DNA from: Jiangella sp. DSM 45060
GTDB taxonomy: Bacteria > Actinomycetota > Actinomycetes > Jiangellales > Jiangellaceae
DNA length: 64,000 nt
Assembly (NCBI RefSeq): GCF_900105175.1
Contig: NZ_LT629771.1
Coordinates: forward strand, 7,398,622-7,462,621
Reading direction: 5' to 3'
Positions within the stretch are counted from its first letter, which is position 1. The number at the start of each line of letters is the position of its first letter. Under the pieces are notes generated by a model. The model was not told the origin of the DNA, searched no databases, and was given only the letters and a program-made list of their open reading frames with translations. Shown here in pieces: positions 1 through 64,000 of the stretch. Made by a program: the position numbers and the translations under genes.

Positions 1-228
1 CGGGCCGGGCAGCTCGCCGTCCAGGTCGTCGTTGAGATCGCGCCGGAGCAGCGTGAACGCCTTCTCGTCGATCAGGTGCCGGAGGTTCGCCGAGTGGCCG
101 GTCTCGAAGTTGTCGACGCAGGTGACGCGGTGTCCGGAGGCCAGCAGGGCGTCGCACAGGTGCGAGCCGAGGAACCCCGCCCCACCCGTGACCACTGCGT
201 GCGGTCGCAGATCGCCGTTGCCCACCAT
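1..228 (-). CDS. NAD-dependent epimerase/dehydratase, N-terminal part (cut by window edge)
   Basis: The 76 visible residues are the first Rossmann half of an extended SDR. They contain the dinucleotide-binding motif GGAGFLGSHL at about residues 16-25, then an acidic end to strand 2 (VDNF) and ETGH. This start resembles UDP-glucuronate decarboxylases and other UDP-sugar epimerases of cell-envelope sugar pathways. The ATG at 228 opens the frame. The catalytic YxxxK lies outside the window, so the substrate cannot be judged. Confidence 0.8.
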   Translation of the reverse strand, partial: MVGNGDLRPHAVVTGGAGFLGSHLCDALLASGHRVTCVDNFETGHSANLRHLIDEKAFTLLRRDLNDDLDGELPGP

Positions 229-321
229 GTTCGGGTGCGTACCCGATGGGGAGTATCGACACTGCCGACCCGCTCGGGGAGGATGATGGCCCGGTAAGGG
301 CTCGAGGGGGCGGAGGACGGC

Positions 322-1005
322 GTGACCGAACCAGATGCGGGCGACTTCGCCGAAATGGCGCTCGCCTTGCACGACGAACCCGATGTCGAGCAGACGCTCG
401 AGCGGGTGGTCGAATACGCACAGCAGGCGACGGTCTGCGACGACGCCGGCCTGATGCTGCAGCGCGGCGGCGGGCGCCTCGAGACGGCCGTCGCCTCCGA
501 CCCGCGGGTCGGCAAGGCCGACGAACTGCAGACCGCTCTCGGCGAGGGCCCGAGCCGGGCCACCATCGAGACCCGCACGTCCATCCTGATCGAAGACACC
601 GCCACCGAGCCGCGCTGGCCGGCGTGGGGCCCGCAGGCCGCCGACCTCGGCCTGCGCAGCGTGCTGTCGGTGTGCCTGCGCACCGGCAACTCCACGCTCG
701 GCGCGCTCAACCTCTACAGCCACCGGCCGGGCATGTTCGACGACGACGACACCGACGTCGCGGAGATCTTCGCCCGGCACGCGTCGGTGGCGCTCGCGTC
801 GGCGCGCGAGGAGCACGGCCTGCGCCAGGCCATCGGCGCCCGGCACCTCATCGGGCTGGCCCAGGGCATCCTCATGGAGCGCTACGGCCTCGACGCCGAC
901 CGCGCGTTCGCCGTCCTGCGCCGCTACTCCCGCAACAGCAATGTCAAGCTGCGCGTCGTCGCCGAACGGATCATCGCCACGGGGCGGCTGCCCGACGAGC
1001 CCTGA
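322..1005 (+). CDS. GAF and ANTAR domain-containing antiterminator-type regulator
   Basis: Protein of 227 residues with a GTG start preceded by GGAGG at 312-316. Residues about 15-160 form a GAF sensor domain. The C-terminal 60 residues (GARHLIGLAQGILMERYG and on) match the ANTAR RNA-binding three-helix domain, which binds paired hairpins in nascent mRNA and prevents termination. Such GAF-ANTAR proteins are common in actinobacteria. The GAF ligand is unknown and no target hairpin pair was identified here. It is transcribed alone, ahead of whiB. Confidence 0.85.
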   Translation: MTEPDAGDFAEMALALHDEPDVEQTLERVVEYAQQATVCDDAGLMLQRGGGRLETAVASDPRVGKADELQTALGEGPSRATIETRTSILIEDTATEPRWPAWGPQAADLGLRSVLSVCLRTGNSTLGALNLYSHRPGMFDDDDTDVAEIFARHASVALASAREEHGLRQAIGARHLIGLAQGILMERYGLDADRAFAVLRRYSRNSNVKLRVVAERIIATGRLPDEP

Positions 1006-1053
1006 TCCCGGGCCGTTCGGCCGGTTTGCCCGGGAACCCGTGGGTAACCGGGG

Positions 1054-1413
1054 GTGATGACTGTCGGGGTGATGCGGATCGTCCGGAGGACGGAGGCCGG
1101 ACGACGCAGCGATGTGGTGGTGCCGAGTCCGCACGAGCCCGGTGCTCGGGTCGACTCGGCGTCGTGGTGGGAGTACGGGCTGTGCCGGGGGTGGGACGCG
1201 GACCTGTTCTGCGTCCCCGAAGGGGTGTCGCCCAGCCGCAAACGCGCTCAGGAGACCCGCGCGAAACGGATCTGCGAAGCCTGCCCGGTCCGGGACCGTT
1301 GCCTCGCCGAGGCGATGGAACGTGACGAGCAGTACGGCGTGTGGGGCGGGCTGGACACCGAGGAGCGGCGGCAGCTGGAGCGGCGGCGACGGGGGATGCG
1401 CCGCTCCAGCTGA
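1054..1413 (+). CDS. WhiB-family iron-sulfur transcriptional regulator
   Basis: Protein of 119 residues (GTG at 1054; ATG at 1057 or 1072 are equally possible starts). The four cluster cysteines are C44, C74, C77 and C83, in the C-x2-C-x5-C arrangement typical of WhiB proteins. They are followed by the GVWGG turn and a basic tail. An extra cysteine, C53, lies between the first and second ligands. WhiB proteins bind a 4Fe-4S cluster and act with sigma region 4. The subclass cannot be assigned. It ends 6 bases before a convergent small membrane protein gene. Confidence 0.93.
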   Translation: MMTVGVMRIVRRTEAGRRSDVVVPSPHEPGARVDSASWWEYGLCRGWDADLFCVPEGVSPSRKRAQETRAKRICEACPVRDRCLAEAMERDEQYGVWGGLDTEERRQLERRRRGMRRSS

Positions 1414-1418
1414 CCGCG

Positions 1419-1832
1419 TTACCAGCCCGGCCGTCGCTGGTCGTCGGCGACGACGTCGGGGCCGGTCCGGTCCGGATCCGGCGCGCCGTCTCGCGGCGTC
1501 GCGGGGTCCGGGGCGTCGGGGTGCAGGGTGTCGGCCGTGCGACGCCGTTCCGCGGCCGCCGCGGCCTCGTCGCCGGCGGTGGCCTTCAGGCGCTCGGCCT
1601 CGGCCTCCTGCTCCGCCGCCGTCGCCCTCGCGTGCCGGGCCTGCGCGGCGCGTTCGTCGGCCTCGGCGCGGTGCCGTTCGGCGGCCCGCTCGGCCGCGGC
1701 GGCCTGCTCCCGCTCCTGGACGGCCGCCTCGCGGCGGGCGGCGCTGTGGCCGCGACGGCGCGACAGCAGCCACGCGGCGACGGCGATGAGCACCACGATG
1801 ATGACCAGCACCACGATGAGCTCGGTACTCAT
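1419..1832 (-). CDS. Small membrane-anchored Ala/Glu/Arg-rich coiled-coil protein
   Basis: Protein of 137 residues. The ATG at 1832 is preceded by GGGAGG. One N-terminal transmembrane segment (about residues 5-23) is followed by RRR and then about 75 residues rich in Ala, Glu, Arg and Gln, which should form a long coiled coil or single helix. The tail is Pro/Asp-rich. The architecture suggests an N-out, cytoplasmic-tail membrane protein. No family recognised and no function proposed. Confidence 0.65.
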   Translation of the reverse strand: MSTELIVVLVIIVVLIAVAAWLLSRRRGHSAARREAAVQEREQAAAAERAAERHRAEADERAAQARHARATAAEQEAEAERLKATAGDEAAAAAERRRTADTLHPDAPDPATPRDGAPDPDRTGPDVVADDQRRPGW

Positions 1833-1927
1833 GGGTACCTCCCTCCGCCGCGGCCACGGTGGCCGCGGCATCCGGCACCCATACCCGTGCGCGCGGCGGG
1901 CATGCCGCGCGGTCCGCACCGCCGGGA

Positions 1928-3298
1928 TCAGGCTGGTGGTGGTACCGGCTCTTCGCGGATGACGTCGCGGGCCGGCTTGTCCTCGCGTAGTCCTTCGAAC
2001 GACGGGTGGCGCAGCGTGCCGGCTCCGGTCCACTCGGCGAACTCGACCTCGGCGACCAGTTCGGGCCGGACGAAGACGGCGTCGCGCTGCGGTTGGCGGC
2101 CGGTGAACGGGCTCTCGTCGGTGCGCAACCGCTCGAGCCGCCGGAGCAGGCGGCCGCGGGTGGCGTCGTCGAAGCCGGTGCCGACCTTGCCGGCGAACCG
2201 CAGAGCGCCCTCGTCGTAGTAACCCACCAGCAGCGCGCCGAGTGACCCGGCCAGTCGTCCCTGCCCCGCGATCCAGCCGCCGATGACGACCTCCTGCCGG
2301 CGCACGTTCTTGATCTTCAGCCAGTCGCGGCTGCGCCGGCCCGGCTGGTACCGGCTGGCCAGACGCTTCGCGACGACGCCCTCCAGCCCTTGGCGCCGGG
2401 TCGCGTCGAGCAGGACGTCGCCGTCGCCGCGCTGGTAGTCGGGCACCTGCCAGTGCGGCCCGGCCAGCCCGAGCGCCGCCAGCTCACGCCGTCGCTCCTC
2501 GTACGGCGCGTCCAGCAACGACCGGCCGTCGAGGTGGAGCAGGTCGAAGATCACGTAGACGACCGGAACGGCCTGCGCCTGGTGCCGGATGTCGGCGTCG
2601 GAGGCGAGGTGGATGCGCGGCTGGATTCGCTGGAAGCTGGGCCGGCCGTCGTCGCCGAACGCGACGATCTCGCCGTCGAGCACCAGCCGGTGCGCGCCGA
2701 CGGCGTTCGCCAGCGCCCGCAGCTCGGGGTACTGCCGGGTGAAGTCGCGCCCGTTGCGCCCGACGAGGCGGAGCCGGCCGGGCTCGCCGAACGCGAGCGC
2801 GCGGACGCCGTCCCACTTGATCTCGAAGCCCCACGCGTCCTGGTCCGGTGGCAGCGTCGACAGCGTGGCGGCCATCGGCAGCAGCGTCTGCGGCAGCGGC
2901 TCGCCGTCGTCGGCCGGGCCGTCCATGCGGTGGATCATCCAGTCGTCGCCACGGGTGCGGAACAGCGCGAACCGGCCCTGGACCTTCTCGCCGTGCAGCC
3001 GGGCGATGACCTTGTCGTCGCGGAACTTCTCCGCCTCGTAGGTGCCGTGGTCCCAGATCGTGAGGGCGCCGCCGCCGTACTGGCCGGCCGGGATCTCGCC
3101 GTCGAAGTCGAGGAACTCCAGCGGGTGGTCGTCGGTGCGGACGGCGAGCCGGTTCTCGTCCGGCGTGCGGGGGAAGCCGCGAGGCAGCGCCCACGACGCC
3201 AGCACGCCGTCGTGCTCGAGCCGCAGGTCCCAGTGCAGCCGGCGGGCATGGTGCTCCTGGACGACGAACCGCCCGCCGGAACCATCGTCGTCGCTCAT
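1928..3298 (-). CDS. ATP-dependent DNA ligase with N-terminal 3'-phosphoesterase domain (LigD-like, no polymerase domain)
   Basis: Protein of 456 residues. Residues 1-~115 form the LigD 3'-phosphoesterase domain: H16, H22, D24 and R26 reproduce the H-x5-H-x-D-x-R metal site, with H58 and Y74 as likely further active-site residues. Residues ~140-450 are an ATP-dependent ligase: K161 in EIKWDG is the adenylated lysine, followed by DGEIVAF and an OB fold. A polymerase domain is absent, so NHEJ would need a separate primase-polymerase, and no Ku gene is in the window. Start M(3298) gives the usual N-terminus. In-frame ATGs at 3307 and 3334 are possible. Confidence 0.9.
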   Translation of the reverse strand: MSDDDGSGGRFVVQEHHARRLHWDLRLEHDGVLASWALPRGFPRTPDENRLAVRTDDHPLEFLDFDGEIPAGQYGGGALTIWDHGTYEAEKFRDDKVIARLHGEKVQGRFALFRTRGDDWMIHRMDGPADDGEPLPQTLLPMAATLSTLPPDQDAWGFEIKWDGVRALAFGEPGRLRLVGRNGRDFTRQYPELRALANAVGAHRLVLDGEIVAFGDDGRPSFQRIQPRIHLASDADIRHQAQAVPVVYVIFDLLHLDGRSLLDAPYEERRRELAALGLAGPHWQVPDYQRGDGDVLLDATRRQGLEGVVAKRLASRYQPGRRSRDWLKIKNVRRQEVVIGGWIAGQGRLAGSLGALLVGYYDEGALRFAGKVGTGFDDATRGRLLRRLERLRTDESPFTGRQPQRDAVFVRPELVAEVEFAEWTGAGTLRHPSFEGLREDKPARDVIREEPVPPPA

Positions 3299-3357
3299 CC
3301 GTTCCATCGTCGCCGGGGAGCACCCCGCCGACAAGCATCACGCCGGAATAGCAGGCG

Positions 3358-3447
3358 CTACCGGGACGTTCCACTTGCTGGAAGTCCCCGGTAGGCCGGC
3401 ATCGGCCCGGGGCTTCGGGAGCCGGATCGAGAGATCCGCGGGCTCCC
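3358..3447. other. Two strong hairpins between the divergent ligase and sigma-factor genes
   Basis: Hairpin 1 has arms 3358-3373 and 3379-3394 around the loop CTTGC (two single-base bulges). Hairpin 2 has GGGAGCC (3417-3423) pairing with GGCTCCC (3441-3447), and inside it GGATC-GAGA-GATCC (3424-3437). They lie 109-198 bases before the sigma-factor ATG. They could be a structured 5' leader of that gene or a small RNA. There is no U-tract, so terminators are less likely. Confidence 0.4.
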
Positions 3448-3555
3448 GCAGGGCAACCCACCAACGCATACCACCGACGGTCCGCGCCTGAGCGCGCGGC
3501 CTGGGTGTGCCCATGGGCCGCCGCGACAACGTTGAGACACGAGGGAGACGAACGA

Positions 3556-4509
3556 ATGACGATGGTGCAGGAGCAGGTGCGCTCCCCGGACCGGGGACGC
3601 GACGAGGACTACGACCTCGTCGGCCAGTACCTCAAGCAGATCGGCACGACGCCGCTGCTGTCGGCGGCCGAGGAGGTCGAGCTGGCGCGCCGCATCGAGG
3701 CCGGCGTGTACGCCGCGTCGCTGCTCGACGACACGGAGCCCGGCCGGCGCCGGGACGAGCTGGAGGCGCTGGTCCGCGACGGCGAGCAGGCCAGGGATCA
3801 CATGATCCGCGCGAACCTGCGGCTGGTGGTGTCCGCGGCGCGCAAGTACTACCGCAACAGCGGGCTGCCGTTCCTCGACATCGTCCAAGAGGGCAACCTG
3901 GGCCTGATCCGCGCGGTCGAGAAGTTCGACTACGCGAAGGGGTTCAAGTTCTCGACCTACGCGATGTGGTGGATCCGCCAGGCCATCGAGCGCGGCAAGG
4001 CCGAGCGGGCGCGCACCATCCGGCTGCCGGTGCACGTCCTCGAGACGCTGTCCAAGCTGGGCAAGGCCGAGCGCAAGCTCACCGTCGACCTCGGCCGCGA
4101 CCCCACGGCGGAGGAGCTGGCCGACGAGACCGACCTCACCCCGGCCCGGATCATCGAGCTGCGCCGCATCCGGCGCGACACCGTCAGCCTCGACACCCCG
4201 GTCGGCGACGAGGGCAGCGCCAGCATCGGCGACCTCATCGAGGACACCGAGACGCCGCGGGCCACCGACGTCGTCGAGTTCCAGGCGCTCGGCGAGCAGG
4301 TGCGCGACCTCGTCAACACGCTGGCGCCGCGCGAGGCGCTGATCGTCTCGATGCGCTTCGGCCTCGAGGACGGCGAGCAGCACACGCTGCAGGAGGTCGC
4401 CGAGCGCGTCGGCCTCACGAAGGAGCGGGTGCGGCAGCTGGAGAAGCTGGCGCTGGCCGAGCTGCGCGACCCCGCGCGGCACCAGCCGCTGATCGAGTGG
4501 GCCAGCTGA
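3556..4509 (+). CDS. RNA polymerase sigma factor, sigma-70 group 1/2 (RpoD/HrdB-like)
   Basis: Protein of 317 residues from the ATG at 3556, preceded by GAGGGAG. Region 1.2 (DLVGQYLKQIG), region 2 (NLRLVVSAARKYY, FLDIVQEGNLGL, FSTYAMWWIRQAI), region 3 and region 4 with the helix-turn-helix (TLQEVAERVGLTKERVRQLE) are all present. The long acidic region 1.1 of the housekeeping factor is absent, which favours a group 2 (SigB/HrdA-D type) factor. It follows a structured leader (see 3358-3447). No anti-sigma gene is adjacent. Confidence 0.93.
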   Translation: MTMVQEQVRSPDRGRDEDYDLVGQYLKQIGTTPLLSAAEEVELARRIEAGVYAASLLDDTEPGRRRDELEALVRDGEQARDHMIRANLRLVVSAARKYYRNSGLPFLDIVQEGNLGLIRAVEKFDYAKGFKFSTYAMWWIRQAIERGKAERARTIRLPVHVLETLSKLGKAERKLTVDLGRDPTAEELADETDLTPARIIELRRIRRDTVSLDTPVGDEGSASIGDLIEDTETPRATDVVEFQALGEQVRDLVNTLAPREALIVSMRFGLEDGEQHTLQEVAERVGLTKERVRQLEKLALAELRDPARHQPLIEWAS

Positions 4510-4512
4510 CGC

Positions 4513-4914
4513 TCAGCCGTTCACAAATGACAGCCGCAGCCGGCGCTCGCGGTTGTCGACGTTGGAGTCGACCACGACCACGCTCTGCCAGGTGCCCAGG
4601 GCCGGCGCGCCGCCCAGCACGGGCAGCGTCAGCGACGGCGCGATGAAGGCGGGCAGGACGTGGTCGCGGCCGTGGCCGAGGCTGCCGTGGCGGTGCCGGT
4701 AGACGTCCTCGCGCGGCAGCAGCCGGTCGACCGCGCCGGCGAGGTCGGGCTCGGTGCCCGAGCCGGTCTCGATCAGCGCCAGCCCGGCCGTCGCGTGCGG
4801 GACGAACAGGTGGCACAGGCCGTCGCCGCGGCCACGGCAGAACTCGAGCACGTCGCGGGTCACGTCGGTGACGAGGTCGGTACCGGTGCGAAGGTCGATG
4901 ATCCGGCTGTCCAC
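4513..4914 (-). CDS. YjbQ family protein (UPF0047)
   Basis: Protein of 133 residues from GTG 4914. The family core is clear: LCHLFVPHATAGLALIETG near the middle, then HGRDHVLPAFIAPSLTLPV and GTWQSVVVVDSN at the C-terminus. These are the conserved His and Glu/Asp segments of the trimeric UPF0047 fold, which has reported weak thiamine-phosphate synthase activity in E. coli; the true role is unknown. It converges with the sigma-factor gene, with 3 bases between stops. Confidence 0.85.
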   Translation of the reverse strand: MDSRIIDLRTGTDLVTDVTRDVLEFCRGRGDGLCHLFVPHATAGLALIETGSGTEPDLAGAVDRLLPREDVYRHRHGSLGHGRDHVLPAFIAPSLTLPVLGGAPALGTWQSVVVVDSNVDNRERRLRLSFVNG

Positions 4915-4969
4915 GGGTCCATTCTGACGGGTCGTAGGCCGTCCGTTCCCGAAATGTGGACGTGTGCCC

Positions 4970-4996
4970 GTAACCTTCTGGCCAGCGAGGTGATCA
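4970..4996 (+). promoter_or_regulatory. Possible ECF-type autoregulatory promoter
   Basis: GTAACC at 4970-4975, in the context CCCGTAACCTTC, looks like an ECF sigma -35 element (AAC core). It lies 54-60 bases before the Shine-Dalgarno region of the ECF sigma gene. The -10 element is not clear. ECF factors usually transcribe their own genes, which is the reason for suggesting it. Confidence 0.25.
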
Positions 4997-5053
4997 GGCT
5001 GCGCGGCGGGCGCCAACAGGAGGCGAGCGATCATCGGGGAAGACTTCGAGGTC

Positions 5054-5563
5054 GTGTTCGACGCGGCGCGCGCGGGCGCGCCGTGGGCATTCGAGCGCCT
5101 GTACACCGATCTCGCGCCGGTCGTCACGGGCTATCTGCGGCTCCAGGGCGCTGCCGAGCCCGACGACCTGACCAGCGAGGTCTTCCTCGGTGTGTTCGCC
5201 GGGCTGGCCTCGTTCGAGGGGACGGAGTCGCAGTTCCGGTCGTGGGTCTTCACCATCGCGCACCGCCGCCTGATCGACGAGCGGCGGCGGGCCGCGCGCC
5301 GTCCCAGTGAGCCGACCGACGACCCCGCCACGCTCGACGGGCCCGGCGGCGACGCCGAGACGGAGGCCATCGACGCGCTCGGGCTGCGGCGCGTGTACGA
5401 GCTGTGCGCGACGCTCTCCGCTGAGCAGCGTGAGGTCGTCCTGCTGCGCGTCGTCGGCGACCTCACCGTCGAGCAGGTGGCCCGCACGGTCGGCCGGTCC
5501 GTCGGCGCGGTGAAGGCGCTGCAACGACGCGGTCTCGCCGCGCTGCGAAAAAAAGTCGAGTGA
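5054..5563 (+). CDS. ECF-family RNA polymerase sigma factor
   Basis: Protein of 169 residues from GTG 5054. Region 2 is visible (FERLYTDLAPVVTGYL, PDDLTSEVFLGV, FRSWVFTIAHRRLID), as is region 4 (LSAEQREVVLLRVVGDLTVEQVA then GRSVGAVKALQRRGLAAL). The start is uncertain. The only good Shine-Dalgarno, AGGAGG at 5018-5023, sits 6 bases before an in-frame ATC at 5030, which would add GEDFEV to the N-terminus. The GTG at 5054 has no ribosome site of its own. The next gene, 42 bases on, encodes a single-pass membrane protein that may be its partner. Confidence 0.9.
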   Translation: MFDAARAGAPWAFERLYTDLAPVVTGYLRLQGAAEPDDLTSEVFLGVFAGLASFEGTESQFRSWVFTIAHRRLIDERRRAARRPSEPTDDPATLDGPGGDAETEAIDALGLRRVYELCATLSAEQREVVLLRVVGDLTVEQVARTVGRSVGAVKALQRRGLAALRKKVE

Positions 5564-5605
5564 CCCCGTACCCCTTGGCGTACCCGCGTCGATTACGAGG
5601 ACGAG

Positions 5606-6400
5606 ATGCTTCCGCTGCACCTACTCGACGAGGATGCCGTCGAGGCCCTGTTGACCGGCCGCCCGGTCACGCCCGGACTCGCGCCGTTGGCCGGCGCCGT
5701 CGGGCAGCTCCGCGCTGCCGCGCGGCAGCCGGTGCGGCCGTCCGACGAGCTGGCGCGGCGCATGGCCTCGGGCGACTTCTCCGGCATCCCGCCCGCACCG
5801 CTGACCCCTGAGCCGGCCGGCCGTCGTCGCATCCGGACGTGGCTCGCCGGGGTCAGCCCGCGGGCCCGGGTCGTCACCGGCGCCGTGGTCGTGTTCACCG
5901 GCCTCACGGCGGCCACGGCCGCGGGCGCGCTGCCCGGCGCGGCACAGGCCCACGTCGAGAAGTTCATCGAGACGGTGACGCCGATCAGCTTCCAGCACGA
6001 CGAGCCGGGCCACGACGTCGTCGAGGACGTCAGCGACACCAGCACCACCACCGAGCCCGACGACACGGGCCGGTCCCCAGACCCCGGCGAGCCGGTGAGG
6101 CCACCCGGCAAGCCGGAGACCCCGCCCGGGAAGCCCCCGGAGAAGCCCGACAACCCGAACAAGCCCGAGGAGCCGCCGGGTAAACCGGAGAATCCGGGCC
6201 GGCCGACCGAGCAGCCCGACAACCCGAACAAGCCGGAGACTCCGCCGGGCAAACCACAGAAGCCGGAGCCGCCCGATAACGAGGGCAACGGCAACGGCAA
6301 CTCCGGTGGCGGCAATTCCGGTAACGGCCAGGGCAATTCCGGGAACAACGGGAACGGTAATTCCGGTAACGGCAACAACGGCAACGGAAACGGCCCTTAA
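5606..6400 (+). CDS. Single-pass membrane protein with Pro/Lys-rich linker and Gly/Asn tail, linked to ECF sigma factor
   Basis: Protein of 264 residues. It has a cytoplasmic segment of about 80 residues, one transmembrane helix (about 86-105), then an outside part. The outside part has PPGKPE/PDNPNKPE repeats (about residues 160-225) and a tail made almost only of Gly, Asn and Ser. The arrangement sigma gene, then membrane protein, suggests an anti-sigma or sensor role, but no zinc-type anti-sigma motif (HxxxCxxC) is present. The low-complexity tail looks like a wall-spanning or surface region. No family recognised. Confidence 0.75.
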   Translation: MLPLHLLDEDAVEALLTGRPVTPGLAPLAGAVGQLRAAARQPVRPSDELARRMASGDFSGIPPAPLTPEPAGRRRIRTWLAGVSPRARVVTGAVVVFTGLTAATAAGALPGAAQAHVEKFIETVTPISFQHDEPGHDVVEDVSDTSTTTEPDDTGRSPDPGEPVRPPGKPETPPGKPPEKPDNPNKPEEPPGKPENPGRPTEQPDNPNKPETPPGKPQKPEPPDNEGNGNGNSGGGNSGNGQGNSGNNGNGNSGNGNNGNGNGP

Positions 6401-6573
6401 GGGCCCCGAGAACGCCCGACGTACCACGACGACGTCGGGTGCAGGTTGCGGCCCCGGTTCGCTGCGGAGGCCGGGGTCGCAACCTCAATCTTTCGCCGCG
6501 TTCCGGTGGCGTCCGAATGGGCGCCGCCGGAGCGGGTAAGCGGACGCACGTCGCCCATTCGGGAGGAGGCGTG

Positions 6574-7095
6574 GTGTCCGAATCCGCAACGGACCAGACC
6601 ATCCGGCCGGAGCCACAGCTGCTCGGCATCTACCTCAACGACCACCTGGCCGGCGCCACCGCCGGGGTCCAGTTGGTGCGCCGGCTCGCGCGCAACATGC
6701 ACGGCACGCCGCTGGAGCGGCCGCTGGCCGGCCTGGCCGAGGAGATCCGGGCGGACCGCGAGGAGCTGGTCGAGATCATGGACGAGCTGGCGGTGCCGGT
6801 CCGCCGTTACAAGCTGTACACGGCCGCGGCCGCCGAGCTGGCCGGCCGGCTGAAGTTCAACGGGCACCTGCTGACCCGGTCGCCGCTGAGCGTGGTCGTG
6901 GAGCTGGAGATGCTGCGGCTCGGCATCGAGGGCAAGGCCAGCGGCTGGCGCACCCTGCGCGCCGTCGGCGCCGAGCGGGGCCGGCCCGACGTCGGCCGGA
7001 TGGACCGGCTGATCGAGCGTGCGACCGAGCAGGCGGCGATGGTCGAGACGCTGCGTACCCGCGCCGCGGCCCGGGTCTTCGGCTCCGCGGCCTGA
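6574..7095 (+). CDS. Conserved hypothetical helical protein
   Basis: Protein of 173 residues from GTG 6574, just after GGGAGGAGG (6561-6569); GTG 6571 is too close to it. It is predicted to be almost entirely helical: LLGIYLNDHLAGATAGVQL, then EEIRADREELVEIMDELAV, then a region ending in ASGWRTLR. The pattern suggests a ferritin-like or four-helix bundle, but no metal-ligand set is obvious. It lies 9 bases before the following epimerase gene and is probably cotranscribed with it. Confidence 0.7.
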   Translation: MSESATDQTIRPEPQLLGIYLNDHLAGATAGVQLVRRLARNMHGTPLERPLAGLAEEIRADREELVEIMDELAVPVRRYKLYTAAAAELAGRLKFNGHLLTRSPLSVVVELEMLRLGIEGKASGWRTLRAVGAERGRPDVGRMDRLIERATEQAAMVETLRTRAAARVFGSAA

Positions 7096-7104
7096 GGTGA
7101 TCGC

Positions 7105-8100
7105 ATGCGCGTCGCCGTCACCGGCGCGACCGGGAACCTGGGGTCCAGGATCGTCCCGGCACTGGCCGCCGGCCCCGTCGTGACGGGCGTCGTGGCCATA
7201 GCACGGCGGCCGCCGCCTCAGCTGCCGCCGCGCACCACGTTCGCGGCCGCCGACATCGCCCAGGCCGGTCTGGAGCCCGCGTTGGCCGGGTGCGACGCCC
7301 TGGTGCACCTGGCGTGGGCGTTCCAGCCCACCCACAACCCGCTGCGGACCTGGGAGGTCAACGTCCGCGGCGGCATCGCGACGTTCGAGGCGGCGGCCCG
7401 GGCGGGCGTGCGGACCCTCGTCCACGTGTCATCGGTGGGCGCCTACTCGCCCGGTCCGGGGCAGCACGTCGACGAGAGCTGGCCGACGCACGCCAGGCCG
7501 ACCGCCGCGTACGGGCGGGAGAAGTCCTACCTCGAGCGCTACCTCGACGCGTTCGAGCTGCGGCACCCGGACCTCAGAGTCGTCCGGCTGCGTCCGTGCT
7601 TCGTCTTCCAGCGGCCCGCCGCCAGCGAGCAGGCCCGCATCTTCGCCGGCCCGTTGCTGCCGCGCCTGCTGGTGCGGCCGGGCCGCCTGCCCGCGGTCAC
7701 CGTGCCGCGCAGCCTGCGGCTGCAGGCCGTCCACGCCGACGACGTCGCCGACGTCGTCCGGCGGGCGGTGGCGGGCGACGCGCGGGGCGCCTTCAACGTC
7801 GCCACCGACGACGTCGTCGACGCGGACGGGTTGGGCGAGGTGCTGCGAGCCCGGACCGTGATCGTCCCGGACACCGCCGCCGTGCTGGCGACCGCCGCGG
7901 CGTGGCGGCTGCGGCTGATCCCGTCGGACGACCAGTTGCTGCGGCTGCTACTGGGCCTGCCGACGCTGGACAGCGGGCGGGCCCGCCGCGAGCTCGGCTG
8001 GGAGCCGACGAGGTCCGGTCACGCGGTGCTGCGGGAGGCGCTGACCGGGATGTCCGAGGGCGCCGGCGGCACGACCGCGCCGCTGCGTCCCGGCCGCTGA
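7105..8100 (+). CDS. NAD-dependent epimerase/dehydratase (extended SDR)
   Basis: Protein of 331 residues. The glycine motif VTGATGNLGSR is at residues 5-15. HVSSVGAYSPG precedes the catalytic AAYGREKSYLE, which contains Y-x3-K. The C-terminal half ends with the ELGWEPTRSG segment usual for sugar-nucleotide epimerase relatives. The substrate is unknown. It starts 9 bases after the helical protein gene and converges on the ABC exporter genes. Confidence 0.85.
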   Translation: MRVAVTGATGNLGSRIVPALAAGPVVTGVVAIARRPPPQLPPRTTFAAADIAQAGLEPALAGCDALVHLAWAFQPTHNPLRTWEVNVRGGIATFEAAARAGVRTLVHVSSVGAYSPGPGQHVDESWPTHARPTAAYGREKSYLERYLDAFELRHPDLRVVRLRPCFVFQRPAASEQARIFAGPLLPRLLVRPGRLPAVTVPRSLRLQAVHADDVADVVRRAVAGDARGAFNVATDDVVDADGLGEVLRARTVIVPDTAAVLATAAAWRLRLIPSDDQLLRLLLGLPTLDSGRARRELGWEPTRSGHAVLREALTGMSEGAGGTTAPLRPGR

Positions 8101-8134
8101 CGGCGGCGCGGGACGCGAGCGGGTGACGGCGGCG

Positions 8135-8959
8135 TCAGACGGAACGCTGATAGGTCCGGAACGCCCGGGTCGCCAGCCAGGCCATGACGAGCGTCAACGC
8201 GGCCAGCAGGCCGGCCCGGCCGAGGACGGCGGACCATTCGGGCTGGCCGAGCAGCGCGTCTCGGCTGGCCCGGGCGGCCCAGTCGACCGGGTTGTAGCGG
8301 GCGGCGGTGCCGACCCAGCCCGGCAGCAGCGCCGGCGCCATCATCACCGTCGACATGAACGCCAGCGGCAGCGTCAGGAACTGCGACACGCCGATCAACG
8401 ACTCCTGCGACCGCAGCGTCAGCGCCACCGCGCAGGACAGCGCCGCGAAGATCACCGCGAGCAGTGTGGCGCACAGCAGCACCACGAGCACGCCGGCCAC
8501 GCCGCCGTCGTAGCGGGCGCCGGCCAGCAGGCCGACCCCGAACACGATCAGCGACTGCACGACCGTCACGACCGCCTGATAGGCCAGCGCGCCGGTGATC
8601 AGCGCGCCCCGGCTCACCGGCGACGTCAGGTTGCGGTCCATGACGCCGCGCTGCATGTCGTCGATGAACCCGGTGCCGGCCCAGCCGGCCGACATCATCG
8701 CCGTCATGACGACCACGCCGGGCGTGAGGTACTCCAGATAGGAGACGTCGCCGAAGCCGGGGAGGTCGGCGACCCGCTCGAACAGCGCGCCGAACAGCAG
8801 CAGCCACACCATCGGCTGGATCAGCGTGAACGCCAGGTACACGGGCTCGCGGCGCAGGATCCGCAGCGAGCGGGCGATCAGGTACGCCGTGTGCCGCAGC
8901 GCCAGGCCGCGGGGGACGTCCGGGCGGGCCGGCGCCACGGGGGCGAGCGTCGCGCTCAT
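8135..8959 (-). CDS. ABC-2 type transporter permease (DrrB-like)
   Basis: Protein of 274 residues with about six transmembrane helices and the ABC-2 signature region (LTLPLAFMSTVMMAP, then YNPVDWAARASRDAL) near the C-terminus. That is the DrrB/daunorubicin-exporter pattern. Its ATG overlaps the stop of the ATPase gene by 4 bases (8956-8959), so translation is coupled. The exported substrate cannot be predicted; drug or lipid export is usual for PadR-linked pairs. Confidence 0.88.
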   Translation of the reverse strand: MSATLAPVAPARPDVPRGLALRHTAYLIARSLRILRREPVYLAFTLIQPMVWLLLFGALFERVADLPGFGDVSYLEYLTPGVVVMTAMMSAGWAGTGFIDDMQRGVMDRNLTSPVSRGALITGALAYQAVVTVVQSLIVFGVGLLAGARYDGGVAGVLVVLLCATLLAVIFAALSCAVALTLRSQESLIGVSQFLTLPLAFMSTVMMAPALLPGWVGTAARYNPVDWAARASRDALLGQPEWSAVLGRAGLLAALTLVMAWLATRAFRTYQRSV

Positions 8960-9951
8960 GCCGCCACCTCCGTCCCGGCCAGACCGGCGCGGTCGGCGCT
9001 GTGGAAGGACCGGCCGGCGTGGCGCAGGTAGACGTCGTCCAGCGACGGCCGGGCGACGGTGACGGAGGCGAGCGGGACGCCGGCGCCCTCCAGGGCGGCG
9101 AGCAGCCCGGGCAGCGTCGCCGCGCCGTTGCCGACGCCGGCGTGCAGCCGGGCGCCGTCCACGCCGACCTCGCCGACGCCGCGGACGCCGGCGATGGCGG
9201 CCCGCGCGGCGCCCTGCTGGCTGGGGTCGGCCAGCTCGACCTGGACGGTGTCGCCGTCGAGGCCGCCCTTCAGCTCCTCCGGCGCGCCCTCGGCGACGAC
9301 CTGGCCGCGGTCGATGATGACCAGACGGTCGGCCAGGTGATCGGCCTCCTCCAGGTAGTGGGTGGTGAGCAGGACGGTGACGCCGTCGGCCTGCGTGACG
9401 CCGGAGATCTCCGTCCACATGTCGGCGCGCGCCTCGGGGTCCAGGCCGGTGGTCGGCTCGTCGAGGAACAGCACGCGCGGCCGGTGCATGAGAGCCAAGG
9501 CGACGTCGAGCTTGCGCTGCATGCCGCCGGACCACGTCTTCGTGACGCGGTGCGCGGCGTCGGCCAGCCCGAACCGCTCCAGCAGCTGGTCGCCGCGGGC
9601 ACGGATGTCCGGGCGCGTCAGCCCGTAGATGTGGCCCTGCAACGTGAGGTTCTCGCGACCGGTGGCGGTCGGGTCGAAGCACGGCTTCTGCGGGACGTAG
9701 CCGATGGCGTGCCGGACCCTGCCGGCCTGCGTTGCCACGTCCAGCCCGGCGACGACGGCGCTGCCGCTGTCGGGCGTCGAGAGCGTGGTGAGGATCTTCG
9801 TGGTGGTGGACTTGCCGGCGCCGTTCGGGCCGAGCAGGCCGAACACGGTGCCGCTGGGGACCGCGAAGCCGACGCCGGACAGCGCCCGGACGGCCTTCGC
9901 CCCCTTGCCATAGGTCTTGACCAGACCCTCGGCCTCGATGGCGTGCTGCAT
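8956..9951 (-). CDS. ABC transporter ATP-binding protein (DrrA-like)
   Basis: Protein of 331 residues. Walker A is GPNGAGKST (about residues 41-49), the Q-loop is near YVPQKP, the signature is SGGMQRK, Walker B is VLFLDEPTTGLDP and the H-loop is in TTHYLEEAD. The extra C-terminal domain of about 90 residues, ending in PSLDDVYLRHAG, is typical of DrrA. It pairs with the downstream permease and lies downstream of a PadR repressor gene on the same strand. Confidence 0.92.
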   Translation of the reverse strand: MQHAIEAEGLVKTYGKGAKAVRALSGVGFAVPSGTVFGLLGPNGAGKSTTTKILTTLSTPDSGSAVVAGLDVATQAGRVRHAIGYVPQKPCFDPTATGRENLTLQGHIYGLTRPDIRARGDQLLERFGLADAAHRVTKTWSGGMQRKLDVALALMHRPRVLFLDEPTTGLDPEARADMWTEISGVTQADGVTVLLTTHYLEEADHLADRLVIIDRGQVVAEGAPEELKGGLDGDTVQVELADPSQQGAARAAIAGVRGVGEVGVDGARLHAGVGNGAATLPGLLAALEGAGVPLASVTVARPSLDDVYLRHAGRSFHSADRAGLAGTEVAA

Positions 9952-10121
9952 GTGCGGTTCTCCTTCCGATGGGAAGGAACCGGCGCCGCACGGTGTCGCC
10001 CGTATCCTGGGTGGTGCAGGACCTGGGATCGGGGCGATCCGCGAGGTGAGTCTCCGGCTCCTGGTTTCCGATCGGCTCCCGGCCGTGGTGTTGCAGCACC
10101 GTGGCCGGGAGCCGTTGCTCC

Positions 10122-10805
10122 TTACGTGCTCTCGTCCTGCCCGAAGGCGAGGTCGTCGGCGAACTCGGCGCTGAGCTTCGCCTCGATCTCCTCCGGCGGC
10201 ACGCCCTCGCGGCGCAGCTCGTGCATGCGCTGCCACATGGCGAACCCGCCGAGGCTGCCGTCGCGGAGGTCGGCCAGCAGGTTCTCGACGAACGCGGTCT
10301 CGGCCTTCAGCAGTGCGGCGGAGAACTCGGCCTCGATCATGAACAGCCGCGGCAGGTTCACCACCTTCGCCTCCTCGAACATCGCGTCGATCGCCTTCTG
10401 CTGGAAGCGCAGGTTGCGCAGCCGCTGGCCGAGCAGTTCGATCACCTCGTCCGGCGGCAGCGCGCCAGCCAGCGACAACGCGGCCTCGAACTGGGTGAAC
10501 TCCTTCTTCGGCGTGCTCAGCAGCTCGACCATCCAGTCGATCATGACCCGGCCGCCGGACTCGGTGATGGCGTAGACGGTCCGCTCCGGCCGCCGGCCCT
10601 CGCGCACCGTCTCGGCCGCCTCGATCAGCCCGCGCTTCTGCAGCGACTCGACGACGGAGTACAGCGAGCCGTAGTTGAGCTTGATGCTGTCCTCCTTGCG
10701 CCGCTCGCGCAGGGTGCTGGACATCTCGTACGGGTGCATCGGCCGCTCCGCCAGCAGGACGAGCACGGCCAGCGCCAGCGGGTTGGACGGACGGGTCGCG
10801 GCCAC
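10122..10805 (-). CDS. PadR family transcriptional regulator
   Basis: Protein of 227 residues from GTG 10805, preceded by GAGGAG; the frame is open further upstream but runs through the operator. The N-terminal winged helix (LLAERPMHPYEMSSTLRER, then LNYGSLYSVVESLQKRGLI) is classic PadR. The C-terminal helical dimerisation domain (Vir_act_alpha_C type) follows. It lies just upstream of the DrrAB pair on the same strand. A perfect palindrome stands 19 bases before its start, so autorepression and control of the exporter are likely. Confidence 0.92.
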   Translation of the reverse strand: MAATRPSNPLALAVLVLLAERPMHPYEMSSTLRERRKEDSIKLNYGSLYSVVESLQKRGLIEAAETVREGRRPERTVYAITESGGRVMIDWMVELLSTPKKEFTQFEAALSLAGALPPDEVIELLGQRLRNLRFQQKAIDAMFEEAKVVNLPRLFMIEAEFSAALLKAETAFVENLLADLRDGSLGGFAMWQRMHELRREGVPPEEIEAKLSAEFADDLAFGQDEST

Positions 10806-10823
10806 GACGTCTCCTCGCTCGTT

Positions 10824-10847
10824 CGAATACTCGACTTCGAGTATTCG
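10824..10847. promoter_or_regulatory. Probable PadR operator, 24-bp palindrome
   Basis: CGAATACTCGA at 10824-10834 and TCGAGTATTCG at 10837-10847 are perfect inverted repeats with a 2-bp spacer. The site lies between padR (GTG at 10805, minus strand) and cutA (ATG at 10883, plus strand). It could therefore cover both promoters. It is unusually AT-rich for the region. Confidence 0.75.
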
Positions 10848-10882
10848 CCTCCGAGTGGAGGTTGTCAACTAGGCTGAGGGGC

Positions 10883-11200
10883 ATGTCCAGCGGCCAGGTC
10901 ATCGTCACGACGACGACGGACGACGAGGAGGCGGCGCGCGAACTCGCCGCCGGCGTCGTCGCGGTGCGGCTCGGCGCCTGCGCGCAGATCGTCCCCGTCA
11001 CCAGCGTCTACCGGTGGGAGGGCGAGGTGCGAATGGAGCCCGAGTGGCGGGTCGAGATCAAGACCACGGCGGCCCGGGCGGAGGCGCTGACGGCGCACCT
11101 GCTCGAGGTGCATCCGTACGACCTGCCGGAGATCGTCGTCACGCCCATCGTCGGCGGCAGCGAACCGTACCTGGCCTGGGTCGACGCCGAGTCGAGCTGA
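10883..11200 (+). CDS. cutA: CutA1 divalent-ion tolerance family protein
   Basis: Protein of 105 residues from ATG 10883 with GAGGGG upstream. It matches CutA1 along its length: VIVTTTTDDEEAARELA at the N-terminus, GACAQIVPVTSVYRWEG in the middle, and YDLPEIVVTPIVGGSEPYL near the end. CutA forms very stable trimers; the link to copper tolerance is historic and the function unclear. A TTG 21 bases upstream is an unlikely alternative start. Confidence 0.92.
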   Translation: MSSGQVIVTTTTDDEEAARELAAGVVAVRLGACAQIVPVTSVYRWEGEVRMEPEWRVEIKTTAARAEALTAHLLEVHPYDLPEIVVTPIVGGSEPYLAWVDAESS

Positions 11201-11571
11201 CCGCCGAGGGAGTCCGGGCCCGCGTTCGCGACGCGAGCCCGGCCACCCTGTGCGCCGGACGGCGCGGGCACCCCCGTGACGGGCGCACTGGCCCGCCGTA
11301 CCTGATGACCCCCGACTCGGGTGGACGGTTGCATCGGGGTTGCGACGCGATCGATTGTCACCGCAAAGGATCTTGCTTCCGGGCGCTCGCCGTGCCAGAG
11401 TGACGTCCTCGTGTTGATCCAGGGAGATCTTGACAGTCCGCACGACGCTCAGTAAAGGTAGGCGTCGGATGACATCGGCACCACGTCCCCGCGTGCGGTG
11501 CCGACCACTGGAGGCTTGGCAGGACTCGGGGTGGAGTCCAGGCCTCCCGAACCGATGGTGGTGAAGCGTCC
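11201..11571. other. Gene-free stretch with a candidate promoter for the STAS gene
   Basis: No convincing gene was seen here. A sigma-70-like promoter fits on the plus strand: TTGACA at 11430-11435, a 17-base spacer, then TAAAGG at 11453-11458. It lies about 115 bases before the STAS start. The rest shows no repeat or RNA gene that I can recognise. Confidence 0.4.
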
Positions 11572-11943
11572 GTGAGCAACGACGTCGCTGTGCAGGCCCG
11601 CGACTTCGGTGGCTGCACGATCCTGACCGTGCCCGGCGATCTCGACGCCGCGCTGGCCGACGAGATCCGGTGGGCCGCCAGTGCCGCCGAGAGCCGTCAC
11701 GTCGTCGTCGACCTGGGCCGGGCCGGCTCGGTCGACCCGTTGGCGGCCACGGTGCTGGTCGGGTTGCACCAGCGCATCCACGCGAGAGGCGGCGGCGTCT
11801 GCGTCGTCACCCGCGACCTCGGGGTGCGCGCCCAGCTGGAGCGGTCCGCGGCCGGTCCCGCGCCCCGCTGCTACGCCGAGATCGGCGACGCCCTCGAGGC
11901 GTCCATGTCCGAGCGCCAGGCCGGGCTCGCCCGGCTCGCCTGA
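11572..11943 (+). CDS. STAS domain protein (anti-sigma factor antagonist-like)
   Basis: Protein of 123 residues from GTG 11572. It keeps the STAS pattern: GCTILTVPGDLDAALADEIR, then HVVVDLGRAGSVDPLAATVLVGL. At the position of the phosphorylatable Ser in the SpoIIAA/RsbV DSSG motif it has D55-P56-L57. It therefore probably cannot be switched by the usual anti-sigma kinase. No anti-sigma kinase gene is in the window; a SigB/F-type sigma gene lies 2 kb downstream. Confidence 0.8.
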   Translation: MSNDVAVQARDFGGCTILTVPGDLDAALADEIRWAASAAESRHVVVDLGRAGSVDPLAATVLVGLHQRIHARGGGVCVVTRDLGVRAQLERSAAGPAPRCYAEIGDALEASMSERQAGLARLA

Positions 11944-12007
11944 GCCCGGGCGGTGGACGACGCCAGCACGCCGTCCACCGCCGCTCCTGCGGCGCTCCTG
12001 CGGCCGC

Positions 12008-12862
12008 TCAGCCGAGCGTGGCCAGCTCCTCCGGCGAGAGCACGAGGTCGACGGCCGCGGCGGAGTCGCGAATGGTCTCCGGCCGGCTCGAGCCCGGGAT
12101 CGGGATCACGTGCTCGCTCTTCGCCAACATCCAGGCGAGGCACACCTGCTGCGGGCTGACGCCGTGCGCGGCGGCCACGCGGGCGAACGGCTCGTGCGCC
12201 GAGCCGAGGTCGCCGGCGCGGGAGATGCCGCCGAGCGGGCTCCACGGCAGGAACGCGATGCCACGGCGGTCGCACAGCTCCAGCTCCGGCTCACTGCTGC
12301 GGAACCGGGGCGAGAACTGGTTCTGCACCGACACCAGGCGCCCGCCCAGCACGTCGTCGGCGAGCGCGATCTGCTCCGGGTCGGCGTTCGAGATGCCGGC
12401 CATGCGGATCTTGCCGTCGTCGAGCAGGTCGCGCAGGGCGCCGACGGACTCCTCGTACGCGACGTTCGGATCGGGCCGGTGGAACTGGTAGAGGCCGATC
12501 GCGTCGACGCCCAGACGCTTCAGCGACGCCTCGCAGGCCCGCTTCAGGTAGTCAGGCGCGCCGTTGCGGGTCCACGAGCCGTTGCCGGGGCGCAGGTGCC
12601 CGCCCTTCGTGGCGACGAGGACGCCGGACGTGTCGCCGCCGTAGCTCGCCAACGCCGTGGCGATCAGCGTCTCGTTGTGGCCCACCTCGCCGGCGTGCAG
12701 GTGGTAGGCGTCGGCGGTGTCGATGAACGTGACGCCCGCGTCGAGGGCCGCGTGGATCGCGGCGATCGAGCGGGCCTCGTCGGGCCGGCCCTCGATGGAC
12801 ATGGGCATGCCGCCCAGCCCGATGGCGCTGACCTGGACGTCGCCGATGCGGCGGAACTGCAT
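12008..12862 (-). CDS. Aldo/keto reductase
   Basis: Protein of 284 residues from ATG 12862, with GGAGG upstream. Catalytic-site segments are visible: FIDTADAYHLHAGEVGHNE (Asp and Tyr) and LVATKGGH (Lys). Later segments include LYQFHRPDPN, and IPIPGSSRPETI, which binds the NADPH phosphate. It is an NADPH-dependent oxidoreductase of unknown substrate. It is divergent from a LysR gene, whose product is its likely regulator. Confidence 0.92.
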   Translation of the reverse strand: MQFRRIGDVQVSAIGLGGMPMSIEGRPDEARSIAAIHAALDAGVTFIDTADAYHLHAGEVGHNETLIATALASYGGDTSGVLVATKGGHLRPGNGSWTRNGAPDYLKRACEASLKRLGVDAIGLYQFHRPDPNVAYEESVGALRDLLDDGKIRMAGISNADPEQIALADDVLGGRLVSVQNQFSPRFRSSEPELELCDRRGIAFLPWSPLGGISRAGDLGSAHEPFARVAAAHGVSPQQVCLAWMLAKSEHVIPIPGSSRPETIRDSAAAVDLVLSPEELATLG

Positions 12863-12955
12863 GGGATGGGACCTCCGGGTTCGGGTGTGTGGGTCCAGTC
12901 TTCGCGCGGGCTCCACGGCGTGTCCAACAGGAGAACCCGAACGAATTCAGAAGCT

Positions 12956-12970
12956 ACGATTCTCAATCGT
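12956..12970. promoter_or_regulatory. Inverted repeat at the lysR start, possible LysR-type site
   Basis: ACGATT-CTC-AATCGT (12956-12970) is a perfect 15-bp palindrome that overlaps the lysR GTG. It lies in the 106-base gap between the divergent lysR and aldo/keto reductase genes. Position and symmetry suit autoregulation by the LysR protein, although the classic T-N11-A spacing is not exact. Confidence 0.4.
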
Positions 12971-13847
12971 GGAACTGCGGCACTTGGAGCACTTCGTCGC
13001 CGTCGCCGAGGAAGGTCACTTCACCCGGGCGGCGCAGCGGCTGATCATCAGCCAGTCCGGGCTCTCGGCGTCCATCCGGACGCTGGAGCGCGAACTGGGC
13101 GCGGCGCTGTTCCACCGCAACACGCGGCAGGTCAGCCTCACCGAGGCGGGCCGGGCGCTGCTGGCGGAGTCTCGGCGCACGCTGGCGTCGGTCGAGGCGG
13201 CCCGCGAGGCCGTGGCGGCCGTCAACGGCCTGTTGCGCGGGACGGTGCGCATCGGCGCCGAGCAGTGCCTGGGCGCCGTCGACGTCCCCGGTCTGCTGGC
13301 CCGGTTCCGGTCCGCGCACGCCGGCGTGGAGGTGCGCCTCGACCAGGCCGGCTCGGCCCGGCTGCTCGACGACGTCCGGACCGGCGTCCTCGACGTCGCG
13401 TTCCTCCCGGTCGTCGCGCCGCCGCCGGAGGGCGTCGACCTCATCCCGCTCGGCGCCGAGGCCATGGTCGTCCTGTGCCGGCCGGACCACCCCCTGGCGG
13501 GGCACGGCAGCATCGAGCTGGACCGCCTGCACAGCACGGCGTTCGTCGACTTCCAGGAGGAGTGGGGCGCCCGGCAGCTCGCCGACGCCGCGTTCGCCGC
13601 CGCCGGCCTCGACCGCCGGGTGACCATGGAGGTCAACGACGTCCACACGCTCCTCGACCTCGTCGGCCACGGCCTCGGCGTCGCGCTGGTGCCCGAGCAC
13701 GTCACCCGCAAGCGGGCCGCCCAGGGGCTGGACGTCCTCCGGGTCGAGGACGCCCTGCCGCGCTGGGCGGTCTCCGTCGCGCTGCCGGCCGCCCAGCGCC
13801 GCGGGGTCGCCGTCGACCGCCTGCTCGAGCTGCTGCGGGCGGCTTAG
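12969..13847 (+). CDS. LysR family transcriptional regulator
   Basis: Protein of 292 residues from GTG 12969. The N-terminal winged helix-turn-helix (ELRHLEHFVAVAEEGHFTRAA, then SQSGLSASIRTLEREL) is followed by a LysR substrate-binding domain (about residues 90-290). Family practice suggests control of the divergent aldo/keto reductase. The 3' end overlaps the convergent sigma-factor gene by 4 bases. Confidence 0.93.
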   Translation: MELRHLEHFVAVAEEGHFTRAAQRLIISQSGLSASIRTLERELGAALFHRNTRQVSLTEAGRALLAESRRTLASVEAAREAVAAVNGLLRGTVRIGAEQCLGAVDVPGLLARFRSAHAGVEVRLDQAGSARLLDDVRTGVLDVAFLPVVAPPPEGVDLIPLGAEAMVVLCRPDHPLAGHGSIELDRLHSTAFVDFQEEWGARQLADAAFAAAGLDRRVTMEVNDVHTLLDLVGHGLGVALVPEHVTRKRAAQGLDVLRVEDALPRWAVSVALPAAQRRGVAVDRLLELLRAA

Positions 13848-14644
13848 GCCGCGGCGGCGCCGACCCGGTCGCGCAGCTGGCCCAGGATGCGGGCCAGCAG
13901 CCGCGACACCTGCATCTGGGTGACGCCGAGCTCCTTGGCGATCTCCTGCTGGGTCCAACCCTTGAAGAAGCGCAGGTACAGGATCTGGCGGTCGCGCTGC
14001 TTGAGGTCGCGGCAGGCCGGGGCCAGCGCGACCACGGCCTCGGCGCGGGCGAAGCCGTCGTCGTCCTGGCCGAGCGTCTCGGCCAGCGGGGTCTCCTCGC
14101 CGCCGGTGCCGCGGTAGTCGATGGAGGCCACCGTGAAGCACTCGTGCGACGCGCTGGCCTCCAGGACGTCCTCTTGCTCGACGCCGAGGTGCTCGGCCAG
14201 CTCGGCCGGCGTGGGAGCCGCGCCCTTGGCCTGCGAGATCTCCGCCGTGGCGGCGGTGACCCGGGCGTGTAGCTCCTGGACCCGGCGCGGCGGCCGGACC
14301 GTCCACCCGTGGTCGCGGAAGTACCGCTTGACCTCGCCGGTGATGGTGGGGACCGCGAAGGACACGAAGTCCCTGCCGCGGTCGGGGTCGAACCGCTGCG
14401 CGGCGTTGACCAGGCCGAGGCTGGCGACCTGCAGGAGGTCGTCGCGCTCGATGCCGCGCCCGGAGTAGCGCCGGGCGATCGACTCGGCCAGCTTCAGGTG
14501 AAGCAGAACGACCTCGTCGATGAGGCGCTGTCGCTGCCGGCCGGAACTCGATGCGGCCCGCCGGAGCAGGTCGTTGGTGAGTTCGTGACGGTCGGCCTTC
14601 TGGTGCTGGTGGTTGTCCGTCGTCGCGAGAACGTGGGTCTGCAC
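13844..14644 (-). CDS. RNA polymerase sigma factor, SigB/SigF/SigG type (group 3)
   Basis: Protein of 266 residues from GTG 14644, preceded by GATGAGGTG. Region 2 (LAESIARRYSGRGIERDDLLQVASLGLVNAAQRFDP is spread over 2.1-2.2, then FVSFAVPTITGEVKRYFRD), region 3 (LAEHLGV) and region 4 (DRQILYLRFFKGWTQQEIA, MQVSRLL) match general-stress and sporulation sigma factors of actinobacteria. No RsbW-type anti-sigma factor is adjacent. Confidence 0.93.
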   Translation of the reverse strand: MQTHVLATTDNHQHQKADRHELTNDLLRRAASSSGRQRQRLIDEVVLLHLKLAESIARRYSGRGIERDDLLQVASLGLVNAAQRFDPDRGRDFVSFAVPTITGEVKRYFRDHGWTVRPPRRVQELHARVTAATAEISQAKGAAPTPAELAEHLGVEQEDVLEASASHECFTVASIDYRGTGGEETPLAETLGQDDDGFARAEAVVALAPACRDLKQRDRQILYLRFFKGWTQQEIAKELGVTQMQVSRLLARILGQLRDRVGAAAA

Positions 14645-14853
14645 GGCCTACACCTCATCCAGAATCAAGCGGAAGTGGCGATTGCTTGACCACGTGCCTC
14701 CCACCGAATCACAGTTACGGGTTCGTTATCAAGCCCTTCCGGACAGAAAGGTCCGTCTACCGCTGGGCGGCGGCCGCGGGCGGGGCTGCCGAGCAGGGCA
14801 GACGGGGCGCGGCGAGCGGTGCGGACTGCGTCGAATCGGGCCCGGACGCACCA

Positions 14854-14886
14854 CTGCCCCCGCACCTGCGAGCGGTGCGGGGGCAG
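14854..14886 (-). terminator. Hairpin terminator downstream of the cold-shock gene
   Basis: CTGCCCCCGCACC (14854-14866) and its exact complement (14874-14886) make a 13-bp stem with a 7-base loop. It sits 17 bases beyond the csp stop. There is no long U-tract, as is usual in high-GC actinobacteria. Confidence 0.7.
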
Positions 14887-14902
14887 CGGAACGACAGGTT
14901 GA

Positions 14903-15106
14903 TCAGACCGGACGAACCGCGTCAGCCTGCGGGCCCTTCGGGCCCTGGGTGATCTCGAACTCCACCCGCTGGTTCTCGTCCAGCGTGCGGTAGCCGTCGG
15001 CCTGAATCGCCGAGTAGTGCACGAAGACGTCCGGCTCGCCGTTGTCCTGTGCGATGAAGCCGAAGCCCTTCTCGGCGTTGAACCACTTGACGGTTCCCTG
15101 TGCCAT
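14903..15106 (-). CDS. Cold-shock protein (CspA family)
   Basis: Protein of 67 residues from ATG 15106, preceded by AGGAGG. It is a single cold-shock OB fold with both RNA-binding motifs: KGFGFI (RNP1) and VFVHYSAI (RNP2). It ends with the usual [11 protein letters not shown] segment. It acts as an RNA chaperone. It is expressed alone, with a leader of at least 100 bases and a terminator at 14854-14886. Confidence 0.96.
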
Positions 15107-15208
15107 GTGCCGTGTCCTCCTACGGGACGGTGACGAAGGCCGCACCGTGCGACCTCCGGGTTGCTGCCGCCGTCTCCCGCTACCACAGTGCTGGAGGCAC
15201 AGAGAAGC

Positions 15209-15240
15209 GAAAAACGCCCGCGATAACATCCCACGGGCGT
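15209..15240 (-). terminator. Stem-loop with U-tract between ung and csp
   Basis: On the minus strand ACGCCCG (15240-15234) pairs with CGGGCGT (15220-15214) around a 13-base loop. It is followed directly by TTTT. It lies 128 bases after the ung stop and 108 bases before the csp start. It most likely ends ung transcription. It could instead be an attenuator in the csp leader if the csp promoter lies further upstream. Confidence 0.5.
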
Positions 15241-15367
15241 TCAAGGACGTGCGAGGAACTGTTACTGCAACCGCGGAAACAGTACCACCTTGGGCCCGCG
15301 CCGGGAAGCATACGATGATCGAACGCTAGTTGCACAAGTGCGTATCCCACTTTGTGAACGCGACGTC

Positions 15368-16045
15368 TCAGGGCAGCTTCCAGTCGACCGGCGGTGCGCC
15401 AAGCCCCTGCAGGAGCTCGTTTGCCCTACTGAACGGGCGTGAGCCGAAGAAGCCGTTGCGGGCCGACATGGGGCTCGGGTGGGCCGACTCAATGCATGGA
15501 ACGTTACCAAGTAGTGGCCGGAGATTTCTCGCATCGCGACCCCACAAGATGGCCACGAATGGCGTTCCACGTCCGACGAGCGCCCGGATGGCTTGCTCGG
15601 TGACTTCTTCCCAGCCCTTTCCCCGGTGCGCGCCGGGATTTCTCGGCGCCACCGTCAGGGCTCGGTTGAGCAGCAGCACGCCGTGCTCGGCCCACGGCGT
15701 GAGGTCGCCGTTGGCGGGCGCCGGGTGGCCGAGGTCGGCGGCGTACTCCTGGAAGATGTTGACGAGGCTCGGCGGCAGCGGCCGGACGTCCGGCGCCACC
15801 GAGAAGCTCAGCCCCACGGCGTGGCCCGGCGTCGGGTAGGGGTCCTGGCCCACGATGAGCACCCGGACGTCGTCGAACGGCTGGGTGAACGCGCGCAGGA
15901 CGTTCTGCCCCGCCGGGAGGTAGGTGCGGCCGGCGGCCAGCTCGGCGCGCAGGAACTCGCCCATGGCGGCGATGCGCGGGGCGACCGGCTCGAGGGCGCG
16001 CGCCCAGCCGGGATCGACGAGTTCGGAGAGCGGCCGAGCAGTCAT
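15368..16045 (-). CDS. ung: Uracil-DNA glycosylase, family 1
   Basis: Protein of 225 residues from ATG 16045. The water-activating motif [17 protein letters not shown] and the leucine-loop motif [18 protein letters not shown] are both intact, with LLLNRALTV between them. It removes uracil from DNA as the first step of base-excision repair. It lies 32 bases downstream of prfC on the same strand and may be cotranscribed with it. Confidence 0.96.
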
Positions 16046-16077
16046 GGCGGCCACCTTATAGAAGGTGTGCCCCCGCG

Positions 16078-17679
16078 TCAGTCGGCGCCGGCGACGAGCG
16101 GTTCGAGCATGACGTCGGGGTGCCGGCGCTGCACCGACGCCAGCCGCCACTTGTCCGGGAACAGCGCCAGCAGGGCGCCGTCGCGGCGCTCGGCCACCTC
16201 GACGCCGGCCTCGGCGTTCAGCACCGGCGTGCCGTCGGTGTCGGTGCGCCGGGCCAGGCCGTAGGGGAGGGAGTCGAGCGCGACCGGCACGCCGAACTCC
16301 TGGGCGAGGCGGGTCGTGGCGACCTCGAACTGCAGCGGCCCGACGGCGGCCAGGATGGGCGCGCCGTCGCCGCGGCGGTTCGAGGTGAGGATCTGGACGA
16401 CGCCCTCCTCGGCCAGTTGCTCGATGCCGCGGCGGAACTGCTTGGCCTTGCTGGTGTCGGTGGTGCGCGCGGTGACGAAGTGCTCAGGCGCGAACGACGG
16501 CATCGGCGGGAACGCGACCGGCGCGCCGTCGGCGTACAGGGTGTCGCCGACGGTGAGCGCGTTCGCGTTGACCAGGCCGACGATGTCGCCGGGGTAGGCG
16601 ATGTCGATGGTCTCGCGCTCGCGGCCGAGCATGGTGCGGGCGTACTTGGTGGCGAACGGGCGGCCGGTGGCGGCGTGGGTGACGACGGCGCCGCGCTCGA
16701 ACCGTCCGGAGCAGACCCGGACGAAGGCCAGGCGGTCGCGGTGGGCCTTGTCCATGCCGGCCTGCACCTTGAACACCAGCCCCGAGAACGGCGCGTCGAC
16801 GGGCCGCGGCGTGCCCTCGGCGTCGGGCCGTGCGGTGGGCGGCGGGGCCAGCGCGACGACGGCGTCGAGCAGCTGGCGCACCCCGACGTTCACCACGGCG
16901 GCGCCGAACAGCAGCGGCGTCGACGTGCCGGCGTGGAACGTCTCGAGGTCGAGGGTGTCGAGCAGCGACACCTCGTCGAGCGCCGTGCCCCAGGCGTCGG
17001 CGTGGCGCTCTTTCGCCTCGGCCGCCGTGAGCACCTGCTCTTCTGCGATGCGCGCGCCGCCGGGCGCCCGCTCGAACGTCGTCATGGTCTCGTCGTCGCG
17101 GTCGAGCAGCCCGTGGAACGTGCCGGCCTCGCCGACCGGCCAGTTCAGCGGCGTGGCCGTCAGCCCGATGCGCTGGTCGAGCTCGTCGACGAGCTCGAGG
17201 ACGTGCATGCCCGGCCGGTCCCACTTGTTGACGAACGTGATGACGGGGACGCCGCGGTGCCGGCACACGTCGAACAGCTTCAACGTCTGCGGCTCGAGCC
17301 CCTTGGCGGCGTCGAGCAGCATGACCGCGCAGTCGACGGCCGCCAGCACGCGGTAGGTGTCCTCGGAGAAGTCGGCGTGCCCCGGGGTGTCGAGCAGGTT
17401 GACGACGTGGCCCTGGTACTCGAACTGCAGCGCCGCCGACGTGACGGAGATGCCGCGCTCCTGCTCCATCGTCATCCAGTCGGAGATGGTGCCGCGCCGG
17501 CCCGCCTTGCCGTGCACCGCGCCGGCCTCGCCGATGACCCGTGCATGCAGCGCCAGCGCCTCGGTGAGCGTCGACTTCCCGGCGTCGGGATGGCTGATGA
17601 CGGCGAACGTCCGGCGCCGCGCCGCCTCGGCGGCGACGCCGGAGGCAGCAGCCGGCGACGCGGCGGAGACAGGGGGCAT
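16078..17679 (-). CDS. prfC: Peptide chain release factor 3
   Basis: Protein of 533 residues. GTPase motifs are visible: G1 [16 protein letters not shown]3 [14 protein letters not shown], and G4 NKWDRPG. They are followed by the domain II/III pattern of RF3 ([33 protein letters not shown]). RF3 recycles RF1/RF2 from the ribosome. The N-terminus has about 20 extra Ala/Ser-rich residues. Its promoter region (17680-17720) abuts the palindromic repeat at 17721. Confidence 0.95.
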
Positions 17680-17720
17680 GGCGTCAATTCTAGGTGCGCC
17701 CCTCGCCCGCCCCGCCGCCC

Positions 17721-17786
17721 CGAGTTGAGCATGGAGAAATCGGCCTTCCCGGCGCTGGGAACCCCGATTTCTCCATGATCAACTCG
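17721..17786. repeat. 66-bp palindromic repeat, copy A
   Basis: Arms of 23 bp (17721-17743 and 17764-17786) match with one mismatch. The 20-base centre carries a second small inverted repeat, TTCCC-N6-GGGAA. The core of the arm reads ATGGAGAAATCGG. Copy B at 18743-18808 is the same element in the opposite orientation, and the two bracket one gene. It could also act as a terminator, but the size, nesting and duplication point to a dispersed REP-like element. Confidence 0.85.
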
Positions 17787-17801
17787 GTGCGAGGCCGGGG
17801 C

Positions 17802-17810
17802 TGTGGATAA
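17802..17810 (-). promoter_or_regulatory. Consensus DnaA box sequence
   Basis: TGTGGATAA here is the exact complement of TTATCCACA. It stands alone, 40 bases before the DUF559 gene, with no cluster of other boxes and no dnaA/dnaN genes, so this is not an origin. It may titrate DnaA, regulate the gene, or be chance. Confidence 0.35.
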
Positions 17811-17849
17811 CTTTCCGGCTGTTCGCCGTCGTCGGGTCATGATCGAGCG

Positions 17850-18800
17850 GTGCCACGTCGACCACCTGTTCCGGAGCCGTTCGGCTCGCGGCCGTTCCGC
17901 GTCCGCGACGCGACGCTCGCGGGCGTGCCGGTCGACCTGCTCGACGGGCCGCGGTTCCGGCGGCCGTTCCGGGGTGTGCGCGTTCCGGTGACGGTGCCGG
18001 ACTCACTGGTCACGAACTGCCAGGCGGCGCGGCTGGTTCTCCCTGACGAGGCCGCGTTCAGCCACGAGACCGCCGCACTGCTGTGCGATCTGCCGGTGCC
18101 GGTGTTCGACGGCGAGATCGACGTCGTCGTGCCGCCGGGCGCCGTGGTCCCGCGGCTGGCCGGCACTGATGGCCACGTCGGCCTCGACAACGCCACCGTC
18201 ATCGAGGTCCACGGCCTGCCCGTCGTCCGGCCCGAGCGGACGTTCGTCCACCTGGCGGCGTCCTGGCGGCTGGACGACCTCGTGGCGCTCGGCGACGCGA
18301 TGCTGCGGCGGTGGGCCACACCGGAACTCCTGTACGACGAAGTCGCCGGTCTTGCCCGCCGCCGCGGCATCGTCCGGGCCCGCGACGCCGTGCGGCTCAT
18401 CCGTCCCGGCGTCGATTCTCCGATGGAGACGCGTGTCCGGCTGCTCATCGTCGACGCCGGCCTGCCGTGCCCGGAGGTCGGCGTGAACGTCATCGATCAC
18501 ACCGGCACCTGGCTCGCGCGCCCCGACCTCTCCTACCCCGACCTCAAGATCGCCATCGAGTACGACGGCGACCACCACCGCACCGACCAGCGACAGTGGC
18601 AGCGCGACCGCTTCCGCGACGAGCAGCTGCGCGACGCCGGCTGGATCGTCATCCCTCTCACCGCCGACGACGTGCTGCGTCACCCGCAGCGCAGCGTCGA
18701 CCGCATCCGCCGCTACGTCCACCTCCGCTCCACCGCCTCAGTCCCGTTGATCATGGAGAAATCGGGGTTCCCAGCGCCGGGAAAGCCGATTTCTCCATGA
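17850..18800 (+). CDS. DUF559 (Vsr-like PD-(D/E)XK) protein with AbiEi-like N-terminal part
   Basis: Protein of 316 residues from GTG 17850. Residues about 15-190 resemble the AbiEi/DUF-type helical and beta region found before such nuclease domains. Residues about 190-293 form a DUF559/Vsr-like fold with D231 and E237-Y-D239 (RPDLSYPDLKIAIEYDGDHH), then a helix with W250 and a strand IVIPLTADD. These are the likely metal-binding residues. The last 18 residues (about 299-316) and the stop codon are encoded inside repeat copy B. No target or partner gene is evident. Confidence 0.8.
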   Translation: MPRRPPVPEPFGSRPFRVRDATLAGVPVDLLDGPRFRRPFRGVRVPVTVPDSLVTNCQAARLVLPDEAAFSHETAALLCDLPVPVFDGEIDVVVPPGAVVPRLAGTDGHVGLDNATVIEVHGLPVVRPERTFVHLAASWRLDDLVALGDAMLRRWATPELLYDEVAGLARRRGIVRARDAVRLIRPGVDSPMETRVRLLIVDAGLPCPEVGVNVIDHTGTWLARPDLSYPDLKIAIEYDGDHHRTDQRQWQRDRFRDEQLRDAGWIVIPLTADDVLRHPQRSVDRIRRYVHLRSTASVPLIMEKSGFPAPGKPISP

Positions 18801-18808
18801 TCAACGGG
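18743..18808. repeat. 66-bp palindromic repeat, copy B
   Basis: Arms 18743-18765 and 18786-18808 are perfect 23-bp inverted repeats around a 20-base centre with TTCCC-N6-GGGAA. The reverse complement of copy A's centre matches this centre at 19 of 20 bases, so B is an inverted copy of A. The left arm is read as the end of the DUF559 frame. Its TGA is at 18798-18800. Confidence 0.88.
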
Positions 18809-18893
18809 GAGTGGGGCGTGGGTGGCGGGATGTGGCGGTAGGTCGGCGCGATCACGCCTGGGCCGCGGCGGCCCGCCGCCGGACCATCGAAGG

Positions 18894-19490
18894 ATGAGCA
18901 GAGCGCTACTCGTCATCGACGTCCAGGAGTCGTTCCGGCAGCGGCCGAGCTGGGAGCTGATCTCCGACCCCGACATCGCCGCCAAGGCGGGCCGGCTGGT
19001 CGAGCACGCCCGCGCGCAGGGCGATCTCGTGGTGTGGGTGCTGCACACCGAGCCGGGCACCGACACCGTCTTCGACCCGGAGCGGGGCTACGTCCAGTTG
19101 CTGCCCGGCCTGGACCCGCGGCCCGGCGAGCCGGTCCTCACGAAGTCGTCGCACAACGCGTTCACGACGACGGCGCTACAGCAGCTGCTGACCGAGCGCG
19201 GCATCCGCGAGGTGGTGATCAGCGGCATCCGCACCGAGCAGTGCTGCGAGACGACGGCGCGGCTGGCGTCTGACCTGGGCTACCGGGTGACGTTCGTGCT
19301 GGACGCGACCGCGACGAACCCGATCGAGGCGCCGGACGCGCCGCCCGGGCGGAGCAACGCCGAGATCCTCGCCGACCCCCGCACGCTCGGCGTCGACGAG
19401 GTCATGGCGCGGACGGAGTACGCGCTGGCCGGCCGGTTCGCCACCGTCGTGCGGCTGGCCGACGTGGTGGGCGAGCCGGCCGCCGTCTAG
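18894..19490 (+). CDS. Isochorismatase-family cysteine hydrolase
   Basis: Protein of 198 residues from ATG 18894, with GAAGG just upstream. The catalytic triad of the family is visible as D9 (LLVIDVQESF), K84 (VLTKSSHNAF) and C117 (RTEQCCETTA). Members hydrolyse isochorismate, nicotinamide or other amides; the substrate cannot be told. It converges with the WYL-type regulator gene, 2 bases between stops. Confidence 0.9.
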   Translation: MSRALLVIDVQESFRQRPSWELISDPDIAAKAGRLVEHARAQGDLVVWVLHTEPGTDTVFDPERGYVQLLPGLDPRPGEPVLTKSSHNAFTTTALQQLLTERGIREVVISGIRTEQCCETTARLASDLGYRVTFVLDATATNPIEAPDAPPGRSNAEILADPRTLGVDEVMARTEYALAGRFATVVRLADVVGEPAAV

Positions 19491-19492
19491 AT

Positions 19493-20431
19493 CTAGTCGG
19501 CGGCGGGGACCGGGCGGAAGATCTCGCGCACGTCGCGCGGCTCGAACGTCTCGTGGGTGGGCTGGGCCGCGGACACGTGGTCGAGCTGGAACCAGCGGCC
19601 GGCGTCGGACTCACGGCTCCAGACGAGCACGAACCAGGCGCCGTGCGAGTGGGCGAACCCGAGCGGCTCGACCTGCTCGGTCAGTGCCTCCGCGTCGTCA
19701 TCGGCGGACGCGGACGCGGGCCCGGCCGCGTGGTCGAGCAGGACGACGCGGTGGTCGCGGATGGCGTCGGCGAGGACGGAGCGGACGGCGTCGTCGTGGT
19801 CGGGCTCGGGCTCGCCGGGCCGGATCCAGATGCGTTCGGCGACGGCGGTGACGTCGGCCCGGCGGTCGGGCGCCACCGCGCGCAGGACCTTGGTCGCGGC
19901 AGACGCCCCGGCGGCGGCGAACGGCTGGTCGGGCACCGCCTGCAGCCCGACGACGATGGCCAGCGCTTCATCGGGGGTGAGGCTGAGCGCCCGCTGCCCG
20001 GACTGGTCGATGACGTAGCCGCCCTGCGGCCCGCTCGACGCGCGGATCGGGACGCCGGACTGCTGCAGCGCGATGACGTCGCGCTTCACTGTGCGCGCGG
20101 ACACGCCGAGCCGCTCGGCCAGCCACGACGACGTGCGGCCCTGGCGGCCGGCCGCGTGCAGCTCGCGGGCCAGGCTGTCGAGCCGGGTGCTGCGGCTGGC
20201 CCGGCCGCCCGCCTCGCCCAGCCGGGCGTCGGACGGCGACGGACGAGCGCCGCCCGGGCCGCGCCGAGGCGCCGCCGGGGTCTCGGCCGGCCGGCGCATG
20301 CGCGGCAGGCGGGACGGTGCGTCGGTGGTGTCGTGCTGAGCCGTCGCCTGGCCCTGGCTGCCCATCGCCGGTCCTCCCCAGCCGGACGCCTTCGGCCCGG
20401 CCGCACCCCCATGATCAATCGTGTTCGTCAT
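19493..20431 (-). CDS. HTH/WYL-type transcriptional regulator with long disordered N-terminus
   Basis: Protein of up to 312 residues. The first ~78 residues are low-complexity (Pro/Gly/Arg/Ala), so the true start may be one of the inner ATGs (20365 or 20299). Residues about 80-135 form a DeoR-type helix-turn-helix (SWLAERLGVSARTVKRDV, then GVPIRASSGPQGGYVI). The rest fits a WYL-domain ligand-sensing region. It is divergent from the kinase gene at 20523. Ligand and targets are unknown. Confidence 0.8.
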   Translation of the reverse strand: MTNTIDHGGAAGPKASGWGGPAMGSQGQATAQHDTTDAPSRLPRMRRPAETPAAPRRGPGGARPSPSDARLGEAGGRASRSTRLDSLARELHAAGRQGRTSSWLAERLGVSARTVKRDVIALQQSGVPIRASSGPQGGYVIDQSGQRALSLTPDEALAIVVGLQAVPDQPFAAAGASAATKVLRAVAPDRRADVTAVAERIWIRPGEPEPDHDDAVRSVLADAIRDHRVVLLDHAAGPASASADDDAEALTEQVEPLGFAHSHGAWFVLVWSRESDAGRWFQLDHVSAAQPTHETFEPRDVREIFRPVPAAD

Positions 20432-20522
20432 AGCAAAGCACGCCGCGGCCCCGCAGGCGTGGCGCTCGCCCGGCGTGGCTTCGGAATGCCTCGTCGCGGC
20501 CCGGGTCGGTTACCGTCTATGT

Positions 20523-22145
20523 GTGGATGCGAGGCCGGCCGAACTCACCCACATCGGCCCGTACCGGGTGGTCCGCCAGCTCGGTGAGGGCGGCATGGGG
20601 GTCGTGTACTTGGCGACCGCACCTGACGGCCGCTCGGTGGCGGTCAAGACGCTGCGGCCGTGGCTCGTCGGCGGCACCGACGGCCGGCGCCGGTTCGAGC
20701 GCGAGGTCGCCACGCTGGTCCGGGTGCGCGGCGCGCGGGTCGCCGAGGTGCTCGACGCCGACATCGCGGCCGAGCCGCCGTACATCGTCACCCGGTTCGT
20801 CGACGGCACCCCGCTCAGCGCGTGGGTGTCCGAACACGGGCCGCTGGCCGCCGCCGACCTGCGCATCCTGGCCCGCGGCCTGCTCGAGGCGCTCGAGTCG
20901 GTGCACGCGGCCGGTGTCGTCCACCGCGACATCAAGCCGGGCAACGTGCTGCTGGCCGCCGGCGGGCCGGTGCTGATCGACTTCGGCATCGCGCACGCCA
21001 CCGACGACACCCGGCTCACCGCGACCGGCCTGATCTCCGGCACCCCCGGCTACTTCGCCCCCGAGACCGTCCTCGGCCGCGACCCGACGCCGGCCACCGA
21101 CGTGCACGCCTGGGCGGCCACGCTCACCTACGCCGCCACCGGCCGGGCGCCGTACGGCGGCGGCCCCGACCTCGCCGTCGTCGACCGCATCCGGCGCGGC
21201 GAGCACGACCTCACCGGCGTCGAGCCGTGGCTGGCGTCGGTGCTCGACGCCGCGTTGCACCCCGATCCCGCCCGCCGGCCCGGCGTCCCCGCCCTGATGC
21301 ACGCCATCGGCACCGGCGAGCCGCCCACCGTCACCACGCCGCCGCCCGCCGCCGAGCCGCCCACCGTCGCGGTGCCGCCCGCCCTCGACGACACCGCGCG
21401 CTTCGCGCCGGTGCCGCCGCCCCCGCTGCCGGTCACGCCCGCGCCGCCCCCGTACGTCCCGCCGACCCAGGTGCAGCCGCCGCCGCTGCCGGGCTACGAC
21501 CGCCGTCCGCGGCCGTCGCGGAAGCCGTCGCCGCTGGCGGTCCCGCCGCCGCGGCCGGGCGGCGAGTCGCTCGCGGCAGGCAGCTGGCGGTCCCGGCTGG
21601 CCATCGGCCTCGGCGGGCTGCTGCTGGTCTTCCTCATCGCGGCCGAGCCGTACGCCGGCGGCACCGTCGCCCTGGCCGTCCTGCTGACCGGCCGCATCGT
21701 CTGGCGCGTCCAGCGGCGGCTGTTCGAACGACGCGAGGCGCGCGGCGCGCAGCGCAACGACGGCGTCGTGGCGGCGCTGGCCGCACCCTGGGACATCGTC
21801 GCCGCGGCGCTGCCGTGCCTGGCGCAGCTCCTGGTGGCCGCCCTCGGCGCGCTCGTGGTCGGCGGCGCCCTGGACCTGCTGGACGTCGGCGGCGCGCGCA
21901 CGCCGTCCATCGCGGCCGCCGTCGTCGGCACCTGGCTGGTCTGGCGCGGCCCGGGCACGGTGCGCAGCCGGCACGGCATCCGGTCGATGCTCGCGCCGCT
22001 GGACCGGTCCCGTGAGGTGGCGTGGGTGGTGCTCGGCGCGCTGTTCGTCGCGGCCTGCGGGGCGGTGCTGGTGTTCGACTCGTTCGGGGGCGGCTGGTGG
22101 CCCTCGAACTTCTCGGTCGACGACCTCAGCTGGTGGGGTAGCTGA
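20523..22145 (+). CDS. Membrane Ser/Thr protein kinase with unusual multi-pass C-terminal region
   Basis: Protein of 540 residues from GTG 20523. The kinase domain (about 10-270) is complete: glycine loop GEGGMG at 21-26, K42 in VAVKTL, catalytic HRDIKPGN with D136, D153 of DFG, and GTPGYFAPE. A Pro-rich linker (about 280-345) follows. Then come about four transmembrane segments (from about 358) instead of the single helix plus PASTA repeats of PknB. No Shine-Dalgarno is obvious, so a leaderless transcript is possible. Confidence 0.9.
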   Translation: MDARPAELTHIGPYRVVRQLGEGGMGVVYLATAPDGRSVAVKTLRPWLVGGTDGRRRFEREVATLVRVRGARVAEVLDADIAAEPPYIVTRFVDGTPLSAWVSEHGPLAAADLRILARGLLEALESVHAAGVVHRDIKPGNVLLAAGGPVLIDFGIAHATDDTRLTATGLISGTPGYFAPETVLGRDPTPATDVHAWAATLTYAATGRAPYGGGPDLAVVDRIRRGEHDLTGVEPWLASVLDAALHPDPARRPGVPALMHAIGTGEPPTVTTPPPAAEPPTVAVPPALDDTARFAPVPPPPLPVTPAPPPYVPPTQVQPPPLPGYDRRPRPSRKPSPLAVPPPRPGGESLAAGSWRSRLAIGLGGLLLVFLIAAEPYAGGTVALAVLLTGRIVWRVQRRLFERREARGAQRNDGVVAALAAPWDIVAAALPCLAQLLVAALGALVVGGALDLLDVGGARTPSIAAAVVGTWLVWRGPGTVRSRHGIRSMLAPLDRSREVAWVVLGALFVAACGAVLVFDSFGGGWWPSNFSVDDLSWWGS

Positions 22146-22171
22146 AGATCCACTGACGAAATGGGCGAGCG

Positions 22172-22185
22172 TGTGACGCGTCACA
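22172..22185. promoter_or_regulatory. 14-bp perfect palindrome upstream of the Pit operon
   Basis: TGTGACGCGTCACA is fully symmetric. It resembles a CRP/FNR half-site pair (TGTGA...TCACA) but with a 4-base rather than a 6-base spacer. It lies 5 bases before the PHO-box-like repeats and 55 bases before the DUF47 gene, so it is a second candidate operator for that operon. Confidence 0.4.
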
Positions 22186-22189
22186 GAGT

Positions 22190-22222
22190 GTTCACCGTTT
22201 AGCATTCGACCGTTCGCCTACG
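22190..22222 (+). promoter_or_regulatory. PHO-box-like direct repeats upstream of DUF47-pit
   Basis: Three consecutive 11-base units begin at 22190, 22201 and 22212: GTTCACCGTTT, AGCATTCGACC, GTTCGCCTACG. The first and third match the PhoP direct-repeat unit (GTTCACC) of actinomycetes and are spaced by exactly two units. The site is 18 bases before the DUF47 start. Confidence 0.5.
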
Positions 22223-22239
22223 TCCGACAGAGGAGTTTC

Positions 22240-22851
22240 GTGCGCTTTTCTCCGCGAGACAACGCCTTCTTCGACCTGTTCGAAGCCGACGCGCGCAATT
22301 TGCGCGACGGCGTGCGGCTGTTGTCCGAGGCGCTCGCGTCCGACGCCGACCGTGCCGACCTCGCGGTCCGGCTCAAGGAGGTCGAGCACCAGGGCGACGA
22401 GCACACCCACGACATCATCCGGCGCGTCAACTCCACCTTCGTGACCCCGTTCGACCGCGAGGACATCTACCGGCTCTCCAGCGCCCTCGACGACGTGCTC
22501 GACGACGTCGACGCCGCGCTGGACCTCATGGTGCTGTACCGCGTCGGCGAACTCCCGTCCGGCGTGGGCGACCTCGTCGACGTCCTGGCCCGCGCGGCCG
22601 AGCTGACCGCCGAGGCGATGCCGCGGCTGCGGACGCCGTCTGAGCTGACCGACTACTGGATCGAGGTCAACCGGCTGGAGAACCAGGCCGACCAGGACTA
22701 CCGGCGGCTGCTCGCCCGCATCTTCTCCGGCGAGTACGACGCGCTGACGGTGCACAAACTCAAGGACGTCGTCGACACCCTGGAATCGGCTGTCGACGGC
22801 TTCGAGACGGTGGCCAACATCGTCGAGCAGATCGCCATCAAGGAGTCGTGA
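22240..22851 (+). CDS. DUF47 family (PhoU-like) phosphate-transport accessory protein
   Basis: Protein of 203 residues from GTG 22240, preceded by AGGAG. It is all helical, with the PhoU-like acidic motif EVEHQGDEHTHDI at about 47-59 and a second one, EVNRLENQADQDYRR, at about 145-159. These are probable metal sites. DUF47 proteins modulate Pit-type transporters. It is 4 bases upstream of the pit gene and clearly in an operon with it. Confidence 0.92.
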   Translation: MRFSPRDNAFFDLFEADARNLRDGVRLLSEALASDADRADLAVRLKEVEHQGDEHTHDIIRRVNSTFVTPFDREDIYRLSSALDDVLDDVDAALDLMVLYRVGELPSGVGDLVDVLARAAELTAEAMPRLRTPSELTDYWIEVNRLENQADQDYRRLLARIFSGEYDALTVHKLKDVVDTLESAVDGFETVANIVEQIAIKES

Positions 22852-22855
22852 GCGG

Positions 22856-23863
22856 GTGGAGCTCGCGCTCATCCTGACGGTGATCGTCGTCGCGTTGTCG
22901 TTCGACTACACCAACGGGTTCCACGACGCCGCCAACGCCATCGCCACGTCGGTGTCGACCCGGGCGCTCACGCCGCGCGCGGCCCTGCTCATGGCCGCGT
23001 CGATGAACCTCGTCGGCGCGTTCCTCGGCACCGGCGTCGCGCAGACCGTCGGCGCCGGCATCATCGAGGCGCCCGAGGGCGACAGCGGGCTGCTGGTAGT
23101 TCTCGCGGCGCTGGTCGGGGCGATCGTCTGGAACCTCATCACGTGGTGGTTCGGCCTGCCGTCGTCGTCGTCGCACGCGCTGATCGGCGGGCTGGTCGGC
23201 GCGGCCATCGCGTCGGCCAACACCGTCAAGTGGAACGGCATCCTCGACAAGGTCGTCATCCCGATGGTGCTGTCGCCGATCGTCGGGTTCGCGCTGGCGT
23301 TCCTGGTGATGACGGCGATCCAGTGGATCTTCCGCCGGTCCAACCCGGGCCGGGTCAACCGCGGCTTCCGGCTGGCGCAGACGTTCAGCGCCGCCGCCAT
23401 GGCGCTCGGCCACGGCCTGCAGGACGCGCAGAAGACCATGGGCGTCATCACGCTGGCGCTGGTGGTCGGCGGATACCAGGCCGGCTTCGACGTCCAGTGG
23501 TGGGTCATCGTGCTGGCGGCGACGGCGCTCGCGGCGGGCACGTACGCGGGCGGCTGGCGGATCATGCGGACTCTGGGCCGGCGCATCGTGCACCTCGACC
23601 CGCCGATGGGCTTCGCCGCCGAGTCGGTGGCGGCCGGTGTCCTCTACACGACGGCGTTCGCCTACCACGCGCCGATCTCGACCACCCAGACCATCACCTC
23701 CGCCGTCATCGGCGTCGGTTCGACGAAGCGGCTGTCGGCCGTGCGGTGGGGCGTCGCCGGGAACATCGTCACCGCCTGGGTGCTCACCATCCCGATGGCC
23801 GGTCTCGCGGCGGCGCTCAGCTATGGCCTGCTGCACCTCGTGCCTGGACTCAGCTCGCTCTGA
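22856..23863 (+). CDS. pit: Inorganic phosphate transporter, Pit/PHO-4 family
   Basis: Protein of 335 residues from GTG 22856. It has about ten transmembrane helices. The duplicated PHO-4 motif is visible as FDYTNGFHDAANAIATSVSTRAL near the N-terminus and again as AHGLQDAQ-like ALGHGLQDAQKTMGVI in the second half. It imports metal-phosphate by proton symport with low affinity. It pairs with DUF47. Having PHO-box-like repeats before a Pit gene is less usual than before Pst. Confidence 0.95.
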   Translation: MELALILTVIVVALSFDYTNGFHDAANAIATSVSTRALTPRAALLMAASMNLVGAFLGTGVAQTVGAGIIEAPEGDSGLLVVLAALVGAIVWNLITWWFGLPSSSSHALIGGLVGAAIASANTVKWNGILDKVVIPMVLSPIVGFALAFLVMTAIQWIFRRSNPGRVNRGFRLAQTFSAAAMALGHGLQDAQKTMGVITLALVVGGYQAGFDVQWWVIVLAATALAAGTYAGGWRIMRTLGRRIVHLDPPMGFAAESVAAGVLYTTAFAYHAPISTTQTITSAVIGVGSTKRLSAVRWGVAGNIVTAWVLTIPMAGLAAALSYGLLHLVPGLSSL

Positions 23864-23925
23864 GCGGCGCCCCGGCGGCGTCCGGGTCTTGACAGGCCGG
23901 AGTGATCACCGACAGACTCGTCCGC

Positions 23926-23939
23926 GGTAAGCGCTTTCC
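23926..23939. promoter_or_regulatory. LacI-family-like operator upstream of the secreted multidomain gene
   Basis: GGTAAGCGCTTTCC is a near-palindrome with the perfect core AAGCGCTT (23929-23936). That core is typical of LacI/GalR-family sugar regulators. It lies 36 bases before the start of the ThuA/sugar-dehydrogenase gene. TTGACA at 23889-23894 could be the -35 of the same promoter. No lacI gene is in the window. Confidence 0.45.
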
Positions 23940-23974
23940 GAATCGTCCTCACCCCCGCATGGACGGAGTCCCGA

Positions 23975-26900
23975 ATGCGCCGATCCAGCCTGCTCTCAGC
24001 CCTGTCCGCCGGTGTCCTGGCGGCCGCGCTCGCCGGCGCCCCGCCGACGTCAGCCGCACCCGATCCGCCACCGGCCGTCGCCGCGGATGCCCAGTTCCGC
24101 GCCCTGGTGTTCTCCGCCGCGACCGGCGAGCCGCAGGAGCCGGTCGCGGCGGGCGCCGCCCTGATCCAGGAGCTCGGCGCCGCGAACGACTTCGAGGTGG
24201 TGGTCGACGACTCCACCGCGGTGTTCACCGACGCCGAACTGGCCGGCTTCGACGTCGTCGTCTTCAACAACACGCCGGCGGACGGTGCGCTGCTCAGCGA
24301 GGAAGAGCGCGCGGCGTTCACCCGCTATATCCAGAACGGCGGCGGCTACGTCGGCCTGCACGCCGCGGCCGCGGCCGAGCCCGATTGGGAGTGGTACGGC
24401 GGACTCGTCGGGGCCCGGGTCAGCCACGCCGACCTCGGCGGCGCCGGCACGCTGCCCGGCCGCATCGAGGTACTGGACCAGGTGCACCCGTCGACCAGCG
24501 AGCTGCCGCAGCTGTGGGAGCGCTCGGAGGGCTGGGTCAACCTCGACGCCGACCCGACCGGCAGCGTGCACGTGCTGGCCGAGGTCAAGCTCCGCGACGG
24601 CATCCCCGGCCTCGACTCCGGCCTGAACCACCCGTTCTCGTGGTGCCAGGTCTACGACGGCGGCCGGTCCTGGTACACCGCCGGCGGCCACGACGCCGCC
24701 GCGTTCGACGAGCCGGAGTTCGCCGGGCACCTGCTCGGCGGCCTCACCTGGGCGGCCGGCGCCGTGCCGGGCGACTGCGGGGCGACGGACGCCGAGAGCT
24801 TCGCCGTCACGCAGCTCACCGACGACCTCGCCGACCCGTTCGAGCTGGAGGTGCTGCCGGATCGCCGGGTCATGTACATCCAGCGCACCGGGCAGTTCAA
24901 GCTGATCGACCAGACGACGCTGGAGGTCACGACCGTCGGCGACCTGGAGCTGGGACTCAGCACCGCCCGGCACTCGGACGGGTTGACCGGCTTCGCGCTG
25001 GACCCGGACTTCGCCGCGAACGGCTGGGTGTACGCGATGTACTCCGACCCCGACGTCGCCCGGATGAACATCTCCCGGTTCACCTTCGACTTCGAGACGT
25101 CGCTGCTGGACATGGAGTCGGAGAGCCGGCTACTCGATTTCCCGACGTGGCGCGACATCGGCCTGGCCAACGTGCACATGGGCGGCGCGGTCGAGTTCGG
25201 GCCGGACGGCAGCCTGTACGCCTCGATGGGCGACAACACCGACTTCTCGCAGTCGAACAACTACGCGCCGATCGACGAGCGGCCGGACCGCGCGGCGTGG
25301 GACGCCCAGGCGACGTCGGCCAACACGAACGACCTGCGTGGCAAGGTGATCCGGATCCAGCCCACCGATGACGGCGGCTACACCATCCCGGAGGGCAACC
25401 TGTTCCCGCCGGGGACCGCGCAGACCCGGCCGGAGATCTTCGCGATGGGGTTCCGCAACCCGTTCCGCATGACCGTCGACCAGCAGACCGGTGACGTGCT
25501 CGTCGCCGACTACGGGCCGGACGCCACCCAGGCGAACCCGGAGCGCGGCCCCGAGGGGCTGGTCGAGTGGAACGTCGTCAGCGAGGCCGGCAACTACGGC
25601 TGGCCGCACTGCGTCGGGAACAACCTCCCCTACATCGACTACGACTTCGCCACCGGCACCTCGGGTGAGCCGTTCGACTGCGCCGGCGGCCCGGTCAACG
25701 ACTCGCCGCACAACACCGGCCTGCAGCAGCTCCCGCCGGTGCGGGAGGCGTTCGTCTGGTACGGCTACGGCACGTCGCCGAACTTCCCCGAGCTGGGCAG
25801 CGGCGGCGCGGCCCCGATGAGCGGCCCGGTCTACGACTACGACCCGGACCTGGAGTCCGACACCAAGTTCCCCGAGTACTACGACGGCAAGTGGTTCGTC
25901 TTCGAGTACGCCCGGAACTGGTACAAGACCATCACGCGGGACGAGGAGACCGGCGGCCTGCTGTCGATCAACCCGGTGTTCGGCGGCACCACCTTCCGCG
26001 GCCCGTTCGACGCGACGTTCGGCCCGGACGGCTCCATGTACGTCATCGACTTCGGCTCCGGCAGCGGGGCGGGACGCGGCGACGTCAACGAGGGCGCCGG
26101 CATCTACCGCATCGACTACGTCGGCGGCGACCGCCCGCCGACCCCGAAGGCGTCAGGCACGCCGACGTCGGGCCAGCTGCCGCTGACCGTGCAGTTCTCC
26201 AGCGAGGGCACCGAGCACTCTGCCGGCCTGCCGATGACGTTCCACTGGTCCTTCGGCGACGGCGCCACCTCGGACGAGCCGAACCCGTCGCACACCTACA
26301 CCGAGGCGGGCAACTACACCGCGCTGCTCACCGTCACCGACAGCCGGGACCGCAGCTCGGTGGCCGCGGTCCGGATCTCGGCCGGCAACACCCGGCCGGA
26401 GGTCGGGTTCAGCTGGCCACCGCACGGCGGCTTCTTCGACTGGGGTGACGAGGTCGCCTACGACGTGACGGTCGACGACGTCGAGGACGGCAGCATCGCC
26501 GACGGCTCGATCGAGTGCGGCGCCGTGACCGTGGGCGCGCTGCTCGGGCACGACCAGCACGCGCACCCGCTGGACAACTACCCGCACTGCACCGGGACGA
26601 TTCCGACCATCACCGACGGCGGGCACGGCCAGGAGACCAACCTCTACTACGTGTTCGAGGCGAGCTTCACGGACGCCGGAGCGCCCGGCGTCGAGCCGCT
26701 CACCGGCGGTGACGCCGTCCGGCTGAACCCGAAGCGGCGCGAGGCCGAGCACTACGCCGCGGGCGAGGGCGTGCAGGTCTTCGAACGGCCGCTGGCCAGC
26801 GCGCGGGCGCGGGTAGGCAGCATCTCGCACGGCGACTGGATCAGGTTCGACACGGTGAACCTGGCGAACATCGAGTCGCTCACCGTCGGTGCCTCCTCGG

Positions 26901-28624
26901 CCGCGCACGGCGGCACCATCGAGGTGCGCCGCGACGCGCCCGACGGCGACCTGCTGGGCTCGGTGGACGTGCCCGTGACCGGCAACGTCGACACCGTCGT
27001 CGAGCGGACCACCGACCTGGTCGACCCGGGCGACACCTTCGACATCTACCTGGTGTTCCGCAACGAGGGTGTCACCGCAGACCTGCTGGCGCTGGACTGG
27101 TTGCGGTTCAACGGCGACGGCGTCAGCGTGCCGCGTCCGCCGTGCGAGGACGGCGGCGTGGACGAGTTCGACGGCGACGCGCTGAACACGTCCTGCTGGT
27201 CGTCGATCGTCCGCCACGACCCGGCCGGCTACCGGGTGGCCGGCGGGCAGCTGGTGCTGCCGACGGCGCACGGCGAGCTGACCTCCGCCCAGGCCGACGC
27301 GAAGAACCTCGTCATGCGGCCGGCGCCGGAGGGCGGCTGGACCGCCACCACCCGCGTCACCGCCGACGTGAGCACCGCGTTCCAGCAGGCCGGCCTCGTC
27401 CTGCACGCCGGTGACGCCGACTTCGCCAAGGCGGTGGTGATGGCACGGCCGGACGGCACCCGGCGGATGTCGTTCTTCACCGTCGCGGGCGGGCAGGAGC
27501 GCAACACGTCGGCCGACTACGTCGCGCTGCCGGCCGACTTCCCCGACACGTTCGACCTGCGGCTGGTCAGCGACGGGCTGGAGGTGCGGGCGGAGTACTC
27601 CACCGACGGGGAGCAGTGGCTGCCGGTGGGCCGTCCGTACGGCCTGGGCACGATGTCGACGTGGAACGTGGGCATGCTGGCGCTGTCCGGCGGCAACGGC
27701 GACCCGAACATCCCCGTCGTCGACGTCGCGTTCGACCGGTTCGAGCTGACCGAGTCCGAGCCGCAGGTGTGCCCGGACCCCGAGCCGGCCGACGGCTTCA
27801 CCGCCCTCTGGGACGGCAAGTCGCTGGAGAACTGGGCGATGGTCGGCAACGGCTCGTTCACCGTCACGTCCGACTGCACGCTGCTCAGCCGCGGCTCCGG
27901 CGGCCTGCTGTGGTACACGCCGCAGGCCTTCGGCGACTTCCACCTGCGGCTGCAGTACAAGATGAACAACGCGTCGGACAACTCCGGGGTCTTCATGCGC
28001 TTCCCGGCGCCGCTGGACTGGGAGGGCCCGTGGGTCCGTCAGCCCGACGACAGCGTGCGGGGCTACGAGGCGCAACTCCACGACGACCCGGGCGGCGGCG
28101 ACCCGCAGAAGACCGGCTCGATCTACAACTTCGCCACCATCACCGACGTCCTGGCGAACCCGATCGGCGAGTGGAACACCTACGAGATCCGCGCCGTCGG
28201 GCAGACCTACACCGTCTGGCTCAACGGCGAGCTCGTCAACACCTACACCGGTGACGGCAGCCGGGCGCTCGAGGGCCACCTCGGGTTCCAGAACCACCAC
28301 GACGGCTCCGACGTCGAGATCCGCGACGTGTGGATCGCCCCGGTCGAGGGCGCCTGCCCGCAGCCGGACCGGCGGGCCACCGTCGTCGTCGGGACGGTCG
28401 ACAGCGGCGTGCCGAACCGTGCGGCCGCCGACGGATGCACCGTCAACGACCTCATCGAGGAGGACCGCGACTGGGGATCGTCCGGCGCGTTCCTCCGGCA
28501 CGTCGGCGAGGTGCTGGAGCAGCTGGTCGGCGAGGGCGTGCTCGACGACCGGGAGGCCGCCGCGATCCGCCGGGCCGCGGCGGAGTCCGGCATCGGCCGG
28601 GGCGGCGCGATCGCGATGCGCTGA
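23975..28624 (+). CDS. Secreted ThuA / PQQ-type sugar dehydrogenase / PKD / CBM6 / DUF1080 multidomain protein
   Basis: Protein of 1549 residues. A Sec signal peptide (1-~28, ending TSAAPD) leads to a ThuA-like domain (~40-265). Then comes a glucose/sorbosone-dehydrogenase six-bladed propeller (~275-715; AMGFRNPFRMTVD, SEAGNYGWPHC) and a PKD domain (~725-803; FHWSFGDGATSDEPNPSHTY). A linker sheet domain precedes a CBM6-like module (~921-1045), a concanavalin-like DUF1349/GH43_C2-type domain (~1058-1260), and a DUF1080 3-keto-disaccharide hydrolase-like domain (~1268-1456). The short helical C-terminus (~1488-1549) may be FIMAH-like. The role is probably oxidation and cleavage of external carbohydrates. 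It stands alone between Pit and Pst. Confidence 0.9.
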   Translation: MRRSSLLSALSAGVLAAALAGAPPTSAAPDPPPAVAADAQFRALVFSAATGEPQEPVAAGAALIQELGAANDFEVVVDDSTAVFTDAELAGFDVVVFNNTPADGALLSEEERAAFTRYIQNGGGYVGLHAAAAAEPDWEWYGGLVGARVSHADLGGAGTLPGRIEVLDQVHPSTSELPQLWERSEGWVNLDADPTGSVHVLAEVKLRDGIPGLDSGLNHPFSWCQVYDGGRSWYTAGGHDAAAFDEPEFAGHLLGGLTWAAGAVPGDCGATDAESFAVTQLTDDLADPFELEVLPDRRVMYIQRTGQFKLIDQTTLEVTTVGDLELGLSTARHSDGLTGFALDPDFAANGWVYAMYSDPDVARMNISRFTFDFETSLLDMESESRLLDFPTWRDIGLANVHMGGAVEFGPDGSLYASMGDNTDFSQSNNYAPIDERPDRAAWDAQATSANTNDLRGKVIRIQPTDDGGYTIPEGNLFPPGTAQTRPEIFAMGFRNPFRMTVDQQTGDVLVADYGPDATQANPERGPEGLVEWNVVSEAGNYGWPHCVGNNLPYIDYDFATGTSGEPFDCAGGPVNDSPHNTGLQQLPPVREAFVWYGYGTSPNFPELGSGGAAPMSGPVYDYDPDLESDTKFPEYYDGKWFVFEYARNWYKTITRDEETGGLLSINPVFGGTTFRGPFDATFGPDGSMYVIDFGSGSGAGRGDVNEGAGIYRIDYVGGDRPPTPKASGTPTSGQLPLTVQFSSEGTEHSAGLPMTFHWSFGDGATSDEPNPSHTYTEAGNYTALLTVTDSRDRSSVAAVRISAGNTRPEVGFSWPPHGGFFDWGDEVAYDVTVDDVEDGSIADGSIECGAVTVGALLGHDQHAHPLDNYPHCTGTIPTITDGGHGQETNLYYVFEASFTDAGAPGVEPLTGGDAVRLNPKRREAEHYAAGEGVQVFERPLASARARVGSISHGDWIRFDTVNLANIESLTVGASSAAHGGTIEVRRDAPDGDLLGSVDVPVTGNVDTVVERTTDLVDPGDTFDIYLVFRNEGVTADLLALDWLRFNGDGVSVPRPPCEDGGVDEFDGDALNTSCWSSIVRHDPAGYRVAGGQLVLPTAHGELTSAQADAKNLVMRPAPEGGWTATTRVTADVSTAFQQAGLVLHAGDADFAKAVVMARPDGTRRMSFFTVAGGQERNTSADYVALPADFPDTFDLRLVSDGLEVRAEYSTDGEQWLPVGRPYGLGTMSTWNVGMLALSGGNGDPNIPVVDVAFDRFELTESEPQVCPDPEPADGFTALWDGKSLENWAMVGNGSFTVTSDCTLLSRGSGGLLWYTPQAFGDFHLRLQYKMNNASDNSGVFMRFPAPLDWEGPWVRQPDDSVRGYEAQLHDDPGGGDPQKTGSIYNFATITDVLANPIGEWNTYEIRAVGQTYTVWLNGELVNTYTGDGSRALEGHLGFQNHHDGSDVEIRDVWIAPVEGACPQPDRRATVVVGTVDSGVPNRAAADGCTVNDLIEEDRDWGSSGAFLRHVGEVLEQLVGEGVLDDREAAAIRRAAAESGIGRGGAIAMR

Positions 28625-28641
28625 CGCCGCACGTACGAAGG

Positions 28642-28684
28642 CCGGGCCCGCCCGTCACGCCGCAGCGTGGTGGGCGGGCTCCGG
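28642..28684. terminator. Bidirectional hairpin terminator between the secreted protein and pstB
   Basis: CCGGGCCCGCCC (28642-28653) pairs with GGGCGGGCTCCGG (28672-28684) with one bulge, and an inner CACGC/GCGTG stem extends it. It sits 18 bases after one stop and 5 bases before the other (convergent genes), so it can serve both. Confidence 0.65.
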
Positions 28685-28688
28685 ACCG

Positions 28689-29468
28689 TCAGCCGAAGCG
28701 GCCTGAGACGTAGTCCTCGGTGGCCTTCACGCTGGGGTTGGTGAAGATCTTCGCGGTGTCGTCCATCTCGATCAGCTTGCCGGGCTTGCCGGTGCCGGCG
28801 ATGTTGAAGAACGCCGTGCGGTCGCTGACCCGGGCGGCCTGCTGCATGTTGTGGGTGACGATGACGATCGTGTAGTTCTGCTTGAGCTCGCCGATGAGGT
28901 CCTCGATGGCCAGCGTCGAGATCGGGTCGAGCGCCGAGCACGGCTCGTCCATCAGCAGCACGTCGGGCTGCACAGCGATGGCCCGCGCGATGCACAGACG
29001 CTGCTGCTGCCCGCCGGACAGGCCCGAGCCGGGCTTGTCGAGGCGGTCCTTGACCTCGTTCCACAGGTTCGCGCCCTGCAGCGAGCGCTCCACGACGTCC
29101 CTGGCGTCGCTCTTGCTCATCCGGGTGCTGTTGAGCTTCATGCCGGCCAGCACGTTGTCGCGGATGGACATCGTCGGGAACGGGTTGGGCCGCTGGAACA
29201 CCATGCCGACCTGGCGCCGGACGGTGACGGGGTCGACGGTGGGGCCGTAGAGGTCCTCGCCGTCGAGCAGCACCTTGCCCTGCACGCGCGCGCCCGGAAT
29301 GACCTCGTGCATGCGGTTGAGGGTGCGGATGAAGGTCGACTTCCCGCAGCCGGACGGGCCGATGAAGGCCGTGACCGAACGGGGCTCGATGGCCATCGAC
29401 ACCCCCTCGACCGCGAGGAAGTTGCCGTAGTAGACGTTGAGATCGCCGACGTCGATGCGCTTGGACAT
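28689..29468 (-). CDS. pstB: Phosphate ABC transporter ATP-binding protein PstB
   Basis: Protein of 259 residues from ATG 29468. Walker [10 protein letters not shown], signature [14 protein letters not shown], Walker [14 protein letters not shown] and the PstB-specific PNPFPTMSI and NSTRMS segments identify it. It powers high-affinity phosphate import with PstCA. It is the last gene of pstSCAB, 18 bases after pstA. Confidence 0.97.
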
Positions 29469-29486
29469 AAGGGCGGTTTCCTTGCT

Positions 29487-30599
29487 CTAGCGGCCGGTCT
29501 TCGGGGCGAACAGGCGGGCGATGAGTCGGGCGACCAGGTTCAGCAGCATGACGATCAGGATGAGCGTCAGCGCCGCGGCCCAGGCCCGGTCGAAGCTCGG
29601 CTGCGGCGACGAGCCCGACAGCGGCCGCATGGCCTGACTGTAGACGTACGCCGGCAGCGACATCATCCAGTCGGAGAACGGGTTGCTGTTGATCGACGAG
29701 GTGAAGCCGGCGGTGACGATCAGTGGCGCGGTCTCGCCGACGACGCGGGCGATGGCCAGCGTCACGCCCGACGCGATGCCGGAGATCGCCGTCGGGATGA
29801 CCACCCGGACGATGGTGCGCCACTTCGGCACGCCCAGCGCGTACGCCGCCTCGCGCAGCTCGTTCGGGACGATCCGCAGCATCTCCTCGCTGGAGCGCAC
29901 GACCACCGGGATCATCAGCACCGACAGCGCGACGGCGCCGGCGAAGCCGTTGCGGGTGCCGACGCCGAACAGCACCGCGAACAGCGCGGCGGCGAACAGG
30001 CCGGCCACGATCGACGGGATGCCGGTCATGACGTCGACGAAGAACGTGATCGCCTTGGCCAGCCGGCCGCGTCCGTACTCGACCAGGTAGACCGAGGTGA
30101 GCAGGCCGATCGGCACCGAGATGACGGTGGCCAGGCCGGTGATGAGGAAGGTGCCGAGGATGGCGTGGTACGCGCCGCCGATGTACGGCGCGGCGCCCTC
30201 CAGCGCCTGCTGGTCGTTCAGGCCGGTGACGTTGCGCATCGACGTCGTCAGGAAGTCGATGCTGAACCGCGCCATGCCGTTGTCGATCACCGACCAGATG
30301 ACCGAGACAAGCGGCACCAGCGCGATGCCGAACGCGGTGTAGACGAGCCCGGTGACCAGCTTGTCGGTGGCCTTGCGCCGGCCCTCGACCACTGCCGAGA
30401 GGACGGTGTTGACGACCAGGAAGGCCAGTACCGAGAGCACGGCGAAGGAGACGACGGAGAACCCGCCGAAGATCGCGGACAGTCCGGCGCCGGCCGCGAT
30501 CGACAGCACCAGGACGATCTGCGTGGTGTAGCGGGGCAGCTGGTTCTGGGCCAGCGAGCTGCTCCCGGCCGGCGGCGCGGGCTTCGTGACGACGGACAT
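29487..30599 (-). CDS. pstA: Phosphate ABC transporter permease PstA
   Basis: Protein of 370 residues. It has six or more helices, with an extra N-terminal pair, and the permease coupling loop EAAYALGVPKWRTIVRVVIPTA. GIPSIVAGLFA and VVGETAPLIVTAG are family segments. The ATG overlaps the pstC stop by one base (TGATG), indicating coupled translation. Confidence 0.96.
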   Translation of the reverse strand: MSVVTKPAPPAGSSSLAQNQLPRYTTQIVLVLSIAAGAGLSAIFGGFSVVSFAVLSVLAFLVVNTVLSAVVEGRRKATDKLVTGLVYTAFGIALVPLVSVIWSVIDNGMARFSIDFLTTSMRNVTGLNDQQALEGAAPYIGGAYHAILGTFLITGLATVISVPIGLLTSVYLVEYGRGRLAKAITFFVDVMTGIPSIVAGLFAAALFAVLFGVGTRNGFAGAVALSVLMIPVVVRSSEEMLRIVPNELREAAYALGVPKWRTIVRVVIPTAISGIASGVTLAIARVVGETAPLIVTAGFTSSINSNPFSDWMMSLPAYVYSQAMRPLSGSSPQPSFDRAWAAALTLILIVMLLNLVARLIARLFAPKTGR

Positions 30600-31552
30600 C
30601 AGTTGGCCCCCGAGAACTCACTGCGGCGCGACACGATCCACCGCGCGAACATGTTCACGGCCAGCGTGATGGCGAACAGCACCAGGCCGGCGGCGATGAG
30701 CGTGTTGGTCTTGAGCCCCGACGACTCGGGGAAGTCCAGGGCGATCTCGGCGGCGATGGTGTTGTTGCCGGCGGTGACCATGGACCACGTGAAGCCGCCG
30801 GTCGAGAGCACCATCGCGACGGCCATCGTCTCGCCGAGCGCACGGCCCAGGCCGAGCATGATGCCGGAGATGATGCCCGGCCGGCCGAACGGGATGACGG
30901 CCATGCGGATCATCTCCCAGCGGGTGGCGCCCAGCGCCAGCGCGGCCTCCTCGTGCAGCGTCGGCGTCTGCAGGAACACCTCGCGCGAGATGGCGGTGAT
31001 GATCGGCAGGATCATCACCGCGAGCACCAGGCCGGCCGTCATCATCGTGCGGCCGGTGGCCGAGGCCGGGCCGGAGAAGAACGGGATGAAGCCGAGGTTG
31101 TCGGCCAGCCAGCCCCAGGCCGGCTGCACCTGCGGCGCCAGCCACTGGATGCCCCATAGGCCGAACACGACGCTCGGGATGGCGGCGAGCAGGTCGACGA
31201 TGTAGCCGAGGCCCTGCGCGAGCCGCCGCGGTGCGTAGTGCGAGATGAACAGCGCGATGCCCAGCGCCAGCGGCGTCGCCACGATCAGCGCGATGACCGC
31301 CGCGGCGAGCGTGCCGAAGACCAGCGGCCAGACGTAGGAGAAGAAGCCCTCGCCACCGTCGATCTCCGACGGGTCGGCCGTGAACGTGGGCAGCGCCTCC
31401 CGGACCAGGAAGGCGGCCACGCCGGCGAGGATGACCAGGATCAGGATGCCCGCGACCTGCGCGGACCGGGAGAAGATGCGGTCGCCGGGGCGCGTCTTCG
31501 CCCGCCGGGCTACGACGGGCCGCTCGGTCGGCGGTGGTTCGGTGGTGGTCAC
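30599..31552 (-). CDS. pstC: Phosphate ABC transporter permease PstC
   Basis: Protein of 317 residues from GTG 31552. The coupling loop reads EAALALGATRWEMIRMAVIPFGRPG, split around the conserved Gly. AIPSVVFGLWG and GRALGETMAVAMV are typical of PstC. It forms the channel with PstA. It follows pstS after a 123-base gap, which may hold a processing or attenuating site, since binding-protein genes are usually more highly expressed. Confidence 0.96.
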   Translation of the reverse strand: MTTTEPPPTERPVVARRAKTRPGDRIFSRSAQVAGILILVILAGVAAFLVREALPTFTADPSEIDGGEGFFSYVWPLVFGTLAAAVIALIVATPLALGIALFISHYAPRRLAQGLGYIVDLLAAIPSVVFGLWGIQWLAPQVQPAWGWLADNLGFIPFFSGPASATGRTMMTAGLVLAVMILPIITAISREVFLQTPTLHEEAALALGATRWEMIRMAVIPFGRPGIISGIMLGLGRALGETMAVAMVLSTGGFTWSMVTAGNNTIAAEIALDFPESSGLKTNTLIAAGLVLFAITLAVNMFARWIVSRRSEFSGAN

Positions 31553-31675
31553 GGCGTCAGCTCCGGGTCGTGGAGGTCTCGCGGTTCATGCCGGTGTCGT
31601 GCGGACGCCGGGCGGTCCGTCCCGCATGGGAACGAGCCGCCCGGCGACGTGGAACTCCGTGGCACAGGATAGGAC

Positions 31676-32821
31676 TCAGCCGACCTCGATCGACTCGACG
31701 ACGGCCTGCACCTCGGCCTGCAGCTCCGGCGAGATCGGAGCCGAGCCCGCGGCGGCGGCCGCGGCCTGCTGGCCCTCGTCGCTCGCGACGTAGCCGACGT
31801 ACGCCTTCACCAGGTCACCGACCGCCGGGTCGGCGTACGAGGTGCAGACGACGGTGTACGAGACCAGCACGATCGGGTAGGCGCCGGACTCCGTGGTGTC
31901 GCGGGCCAGCTCCAGCACGATGTCGTTCTCGGCCCGGCCCTCGGCGCGCGGCGACGCGTCGACGACGGCGGCAGCGGCCTCGGCCGAGTACTCGACGAAC
32001 TCCGCGCCGACGCCGATGGCGGCGGTCTGCAGGTCGCCGACGGCGGCGGCGCTGGCGTAGCCGATGGTGCCCTCGGCGGCCTGGACGGCGGCGATGACGC
32101 CCGGGGTCTGTGCGCCCGCCTCACCCGGCAGGTCGCCCGGCCACTCGCCGCTGACCTCGTACGTCCACGCCTCCGGCGCGGCCGCGGCCAGGTACTCGAC
32201 GAAGTTCTCGGTGGTGCCCGACTCGTCCGAGCGGTGCACCGGCGTGATGGTGGTGTCCGGCAGCGTGGCGTCCGGGTTGTCCGCGACGATGGCCGGGTCG
32301 TTCCAGGTGGTGATGGTGCCGTTGAAGATGTTCGCCAGCGTCACCGGGCCCAGCTGCAGGTTGTCGACACCCGGCAGGTTGTACGGCACGGCGATCGGGT
32401 CGATGAACAGCGGCAGGTCGACGGCCGGGGCGCCACAGGCGGTCTCGGCGGCCGCCAGCTCCTCCTCGTCGAGGGCGGCGTCGGAGCCCGCGAACGCAAC
32501 CGCGCCGGAGGTGAACTGCTCGCGGCCGGCGCCGGAGCCCTCGGGAGCGTAGTTGACGGTGACGTCGGGGTACTGGCCCTGGAAACCGGCGATCCAGGCC
32601 TGGACCGCGGACTCCTGCGAGCTGGCGCCGGCGCCGTTCAGCGTGCCGGACAGGTCGCCGCCGGCGTCGCCGTTGGGCTCCTCACTGCTCCCGCCGCCGG
32701 GGCTCTCTTCGTTCGACGAGTTGTCGGTGTCGGGGTCCGAGCCGCAGGCTGCCAGCACGAGGGCGGCCGCGCTGGCGACGGCTACGGGTGCCAGCGTGCG
32801 GCGCACGATGCTGAGGTTCAC
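31676..32821 (-). CDS. pstS: Phosphate-binding lipoprotein PstS
   Basis: Protein of 381 residues from GTG 32821. A lipoprotein signal ends in LVLAAC-GS (about residues 18-25). A Ser/Asp/Glu/Gly-rich linker follows, then the binding protein with GAGASSQ, GSGAGREQF, FAGSDAAL and HRSDESGTTENF. All these are phosphate-contact segments of PstS. It is anchored outside the cell and feeds PstCA. PHO-box repeats lie 80-156 bases upstream. Confidence 0.95.
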   Translation of the reverse strand: MNLSIVRRTLAPVAVASAAALVLAACGSDPDTDNSSNEESPGGGSSEEPNGDAGGDLSGTLNGAGASSQESAVQAWIAGFQGQYPDVTVNYAPEGSGAGREQFTSGAVAFAGSDAALDEEELAAAETACGAPAVDLPLFIDPIAVPYNLPGVDNLQLGPVTLANIFNGTITTWNDPAIVADNPDATLPDTTITPVHRSDESGTTENFVEYLAAAAPEAWTYEVSGEWPGDLPGEAGAQTPGVIAAVQAAEGTIGYASAAAVGDLQTAAIGVGAEFVEYSAEAAAAVVDASPRAEGRAENDIVLELARDTTESGAYPIVLVSYTVVCTSYADPAVGDLVKAYVGYVASDEGQQAAAAAAGSAPISPELQAEVQAVVESIEVG

Positions 32822-32900
32822 GTCTGGTGTCCTTCCTGGACCTATTCGTCCTTGCGTATCGCCTAGAAACGTAGATTTCGGAGGTGACGCCGTTCCCCGC

Positions 32901-32922
32901 TGAGAGTGAACGGGGCATGAAC
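32901..32922 (-). promoter_or_regulatory. PHO box upstream of pstS
   Basis: On the minus strand two adjacent 11-base units read GTTCATGCCCC and GTTCACTCTCA. They match the direct-repeat unit bound by PhoP in Streptomyces. The site is 80 bases before the pstS start, a normal position for a PhoP-activated promoter. Confidence 0.65.
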
Positions 32923-32955
32923 GCCTGGCGCAGAGCAGACGACGGATCGCTGTCC

Positions 32956-32977
32956 GTGTGATGGCTGTCACGTGAAC
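32956..32977 (-). promoter_or_regulatory. Second, weaker PHO-box-like site upstream of pstS
   Basis: On the minus strand GTTCACGTGAC is followed by AGCCATCACAC. The first unit fits the PhoP repeat well and the second only partly. It lies 33 bases upstream of the stronger box (a multiple of 11), so the two could be bound together. Confidence 0.4.
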
Positions 32978-33136
32978 AGGCCGCGTGGTCGGTTGCGAGA
33001 CGGTCACGACCTGCCGATGAGAGGGGTCACAGGTCGGTAACCAGCGGCGGGGCAGCTTCGCGCACTCGGCGGTCGGCGGGCGCCGGCTTCGCGGCTTGGG
33101 CGCGAGGCGGGCGGCTTCGCGTAGGCGGCGGGCGCT

Positions 33137-33268
33137 GGCTTCGTGCGGGAGACCGTCGGCTTCGTCCGGGCGGTGGGGCCGGCTTCGTGCGGGAGACCGT
33201 CGGCTTCGTCCGGGCGGTGGGGCCGGCTTCGTGCGGGAGACCGTCGGCTTCGTCCGGGCGGTGGGGCC
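33137..33268. repeat. Tandem array, three exact 44-bp units
   Basis: Units 33137-33180, 33181-33224 and 33225-33268 are identical. Each contains CGTGCGGGAGACCGTCGG and CTTCGTCCGGGCGG. The period is not a multiple of three, so every frame shifts between copies. This argues against a coding repeat, though all frames remain open by composition. Confidence 0.9.
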
Positions 33269-33310
33269 GGCTTCGCGCGGCTCGGGCGCGAAGCGGGGCC
33301 GCTTCTCGCG

Positions 33311-33367
33311 GCGCGGCGAGGTTGTCGGTGCCCGCCCGTAGGGTGGGCCCCACCCGGGCCGGGAGGG
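33311..33367 (+). promoter_or_regulatory. RecA-independent DNA-damage (PafBC-type) promoter motif, copy 1
   Basis: TTGTCGGTG (33322-33330), eight bases, then TAGGGT (33339-33344) fits the published RecA-NDp/PafBC motif tTGTCRgtg-N8-TAnnnT as I recall it. A GGGAGGG at 33361-33367 and an ATG at 33370 follow, so the segment looks like a complete gene start. The downstream frame (33370-33630, 86 residues, Ala/Arg/Gly-rich) runs into a tandem array and resembles no protein I know. The whole 57-bp segment recurs at 33753. Confidence 0.6.
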
Positions 33368-33540
33368 TCATGCCTACCACGCCGCCACTCGCTCGGCTCC
33401 CGTCCACCACCACTCCCGCTCGCGCGCCGGCGGTGAACGGTCAGCGGCTAGATGTACCCGGCCGTGAGGTTGGTTGCGGGCGGCGCGACAGCTTCGCGCG
33501 GGAGGGCGTCGGCTTCGCACTGGCGGCCCGGGACAGACTC

Positions 33541-33745
33541 GCGCGGGCGGACCGGCGGCCCGCCGGCTTCGGGCGCGAGGCGGGGCTGCTTCGCGCGGGC
33601 GGACGGGCGGCCCGCCGGCTTTGGGCGTGAGGCGGGGCTGCTTCGCGCGGGCGGACGGGCGGCCCGCCGGCTTTGGGCGTGAGGCGGGGCTGCTTCGCGC
33701 GGGCGGACGGGCGGCCGCCGGCTTCGGGCGCGAAGCGGGGCAGCT
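33541..33745. repeat. Tandem array, about four 52-bp units
   Basis: Units 33541-33592, 33593-33644 and 33645-33696 are nearly identical, and a fourth partial, diverged unit runs to about 33745. Each contains GGCGGCCCGCCGGCTT. The period of 52 is not a multiple of three. The unit is related in style (CTTCGCGCGGG) to the 44-bp array 270 bases away. Confidence 0.85.
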
Positions 33746-33752
33746 GCGCACG

Positions 33753-33809
33753 GCGCGGCGAGGTTGTCGGTGCCCGCCCGTAGGGTGGGCCCCACCCGGG
33801 CCGGGAGGG
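33753..33809 (+). promoter_or_regulatory. PafBC-type promoter motif, copy 2 (ATG lost)
   Basis: This 57-bp segment is identical to 33311-33367, with TTGTCGGTG at 33764-33772 and TAGGGT at 33781-33786. After the shared GGGAGGG the sequence reads GGCCTACCTACC where copy 1 has TCATGCCTACC, so the start codon is lost. No gene follows before the end of the convergent Nudix gene. Confidence 0.6.
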
Positions 33810-33923
33810 GCCTACCTACCACGGCGCAACTCGCGCGGCCCGCATCCACCGCCCGTCCAGGCGCCCGGCCGGGACGCAACGCCCAGCCAGGACAATGCGC
33901 CCAGCCGGGCCACAGCGCTCTCC

Positions 33924-34832
33924 CTAAGTCCCGCCCGAACCAGGCGGAGCGTGCCGTTCCACCGCGACGACCTGGCCGTGGTCGTGGTGGACCACAGCGA
34001 ACGCGGCCGGCTCGAGGCCGCCATCGGCGTCGGCGCCGGCGGCCTCGAAGAGCAGCGGCAGCACCGGGCGGTGCGAGCACACGACGGCCGCGCCGTTGCG
34101 TAGCAGCGACGTGATGAGCTCCGCGGCCGGGTGCTGGCCGGCGGTCACCCGCAGACTCTCCTCCGACAGATGCGGCTCCAACTCGACGACCAGACCCAGC
34201 TTGCGGGCGAACGGGCGCACCGTCTCGGCGCACCGTACGGCGTCGCTGGACAGCACGCGCCGCGGGCTGAGCGTCGCGAGCGCCTCGCCGAGCGGCTCGA
34301 CATCGGCGAGGCCGTCCGGCGCCAGCGGCCGTTCGAGGTCCGGGCCGGACCACGATGACCGGGACACCGCCTTGGCGTGGCGCAGCAGCACCAGCGCGGT
34401 GGTGCGCAGCGGCCCGGCCAGCGCGGCCTCGACGAGGTCCGCGTCACGCTCGTGGGTCAGCCGCCGGACCGCCTCGTCGGCGGGCAGGAACACCACCTCG
34501 TCGACCTCGTGGTCGGGCAGCCGCGGCGCCGCGTGCGGGTCGGCCTCGGCCAGCCAGTAGTGCACCGTCTTCGGCCGGCCGGCGACGGGATAGTGCTGCT
34601 GCGGCAGCGGCCGGCCCAGCGTCACCCGGTGCCCCGTCTCCTCGAACACCTCGCGGACTGCGCACACCAGCAGCGACTCGCCCGGCTCCCGTTTCCCCTT
34701 GGGCAGCGACCAGTCGTCGTACCGGGGACGGTGGACGAGGCACAGCTCGACCCCGCCGTCGGGCCGCGCGCGCCAGAGCACGGCCCCGGCGGCGAGCACC
34801 GGGCCGCGCCTGGACGTCACGGTTCCATCCAT
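33924..34832 (-). CDS. Nudix hydrolase fused to histidine phosphatase (MutT1-like)
   Basis: Protein of 302 residues from ATG 34832; a GTG at 34820, overlapping the CHAD stop as GTGA, is an equally good start. Residues ~10-140 are a Nudix domain with the box GKREPGESLLVCAVREVFEETG (intact REVFEE). Residues ~150-300 are a histidine phosphatase with LLRHAKA (catalytic His) and a late CSHRPVLP segment. Mycobacterial MutT1 has this fusion and degrades 8-oxo-GTP and diadenosine polyphosphates. It is the third gene of ppk-CHAD-nudix. Confidence 0.9.
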   Translation of the reverse strand: MDGTVTSRRGPVLAAGAVLWRARPDGGVELCLVHRPRYDDWSLPKGKREPGESLLVCAVREVFEETGHRVTLGRPLPQQHYPVAGRPKTVHYWLAEADPHAAPRLPDHEVDEVVFLPADEAVRRLTHERDADLVEAALAGPLRTTALVLLRHAKAVSRSSWSGPDLERPLAPDGLADVEPLGEALATLSPRRVLSSDAVRCAETVRPFARKLGLVVELEPHLSEESLRVTAGQHPAAELITSLLRNGAAVVCSHRPVLPLLFEAAGADADGGLEPAAFAVVHHDHGQVVAVERHAPPGSGGT

Positions 34833-36361
34833 CGGCGCCACTTCGCCCGTCGCACGTGCCGCCAGGTGTCCGCGAACGCCGCGCGCGCGGCGTGCACGTG
34901 GGCCCGCTCGTTCGAGGCCAGCACGCCGAGCGCGAACGCGACGTCGGCGGAGGCGTGCTCGGAGTTGGCCAGCTCGCGGGCACGGGCGGCGGCCAGCGCG
35001 GCGTCTTGGTGCTCGCCCAGGACCTCGGTGACCTTCTCGAGCTGCTTGGCGAACGCCTTCGCGCCGGAACCGAGCACGGGCGCGACGGCCTCGGCGGCGT
35101 AGCGGGCGCGCTTCGCGGCCAGCCGGGCGACGTGCCAATCGTCGTCGGGAGAGGCGTCGGTGAGGTCGTCGGCCGCGCCCGCGAGCTTCGCCCACGCCTT
35201 CGCGACCAGCCCCGGCAGGACGTCGCGGGCGGGACGCTCGGCGTCGGCGCGGGTCAGTGGCTGGGCGACGGCGCGGACCAGGCTGTCGTGCAGGGCGAGG
35301 TAGCGGTGGTCGTCGAGCAGCTCGCCGACCCGGATGCGAGCGTCGGCCACCGAGCCGCCCAGCACCTCGGCCAGCAGCTGCTTCACCTCGGTGGCGGGAA
35401 GGTCCGGCGGGAGGTCGCCGCAGTGGCGCTCCAGCCGCTCGCGCAGCACGTCACCCTCGCGCAGCTCACCCAGCGAGCGGGCGAACCACGCCAGCTCGGC
35501 GCGCAGCTCCTCGGCCCACGGCCGGTCCAGGAGCGGCCGGAACGTGCGCAGCCCGCTGCGCAACCGGCGCGCGGCCACCCGCAGCTGGTGGACGGCCTCG
35601 GGATCGGCCGGCTCGCGGCGGAACGCGACGTCGGCCGCGCGCAGCGCCCGCACGTGCAGCGCGAGGTACGCGACGAGCGCGTCGTGGGCCGGGTCCTTGG
35701 GCCGCGGCACCGGCAGCTCCGGCACCTCCGGCGGCGCCGCAGCGTTGGGACCGAGCGCCCGGACCACCTTGGCGACGAACTCGCCGCCGACCGCGCCGGC
35801 CTCCGTCAGCGCCGCCGCGACGGTCGCGATGAGCGGGCCGCCGCGGCGCTCTTCCAGCTCCAGCTCGCGGAACCGGGCGGCGACGGCGCCGTCGGCCCCG
35901 ACCACGTGGACGGTGTCGTCGACCAGCTCGCCGGCGTCGCCGTCGCCGTCGGCGGCGCGGATCAACTGCCGCGCCCGCGTCGTGCGCAGCGTCGAGACCA
36001 GCCGCAGCGGCTCCGTCCGCGTGATCACCCGGACCAGCGCGGTCAGCGCTAGCGGCGGGACGTCACCGGCGTCGAGCGGCAGCCGCACCTCGTCGCGGGC
36101 GCCGACGCCACCGGCCGGCAGCTTCAGGTGCCAGCCTTCGTCGTCGCCGCCGCGACGGCGCAAGGTGATGCCCTCGCGGGCCAGCCGGAGGTCGTCGGTG
36201 TCGTAGTAGGCCGATTCCAGCTCGACGACGCCGAGGTCGTCGACGCCGCCCACGCCGGGCAGGGTGGAGAGGTCGGGGATGCGGAACAGTCCGTGCACGC
36301 GGAACTTCTGCTCGACCTCACGCGCGGTGTGCGGCCGGGCGGTCTGCTCCGCACGGTTCAC
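34817..36361 (-). CDS. CYTH and CHAD domain-containing protein
   Basis: Protein of 514 residues from GTG 36361. The N-terminal CYTH tunnel domain (to ~210) has the ExExK motif in REVEQKFRV and acts on triphosphates. The CHAD domain (~225-500) has conserved His/Arg helices ([39 protein letters not shown]) that bind polyphosphate. The GTGA overlap with ppk (36358-36361) shows translational coupling and supports a role with polyphosphate made by Ppk. Confidence 0.93.
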
Positions 36362-38433
36362 GTGGTGGACCTCCGGCGCTGTTTGCGTTCGATGAGCACC
36401 TGTTGCATGTCGGACAGCGGTTGGCCGTCGGGGTCGGTGTGCACGCGGTCCCACGTCCCGTCGGGGCGCAGGTGCCAGGACGCCGTCCCGGGATCGAAGG
36501 CGAGGTCGAACAGGCCCTCGACCTCGTGACGGTGCTCCGTCCGGCTCAGCCGCACCAGCGCCTCGACGCGGCGGTCGAGGTTGCGGTGCATGAGGTCGCC
36601 CGAGCCGATCCAGTGCTCGGCGTCGCCGCCGTTCTCGAACGAGTAGACGCGCGAGTGCTCGAGGAACCGGCCGAGGATGCTGCGCACCCGCACGTTCTCG
36701 GACAGCCCGGGCACGCCGGCCCGGATGCTGCAGATGCCGCGCACCCAGATGTCGATGGGCACGCCCGCCTCGGACGCCTCGTACAGCGCGTCGATGATCG
36801 CCTCGTCGACGATGCTGTTCATCTTGAACCGGATGCGGGCCGGGAGTCCGGCGCGGTGGTGCTCGATCTCGCGCTGGATGCGGTCGACGATGCCGCCGCG
36901 CAGCGCGTGCGGCGCCACCAGCAGCCGCTTGTAGTCGGACTCCAGCGAATAGCCGGACAGCGTGTTGAACAGGTGGTTGAGGTCTTCGGCGACGTCGGCG
37001 TCGGCGGTGAGCAGGCCCATGTCCTCGTAGATGCGGGCCGTGCGCGGATGGTAGTTGCCGGTGCCGATGTGGCTGTAGCGCTGGATGCCGCCGGCTTCGT
37101 CGCGCACCACCAGGCACAGCTTGCAGTGCGTCTTCAGCCCGACCAGGCCGTACACGACGTGGACGCCGGCCTGCTCGAGCTTGCGCGCCCAGGTGATGTT
37201 GGCCTGCTCGTCGAAGCGCGCCTTGATCTCGACCACGGCGAGCACCTGCTTGCCCGCCTCGGCGGCGTCGATCAGCGCGTCGACGATGGGGGAGTCGCCG
37301 CTGGTGCGGTAGAGCGTCTGCTTGATCGCCAGCACCCGGGGGTCGGCGGCGGCCTGCTCGACGAAGCGCTGCACGCTGGTGGAGAACGAGTCGTACGGGT
37401 GGTGCACCAGCACGTCGGCCTTCGAGATGGCCGCGAACATGTCCGCCGGCGACGCCGACTCGACGTCGCGGAGATCGCGGTGGGTGGCCGGCAGGAACGG
37501 CCGGTAGCGCAACTCGGCGCGGTCGAGGTCGGCGATGGCGTTGAGGCCGGTGAGGTCGAGCGGGCCGGGCAGCATGAACGTCTCGCCGTCGCTGACGCCG
37601 AGCTCGCGTTGCAACAGGTCGAGGACGTGCGGGTCGACGGTCTCCTCGACCTCGAGCCGGACCGCCGGGCCGAACCGCCGCCGCATGAGCTCGCGCTCCA
37701 TGGCGGTCAGCAGGTTCTCGGCGTCGTCCTCCTCGACCTCGACGTCCTCGTTGCGGGTGACCCGGAACATGTGGTGCTGCAGCACCTCCATGCCCGGGAA
37801 CAGTTGCGCGAGGTGCGCGGCGATGACGTCCTCGAGCGGCACGAACCGCTGCTCGGCCACCGGCAGGAAGCGCGGGAAGTTCGGCGGCACCTTGACCCGG
37901 GCGAAGTGTTCGGTCGAGTTGCGCGGGTTGCGCACGACGACGGCGAGGTTCAGCGACAGCCCGGAGATGTACGGGAACGGATGGGCGGGGTCGACGGCCA
38001 GCGGGGTCAGCACGGGGAAGATCCGCTCGCTGAACAGCCGCCGCAGCCTGACGTGCTCGGCGTCGTCGAGGTCGTCCCACCGGGCGATGTCGATGCCCTC
38101 CTTGACCAGCGCCGGCAGCACGTCGCTGCGGAAGCACTTGGTCTGCCGGGCCATCAGCTCGCGGGTGCGTTCGAGCGTGCGCTCGTGCACCTCGCGCGGC
38201 ATCATGCCGCTGACCGACGGGAACGCGACGCCGGCCGCCATGCGCCGCTTCAGCCCGGCCACGCGGATCATGTAGAACTCGTCGAGATTGCTGGAGAAGA
38301 TGGCCAGGAACCGGGCGCGTTCCAGCAGCGGGACGTCGGGGTCCTCGGCCAGTTCGAGCACGCGGTGGTTGAAGGCGAGCCACGACAACTCGCGGTCGAG
38401 ATAGCGCTCTTCCGGCTTGGTCGGTTCCGCCAT
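36358..38433 (-). CDS. ppk: Polyphosphate kinase 1
   Basis: Protein of 691 residues from ATG 38433; the ATG 30 bases upstream is less likely because homologues begin near [12 protein letters not shown]. It has the N, H, C1 and C2 regions of Ppk1. [18 protein letters not shown] contains the autophosphorylated His, and [15 protein letters not shown] and RFDEQANI are ATP-site segments. It makes polyphosphate from ATP. It is the first gene of the ppk-CHAD-nudix operon. Confidence 0.96.
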
Positions 38434-38479
38434 GTCCCCATGCTGACACGGGCGAGTGAACACTGGGTAGCGGCGATGA

Positions 38480-39124
38480 TCAGGACTTCAGATAGGCGAG
38501 GACGGCCAGCACGCGGCGGTGCCCGGTGTCGCCGTGCGCCAGGCCGAGTTTGGCGAAGATGTTGCGGATGTGTTTGCTCACCGCGGTCTCGGTGACCACC
38601 AGCCGCGCCGCGATGTCGGGGTTGGCCAGGCCCTCGGCCATCAGCGCCAGCACCTCGCGCTCGCGCGGGGTGAGGCTGCGGATGGGGTCGTCGGCGCGGC
38701 GGCGGACCATGAGTTGCGAGACCACCTCGGGGTCCATGACGGTGCCGCCGCGGGCCACCCGGTGCAGCGCGTCGAGGAACTGCTCGACCTTGCCGACCCG
38801 CTCCTTGAGCAGGTAGCCGACGCCGTCGGCGCCGTTGGCCAGCAACTCGGTGGCATAGCTGTCCTCGACGTAGGCGGACAGCACGAGGACGGGCAGCCCG
38901 GGCCGCTCGCGCCGGGCCGCTGCGGCCGCCTCGATGCCCTCGGCCTTGAAGTCGGGCGGCAGCCGCACGTCGACGACGGCGGCATCGGGCCGCTCGGCGC
39001 GCACCGCCGCGAGGAAGTCGACGGGGTTGTCGACGGCGGCGGCCACCTCGATGCCCTCGCCGGCCAGCAGCAGCACCAGACCCTCGCGCAGCAGGGTGTC
39101 GTCCTCGGCGATCACGACGCGCAC
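38480..39124 (-). CDS. Response regulator, NarL/LuxR type
   Basis: Protein of 214 residues from GTG 39124; a GTG at 39115 is also possible. The receiver domain has VVIAEDD, the phosphorylated Asp in [10 protein letters not shown], and LVLSAY. The C-terminal LuxR helix-turn-helix reads [22 protein letters not shown]. Its start overlaps the end of the kinase gene by 13 bases. It is the partner of that kinase. Confidence 0.94.
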
Positions 39125-40422
39125 GGGATCACCGCCTCGACCACCGTGGGGCCGCCGAGCGGGCTGGTCACCGAGGTGTGCCCGTCGAACGCGGCGACCC
39201 GGCGGCGGATGCCGGCCAGCCCGCTGCCGCCGGACTCGTCGGCGCCGCCGTGGCCGTCGTCGCGAACCTGGATCACCAGCGTCTCCTCGTCGCCCCGGAC
39301 GGCCGGGGGCCGCAGTGTCAGCGTCACGTCGACGTGGTCGGCGCCGCTGTGCTTCGAGGCGTTCGTCAGCGCCTCGGCGACGACGAAGTACGCGGCCGCC
39401 TCGAGCGCGGCGGGCAGCCGGCGCAACCGGTCGACGCGCAGCGTGCACGGTATGGCGCAGCGGGCCGCCAGCGCCGCCAGCGCGCCGTCGAGGCCGCGCT
39501 CGGCCAGCACGGGCGGGTAGATGGTGCGGACGACATCGCGCAGCTCGGTGAGCGCGTCGCCGGCCTGGTTCTGCGCCTGGAGCAGCAACGGCAGGGCGGA
39601 CGTGGGGTCGCGGCGCAGCGCCCGTTCGGCGATGCCGAGGTGCATGATGACGCCCATCAGACGGTTCTGGGTGCCGTCGTGGAGGTCGCGCTCGATGCGC
39701 CGCAGCTCGGCGCCGTGCGCCTCGAGCGCGGCCGCGCGGGTGGCCGTCAGCTCCGTGACGCGTTCGGACAGCCGCGCGTCCTTCGTCGGCCGTAGCAGCT
39801 GGCCGGCCACCCCTGCCTGCCACCTGGCCAGCAGCGGCACCAGCGTCAGCGTCAGCACCAGCCAGCCGAAGCCGAGCGGCAGCATGCCCAGCGCACCGGC
39901 CCAGGACGTCACCGGGTACGGCGACTGGACGGGGTCGTCCGCCGGCATCGCCGACCAGTAGATGGGCACCACGGCGGCGTTGACGACGCTCAACGGCAGC
40001 AGCACCGCCACGACGCCGACGACCAGCCCGGTGAGGCCGTGGAACAGCACCCAGGCGACGTCGCGCCAGGTGGCGGGGTCGGCGAGCAGCGTGCGGGTGG
40101 CGACCTTCGGCGCGGCGGCGCCGGGCCCGGGCGCGTCCGGGGTGGCCTCGTCGGTCGTGCGCGGAGGGTCGGGGGACGTGTAGGGCCGCGGGACCGGGCG
40201 GCCGGTGTAGGTCGCGACGCGGTGGCGCTCGTCGCCGGCCCAGCGGCGCACCGCCCGCACCGTGGACGGGATGGCCAGCCAGCCCACGCCGACGAGTGTG
40301 AACGCGGCCACCAGCAGCACGCGGATGAGCAGGACGAGCGCCACCGCCGAGCTGACGAGACCGCGCAGCAGGAACGGCAGCGCCCGCCGCGTCGCCCGGT
40401 ACGCCGCTCGCACTCTGTCCAT
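39112..40422 (-). CDS. Sensor histidine kinase (HisKA_3 family)
   Basis: Protein of 436 residues. It has two pairs of N-terminal transmembrane segments (from ~20-60 and ~125-210, Pro-rich loop between). The dimerisation box is RRIERDLHDGTQNRLM, where the His is phosphorylated. A HATPase domain follows (ALTNASKHSGA; VRDDGHGG; GLAGIRRRVAAFDG). It is divergent from the ABC exporter at 40555, an arrangement seen in LiaRS/VraSR-like envelope-stress modules. Confidence 0.94.
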   Translation of the reverse strand: MDRVRAAYRATRRALPFLLRGLVSSAVALVLLIRVLLVAAFTLVGVGWLAIPSTVRAVRRWAGDERHRVATYTGRPVPRPYTSPDPPRTTDEATPDAPGPGAAAPKVATRTLLADPATWRDVAWVLFHGLTGLVVGVVAVLLPLSVVNAAVVPIYWSAMPADDPVQSPYPVTSWAGALGMLPLGFGWLVLTLTLVPLLARWQAGVAGQLLRPTKDARLSERVTELTATRAAALEAHGAELRRIERDLHDGTQNRLMGVIMHLGIAERALRRDPTSALPLLLQAQNQAGDALTELRDVVRTIYPPVLAERGLDGALAALAARCAIPCTLRVDRLRRLPAALEAAAYFVVAEALTNASKHSGADHVDVTLTLRPPAVRGDEETLVIQVRDDGHGGADESGGSGLAGIRRRVAAFDGHTSVTSPLGGPTVVEAVIPCAS

Positions 40423-40554
40423 GTGTTCAGCATGCCCGAGCGAGCGCCGCCAGACGGTATACCCAGCACCACCATTGATCGGGGCGCCAGCGGGATCGTT
40501 CCCGCCGCCCTCGATCCATAACGTCGTGACCAGGCCCTACAAGGAGGACGCGAC

Positions 40555-41295
40555 GTGCACACCATGACGGCACCGGCGGTCCGGCTCGACGCCGTGACCA
40601 AGATCTACGGCAGCGGCGAACAGCGGGTCACGGCGCTGCGCGAGGTCGGCGTCGACCTCGCCATCGGCACCTTCACCGCGGTCATGGGCCCGTCCGGGTC
40701 CGGCAAGAGCACGTTCCTGCACTGCGCGGCCGGGCTCGACCGGCCGACGTCGGGCTCGGTCCGGCTGGGCGACACCGAGCTGTCGACACTGTCCGACAAC
40801 GAGCTGACGGTGGTCCGCCGCGACCGCATCGGCTTCGTGTTCCAGGCTTACAACCTGCTGTCGTCGCTGACGGTCGAAGACAACGTGTCGCTGCCGCTGC
40901 GGCTGGCCGGACGCGAGATCGACGCCGGCTGGATCGCCCGCGTGGCCGGGTCGGTCGGCCTCGGCGACCACCTCCAGCGCCGCCCGGCCCAGCTCTCCGG
41001 CGGCCAGCAGCAGCGGGTCGCCATCGCGCGGGCGCTGGTCACCCAGCCCGACGCGGTCTTCGCCGACGAACCCACCGGCGCGCTCGACACCCGCACCGGG
41101 CGGCAGGTGCTCGAGCTGCTGCGCCGCATCGTCGACGACAGCGGCCAGACGGTCGTCATGGTCACGCACGACCCTGTCGCGGCGTCGTTCGCCGACCGCG
41201 TGCTGTTCCTGGCCGACGGCCGGGTCACCGGGGTCATGGACGCGCCGACGGCCGAGCTGGTGGCCGAGCGCATGACGAAGCTCGGGGCGTGGTGA
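40555..41295 (+). CDS. ABC transporter ATP-binding protein (MacB/LolD type)
   Basis: Protein of 246 residues. GTG 40555 is chosen because AAGGAGG (40541-40547) is 7 bases away; the ATG at 40564 is too far. Walker A GPSGSGKST, signature [15 protein letters not shown] and Walker B AVFADEPTGALD are intact. It pairs with the FtsX-like permease that follows with a 4-base overlap. It probably exports or responds to antimicrobial compounds under the adjacent two-component system. Confidence 0.95.
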   Translation: MHTMTAPAVRLDAVTKIYGSGEQRVTALREVGVDLAIGTFTAVMGPSGSGKSTFLHCAAGLDRPTSGSVRLGDTELSTLSDNELTVVRRDRIGFVFQAYNLLSSLTVEDNVSLPLRLAGREIDAGWIARVAGSVGLGDHLQRRPAQLSGGQQQRVAIARALVTQPDAVFADEPTGALDTRTGRQVLELLRRIVDDSGQTVVMVTHDPVAASFADRVLFLADGRVTGVMDAPTAELVAERMTKLGAW

Positions 41296-43817
41296 CCATG
41301 CGCGACATCGCCCGCAAGACCATCAAGGGACGCAAGGCCGGGTTCATCGGCGCGTTCCTCGCCGTCCTCCTCGCGTCGGTGCTGGTCACGTCGCTCGGTG
41401 TGCTGGTCGAGTCCGGCATCCGCGGCGGTCTGCCGCCGCAGCGCTACGCCGGCGCCGACGTCGTGGTCAGCGGCGTGCAGGCGCTCCCGGTGGCCGAAGA
41501 CACCGACATCGCACTGCCCGAGCGGGTGCGACTGCCGGCCGACGTGGTCGACGCCGTGGCCGACGTGCCGGGGGTGGCCGAGGCGGCCGGCGACGTCAAT
41601 GTCCCGGTCGGCGTGGTGGCCGACGGCGCCGTGGCAGAGCTGTCCCGCCCGGTCGTCGGGCACGGCTGGTCGGCGGCCGCGCTCGCACCGTTCACGGTCG
41701 ACGGCGGCGACGGTCCGCGCCGCGACGACGAGGTGGCGCTCGACGCCGACCTCGCGTCGTCCCTGGGCGTCGCGGCCGGCGACCACGTCGAGCTGGCGGT
41801 CGGCGGGGTCGCGTCCGGCTACACGGTGAGCGGCCTGGTGTCGCGGCCGGGCGACGCGCGGGAGTCGGCGGTGTTCCTCACCGACGAGCGGGCCGGCGAA
41901 CTGGCCGGGTCGGGTGGGCGGTGGGACGCCGTCGTGGTGGTCGCCGACGGCGGGGTGTCCGCCGGCGAGCTGGCCGGCCGCATCGCCGACGCCGTGCCCG
42001 ACGTGCGCACTCACACCGGCGACGCCCGCGGTCACGTCGAGTTCCTCGACATCGGCCAGGCCCGCGGCGAACTGACGGTCATGGCGATGTCGCTGGCCGG
42101 CACCACGGTGCTCATCGCGATGTTCGTGGTGGCGGGCACGCTGGCGCTGTCGATCCAGCAGCGACGGCGCGAGTTCGCGCTGCTGCGTGCGGTCGGCGCG
42201 ACGCGCGGGCAGGTCCGGCGGCTGGTCGGCGCCGAGGTCATGCTGCTGGCGGTCACGGCCGCGGTGCTCGGCGCCCTGCCCGGGTACCTGGTGGCGGCCG
42301 GGCTCGGGCGGGCGTTCGCCGGCACCGGTCTGCTGCCGGCCGACTTCCAGCTCGCGATGAGCCCACTGCCGGGGTTCGCGGCCATCGTGCTGTGCCTGGT
42401 CACGGCGCGGCTGGCGGGGTGGGTGGCGGCCAGGCGACCGGCGCGGTTGAACCCCGTCGAGGCGCTGGGCGAGAGCGCTGTCGAGGAGCGGCGCCTCGGT
42501 GCGGGCCGGGTGGGTGCGGGGGCGCTGCTGGTCGTGCTCGGGCTGGCCGTGTCCGGCGTGCCCATGCTGGTGCCCGGCATGGTCGGCGTGGCCGCGGCGG
42601 CGGGTGGGGCGCTGCTGCTGGCCATCGGCGTGGCGCTGCTCGGGCCGCGGGTGCTGGGGGCGGCGGCCGGGCTGCTGGCCGCTCCGATCCGGCGGCTGTC
42701 GCCGGTGCACGGGTACCTGGCCACGGCGAACATGCGGGCCAACTCGCGCCGGCTGGCGGCGGCTGTCACGCCCATCGTGCTCGCGGTCGCGGTCGTGTCC
42801 GTCCAGCTGTTCAGCCAGAGCACGCTGGCGGCCGCGGCCGGACGGCAGACCGTCGACGGCGTCGTGGCCGACCACGTGATCACCGGGCGCGACGGCGGGG
42901 TGGGCGGGGCGGTCACCGACGAGCTGCGCCGCGAGCTGGGCGACGACGCCACCGTGACGCCGGTCGTGCACAGCCAGGTCATCGTCCGCTACACCGAGCT
43001 GGGCGACCCGGCCCAGGAGTCGTTCGCCGCGCAGGGGCTCGACCCCGCCGGACTCCACCGCACCCTCGACCTCGAGGTCCGCGACGGCGACCTCGGCGAC
43101 CTCCGCGACGGCACGGTGGCGTTGAGCCGCAACGCCTCGGCCACGTTCGGCGCGTCCATCGGCGACACCGTCGAGATCGTGCTCGGCGACGGCACCGCCA
43201 TCGAGCCCACGGTGGTCGCGGTCTACGGCCGTGGCCTCGGCTTCGGCGACGTCACCCTGCCGCATGACGAGCTGGCCGCGCACACGACGACCGGCCTCGA
43301 CACCTGGGTACTCGTCGGCGGCGGCGACCCCGGCACCGTCGCGCAGGTAGCGGCCGAGCACCCCGGCCTGGCCGCCGGCACCGGGTCCGACCTGTCCGCC
43401 GCCGGTTCGTCCGAGCGGTCCGCCGAGTCGTCGTCCAGCCTGGTGGCCATCCTCGCGCTGCTCGCGTACCTGGCGGTGTCGGTGGTGAACACGCTGGTCA
43501 TGGCCACGGCCGAGCGCACGCGCGAGTTCGCCCTGCTCCGCCTGGCCGGCGCCGCCCGGCGACACGTGCTGGCCATGATGCGGGTCGAGGCCGCGGTCAT
43601 CGTCGCGGTGTCGGTGGTGGTCGGGCTGCTGGTGGCGCTGCCCCCGCTGGTCGGCGTCAGCATTGGGCTCACGGAGTCGCCGCTGCCGTCGATCTCACCG
43701 GCCGGCTTCGGTGGCATCGTCCTCGCGACCGCCCTGCTCGGCTTCCTCGCCATCGGCGTTCCTGCCCGCGCGGCGCTGCGCCTCCGCCCGGTCGACGCCA
43801 TCGGCCTGCGGGAGTGA
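41292..43817 (+). CDS. FtsX-like ABC transporter permease, 10-helix type
   Basis: Protein of about 841 residues. GTG 41292 overlaps the ATPase stop as GTGA; GTG 41289 or ATG 41298 are alternatives. There are two FtsX cores (REFALLRAVGATRGQVRRLV near 285-310 and REFALLRLAGAARRHVLAMM near 740-760), each following a large outside domain. This is the layout of BceB/MacB-like exporters. It ends at a hairpin (43824-43846). Confidence 0.93.
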   Translation: MTMRDIARKTIKGRKAGFIGAFLAVLLASVLVTSLGVLVESGIRGGLPPQRYAGADVVVSGVQALPVAEDTDIALPERVRLPADVVDAVADVPGVAEAAGDVNVPVGVVADGAVAELSRPVVGHGWSAAALAPFTVDGGDGPRRDDEVALDADLASSLGVAAGDHVELAVGGVASGYTVSGLVSRPGDARESAVFLTDERAGELAGSGGRWDAVVVVADGGVSAGELAGRIADAVPDVRTHTGDARGHVEFLDIGQARGELTVMAMSLAGTTVLIAMFVVAGTLALSIQQRRREFALLRAVGATRGQVRRLVGAEVMLLAVTAAVLGALPGYLVAAGLGRAFAGTGLLPADFQLAMSPLPGFAAIVLCLVTARLAGWVAARRPARLNPVEALGESAVEERRLGAGRVGAGALLVVLGLAVSGVPMLVPGMVGVAAAAGGALLLAIGVALLGPRVLGAAAGLLAAPIRRLSPVHGYLATANMRANSRRLAAAVTPIVLAVAVVSVQLFSQSTLAAAAGRQTVDGVVADHVITGRDGGVGGAVTDELRRELGDDATVTPVVHSQVIVRYTELGDPAQESFAAQGLDPAGLHRTLDLEVRDGDLGDLRDGTVALSRNASATFGASIGDTVEIVLGDGTAIEPTVVAVYGRGLGFGDVTLPHDELAAHTTTGLDTWVLVGGGDPGTVAQVAAEHPGLAAGTGSDLSAAGSSERSAESSSSLVAILALLAYLAVSVVNTLVMATAERTREFALLRLAGAARRHVLAMMRVEAAVIVAVSVVVGLLVALPPLVGVSIGLTESPLPSISPAGFGGIVLATALLGFLAIGVPARAALRLRPVDAIGLRE

Positions 43818-43823
43818 CGGTCG

Positions 43824-43846
43824 CCGGCCGGGGGCCCGCCGGCCGG
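43824..43846 (+). terminator. Hairpin after the ABC permease
   Basis: CCGGCCGG (43824-43831) and CCGGCCGG (43839-43846) pair around GGGCCCG. It begins 6 bases after the permease stop. There is no U-tract, so this is a candidate only. Confidence 0.4.
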
Positions 43847-43956
43847 ACCCCGGCGTGGGGTCATGGTGTGGAGCGTGGTGACAGGAACGCCAACTATTGG
43901 CGCTCCTGTCCCGCGCGCTGCTGCGGCCACCGCCCGTGCTGCAGCCGTGCCCGCCC

Positions 43957-44040
43957 CGCGCTGTGGCCACCCGCCACCGCGGTCGCCGGGTCCGACCTCG
44001 CGCTGTGGCCACCCGCCACCGCGGTCGCCGGGTCCGACCT
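43957..44040. repeat. Tandem pair of 42-bp units
   Basis: Units 43957-43998 and 43999-44040 are identical. Each contains GCTGTGGCCACCCGCCACC and GTCGCCGGGTCCGACC. They lie in the gene-free stretch 43847-44145, next to the 46-bp array that is split by the IS element. Upstream bases show only degenerate versions. Confidence 0.85.
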
Positions 44041-44137
44041 CGCGCCGCCGCAGTGACCGGCCCCCGCGCTGCCGCCCCGCGCTGCCGCTGTGAGCGGCCC
44101 TGCGCTGCGGCCGTGTCCGGCCTCGCGCTGCCGCTGT

Positions 44138-44145
44138 GAGCGGCC
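44138..44145. repeat. Target-site duplication, left copy
   Basis: GAGCGGCC stands directly before the left end of the IS element. The right copy at 45567-45574 is GACCGGCC (7 of 8 bases). An 8-bp duplication is normal for the IS256 family. The mismatch suggests an old insertion or a slipped array unit. Confidence 0.65.
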
Positions 44146-45566
44146 GGTGACGTCCCTTGGCGTGGTGGAGTTCCCGGCCCGCTTGAGCGTCGTCGTGTCG
44201 ACGGTGGCGTAGGGCGGCCATCGTGCGACGGTCAGTGAGACCTGACTAGGGATCTCACGAGAGGACACGAACGCACGATGGCCTTGGACCATGCTGCCCT
44301 ACTTGAGGTGCTCGAGGCGATGCGGGCCGCTGACGTGGACGATCGGGTTCGCACCGCGGCGCAGGCGATGTATCAGGCGTTGATCGAGGCCGAGGCGACG
44401 GCGGTGATCGGCGCCGGTCCGTGGGAACGCAGCGCGGATCGGACCGCGCACCGCAACGGCTCGCGACCGCGGACCCTGTCGACCACGGCCGGGGATCTGG
44501 AGTTGCGCATTCCCAAGTTGCGCACCGGGTCGTTCTTCCCCTCCCTGTTGGAGCGGCGCCGCCGAGTCGACCAGGCGTTGTTCGCCGTGATCATGGAGGC
44601 CTACCTGCACGGGGTGTCGACCCGCAAGGTCGACGACCTGGTCAAGGCGCTGGGCGCGGACAGCGGGATCTCCAAGTCGGAGGTGTCGCGGATCTGCGCC
44701 GACCTCGACGCCGAGGTCTCCAGCTTCCGGGACCGGTCGCTGGCCGATCAGGCCTATCCGTACGTGTTCCTCGACGCCACCTACTGCAAGGCTCGGGTGA
44801 ACCGCCGCGTGGTGTCCCAGGCGGTGGTCATCGCCACCGGCGTCACCGCCGACGGGCGCCGCGAGGTGCTCGGATTCGACGTCGGTGACAGCGAGGACGG
44901 CGCGTTCTGGACCGCGTTCCTGCGCTCGTTGAAGGCCCGCGGGCTGGGCGGTGTCCAGCTGGTCATCTCCGACGCCCACACCGGCCTCAAGCACGCCATC
45001 GCCTCGGTCCTGCTCGGGGCGGCCTGGCAGCGCTGCCGGGTGCACTTCCTACGCAACGTGCTCGCCCAGGTCCCCAAGGGCAACGCCGAGATGGTGGCCG
45101 CAGCGATCCGCACCATCTTCGCCCAGCCCGACGCCGAGCACGTGCACGAGCAGTTCGACGTCATCGCCACCATGCTCGGCCGGCAACTACCCAAGGTCGA
45201 ACAGATGCTGCGCGACGCCAGTAACGATCTCCTCGCGTTCACCGCGTTCCCGATCAGTCACTGGAAGAAGATCTGGTCCACCAACCCGCTGGAACGGCTG
45301 AACAAGGAGGTCAAACGCCGCACCGACGTCGTCGGAGTGTTCCCCAACCCCGCCGCCCTGCTCCGCCTGGCCGGCGCTGTCCTGGTGGAGGCCCACGATG
45401 AATGGCAGGTCGCCGCCGAACGCCGCTACCTCTCCGAAGCCTCCATGGCGCTACTCACCACACCCACCACCAAGGAGGTGGCCAAACCCGAACTCATGAC
45501 GGCATGATCTAACCCACTGACCCCGCACAGTGGTCGAAGAACTCCACCTCTCAGCGGGACGTCACC
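44146..45566 (+). mobile_element. IS256-family insertion sequence, 1421 bp, apparently intact
   Basis: The left end reads GGTGACGTCCC and the right end, in reverse complement, starts with the same GGTGACGTCCC. Both continue, after a few differing bases, with GGTGGAGTTC, so the imperfect terminal inverted repeats are about 28 bp. An 8-bp target duplication flanks the element. It carries one transposase gene with complete catalytic residues and sits inside a 46-bp tandem array. Confidence 0.88.
44278..45507 (+). CDS. IS256-family transposase
   Basis: Protein of 409 residues from ATG 44278. The DDE triad is present as D166 (VFLDATYC), D232 (VISDAHTGL) and E339 (NPLERLNKEVKRRT). GTRTGSFFP-like LRTGSFFPSLLERRRR and the CRVHFLRN segment are typical of the Mutator/IS256 group. 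There is no frameshift or internal stop, so the element may still be active. Codon use is a little less GC-extreme than in neighbours. Confidence 0.96.
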   Translation: MALDHAALLEVLEAMRAADVDDRVRTAAQAMYQALIEAEATAVIGAGPWERSADRTAHRNGSRPRTLSTTAGDLELRIPKLRTGSFFPSLLERRRRVDQALFAVIMEAYLHGVSTRKVDDLVKALGADSGISKSEVSRICADLDAEVSSFRDRSLADQAYPYVFLDATYCKARVNRRVVSQAVVIATGVTADGRREVLGFDVGDSEDGAFWTAFLRSLKARGLGGVQLVISDAHTGLKHAIASVLLGAAWQRCRVHFLRNVLAQVPKGNAEMVAAAIRTIFAQPDAEHVHEQFDVIATMLGRQLPKVEQMLRDASNDLLAFTAFPISHWKKIWSTNPLERLNKEVKRRTDVVGVFPNPAALLRLAGAVLVEAHDEWQVAAERRYLSEASMALLTTPTTKEVAKPELMTA

Positions 45567-45891
45567 GACCGGCCCTGCGCTGCGGCCGTGTCCGGCCTCG
45601 CGCTGCCGCTGTGAGCGGCCCTGCGCTGCGGCCGTGTCCGGCCTCGCGCTGCCGCTGTGAGCGGCCCTGCGCTGCGGCCGTGTCCGGCCTCGCGCTGCCG
45701 CTGTGAGCGGCCCTGCGCTGCGGCCGTGTCCGGCCTCGCGCTGCCGCTGTGAGCGGCCCTGCGCTGCGGCCGTGTCCGGCCTCGCGCTGCCGCTGTGAGC
45801 GGCCCCGTGCTGCGGCCGTGCCCGGCCTAGCGTCGCGGCCACCCATTCCGCCCCGTCATGGCCGGGCGAGTGGTCCGGGGCCCCGGAGCAC

Positions 45892-46830
45892 TCAGTCGCG
45901 GCGGTAGGCCACGTCGATGGCGTGGCGGGTGAAGCCCTCACGCTCGTACAGGCGCACGGCGGCGGTGTTGTCGCCCTCGACGTACAGGGTCACGGTGCGC
46001 ACGCCGGCGACGTCGGCCAGGTGGCGCAGTCCGGCGATGGTCAGTGCGCCGCCCAGCCCGCGGCCGTGCGCCGACGGCGCGACACCGAGGACGTAGACCT
46101 CGCCGATCGGTTCGTCGACGCCGCCTGGATCACTCGACTCCGGCCCTCGACGGGAAAGCGTGTCTCGGCCCGGGTTGGGGTCGTGCGCGTGCACCTTCGT
46201 CCAGTGGAAGCCGAGCACCCGGTCGTCGGCGTCGACGGCGAGGAGGAAGCCGGCCGGGTCGAAGTCGGGCGCCGACTCGGCCGCCGCGATGTCGTCGAGG
46301 GTCTGGCCGCCCTGTTCCGGGTGCCAGTCGAACGCGGCGTTGTTGACCTCCAGCCAGGCGGCCTCGTCCTGGCCGACGACGAACGGGCGCAGCCGCACGC
46401 CGTCGGGCAGCACCGGTTCCGGCAGCTCGCCGGGCGCGATCCGGCGGCGCAGCTGCAGCAGCTCGCGGGCCCGCACGAGCCCGTGCCGCCGAGCCAGCGC
46501 CGCGGCCGCCGGGTGATCGCCGTGCGACCACAGCCACAGCTCACCGGGGATGAAGTCGAGGAGGTCGTTGAGCAGGGCGCCACCCACCCCGAGTCCTCGA
46601 TGCTCGGGGTCGACGACCAGCTCGGCGGCCAGCCGGTCGCCTTGGACGGCGGCGTAGGCGGCGCCCATGAGGCGGTCGCCGGCGTGAACGGCCAGTGCCG
46701 CCGTTGTCGCACCGGAGCGGGCGGCCGGGAAGAGGTCGTCGGAGAAGGGGGACACGCCGTCGGCGGCGCGGGCCCGGTCGGCCAGCGCCGTGACCTCGGC
46801 CAGCTCCGCTGCCGTGAACGTCGTCGCCAC
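45892..46830 (-). CDS. mshD: Mycothiol synthase (mycothiol acetyltransferase)
   Basis: Protein of 312 residues from GTG 46830. It has two GNAT domains: an N-terminal one with VVDPEHRGLGVGGALL, and a C-terminal, catalytic one with VLGVAPSAHGRGLGGALT and VEGDNTAAVRLYEREGF. MshD acetylates Cys-GlcN-inositol in the last step of mycothiol synthesis. It lies next to glnR, as in streptomycetes. A HWTKVH segment of the family is present. Confidence 0.93.
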   Translation of the reverse strand: MATTFTAAELAEVTALADRARAADGVSPFSDDLFPAARSGATTAALAVHAGDRLMGAAYAAVQGDRLAAELVVDPEHRGLGVGGALLNDLLDFIPGELWLWSHGDHPAAAALARRHGLVRARELLQLRRRIAPGELPEPVLPDGVRLRPFVVGQDEAAWLEVNNAAFDWHPEQGGQTLDDIAAAESAPDFDPAGFLLAVDADDRVLGFHWTKVHAHDPNPGRDTLSRRGPESSDPGGVDEPIGEVYVLGVAPSAHGRGLGGALTIAGLRHLADVAGVRTVTLYVEGDNTAAVRLYEREGFTRHAIDVAYRRD

Positions 46831-46923
46831 GGCAGCGACCCTACCGGCCAGCCGAGCAGCCAGCCGGACCGGCGGCCGAACAGCAGCCGGCCGGTTGCCG
46901 CAGCCGAGCAGCGCAGCCGGGCG

Positions 46924-47688
46924 TCAGTCGGACAGGGTGATGCTCATGCCGCCACGGTCAGAGGCGATGTCGTCCTCAGGGAGCGGGACGTCCGCCGGGG
47001 GACGGCCGGAGCGGCCCTGCTGAGGTGGGACGAACCGGTAGCCGACGTTGCGGACGGTGCCAATGAGCGATTCGTAGTCGGCGCCGAGCTTCGCCCGCAA
47101 CCGCCGCACATGGACGTCGACCGTGCGGGTACCACCGAAGTAGTCGTACCCCCATACCTCTTGGAGGAGCTGAGCGCGGGTGAAGACGCGGCCCGGATGC
47201 TGAGCGAGGAACTTGAGCAGCTCGAACTCCTTGTAGGTGAGGTCGAGCGTGCGGCGCGCCACCTTCGCGGTGTACGTGGCTTCGTCGATGAGGAGGTCGC
47301 CGGAGCGGATCTCGTCGGGCGCGTCGTCGCCGGCGGCGGCCAGCCGGCCCTGCGCGAGCCGAAGCCGCGCCTCGACCTCGGCCGGGCCCGCGGAGTCGAG
47401 CAGGACGTCGTCGATGCCCCATTCGGCGGTGACGGCGGCCAGCCCGCCCTCGGTGACGATGGCCATCAGCGGGACATCGACCCCGGTGGTGCGGATGAGG
47501 CGGGTGAGACCGCGCGCCTGGGAGAGGTCGCGGCGGGCGTCGACGGCGACGACGTCACCCGTGGGCGCGTCGACCAGCGCGGACGCCTCGGCGGGCAGCA
47601 CCCGGACGTCGTGCAGAAGGAAGCCGAGGGCGGGCAGCACCTCGGCCGACGACTGCAGGGAATTGGTCAGCAGGACGATGGTTGCCAT
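46924..47688 (-). CDS. glnR: GlnR-type orphan OmpR-family response regulator
   Basis: Protein of 254 residues from ATG 47688, with GGAGG upstream. The receiver-like domain starts [20 protein letters not shown] and contains [24 protein letters not shown] split by short loops, as in GlnR. The winged helix ([45 protein letters not shown]) is highly conserved. GlnR controls nitrogen assimilation genes without a partner kinase. The gene is monocistronic, divergent from a hydrolase gene, with a hairpin between them. Confidence 0.9.
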
Positions 47689-47725
47689 GTCGCGACCTCC
47701 AGTCGGCCGGGGCCGGTGAACGCAG

Positions 47726-47759
47726 AAGGGACCTGCCGGCGTCATCGCCCAGGTCCCTT
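47726..47759. other. Inverted repeat between divergent glnR and hydrolase genes
   Basis: AAGGGACCTG (47726-47735) and CAGGTCCCTT (47750-47759) are perfect 10-bp inverted repeats with a 14-base centre. They lie 38 bases upstream of glnR and 20 bases upstream of the hydrolase ATG. The position suits an operator or a leader hairpin rather than a terminator. Confidence 0.55.
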
Positions 47760-47779
47760 GGTGAGAGAGAATAGCTGAT

Positions 47780-48613
47780 ATGCCGGACCTCGACACTCCC
47801 GGGGCAGCCGCCGCCGCACCCCGGCCGGACGCACGCCCGCAACGCACCGGACACTCGCGCCGCCTGCAGGCCGCCGACGGCACGTTGCTGCACGCCCGCT
47901 ACTTCCCCCGCCGCGACGGCGTCGCCGGCGACCTCGCCGTGGTCGTCGCGCACGGCTTCACGCAGAGCTCGCACAGCCCGCAGATGAAACGCATCTCGAA
48001 CTGGCTCAGCGAGCACGCCTCCGTCGTCCTGCTCGACCTGCGCGGGCACGGCCGGTCGCGCGGGCACTCGACGCTGGGCTGGCGCGAGGTCCTCGACATG
48101 GACGCCGCCGTCAGTTGGGCGCGCGCCCTCGGCTACCGGCGGGTGGCGACGCTCGGGTTCTCGCTCGGCTCGGCGGTCGCGGTGCGTCACGGCGCACTGC
48201 ACCGCGGTGTCGGCGCCGTGGCCGCCGTCAGCGTCCCTGGTGAGTGGCATTACCGCGGCACCGCCGCCATGCGCACGCTGCTGCGGCTCATCCTCACCAA
48301 GCCGGGCCGCGGGTTGCTGCGGCTGCTGCGCCGCACTCGGGTCTCGCCGTCCGGCTGGTCCACACCCGACCCCATCGACGCGCGGGCGGCGGCCGCCGAG
48401 CTGGACGTCCCGCTGCTGGTCGTGCACGGCGACGAGGACGGCTACTTCCCGGTACACCACGCCTGGCAGGTGCACGCCGCCGCGCCGTCCGGCTCACTCT
48501 GGCTGGAACGCGGCTTCGGCCACGCCGAGGCCGGCGCCACCGAGTCGCTGGTGACGCGCATCGGCGCCTGGCTCGACGAGCACACCGTCGCGGTCGACCC
48601 CGTGCGGGCATGA
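47780..48613 (+). CDS. Alpha/beta hydrolase
   Basis: Protein of 277 residues from ATG 47780. [14 protein letters not shown] forms the oxyanion loop, [13 protein letters not shown] follows, and the nucleophile Ser is in [10 protein letters not shown]. The likely Asp and His are in [11 protein letters not shown] and [12 protein letters not shown]. It is cytoplasmic, with no signal peptide. The substrate is unknown. Confidence 0.9.
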
Positions 48614-48620
48614 TGGTCTG

Positions 48621-48674
48621 ATGGCGAACGTGACGCTGCGGTTCCCTGACGTGAGGTCCTCATGGCGAAGGTGA
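48621..48674 (+). other. Short upstream frame duplicating the moaD start
   Basis: ATG 48621 opens a 17-codon frame starting MANVTLRF, which copies the start of the next gene (MAKVTLRY). Its stop (48672-48674) overlaps the moaD start region. About 21 of the first 23 bases match between the two starts, 41 bases apart. It is either a decayed local duplication or a translated leader that feeds ribosomes into moaD. Confidence 0.4.
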
Positions 48675-48937
48675 CGCTGCGTTACTGGGCCGCTCTCCGC
48701 GCGGCGGCAGGCATCCCCGAGGAGGTCGTCGACGCCGGCACGCTCGCCGAGGCGCTGGCGGCGGCTCGGTCGGCGCACAGCGGGTCGCCGCGCTTCGCCG
48801 CCGTCCTCGACATCTGCGCCGTCGTCGTCGACGGCACCCCGGCCGGGTCGCGCGATCCGGCGGGCATCGTCCTGCACGACGGCTCAGCGGTCGAGCTGCT
48901 CCCACCCTTCGCCGGCGGGAGCAGCCCGGACCGCTGA
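48662..48937 (+). CDS. MoaD/ThiS family sulfur-carrier protein
   Basis: Protein of 91 residues with the ubiquitin-like fold pattern: VTLRYWAALRAAAGIPEEVV, then a central AVVVDG, then HDGSAVELLPPFAGG. The family's catalytic Gly-Gly is followed by five further residues (SSPDR), so the thiocarboxylate could form only after trimming. In actinobacteria the related CysO is processed by a JAMM protease. No other molybdopterin gene is in the window. Confidence 0.88.
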   Translation: MAKVTLRYWAALRAAAGIPEEVVDAGTLAEALAAARSAHSGSPRFAAVLDICAVVVDGTPAGSRDPAGIVLHDGSAVELLPPFAGGSSPDR

Positions 48938-48950
48938 GCGGCGACGCTCG

Positions 48951-50363
48951 TCAGCCGTCGGTGCGCGGGCCGCCGACCAGGTACGACGGGTCGCCCACGG
49001 CGCCCTCGATGGTCGCCAGGCCGAACTCGCCGTCGACGATGTCGAACGACTGGCGCGGCGGGTCGATCGCCTTCGCCGCCGCGCTGGCGAGGTCGACGGT
49101 CAGCGTGCCGTTCTCGGTGGCGCCGAAGACCGTCGAGTCGTCGATCGCGGACCCCTGGATCGCGAAGTCCGCCGCGACCGGGGTGACCGCGCCGGCCTCG
49201 ACGTCGAGGACCAGCCCCCCTTGCGACCAGCCCGTGAACAGGCGCGCTCCGTCGGGGGAGAGCAGCGCGCCGGCGCCCTCCAGGCGGCCGGAGTCGGCGA
49301 TGATCGGCTGCGCACCGGCGAGGTCGGCGGCCGAGGGCGTGGCCGGCTCGTGCGTGGCGGCGTCCAGCCAGGTGGCCTCGAAGGCCGTGGCATTCTCGTC
49401 CGTCGCGGCGATGGTCAGCAGGTACGAGCCGACCAGCATCGTCATGTGGTTCGGTCCCTCGGCGAACAGGAGGTCCTCCTCGTTCGGCGTCGACGTGACG
49501 GTGTTCCACGCCTCGGCGCCGTCGAACGTGCGGGCCAGCCAGCCGACGTAGGTGTCGCCGTTCTCCGAGATCTCATAGGCGATGCCGCGGACGTAGGAGA
49601 TCATCAGGTCACCGGAGACGCCGGCGAAGTACTCGTCCAGGTCGTACGCGCCGACGACCATCGGCTCGGGGTCGCGGTTGACCGGGACGAATTCGGTGGC
49701 GCCCGGCTTCAGGAGGAAGTCGCCGGCCAGCACGCCCTGATCGGTCCAGAACACCTCGGTGTGCGGGTTCTCGCCCTGCGGGACGGTGATGTGCACCTCG
49801 GCCGGGAAGGACGGGTCGGCGCTGCCGGCGTCGCCACCCTCGTCACCACCGGCGTCGGCCGGCCAGGCGAGGTAGCCCCACGCCGTCGACGCCTCGGTGA
49901 CCGCGTCGCCGGCGTTGTCCTCGGTGACGATGACGGCGACGCCGGGGCCGCCGTCGACCTCGGTCGCCCGCAGCGCCGACACCTGGCCCGGCAGCACCTC
50001 CGACTTCCATAGCCGCTCGCCCGTCTCGGCGTCCAGCGCGAGGATGTGGCGGTCCGTCGTCGGGTCCGACGCGTCGGGCTCGAGGGCGAACACGGTGCCG
50101 TCGATCAACGTCGGGCGCTCCAGGCCCTCGTGCGACCAGCAGTTGTCCGGGTCCAGGCCCTCGGGCAGTTCAGCGCCGATCTCCGGCGGGCAGCTGAACT
50201 CGGGTGTGGTCTCCTCCGGCGTGGACGGTTCGTCCGACGGCTCCTCGCTCGGCGCCTCGGTGCTGGTCTCCTCGGCCGACGGCTCCGAGTCGTCGCCGCA
50301 CGCCGTCAGGGCGACCGCGGCGACGGCCAGGAGCGCTGTGACCCGGCCGCGAATGTTCCTCAT
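48951..50363 (-). CDS. Secreted lipoprotein with probable PQQ-like beta-propeller
   Basis: Protein of 470 residues from ATG 50363. The signal ends in the lipobox VALTAC-GDD. A Ser/Thr/Glu/Pro-rich linker (~25-55) precedes a beta-rich domain with repeats such as LIDGTVFALEPD, LALDAETGERLWKSE and GSAIDDSTVFGATENGTLTV. These look like blades of a PQQ-like propeller. Catalytic function is unlikely; a cell-surface binding or assembly role is possible. No closer family recognised. Confidence 0.75.
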   Translation of the reverse strand: MRNIRGRVTALLAVAAVALTACGDDSEPSAEETSTEAPSEEPSDEPSTPEETTPEFSCPPEIGAELPEGLDPDNCWSHEGLERPTLIDGTVFALEPDASDPTTDRHILALDAETGERLWKSEVLPGQVSALRATEVDGGPGVAVIVTEDNAGDAVTEASTAWGYLAWPADAGGDEGGDAGSADPSFPAEVHITVPQGENPHTEVFWTDQGVLAGDFLLKPGATEFVPVNRDPEPMVVGAYDLDEYFAGVSGDLMISYVRGIAYEISENGDTYVGWLARTFDGAEAWNTVTSTPNEEDLLFAEGPNHMTMLVGSYLLTIAATDENATAFEATWLDAATHEPATPSAADLAGAQPIIADSGRLEGAGALLSPDGARLFTGWSQGGLVLDVEAGAVTPVAADFAIQGSAIDDSTVFGATENGTLTVDLASAAAKAIDPPRQSFDIVDGEFGLATIEGAVGDPSYLVGGPRTDG

Positions 50364-50557
50364 GTCCAGTGGATCCTCTCGAACGAGCTGCGCGGTGTGC
50401 CCGGTGACGTAAAACGATGTGCCAAATACCGTAGAGGACCGGGTCGCGTCCAGTGGGCGAGACCGAGATCACGCCGTGCCTCGGGGGCAGCCGGACTGTT
50501 GTGGAGTTGTTGTCATTTCGGCGCGGGTGGGCGGTCCGCGTCTGCAAGCATTCAAAG

Positions 50558-51400
50558 GTGCCCTCCGTTCATGCCTCGCTGGCCGTCGCCGCCCTCGCCG
50601 GCGTCCTGGCCCTCGCGTCGGCATCCGGGAGCTCGCTGCTGGCCGGCGGCCTCGCCCTGGTCATCCTGATCTTCACGCTCGGCGGCGTGGCCGCGGCCCG
50701 GGCCGGCGCGGCGCGCTGGTCGGCCGGCATCGCGCTGGCCGCGGGGCTCGGCGCGCTCGGGTGGACGTGGACCGAGGGCGGCTCCGACCTCACCCCCATG
50801 GCGGCGGTCCTGGGCCCGACGCTCGTGGCGTCGATCGTGGTCCAACTCCTGCGGCGCGACGGCCGGGCCGGGCTCACCACGTCGCTGGCCCTGTCCGTCA
50901 CCGCGTGCGTGCTGGCGGTGCTGCCGGTGGCCTGGCTGGCGCTGCGCGAGTCCGGCGACGGCGAGTACCCGGTCGGGCTGGCGCTGCTGGGCGTCGGCGC
51001 CGTCGGGCTGGCCGAGTCGCTGCCGGTGTCGCGTGCGGTGCGCCGGCTCATCGGCGTGCTACTGGCTGCGCTCGGCGCCGGGGCGCTGGTGCTCACCACC
51101 GACTGGGTGGGCGACGCCGTGCCCGCCGTCAGCGCCGTCGTCGTCGCCACGTTCGCCGGCCTGCTGGCCGCCGTCGCGTTCGCCGCCGTCGACCGCCTGG
51201 CCGACGAGTTCACGCCGCAGCCGCAGCCGGTCGCGGTGCAGGTGGGCGCCGCCGCGCCGGCCGAGACGGGCACCGGCGACGGCGCCGAGGTGGCGGCCGT
51301 GCCGCGGGGCGCCGGCGCTTTCCTGCCGCTGCGGGTCAGCCTGCCGTTCATCGCGGCGGCACCGGTCGCCTACGTGCTGGGCCGCATCTTCGTCGGGTAG
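50558..51400 (+). CDS. Multi-pass membrane protein of unknown function
   Basis: Protein of 280 residues from GTG 50558; the frame is open to 50453 but the upstream part looks non-coding. About seven or eight hydrophobic segments are rich in Ala, Leu, Val and Gly. They are followed by a Pro/Gln/Ala-rich loop and one last segment ending in RIFVG. There are no transporter motifs. It is followed by the thioredoxin-like gene 33 bases on and may be cotranscribed. Confidence 0.7.
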   Translation: MPSVHASLAVAALAGVLALASASGSSLLAGGLALVILIFTLGGVAAARAGAARWSAGIALAAGLGALGWTWTEGGSDLTPMAAVLGPTLVASIVVQLLRRDGRAGLTTSLALSVTACVLAVLPVAWLALRESGDGEYPVGLALLGVGAVGLAESLPVSRAVRRLIGVLLAALGAGALVLTTDWVGDAVPAVSAVVVATFAGLLAAVAFAAVDRLADEFTPQPQPVAVQVGAAAPAETGTGDGAEVAAVPRGAGAFLPLRVSLPFIAAAPVAYVLGRIFVG

Positions 51401-51433
51401 CGGCCGGGAATCGTCAGCCGCGGCGGGTGTGTT

Positions 51434-51847
51434 GTGCCCGGTGTGACAGGACTGGTGGTCGTCGTCGCCGTGCTCGCGGCCGCCACGGCGTTCGGGCTGT
51501 GGCGGCGTGCCCGCGACGGCCGGGTGGTGGAGGCGAGGGTGGACGAGCAGCTACTGGGCCCCGACGAGCTGGGCGCGCCGCTGGGCGAGCGGGCCACGCT
51601 GGTGCAGTTCTCGACGGCGTTCTGCCAGCCGTGCCGGGCCGCCCGCGCCACGCTGTCGCACGTCGCCGCCGACACCGAGGGCGTCGTGCACGTCGAGATC
51701 GACGCCGAGCACCATCTCGACCTCGTCCGGCGGCTGAACATCCTGCGTACGCCCACCACGCTGGTGCTCGATGGCAGTGGCCGCATCGTCCGCCGGGCGA
51801 CCGGCGCGCCGCGGCTGGCGGAGGTGAGAGCCGCGCTCCCTGCCTAG
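51434..51847 (+). CDS. Membrane-anchored thioredoxin-like protein
   Basis: Protein of 137 residues from GTG 51434 (GTG 51443 is possible). One N-terminal transmembrane helix (~4-22) precedes a thioredoxin fold with the active site STAFCQPCRAAR (CQPC) near residue 65, and the cis-Pro in LRTPTTLVLD. The helix followed by a basic RRARDGR segment suggests a cytoplasmic domain. The position just before the sulfur cluster suggests a redox role with the rhodanese. Confidence 0.87.
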   Translation: MPGVTGLVVVVAVLAAATAFGLWRRARDGRVVEARVDEQLLGPDELGAPLGERATLVQFSTAFCQPCRAARATLSHVAADTEGVVHVEIDAEHHLDLVRRLNILRTPTTLVLDGSGRIVRRATGAPRLAEVRAALPA

Positions 51848-51860
51848 TTTGGCCGGATTC

Positions 51861-51877
51861 CGAGACGACAAATCTCG
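51861..51877. promoter_or_regulatory. Inverted repeat upstream of the leader peptide
   Basis: CGAGA-N7-TCTCG lies 51 bases before the leader ATG, in AT-richer sequence (GACAAATCTCGTTATTTGAT). It could be an operator at the promoter of the sulfur cluster. A second, smaller palindrome, GACGGC-GT-GCCGTC, follows at 51899-51912. Confidence 0.35.
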
Positions 51878-51928
51878 TTATTTGATACGGACGGTGACGA
51901 CGGCGTGCCGTCGCCGTACGCTCGTCCC

Positions 51929-52003
51929 ATGTTCCGCACCGAGCTCTGGAAGCGCCGCGCCATCGACTTCGGTCGCGCCGCGTCCATGCTCTGTCTGCCC
52001 TGA
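51929..52003 (+). CDS. Cysteine-type putative leader peptide
   Basis: A 24-residue frame, ending RRAIDFGRAASMLCLP. It matches the pattern of actinobacterial putative leader peptides that precede sulfur and cysteine genes: basic N-terminus, (H/D)xxR, then Ser-x-Leu-Cys-x-Pro near the stop. Ribosome stalling at the near-terminal Cys codon would sense cysteine supply. It lies 94 bases before DUF4395-sseA-DUF1416. It is too short to be found by length alone, so the call rests on motif and context. Confidence 0.7.
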   Translation: MFRTELWKRRAIDFGRAASMLCLP

Positions 52004-52094
52004 CGGGGAACGGCCCCGCCACGCGGCCACGCATTCGCGTCCACGGCCTCTGCCGTTCCTGACGATCGTCTCCCGTTCCGTCCACGTCAGGAGG
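52004..52094 (+). promoter_or_regulatory. Candidate attenuation structure: SD-sequestering stem after the leader peptide
   Basis: CGGGG-AACGG-CCCCG (52004-52018) begins immediately after the leader stop. Further on, TCCTGACG (52057-52064) is perfectly complementary to CGTCAGGA (52085-52092), which includes the first four bases of the AGGAGG (52089-52094) of DUF4395. When formed, this 8-bp stem would block translation. A ribosome stalled on the leader could change the folding. Confidence 0.5.
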
Positions 52095-52097
52095 ACC

Positions 52098-52541
52098 ATG
52101 CCGACTCGCATCGACCCACGCGGTCCCCGGTTCGCGGCCACGCTCACCACCGTCGTCCTCGCGGTCGTCCTGGTCACGGGCAGCGCCTGGCTGCTGGCCG
52201 TCCAGGGTCTGGTGTTCGCGGCCGGAGCGCTGTTCGGGCTGCCGCGGGCGCCGTACGGGCAGCTGTACGCGAAGCTCGTCCGGCCCCGGCTCGGTCCGCC
52301 CGGCGAGCTCGAGGACGCCGCGCCGCCGCGGTTCGCCCAGGCCGTCGGGCTGGTGTTCGCCGTCGCCGGCGTCATCGCCTTCGCGGCCGGGCTGACCACG
52401 GTCGCGTACGTCGCCGTCGCGGCCGCACTGGCGGCGGCGTTCCTCAACGCGGCCTTCGGCTTCTGCCTGGGCTGCGAGTTCTACCTCGCCTTCCGGCGTC
52501 TGTTCCCATCCCAACCCAACACCACGGAGGTCGCGTCATGA
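52098..52541 (+). CDS. DUF4395 family membrane protein
   Basis: Protein of 147 residues from ATG 52098. It has about four hydrophobic segments. The conserved family motif FGFCLGCEFY, with two cysteines, is near residue 125. DUF4395 genes are typically next to rhodaneses or thioredoxins, and the Cys pair suggests a sulfur or redox role. Its stop overlaps the sseA ATG by 4 bases. Confidence 0.9.
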   Translation: MPTRIDPRGPRFAATLTTVVLAVVLVTGSAWLLAVQGLVFAAGALFGLPRAPYGQLYAKLVRPRLGPPGELEDAAPPRFAQAVGLVFAVAGVIAFAAGLTTVAYVAVAAALAAAFLNAAFGFCLGCEFYLAFRRLFPSQPNTTEVAS

Positions 52542-53386
52542 GCCGCGAGTCCAGCCTCGTCTCGGCCGACTGGGTCGAGCAGAACCTCGACAACCCGAAG
52601 GTGGTGCTCGTCGAGGTCGACGAGGACACCGCCGCCTACGACAAGAACCACATCCGCGGCGCCGTGAAGGTCAACTGGTCCACCGACCTGCGCGACCCGC
52701 TGCGTCGTGACTTCGTGAACAAGGAGCAGTTCGAGGCGCTGCTCGGCGGTCTCGGCATCGGCAACGACGACACCGTCGTGCTGTACGGCGGCAACAACAA
52801 CTGGTTCGCCGCCTACGCGTACTGGTACTTCAAGGTCTACGGGCACGGCGACGTGCGGCTGCTCGACGGCGGCCGGAAGATCTGGGAGCTGGAGAGCCGC
52901 GAGCTGGTCGACACCGTCCCGTCGCGCGAGGCCACCAGCTACACCGCGCAGGACCCGGACAACTCGATCCGCGCCTTCCGCGACGAGGTCGTCGCCGCCA
53001 TCGGCGCGCAGAACCTGGTCGACGTCCGCTCGCCCGACGAGTACGCCGGCCGGCTGCTGGCCCCGGCCCACCTGCCGCAGGAGGTGTCGCAGGTCCCGGG
53101 CCACATCCCGACTGCGGCGAACGTTCCGTGGAGCAAGGCGGCCAACGACGACGGCACCTTCCGCTCCGACGACGAGCTGCGCGCCCTCTACGGCGACGCC
53201 GGCGTCGACTTCGGCAAGGACACCATCGCCTACTGCCGCATCGGCGAGCGCTCGTCGCACACGTGGTTCGTGCTGCGCGAGATCCTCGGCGTCGAGAACG
53301 TCAAGAACTACGACGGCTCGTGGACCGAGTACGGCTCGCTGGTCGGCGTCCCCGTGGCCCTCGGCGACGAGCCCGGGACGGCCTGA
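52538..53386 (+). CDS. sseA: Thiosulfate/3-mercaptopyruvate sulfurtransferase (two rhodanese domains)
   Basis: Protein of 282 residues. There is an inactive N-terminal rhodanese domain (VVLVEVDEDTAAYDKNHI; GNDDTVVLYGGNNNW, where the Cys position is Gly). The C-terminal domain (NLVDVRSPDEYAG; TIAYCRIGERSSHTW) carries the catalytic Cys in CRIGERS. It transfers sulfane sulfur to cyanide or thiols. It is translationally coupled to DUF4395 and is followed by DUF1416 one base after the stop. Confidence 0.95.
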   Translation: MSRESSLVSADWVEQNLDNPKVVLVEVDEDTAAYDKNHIRGAVKVNWSTDLRDPLRRDFVNKEQFEALLGGLGIGNDDTVVLYGGNNNWFAAYAYWYFKVYGHGDVRLLDGGRKIWELESRELVDTVPSREATSYTAQDPDNSIRAFRDEVVAAIGAQNLVDVRSPDEYAGRLLAPAHLPQEVSQVPGHIPTAANVPWSKAANDDGTFRSDDELRALYGDAGVDFGKDTIAYCRIGERSSHTWFVLREILGVENVKNYDGSWTEYGSLVGVPVALGDEPGTA

Positions 53387-53387
53387 C

Positions 53388-53684
53388 ATGTGCGGAGCCA
53401 CGACCGGCGGCGTGTCGCTGGAAGGAGTCGACGTGACCAAGGAGACCGTCATCCAGGGTGTCGTCCACCGTGACGACGCGCCCCTGTCCGGCGCGTACGT
53501 GCGGCTGCTCGACGCGACCGGCGAGTTCACCGCCGAGGTCCCGACCAGCGCGACCGGCCAGTTCCGGTTCTTCGCCGCGCCCGGCACCTGGACGCTGCGC
53601 ACGCTGGCCCCCGGCGCCGACACCGTCGACCGCTCGGTCGTCGCCGACATCGGCGTCACCGACGTCGACGTCCACGTCGGCTGA
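53388..53684 (+). CDS. DUF1416 family protein
   Basis: Protein of 98 residues. The N-terminus MCGATTGG is the family hallmark. The rest is a small beta-sandwich of transthyretin/CNA-B type (VIQGVVHRDDAPLSGAYVRLLD; GQFRFFAAPGTWTLRTLAPG). It almost always follows sseA in actinobacteria, and its N-terminal Cys may take sulfur from it. The biochemical role is unknown. The gene ends before a strong terminator. Confidence 0.93.
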   Translation: MCGATTGGVSLEGVDVTKETVIQGVVHRDDAPLSGAYVRLLDATGEFTAEVPTSATGQFRFFAAPGTWTLRTLAPGADTVDRSVVADIGVTDVDVHVG

Positions 53685-53697
53685 CGCACGGACGCAC

Positions 53698-53727
53698 GAA
53701 CGGGGCCGGTTCTCACCGGCCCCGTTC
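53698..53727. terminator. Bidirectional terminator between DUF1416 and the DsrE-family gene
   Basis: GAACGGGGCCGGT (53698-53710) and its exact complement (53715-53727) form a 13-bp stem with a TCTC loop. It lies 13 bases after the DUF1416 stop and 29 bases after the convergent DsrE-family stop. Confidence 0.8.
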
Positions 53728-53756
53728 CGCTGCCCCGGGGTTTCTGCCGTCCGGCC

Positions 53757-54119
53757 TCAGTAGACGAGGGCCTGGACGCCGTCGGCCATGATCTCTTCGA
53801 CGAAGGTCGGTGCGCCGGCGATGCGGACGCCGTCGAGGACGTCGTCGGGGCCGATGCCGCGGCGGGCGGCGCACTGGGTGCACAGCGTCACCGTGCCGCC
53901 GGCCAGCAGCGCGTCGAGCAGGTCGGGCAGCGGCGCGGCGTGCGGCAGGTCGAACTCGGCGGCCCGGCCGGGCAGCGCGAACCACGACGACTCACCGGTC
54001 AGCCACAGCGACACCGACGCGCCCGCCGCGAGCGCCGTCGTCGCGACGGTGAAGGCCTGCGAGCACCGCTCCGGCGCGTCGGACCCGGCGGTGACCTTGA
54101 CGACGAGGGTGCGCTCCAT
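53757..54119 (-). CDS. DsrE family sulfur-relay protein
   Basis: Protein of 120 residues from ATG 54119. The DsrE fold pattern is visible: TLVVKVTAGSDAPERCSQAF, ASVSLWLTGESSW, then LLAGGTVTLCTQCAARRGI with two cysteines, and VEEIMADGVQALVY. Such proteins bind or transfer persulfide sulfur. It is convergent with the sulfurtransferase cluster, which supports a sulfur role. Confidence 0.87.
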   Translation of the reverse strand: MERTLVVKVTAGSDAPERCSQAFTVATTALAAGASVSLWLTGESSWFALPGRAAEFDLPHAAPLPDLLDALLAGGTVTLCTQCAARRGIGPDDVLDGVRIAGAPTFVEEIMADGVQALVY

Positions 54120-54163
54120 GACCGCAAGCCTCACACACCGCCGCGCTGCCTCGTCGTAGGGGC

Positions 54164-54592
54164 ATGGACACCACCGAGATCACGACCCTGCTGGACGCCC
54201 GGTCCGCCGCCATCCACGCGAAGGACCTCGACCGGCTGATGTCGTTCTACGCCGACGACATCGTGTACTTCGACGTCGTCCCGCCGCTGTTCTACGCAGG
54301 CGCGGACGCCATGCGCGACCGGTTCGCCGACTGGTTCGCCCGCTGGTCCGGCCCGATCGGCCAGGAAACCGATGACGTGCACGTCGAGGCCGGCGGCGAC
54401 GTCGCGATCGTGCGGATGCTGATCCGGACCAGCGGCACGCTGGTGACCGGCCGCGAGGTCGGCTACTGGGTCCGCGCCACCGACGGGCTGCGGCGCGGCC
54501 CCGGCGGCTGGACGATCGCGCACGAGCACGTGTCGCTGCCGGTCGAGTTCCCGCAGGGGACCGCGGCGATGGACCTCGTGCCGGGCGGCTAG
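54164..54592 (+). CDS. SnoaL/NTF2-like (YybH-type) protein
   Basis: Protein of 142 residues from ATG 54164. It has an NTF2-like cone fold: an N-terminal helix (LLDARSAAIHAKDLDRLMSFY), ADDIVYFDVVPPLFYAG, and the C-terminal GGWTIAHEHVSLPV with the family His. Substrate and role are unknown. Members are often small enzymes or ligand binders. Confidence 0.85.
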   Translation: MDTTEITTLLDARSAAIHAKDLDRLMSFYADDIVYFDVVPPLFYAGADAMRDRFADWFARWSGPIGQETDDVHVEAGGDVAIVRMLIRTSGTLVTGREVGYWVRATDGLRRGPGGWTIAHEHVSLPVEFPQGTAAMDLVPGG

Positions 54593-54601
54593 ACTGCGGG
54601 C

Positions 54602-54703
54602 GTGCTCGAACTCGTCTTCACCAGCATCCTCGTCCTGGTCACCATCGCCGCCGGGATGATGGGCGTGCTCGTGGTCTACAAGCTGTTCAAGGGCCAGGCT
54701 TGA
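54602..54703 (+). CDS. 33-residue single-pass membrane protein
   Basis: GTG 54602 opens a 33-residue frame: LELVFTSILVLVTIAAGM, then MGVLVVYKLFKGQA. It is one transmembrane helix with a short basic tail. Its TGA overlaps the TTG start of the nitrobindin-like gene (TTGA), so the two are coupled. Similar tiny membrane proteins are found before this gene in other actinobacteria, from memory. Its function is unknown. Confidence 0.65.
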   Translation: MLELVFTSILVLVTIAAGMMGVLVVYKLFKGQA

Positions 54704-55218
54704 TCGAGATCCCCGAAGACCTCCACCCGGCCTGCCTGCCGATCGCCTGGCTGCTCGGCCGCTGGGAGGGCGCGGGACTCGGCGACTACCCGACCATCGA
54801 GGCGTTCCGGTTCGGCCAGGAGGTCGAGTTCGGCTACGTCCCGGACAAGCCGTTCCTGTCCTACCGCAGCCGCAGCTGGATCCTCGACGACGACGGCAAC
54901 CTCGTGCGGCCCGCGGCCCGCGAGACCGGCTACTGGCGGCCGCAGGAGAACGACGAGATCGAGGTGCTGCTCACGCACCCGACCGGGTTCGTCGAGATCT
55001 ACCTCGGGCAGACCGAGCCGGCCCGGGTCGAGCTGGCCACGCGCGGCGTCCTGAAGACCGAGACCGCCAAGGACTACCGCACCGGCCACCGGCTGTACGG
55101 GCTGGTCGAGGGCGCGCTGATGTACGTGTACGAGATGTCGGCCATGGGCCACGAGCTGCAGCCGCACCTGTCGGCCGAGCTCAAGCGGGTCACCGGGGCC
55201 ACCGAAGCCCGGGACTGA
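54700..55218 (+). CDS. FABP/nitrobindin family heme-binding protein (peroxynitrite isomerase-like)
   Basis: Protein of 172 residues from TTG 54700. The family signature GxWxGxG appears as LLGRWEGAGLG near residue 20. The rest is a ten-stranded barrel (FGYVPDKPFLSYRSRSWI; GYWRPQENDEIEVLL). The proximal heme His is expected near the C-terminus (SAMGHELQPHL). These ferric heme proteins isomerise peroxynitrite. The start is fixed by the TTGA overlap with the tiny membrane protein. Confidence 0.9.
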   Translation: MIEIPEDLHPACLPIAWLLGRWEGAGLGDYPTIEAFRFGQEVEFGYVPDKPFLSYRSRSWILDDDGNLVRPAARETGYWRPQENDEIEVLLTHPTGFVEIYLGQTEPARVELATRGVLKTETAKDYRTGHRLYGLVEGALMYVYEMSAMGHELQPHLSAELKRVTGATEARD

Positions 55219-55247
55219 TTCCGGCCCTCCCGGCGTTGGGAAGAGAT

Positions 55248-56228
55248 ATGGACGCCTACCGCAGCCCGCTGCTCGCCACCCCGGGGGCCGTCGCGGCCAC
55301 CGCGCCCGACGACGGCGTCGCCGCGCACTACGGCGACCCGTTCCGCGAGCAGCGCCGCCTCGTCGACGGCGAGGGCGCGGTCGACCTCTCCCACCGCGGC
55401 GTCCTGCGGGTCAGCGGCCCCGACCGCCTGACGTGGCTGCACCAGCTCCTCACCCAGCACGTCGAGCACCTCGAGCCGCACCGCGCCACGTCCGCGCTGG
55501 TCCTCGACGCGCACGGCCGGGTCGAACACGCGCTCTACGGCGTCGACGACGGCGAGGCGTTCTGGTTCCACACCGAGCCGACGTCGGCCGAGCCGCTGCG
55601 CGACTACCTGGAGAAGATGAAGTTCTGGTCCCAGGTCGAGGTCGCCGACGTGACCGACGAGTTCGCCGTCGTCTGGGAGCCCCGGCCCGAACCGGCCGAG
55701 CGGCACCTGAGCCGGGTCACCGAGCGCGGCCGCGACGTGTTCGTCCCGCGGGCCGAACTGGCGGCGTACGTGGGCGGAACCGAGCCGGCCGGCGTGTGGG
55801 CGTACGAGGCGCTGCGCATCGAGGCGCGCGAGCCGCGTCAAGGCCTCGACACCGACGACCGCACCATCCCGCACGAGGTCGGCTGGATCGGCACCGCCGT
55901 CCACCTCGACAAGGGCTGCTACCGCGGCCAGGAGACCGTCGCCCGGGTGCACACGCTGGGCCGGCCGCCGCGCCGCCTCGTCCTGCTGCACCTCGACGGC
56001 TCCGTCGACACCCTGCCCGAGCACGGCGCCCCCGTCGAGCTCGACGGCCGCGCCGTCGGCACCGTCGGCTCGGCCGCCCGCCACCACGAGCTGGGCCCCG
56101 TCGCGCTCGCCGTCGTCAAGCGGAACACTCCCGTCGACGCCGAGCTGCTGGCCGGTGGCGTGGCCGCCGCCCAGGAGGTCGTCGTCGACCCCGAGGCCGG
56201 CCTGCACGTGCGGCCTCAGCTGCGCTGA
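55248..56228 (+). CDS. ygfZ: Folate-binding protein YgfZ (GcvT-like Fe-S cluster factor)
   Basis: Protein of 326 residues from ATG 55248. The signature LDKGCYRGQETVAR is intact and includes the conserved Cys. The N-terminal half has the GcvT-like RVSGPDRLTWLHQLLTQHVE. YgfZ-type proteins help repair or assemble 4Fe-4S enzymes using folate. The end overlaps the convergent epimerase gene by 13 bases. Confidence 0.92.
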   Translation: MDAYRSPLLATPGAVAATAPDDGVAAHYGDPFREQRRLVDGEGAVDLSHRGVLRVSGPDRLTWLHQLLTQHVEHLEPHRATSALVLDAHGRVEHALYGVDDGEAFWFHTEPTSAEPLRDYLEKMKFWSQVEVADVTDEFAVVWEPRPEPAERHLSRVTERGRDVFVPRAELAAYVGGTEPAGVWAYEALRIEAREPRQGLDTDDRTIPHEVGWIGTAVHLDKGCYRGQETVARVHTLGRPPRRLVLLHLDGSVDTLPEHGAPVELDGRAVGTVGSAARHHELGPVALAVVKRNTPVDAELLAGGVAAAQEVVVDPEAGLHVRPQLR

Positions 56229-57061
56229 CGCCACCCGTACCGCGGCTCGTAGCCGAGCACCCGGCGGGCCTTCTCGATCGACAGCAGCGTGTCGTGCTCG
56301 CCGACGTCGCGCCGCTGCACACCCGGGAAGACCTCGTCCAGCAACTCGCCGTTGGGACGCTCCATGACGGTGTCGGCGTTGGCGATGACGAACACGTCGG
56401 CGCCGGTCAGCGGCGCCTCGAGGGCCAGCCGGACGGCTTGCGCGGCGTCGCGGGCGTCGATGTAGCCCCACAGGTTCCACTTGCGCAGCAGCGCGTCGTC
56501 CTGGAACGACGCGAACCGCGCGTAGTCATCGGGGTCCATGACGTTCGACAGCCGCAGCCCGATGATCTTGCGCTCCGGGTCCCATCGGCAGAACTGCTCG
56601 GCCATCGTCTCGCCGACCAGCTTGGACAGCGAGTACGCGGTCTCCGGCCGGCCCGGGTACTCCTCGTCGACGGGGACGTACGGCGGCGGCGTGTCGAACG
56701 GCAGCCCGAGCACGGTCTCGCTGGACGCCCACACGACGTTCTTGATGTCCAGCCGACGGGCCGCCTCGAACACGTTGTAGGTGCTCAGGGTGTTGACGGA
56801 GAACGTGACGGGGTTCGGCGCCAGCCCCGGCGCCCGGATGGCCGCCAGGTGCACGATGCCGGTGACCCCGCTGACGCGGTCGTCGATGCCGGCGAACGCC
56901 GCCACCGTCTGCCCGTAGTCGGTGAGGTCGACGCGGCTGTGCCGGACGGACGGGTCGGCCGGCGGCGCGAGGTCCACCGAGACGACGTCGTAGCCGTGCG
57001 CCGTCAGGTCCGCGACGCAGGCCCGGCCGGCCTGGCCGCTGCCACCGGTCACGATGATCAT
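56216..57061 (-). CDS. NAD-dependent epimerase/dehydratase
   Basis: Protein of 281 residues from ATG 57061. VTGGSGQAGRACV is the Rossmann motif. VVWASSETVLG and the catalytic TAYSLSKLVGE (Y-x3-K) follow. It resembles uronate-dehydrogenase-like extended SDRs, but the substrate is not certain. It is 10 bases downstream of dtd on the same strand and likely cotranscribed. Confidence 0.87.
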   Translation of the reverse strand: MIIVTGGSGQAGRACVADLTAHGYDVVSVDLAPPADPSVRHSRVDLTDYGQTVAAFAGIDDRVSGVTGIVHLAAIRAPGLAPNPVTFSVNTLSTYNVFEAARRLDIKNVVWASSETVLGLPFDTPPPYVPVDEEYPGRPETAYSLSKLVGETMAEQFCRWDPERKIIGLRLSNVMDPDDYARFASFQDDALLRKWNLWGYIDARDAAQAVRLALEAPLTGADVFVIANADTVMERPNGELLDEVFPGVQRRDVGEHDTLLSIEKARRVLGYEPRYGWRQRS

Positions 57062-57071
57062 GGGCTGCCCT

Positions 57072-57503
57072 TCAGGTCTCGAGGAGGAGTGTCACCGGGC
57101 CGTCGTTGACCAGGCTGACCCGCATGTCCGCGCCGAACACGCCGGTCTCGACGGCCGCGCCGAGCCCGCGCAGCGCGGTGACGAACTCGGCGACGAGCGG
57201 CTCGGACACCGGCCCCGGCGCCGCCGCGCCCCACGACGGGCGGCGGCCCTTCGCGGTGTCGGCGTAGAGCGTGAACTGGCTGACGACGAGGACCGGCGCG
57301 CCGACGTCGGACGCGGACCGCTCGTCGGCGAGGATGCGCAGGCCCCAGACCTTGCGGGCCAGCTTGGCGGCGTCGTCGGCGCTGTCGTCGTGGGTCACCC
57401 CGACCAGCACCAGCAGCCCCTGCCCGTCCGGTTCGATCGCGCCGACGATCTCGCCGTCCACCGAGACCGACGCCGACGTCACCCGCTGCACGACCGCTCG
57501 CAT
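57072..57503 (-). CDS. dtd: D-aminoacyl-tRNA deacylase
   Basis: Protein of 143 residues from ATG 57503. Family motifs are intact: [29 protein letters not shown] (catalytic SQFT) and the C-terminal [11 protein letters not shown] (cross-subunit GPVT). It hydrolyses D-amino acids from mischarged tRNAs. It is followed by the epimerase gene. Confidence 0.96.
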
Positions 57504-57577
57504 GCAGCGCATCGTCGCACGAACGCGGCGGCCGTTTGCCGCCAGCACCGCCCACCGGCCGCACGCAGGATCGAGGC

Positions 57578-58327
57578 ATGAACACGAAACCTCCTCTGGA
57601 CGGCCGTGCGGCCATGGTGATCGGCGGCAGCCGCGGCATCGGCGCGGCGGTGGTCCGCCGGCTGGCCCGCGACGGCGCCGACGTCGGCTTCACGTACGTC
57701 ACCGCGGCCGCGGCCGCCGACGAGCTGGTCGCCGAGGTCGAGCGGACCGGACGGCGCGCGCTCGCGCTGCCCGTCGACAGCGCCGACGCCGCCGCGCTGT
57801 CCGCCGCCGTCGACATCGTCGCGGACCGGTTCGGCCGGCTGGACGTCCTGGTCAACAACGCCGCCCTCTACCCCGTCGGCCCGATCGACGAGCTCACCGT
57901 CGAGGAGTTCGACCGCACCGTCGCCGTCAACGTCCGTGCCCCGTTCGTCGCGGCGACGGCGGCCGCGCGGCACATGACCGGCGGCGGCAGCATCGTCACC
58001 ATCGGAAGCCTGGTCGCCGAGCGGACGGTCTTCCCCGGCTACGGGCTGTACTCGATGAGCAAGACCGCGCTGGTCGGGCTGACGAAGGGGCTCGCGCGCG
58101 ACCTCGGCGGACGGGGCATCCGGGCGACGCTGGTACATCCCGGGCCGACGGACACCGACCTCAACCCGGCCGACGGGCCGTACTCCGACACCATCCGGTC
58201 GCACACCGCGCTCGGCCGGTACGCCGGCACGGACGAGATCGCCGCCACCGTCGCGCACCTCGCCGGCGACGACGGCCGCTACATCACCGGGACGTCGGTG
58301 CTGGTGGACGGCGGTTTCACCATCTGA
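57578..58327 (+). CDS. Short-chain dehydrogenase/reductase
   Basis: Protein of 249 residues from ATG 57578. The cofactor motif [13 protein letters not shown] is near residue 15, [11 protein letters not shown] follows, and catalytic Ser/Tyr/Lys lie in [10 protein letters not shown] and [23 protein letters not shown] is the usual C-terminus. It is an NADP-dependent FabG-like oxidoreductase of unknown substrate. Confidence 0.93.
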
Positions 58328-58382
58328 GCGCGCTCGTGACAGGATCGTCGCACCTGTTTGCGCCGACGATCCGAGGAGCGAC

Positions 58383-59354
58383 ATGCACGCGGGCGACGCC
58401 GTCCTGGTGGCTGAGGTGGTCCGGTCGGGGCTGGTCGAGTCACGGCACCATGGCTCGGTGGCCGCGCTGGCCGCAGACGGATCGGTGGCGTTCACCGCCG
58501 GCCGCGCCGACGAGCCGATGTACCCGCGGTCGTCGAACAAGCCGGCGCAGGCCGCGGCGATGCTGCGGCTGGGGCTGCCGCTGGACGACGCGCCGGAGCT
58601 GCTGGCGCTCGCGGCGGCCAGCCACTCCGGCGAGCCGATCCACCTCGACGGCGTGCGGCGCATCCTCGCGCTCGGCGACCTGGACGAGTCGGCGCTGCGC
58701 AACACGCCGGGCTTCCCGATCGACCACGACACGATGGTCGACTACGTCCGCAAGGGCGGTGAGCCGTCGTCACTGGCGGCCGACTGCTCCGGCAAGCATG
58801 CCGCGATGCTGCTGACCTGCGTCGTCAACTCCTGGCCGGTCGAGGACTATCTGGACCCGGCGCATCCGCTGCAGGCGGCGATCCACGACACCGTCGGCTC
58901 GCTGGCGGGTGCGCCGGTCGCGCACACCGGCGTCGACGGCTGCGGCGCGCCGCTGTTCGCGTTGCCGCTGACCGGGCTGGCGCGGCTGTTCCGGTCGCTC
59001 GCGCTGGCGCCGCCCGGGACGCCGGAGCGGCGGGTGGTCGACGCCATCCAGGCGCACCCTGAGCACACCAGCGGCACGACGCGCGACGAGGCACGGCTGA
59101 TCCGCGGCGTGCCCGGTCTGTTCGCCAAGGCCGGCGCCGAAGCCGTCCTCGCCGCCGCCCTCGACGACGGCCGCGCGGTCGCTGTCAAGATCGACGACGG
59201 GGGAGCGCGGGCGCGCATGCCGGTCCTGGTCGCAGCACTTCGCCGGCTGGGGGTCGAGGCGCCGGTGCTCGACGCCCTCTCCGACACCCCCGTCCTGGGC
59301 GGCGGTCACCCCGTCGGCACCCTCCGCCCCGCCGTGGACTGGCCGGAGCGGTGA
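58383..59354 (+). CDS. Asparaginase, thermolabile/rhizobial type (PF06089)
   Basis: Protein of 323 residues from ATG 58383. Family motifs are clear: YPRSSNKPAQAAAML near residue 50, LAAASHSGEPIH, ADCSGKHAAMLLTC (catalytic Ser/Lys/Cys region), and FAKAGAEAVLAAAL. It hydrolyses L-asparagine to aspartate. The TetR gene that follows overlaps it by 4 bases. Confidence 0.93.
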   Translation: MHAGDAVLVAEVVRSGLVESRHHGSVAALAADGSVAFTAGRADEPMYPRSSNKPAQAAAMLRLGLPLDDAPELLALAAASHSGEPIHLDGVRRILALGDLDESALRNTPGFPIDHDTMVDYVRKGGEPSSLAADCSGKHAAMLLTCVVNSWPVEDYLDPAHPLQAAIHDTVGSLAGAPVAHTGVDGCGAPLFALPLTGLARLFRSLALAPPGTPERRVVDAIQAHPEHTSGTTRDEARLIRGVPGLFAKAGAEAVLAAALDDGRAVAVKIDDGGARARMPVLVAALRRLGVEAPVLDALSDTPVLGGGHPVGTLRPAVDWPER

Positions 59355-59929
59355 GCGACCTCCGCGCCCGCCGGCGCCGCACGACCCGCGGTGAGATCGT
59401 CGAGGCGGGGCTGCGGCTGTTCGACGAGCGCGGCTACGACGCGGTGACGATGGAGCAGATCGCGGCCGCCGCCGGGGTGTCGCGGCGGACGCTGTATCGG
59501 CACTTCCCGACGAAGGACCGGATCCTGCTCGACCTCCCGGTCGAGTGGATGGCGATGTGGGACGAGGTGGTCGCGGGCGTCCCGGCCGACCTCCCGCCGC
59601 GCGAGGTGGTCGAGCAGGCCGCGCGTGCCATCGGGGCGCGGCTGGACGACGAGGGCGCGCGCATCCGCACCGCCTGGCGCATCAGCGACGCCGTCCCCGC
59701 CCTGCAGGCGGCGTTCCTCGCGAACCCGGCCTGGACGGCGCGCGTCGTGACGGTGCTGGAGGACCCGGCCCGCGGGGCGCCGCTCGACCACGCGACCGCC
59801 GTGGTGATCGCGGGCGCCTATCTGGGTGCGCTGGACGCGGCGATGCTGCGGTGGGCGGCCGAGGGCGGCGGCACCGTCGCCGAGGCCGTCGAGCTGATCC
59901 TCGACCGGCTGGCCGCGATCTGGCCGTAG
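59351..59929 (+). CDS. TetR family transcriptional regulator
   Basis: Protein of 192 residues from GTG 59351, overlapping the asparaginase stop as GTGA. The N-terminal helix-turn-helix reads GYDAVTMEQIAAAAGVSRRT then LYRHFPTKDRILLD. The C-terminal ligand domain is of unknown specificity. A 15-bp palindrome 2 bases after its stop, before the DUF6463-like gene, is its likely operator. Confidence 0.93.
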   Translation: MSDLRARRRRTTRGEIVEAGLRLFDERGYDAVTMEQIAAAAGVSRRTLYRHFPTKDRILLDLPVEWMAMWDEVVAGVPADLPPREVVEQAARAIGARLDDEGARIRTAWRISDAVPALQAAFLANPAWTARVVTVLEDPARGAPLDHATAVVIAGAYLGALDAAMLRWAAEGGGTVAEAVELILDRLAAIWP

Positions 59930-59930
59930 G

Positions 59931-59945
59931 TGGCACATTGTGCCA
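59931..59945. promoter_or_regulatory. 15-bp palindrome, probable TetR operator
   Basis: TGGCACA-T-TGTGCCA is perfectly symmetric. It lies between the tetR stop and the start of the next gene (59956), where it would cover that gene's promoter or leader. TetR proteins commonly control the gene next to them. Confidence 0.6.
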
Positions 59946-59955
59946 TCATGGCATC

Positions 59956-60375
59956 ATGACGCACACCGCGCGCCGTCCACTCGTCGGCTGGTCCCTGCTG
60001 ATCATCGCCGGCCTGCACGTCCTGAGCGCCCCGATGATCTACCCCGACTCACTGCGCTCGACGTGGGAGGCCGGCGTCGTGCTGGCGGTCGAGGCCGACC
60101 CCGCCCTGATCGCCGAGCGCGGCGTCGGTTTCTGGTACGTCACGGCCGGTCTCGGCGTCGGCCTGCTCGGCGGCGTCGTGCGGTCCATGGAGCGACGGGG
60201 CGACGCGCCGCCGCGCGGGCTGGGCTGGGGGCTGCTGGCGGTGACCGTGTGGGGCGTCGCGCTCATGCCGGCCTCGGGGTTCTGGGCGCTCCTCGTCCCG
60301 GCCGTCCTGACGTTGCGGCAGCCGCGGCCGGTCACGGCCGGGCACGTCGCCGCAGGAGCGCGCGGACGGCCATGA
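59956..60375 (+). CDS. Small four-helix membrane protein (DUF6463-like)
   Basis: Protein of 139 residues from ATG 59956. It has four transmembrane helices (about 10-27, 60-75, 88-104, 107-120) with a loop WEAGVVLAVEADP. The pattern resembles DUF6463 proteins often found beside TetR genes. The 3' end overlaps the convergent permease gene by 44 bases. Function unknown. Confidence 0.8.
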   Translation: MTHTARRPLVGWSLLIIAGLHVLSAPMIYPDSLRSTWEAGVVLAVEADPALIAERGVGFWYVTAGLGVGLLGGVVRSMERRGDAPPRGLGWGLLAVTVWGVALMPASGFWALLVPAVLTLRQPRPVTAGHVAAGARGRP

Positions 60376-61579
60376 CGACGGCGAGCCCGGCGGCGCCCGC
60401 CACGACCGTCCGCCACGGCAGCGACACCGCGAGCAGCACGCACGACGCCAGGCCGGCGGCGGACAGCCAGCGCGGCCACCGGCGCTCGTCCGGGCCCAGC
60501 CGCCACGCCGCCGTGTTGGCGACCGCGTAGTACACCAGCACGGCGAACGCGCTCGCCGCGAGCGTCGTCGCGAGGTCGCCGACCAGCACGAACAGGACCG
60601 TCACGACGGCGGAGGCCAGCTCGGCGACGTGCGGGACGCGACGGCGGGCGTGGACGGCCGCGAGCCGGGCCGGGAGGTCGCCGGCCGACGCCATCGCGAA
60701 CGCCGTCCGTCCGACTCCGGCCTGCAGCGACAGCAGCGCGCCCAGCGCCGCCACCGCCGCGCCCGCCGCCACGACCGGCTCGAGCCAGGACGCCCCGGCG
60801 GCGGCCGCGACCGCCCGCAGCGGCCGCGCCGACTCCGCCGTCCCGTGCGCGCCGAGCACCAGCAGCACCGTCAGCCCGACCGCCGCGTAGAGCACGAGCG
60901 TCGCCGTCAGCGAGACGACGACGGCGCGGGGGATCGCCGCCGGATCGCGGACCTCCTCGCCCAGGGTCGTGATGCGCGCGTACCCGGCGAACGCGTAGAA
61001 CAGAACGGCGGCCGAGCCGAGCACCCCCAGGACGCCGCCCGAAGGCCCGGACGACCAGTCCGGCGCCACCCCGGCGCCGCCCAGCCCCGTCACGACGACG
61101 GCCGCCAGCACCGCGACCACCACCGCCACGAGCACCGCGCCGACCCGCGCCGTCCGCGTCACCCCGGCCAGGTTCACCGCCGTCACGGCCACGACGGCGG
61201 CCAGCGCCACCAAGACGTCCTGCGACGGCCACAGGTACGCGCCGACCGCCAGCGCCGCCGTCGCGCACGACGCCGACTTGCCCAGCACGAACGCGTACCC
61301 CGCCAGCGCGCCCCACGCGTCGCCCAGCCGCAGCCGCCCGTAGTGGTAGGCGCCGCCGGCCTCCGGATGGACGGCGGCCAGCTGGGCGGTCGACGTCGCG
61401 TTGCAGAAGGCGACGAACGCCGCGACCGCCAGCCCGGCCAGCAGCCACGCGCCGGCCGCGTCCGCCGCCGGCTGCCAGGCGACGAACACGCCGGTGCCGA
61501 TCATCGCGGCCAGCCCGACCGCGACCGCGTCGCCGGTGCCGAGCCGTCTGACCAGCCGGGACTCTGGGGGTGGGGTCAC
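60332..61579 (-). CDS. APC-superfamily amino acid permease
   Basis: Protein of 415 residues from GTG 61579. It has about 12 transmembrane helices. The helix-1 motif GLAAMIGTGVFVAW (unwound GxG substrate site) and AVHPEAGGAYHYGR are typical of the APC family, and YAFAGYARITTLGEEV is the helix-6 unwound region. It imports or exchanges amino acids; the substrate is unknown. The frame is open to 61657, but GTG 61579 gives the usual N-terminus. Confidence 0.9.
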   Translation of the reverse strand: MTPPPESRLVRRLGTGDAVAVGLAAMIGTGVFVAWQPAADAAGAWLLAGLAVAAFVAFCNATSTAQLAAVHPEAGGAYHYGRLRLGDAWGALAGYAFVLGKSASCATAALAVGAYLWPSQDVLVALAAVVAVTAVNLAGVTRTARVGAVLVAVVVAVLAAVVVTGLGGAGVAPDWSSGPSGGVLGVLGSAAVLFYAFAGYARITTLGEEVRDPAAIPRAVVVSLTATLVLYAAVGLTVLLVLGAHGTAESARPLRAVAAAAGASWLEPVVAAGAAVAALGALLSLQAGVGRTAFAMASAGDLPARLAAVHARRRVPHVAELASAVVTVLFVLVGDLATTLAASAFAVLVYYAVANTAAWRLGPDERRWPRWLSAAGLASCVLLAVSLPWRTVVAGAAGLAVVMAVRALLRRRARP

Positions 61580-61656
61580 GGCACCATCCTGGACCCTCGA
61601 ACCAACTCCCGGAGAACGGACGGCGGCCGAACCGTGACCGGGCGGAGAACGTCGCA

Positions 61657-63003
61657 ATGGTCTGGACCACGTACGCTGGTGAGGTGCGATCGTCCCGCCG
61701 CCTCGGGTGGCGCATCGGGCTGCCGGCGGTGATCCTCGTCATCGCCGCACTCAGCATGGCCCCGTCGCGCGGCACGGTCCTCCCGCTGCGGGCCGACGGC
61801 GTCATGGTCGAGCCCGGTGGCGCGGTGGCCACGGTGCCGGCCGGATCCGACGCGGCGTTCGTGCCGGGCAGCAGCGTGCTCAGCTCCGCGAACCGGTCCG
61901 ATCCCGCCGTCTCCGCCCAGATCGACGACGACCGCCGCTGGCTGTCCGACGGCGACATCCCCGGCCACGGCACGCGGTACCACGCGATGTCCGAGCGGGC
62001 GCTGCTCGACCTCCGCGCGCTGACGTCGCCGACCGGCGCGCTGATCGCCGCCCCCGTCACCGCCTGGCGGCACGTCTGGCCACGCGACGCGTCGTTCGCG
62101 GCCGCCGCCTACGCCGTCACCGGACACGACGACGAAGCGGCCGACGTGCTCGGCTTCCTCGCCCGGGTGGCCCCGGCCGACGGCGAGTGGGAGGCGCGCT
62201 ACCTCGCCGACGGCTCCGGCCCGCCCGACGACCGGCCCAAGCAGCTCGACAGCGCCGGCTGGGTGCTGTGGGCGGTGTGGCTGGTGTCGCGGACGGTCGA
62301 GCCCGTGGTCGCGTCCGAGGTGCTCGAAGAGATGCGCCCGGCCGTCATCGCGTCGGCGAACGCCATCGTCGGCTCCCTCGAGGACGACGGCCTGCCCGAG
62401 CCGTCGTCGGACTACTGGGAGAAGGAGGAGTCGGAGCTGACGCTCGGGGTGGCGGCGCCGCTGTCGCTCGGGCTGCGCTCGGCGCTCGCGCTGGCCCCGC
62501 AGCTCGGCGTCGACGACCCGTTCGTCTGGAGCAACGCGGCCCGGCGTCTCGACGAGGCGATCGCGCGCGAGTTCGGGCCGCACGGGTACCCGCGGACCCT
62601 GCCCGACGGTGGCGCCGACGCCGCCGTGACGTTCCTCGCCCCGCCCTTCGCGCCGTCGACGCCCGACGTCAGCGCGGCCGTGCGCGACACCGAGGTGGCG
62701 CTGCGCGTCCCCAACGGCGGCCACCGCCCCGGCGAGGCCTGGCGCAAGGACGTCGACGTCGCGTGGACGCCCGAGACGGCGCTGCTGGCGCTCGCCCTGG
62801 CCGGCAACGGCGATCGCGACGACGCCGACCGCCTGCTCACCTTCCTCGACGACTACCGCACGCCGCTCGGCTCCCTGCCCGAGAAGGTCGACTCCGAGGC
62901 GACGCCCGCCTCCGTCGCGCCCCTCGCCTGGACGTCGTCGCTGGTGCTGCTCACGCTGGCGGAGCTGGAAGACGGGCTTCCGGTCGTGCCCGCCGCCGAC
63001 TGA
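61657..63003 (+). CDS. GH15-like (alpha/alpha)6 glycoside hydrolase, membrane-anchored
   Basis: Protein of 448 residues from ATG 61657, with GGAG upstream. One N-terminal membrane helix (~18-36, GLPAVILVIAALSMA) precedes a toroid domain of the glucoamylase type: WRHVWPRDASFAAAAYA, QLDSAGWVLWAVWL and DYWEKEESELTLG, with candidate acid residues in the last. The domain faces the outside. Its substrate is unknown. It diverges from the permease. Confidence 0.8.
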   Translation: MVWTTYAGEVRSSRRLGWRIGLPAVILVIAALSMAPSRGTVLPLRADGVMVEPGGAVATVPAGSDAAFVPGSSVLSSANRSDPAVSAQIDDDRRWLSDGDIPGHGTRYHAMSERALLDLRALTSPTGALIAAPVTAWRHVWPRDASFAAAAYAVTGHDDEAADVLGFLARVAPADGEWEARYLADGSGPPDDRPKQLDSAGWVLWAVWLVSRTVEPVVASEVLEEMRPAVIASANAIVGSLEDDGLPEPSSDYWEKEESELTLGVAAPLSLGLRSALALAPQLGVDDPFVWSNAARRLDEAIAREFGPHGYPRTLPDGGADAAVTFLAPPFAPSTPDVSAAVRDTEVALRVPNGGHRPGEAWRKDVDVAWTPETALLALALAGNGDRDDADRLLTFLDDYRTPLGSLPEKVDSEATPASVAPLAWTSSLVLLTLAELEDGLPVVPAAD

Positions 63004-63192
63004 GGCTGCTCTACCGGCCAGCCGTTCGGTCGCCGCGGACCTGCCGGTCGCCGCGCGAACGTTGTCGGTGCCCGCCCGTAGGGTGGGTGCCCTCCCAGCC
63101 GGGCGGGGACCGTGCTCCGGCTGAACCGCTCAGGTGGCCGCCGCCCGCTGCCTCGCTGCCGACCCGCCACTCGCCGCACAGCCGACTCGCCG
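63004..63192 (+). promoter_or_regulatory. PafBC-type promoter motif, copy 3, in gene-free DNA
   Basis: TTGTCGGTG (63062-63070), eight bases, TAGGGT (63079-63084). The 27-bp block 63061-63087 is identical to the two copies at 33 kb, then diverges. A GTG at 63112 follows. The frame from it runs without stop through the 8-bp array into the XRE gene, but this is compositional. The rest of 63004-63192 shows no gene. Confidence 0.6.
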
Positions 63193-63352
63193 TCCCGCCG
63201 TCCCGCCGGCCAGCCGTCCCGCCGTCCCGCCGGCCAGCCGTCCCGCCGGCCCGCCGGCCAGCCGTCCCGCCGGCCAGCCGTCCCGCCGGCCCGCCGTCCC
63301 GCCGGCCCGCCGGCCAGCCGTCCCGCCGGCCAGCCGTCCCGCCGGCCCGCCG
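63193..63352. repeat. Array of twenty 8-bp units
   Basis: The stretch is built of exactly twenty 8-base units of three kinds: TCCCGCCG, GCCAGCCG and GCCCGCCG. They occur in irregular order, with degenerate units on both sides. A period of 8 shifts the frame each unit. It fills the gap between the promoter motif and the XRE gene. Confidence 0.9.
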
Positions 63353-63410
63353 TCCCGTTGCCCGGCCGGCCCCTCCAGCCCAGGCCCGTTCACCTCCGCG
63401 CTAGCCACCG

Positions 63411-63428
63411 TTTGCAGATGCTTGCAAA
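63411..63428. promoter_or_regulatory. Inverted repeat upstream of the XRE gene
   Basis: TTTGCA-N6-TGCAAA (63411-63428) lies 19 bases before the XRE start, in the only AT-rich stretch nearby (CTTGCAAAAGTTAGCTACAG). It would overlap the promoter, which suits autoregulation by the XRE protein. Confidence 0.5.
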
Positions 63429-63447
63429 AGTTAGCTACAGTCGAAGC

Positions 63448-63807
63448 ATGACGAAGGTCGGCATCGGCGAGTTCCTCCGCGACCAGCGGCGCACCGCGCA
63501 GCTGTCGCTCCGGCAGCTGTCCGACCTCGCCGGCGTCAGCAACCCGTACCTCAGCCAGATCGAGCGCGGCCTGCGCAAACCGTCGGCCGAGGTGTTGCAG
63601 CAGATCGCGAAGGCGCTGCGCATCTCCTCCGAGGCGCTCTACGTCCGGGCCGGGCTGCTGGACGAACCCAGCGGCGACCACAGCGTCGAGGACGCCGTCC
63701 TGGCCGACCCGGGCCTCGACGAGCAGCAGAAGCGGGCGCTGCTCGACGTCTACGCGTCGTTCCGCGCGGCCAACGCCGCCCGCACGAGCACAGAGAAAGA
63801 AGGATGA
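63448..63807 (+). CDS. XRE family helix-turn-helix regulator
   Basis: Protein of 119 residues from ATG 63448. The N-terminal HTH reads LRQLSDLAGVSNPYLSQIER and extends to LRISSEALYVRAGLL. The C-terminal part is acidic and helical (ADPGLDEQQKRALLDVYASF). The same pairing of an XRE gene and an HbhA-like gene is known as Rv0474-Rv0475 in mycobacteria. The gene is followed 5 bases later by the HbhA-like start. Confidence 0.92.
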   Translation: MTKVGIGEFLRDQRRTAQLSLRQLSDLAGVSNPYLSQIERGLRKPSAEVLQQIAKALRISSEALYVRAGLLDEPSGDHSVEDAVLADPGLDEQQKRALLDVYASFRAANAARTSTEKEG

Positions 63808-63812
63808 GACCC

Positions 63813-64000
63813 ATGCCTGCCACCACCGAGAACACCGACCGCAAGCCGCTCTACGCCGCCGCCGGAGCCGCCGAGGCCGCCGTCCAGGCGCTGCGAGAGC
63901 TGCCGGCGAAGGTCGCCGAGGCCGTCAACGACGAGAAGCTGCGCGACGAGTTCCGCACGCGGTTCGCCGAGCTGCCGGCCGACGTGAAGGCGTTCCGCGA
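63813..64000 (+). CDS. HbhA-like helical protein, N-terminal part (cut by window edge)
   Basis: The 62 visible residues start PATTENTDRKPLYAAAGA and go on to AAVQALRELPAKVAEAVND. This resembles the N-terminal coiled-coil region of heparin-binding hemagglutinin (HbhA) and its relatives. The Lys/Ala/Pro-rich C-terminus that would settle it lies outside the window. The upstream XRE gene supports the call. Confidence 0.6.
   Translation, partial: MPATTENTDRKPLYAAAGAAEAAVQALRELPAKVAEAVNDEKLRDEFRTRFAELPADVKAFR

Follow-up and report, generated by a model that had tools for sequence, protein, structure and literature searches.

Introduction

To our knowledge, the only known enzyme tied to dispersed palindromes is the HUH-type RAYT. 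Dispersed palindromes are common in bacteria, and passages of PMC3733652 note families, such as the CGTC REPs, for which no gene is known. The same passages describe REPtrons, in which a nuclease gene is flanked by palindromes that are also dispersed; the repeat families have a gene of their own, and some genomes keep the repeats without the gene. In the TIRtrons, as presented there, terminal inverted repeats, some self-complementary and some forming dispersed families, flank the gene of a TIRYT, an HUH tyrosine transposase with a conserved catalytic tyrosine (PMC3733652). The CGTC REPs are palindrome families not tied to a RAYT, and the passages that treat them report no gene tied to these repeats (PMC3733652). 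Parts of PMC7319586 describe AbiEi proteins as binding inverted repeats in their own promoters and autoregulating, and a Vsr-like DUF559 protein from Caulobacter appears in parts of PMC12907096.

Here we analysed a 64,000-nucleotide stretch of Jiangella DNA (the window), which lies near the end of a single-contig 7.49-Mb genome (G000:C1:7398622-7462621). As in REPtrons, a gene at this locus is flanked by palindromes that are also scattered as solo copies. However, the REP-RAYT enzyme is of the HUH/Y1 type, while the protein here combines an AbiEi fold with a PD-(D/E)XK nuclease. In addition, the tag GTAG was found at only 1 of 76 palindrome ends (38 palindromes from the 19 matched loci described below), and CGTC at 6 of the 76. 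Given the lack of an HUH/Y1 enzyme and the rarity of GTAG, the unit is not a member of the REPtrons, though it seems to work alike. The gene between terminal inverted repeats is reminiscent of a TIRtron, whose enzyme is still an HUH tyrosine transposase, and the CGTC REPs differ in having no tied gene. The catalytic domain resembles I-Bth0305I and Vsr in its fold and conserved acidic residues, but here an AbiEi fold is attached to it and palindromes flank the gene, whereas I-Bth0305I is, from its PDB name, an intron protein. Similarly, the N-terminal 185 residues resemble AbiEi type IV antitoxins in fold and by a weak profile match, but are fused here to a nuclease. An AbiE toxin-antitoxin pair was rejected, as no DUF1814 nucleotidyltransferase toxin is encoded beside the gene, whose two neighbours encode RF3 and an isochorismatase. 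No description of this gene-repeat system was found in open-licence PMC papers, and one may exist in a subscription journal or a preprint; we regard the system as new in kind, its mobilising activity being presumed.

Results

Two matched palindromes bracket a single gene

The coordinates of the unit and its parts are given in Table 1. The gene lies between an RF3 gene that reads leftward (16078-17679) and an isochorismatase gene that reads rightward from ~18894. The initial annotation had described two nearly identical inverted palindromes of 66 bp around one gene, and the arrangement was borne out: the arms are inverted copies of 84 nt with 85% complementarity, and they hold the only strong hairpins of the window, since a de novo scan of the entire 64 kb (score of at least 16) returned exactly two, the bracketing palindromes. 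The size applies to the right copy, the left being an imperfect palindrome of 76 nt. That the right copy supplies the C-terminus of the protein (~18 codons and the TGA stop) was also correct.

Table 1. Features of the unit, in window positions
Feature	Position	Strand	Details
Whole unit	17693..18820	.	By eye against empty sites in related genomes; ends +/- ~5 bp
Left inverted repeat, C-rich outer part and palindrome	17700..17783	.	85% complementary to 18746-18829
Left palindrome, imperfect hairpin, 5' of gene	17716..17791	.	Folding and hairpin scan; inside longer inverted repeat
Gene, AbiEi fold and Vsr/DUF559-type nuclease, 316 aa	17850..18800	+	GTG start; TGA stop within right palindrome
Residues 3-185, AbiEi antitoxin-like fold, putative palindrome-binding part	17856..18404	+	VIA-align, PADLOC
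Residues 190-295, I-Bth0305I/Vsr-like nuclease domain	18417..18734	+	Conserved residues, fold comparison
Right palindrome, inverted relative to left; holds last ~18 codons and stop	18743..18808	.	Sequence, ORF, folding
Right inverted repeat, palindrome and G-rich outer part	18746..18829	.	Alignment to left arm

Folded as DNA, the left and right palindromes reached -34.3 kcal/mol (z -9.9) and -32.0 kcal/mol (z -11.6), and none of 200 shuffles was as good in either case. The core ATGGAGAAATCGG, allowing up to two mismatches, matched four times in the 64 kb, every time within the two palindromes; 0.37 matches are expected by chance, and none of 100 shuffles reached four. The idea that hairpins came to lie next to a gene by chance is refuted by these shuffle tests, by the window-wide scan and by the recurrence across genera shown below, and we assign it practically no probability. 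A search with Rfam at a relaxed threshold gave 11 matches, nine of them to microRNA models and all far under the gathering scores, and a known RNA family was discarded. Identity as intrinsic terminators was discarded too, as no hairpin followed by a T tract was found at 17600-18950.

A predicted fusion of an AbiEi-type fold and a nuclease

Pfam matched residues 231-289 to DUF559 (E 3.3e-5, above its cut-off) and to MTES_1575 (E 1.3e-8, just below its cut-off). An AlphaFold2 model built with 38 aligned family members had a mean pLDDT of 92.6 and a pTM of 0.86. Using VIA-align, residues 3-185 matched an AbiEi antitoxin (6y8q; Z 12.1, rmsd 5.6 over 175 aligned residues) and Rv2827c (1zel; Z 9.1, rmsd 4.0 over 184). 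The AbiEi match is not unique in its middle part, since residues 51-186 also resembled nucleotidyltransferases of the MenT1 type (Z up to 8.4). The nuclease domain (residues 190-295) matched the catalytic domain of the I-Bth0305I homing endonuclease (Z 13.0, rmsd 2.7, 97 aligned), 3hrl (Z 12.1) and Vsr, 1cw0 (Z 11.1, rmsd 2.4, 100 aligned). These finer assignments come from VIA-align; Foldseek alone, at E of 0.001 or less, returned only Rv2827c (1zel). The PADLOC AbiEi profile matched the N-terminal part at E 3.2e-7, and among the 38 family members MTES_1575 was matched by 37, DUF559 by 32 and Pfam AbiEi_1 by four.

E193, D226, E237-Y-D-G, H243, D253 and R256 were invariant in all 38 aligned proteins and, judging from the family, would be the catalytic residues of a PD-(D/E)XK nuclease. 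The ratio dN/dS was 0.19-0.27 against six relatives, and the gene is under purifying selection. Taken together, these results give a confident model in which an AbiEi-type fold is followed by a nuclease of the Vsr/I-Bth0305I type.

In many related loci (e.g., in Jiangella, Promicromonospora, Leifsonia, Microbacterium and Oerskovia) the stop codon also lay inside the 3' palindrome, while it lay shortly 5' of it in L038, L039, L040 and L084, and after it in L085. Given this varied position, tight packing would seem to account for the overlap of the palindrome with the C-terminal codons.

Genes of the family and palindromes occur together across genera

A protein-similarity search found 85 relatives, the nine best of the named ones all being from Jiangella. 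Of the 85, 80 were kept, and all 80 were used for a census of flanks (the upstream flank could be assessed in 77, the downstream flank in 79 and both in 76). A hairpin was present in the upstream flank at 34 of 77 loci and in the downstream flank at 27 of 79, against a background of 0.004-0.013 hairpins per 300 bp away from the genes in the same loci. The downstream count is conservative, because some gene ends were placed too far downstream; L026, for example, has a 3' palindrome and was scored without one. Hairpins on both sides were seen in 20 of 76 loci, where ~0.01 would be expected. Several species per genus were included, so that the 80 loci are not independent and p-values of the coupling tests overstate the case.

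Together with the window, this gave 21 two-sided loci, and in 19 of them the 5' and 3' palindromes were alike, with alignment scores of 59-110 and medians of 12-15 to other loci. The matched loci came from Jiangella, Promicromonospora, Leifsonia, Rathayibacter, Microbacterium, Flexivirga, Mycolicibacterium and Oerskovia, and from two MAGs (Microbacteriaceae and Micrococcales). The palindromes were unlike between genera and could be alike within one genus. We judge it very probable that gene and palindrome form a genuine co-evolving system.

Several results are counted against a REPtron-like reading of this system. Many family members have no palindromes, including all 19 Bifidobacterium loci of the census and two Jiangella loci (L110 and L124). 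Coupling within a genus is loose, as some Jiangella palindromes (L020, L024) were nearer to another locus's copy than to their own partner; that of L020 scored 66 with its partner and 95 with the right copy of the window. The two palindromes were unlike in L050 (Hamadaea) and L091 (Microlunatus), and among the 19 matched pairs the inverted alignment was better in 13, the direct one in five, with one tie. Strict inverted orientation was therefore dropped as a rule.

Solo palindromes outside Jiangella

Two Leifsonia genomes contained 21 palindrome copies each, and in each genome the two copies that bracket the gene were the only two ~1 kb apart. Two Promicromonospora genomes contained 52 and 27 copies, and their inner sequence was, by eye, like that of the resident unit (50 of the 52 places in G014 were among the matches listed). 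At one Promicromonospora locus (L224, G014:C12:25500-29000), two resident palindromes 850 bp apart bracketed another gene, which we take to belong to the GPP34-type family; chance alone would give 0.5 pairs within 1.1 kb. This second bracketed gene is likewise counted against a REPtron-like reading.

Subfamilies and palindrome classes in Jiangella

Twelve Jiangella genomes (G000-G011, G000 being that of the window) contained a close subfamily of the gene and a second one, 41-46% identical to it. The close gene was present in one or two copies in nine of the 12 genomes, decayed copies apart. One or two copies per genome is nearer to RAYTs than to insertion sequences.

Genes of the second subfamily were flanked by another palindrome class (GTTGATCTTGGAG..., 71-74 bp) at loci in G003, G005, G006, G007 and G010; L110 (G009, C18) and L124 (G011, C154), which lack a palindrome, represent one shared site. 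The commonest type of this class, GATCTTGGAGTTGTTCG..., gave forward/reverse matches of 18/18 in G002, 2/1 in G003, 44/49 in G005, 34/30 in G006, 41/37 in G010, 1/1 in G007, and 1/0 in G008 and G011, with none in G000, G001, G004 and G009. Of the four genomes in which it flanks the gene, three thus had it in abundance (the matches in G003 being its own two flanks), and it numbered 0-1 in seven of the eight others, G002 being the exception. The four genomes with a GATCTTGGAGTTGTTCG-flanked gene rank high, with only G002 out of order (rank permutation, 2/495).

Class 1 (GATCATGGAG...), flanks included, numbered 1, 4, 47, 9, 4, 43, 11, 3, 50, 1, 12 and 18 copies in G000 to G011. These numbers showed no relation to the presence of the close gene (nine genomes with it, three without, p 0.26), because G002 has 47 copies and no close gene. 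Both this genome and the few other copies in the window's own genome are counted against a REPtron-like reading. In G004, the arms of the other palindromes (GTAGATCA and GTGGATCA) resembled those of its own unit (GTAGATCAG and GTTGGTCAG), and they appeared in no other genome among the matches listed, which extend into G005.

An alternative would be that two MITE-like palindromes, moved by a transposase, happen to carry a nuclease gene as a passenger. The many palindromes of G002, which has no close gene, and the GPP34-type gene bracketed once would be expected in that case. We consider it very improbable, however, as the same protein family is carried in several genera with unrelated palindromes, and subfamily and palindrome class go together.

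A third Jiangella class, with a core like GGCGATCGCTGGCGCC, was seen beside class-1 copies or in their place at L174 and L186, and in G009 at the site orthologous to the unit on contig C3 of G001 (L245). It is as if such intergenic spots were shared hot spots for palindrome classes. L111 and L127, distant DUF559 paralogues of ~29% identity in G002 and the window's genome, had other hairpins ~300 bp away that start at or close to a CTTGGCA, and are perhaps further gene-palindrome pairs.

Presence, absence and turnover at sites

At the site of the window, between the RF3 and isochorismatase genes (the RF3 site), traces of the unit were found in five of the 12 Jiangella genomes. G000 had the unit, and G008 and G011 had it in the opposite orientation. 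In G010 (L172) it was decayed, with a good left palindrome, a degraded right one and a broken gene, and G001 (L163) had a 30-codon remnant of the gene, both palindromes being lost. The initial annotation had proposed looking for an empty site in strains without the gene, and all seven other genomes (G002-G007 and G009) were empty, with neither gene nor hairpin there. G003 and G006 had hairpins ~0.7-0.9 kb further on, beyond the isochorismatase gene, and G009 had ~10 extra bases, which could be an excision scar. In G008 (L170, G008:C1:2680255-2685255), an IS110-like transposase gene, identified by reading the sequence only, had inserted next to the right palindrome on its outer side (~1239-2590 of the locus).

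Genes of the family occupied ~11 sites in the 12 genomes, six for the close subfamily and five for the second, as counted from 20 loci and two remnants; matches of ~30% identity, and the second-subfamily matches G010:C321 and G005:C47, which have no loci, were left out. The gene is therefore not confined to a single syntenic site. A second site (3.75 Mb in G008, C33 in G011) was likewise occupied in opposite orientations. Such changes of orientation may stem from independent insertion, or the inverted ends may have recombined with each other. Two units of G008 (L102 and L113) were 95-100% identical over ~700 bp inside the gene and diverged at both ends and in palindrome type, a pattern as after gene conversion. 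The protein tree of the family was poorly resolved, with three of 18 inner branches starred.

Solo palindromes also came and went. One in G008 (position 2947167, L180) was a clean insertion of ~100 bp missing from G011, G003 and G006. At L181, G011 had another palindrome type, and at L183 a variant palindrome, where G006 and G003 showed a gap; the other aligned solo sites of G008 (L176, L179 and L174) differed by larger inserts with other repeats. When the RF3 site, four sites in G001 and six solo sites in G008 were inspected by eye, no consistent target-site duplication emerged, which we count against a REPtron-like reading; possible CTAG/TTAG duplications were seen at two sites other than RF3. 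No recognition sequence common to the empty sites was seen.

The palindromes could also be regulatory: an AbiEi-type nuclease that controls its own expression, perhaps one of defence, might use them as operators, insulators or terminators, and the solos would be operators or terminators of other genes. Autoregulation of AbiEi proteins via inverted repeats, as described in parts of PMC7319586, agrees with this, as does at least one solo between convergent genes. However, a matched copy stands downstream of the gene too, no terminator-like T tract was found, and copy number ranges from 1 to 50 within one genus while solos come and go. This swing and turnover fit spread better than a regulon, and we regard a regulatory role as distinctly unlikely.

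What might drive the spread

The Y1_Tnp family (PF01797, RAYT/IS200), the single other mobiliser family sought, was found in none of the 12 Jiangella genomes, while five of 14 control genomes were positive. This excluded a RAYT/IS200 enzyme as the driver and, with the DUF559/MTES_1575 matches, agrees with the view of the initial annotation that the enzyme is other than a Y1 transposase. Among the relatives, three were in plasmid records, all from Arthrobacter, and one in viral contigs (67 candidate stretches, one peptide pattern). A phage or plasmid vehicle is unlikely on these numbers, and the unit seems to be chromosomal.

It is also conceivable that the palindromes spread by other means, and that a homing endonuclease gene uses them as a target or safe harbour, taking up a place next to them and playing no part in their movement. 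The closest fold of the nuclease domain is indeed a homing endonuclease, an IS110-like element abuts a palindrome, and differing palindrome classes or types occur at the same intergenic spot (at the L176 site in G006, the L181 site in G011 and in G009 at the G001 C3 site). Against this, the empty RF3 site had no palindrome in 7 of 7 genomes, the flanks match as two full palindromes and not as one that was split, and the one other mobiliser sought was absent. We hold homing into resident palindromes to be unlikely, though not negligible.

Discussion

The layout of the locus, the coupling of gene and palindrome and the turnover at sites are directly observed. The initial annotation had proposed a REP/RAYT-like unit with a PD-(D/E)XK enzyme, which fits on layout, distribution and turnover, and we favour, with a fair degree of confidence, a small selfish palindrome-gene-palindrome unit that is REPtron-like and built on such a nuclease. 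The concern that the palindrome might be widespread without any link to DUF559 genes proved half right: solos are widespread, and palindromes are tied to genes of the family in the flank census.

We infer that the protein binds, cuts and mobilises the palindromes. The N-terminal AbiEi-type part would recognise its own palindrome, in duplex form or extruded as a hairpin, and the nuclease domain at the C-terminus (Vsr/homing-type PD-(D/E)XK) would nick or cut there. Much as in homing, the copying of palindromes into other positions, and occasionally of the entire unit, would then be the work of host repair or replication. The proposed route does not involve joining of ends by a transposase itself. 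In our judgement, a direct action of the protein on the palindromes is probably what spreads them. A slightly more guarded judgement applies to the broader proposal, which we lean towards, of a second and independently evolved REP-like system in Actinobacteria, in which a fusion of AbiEi and homing-type nuclease would drive both the spread and the turnover of its palindromes across the genome, and each lineage would have an enzyme and a palindrome that diverged together.

If this is true, a palindrome-spreading way of life would have arisen more than once, here on an unrelated nuclease fold, and the system could explain palindrome families of RAYT-free actinobacteria. It would also supply matched sets of enzyme and palindrome from several lineages for testing how repeats spread, and would give a role to part of the proteins now annotated as 'DUF559 / AbiEi-like'.
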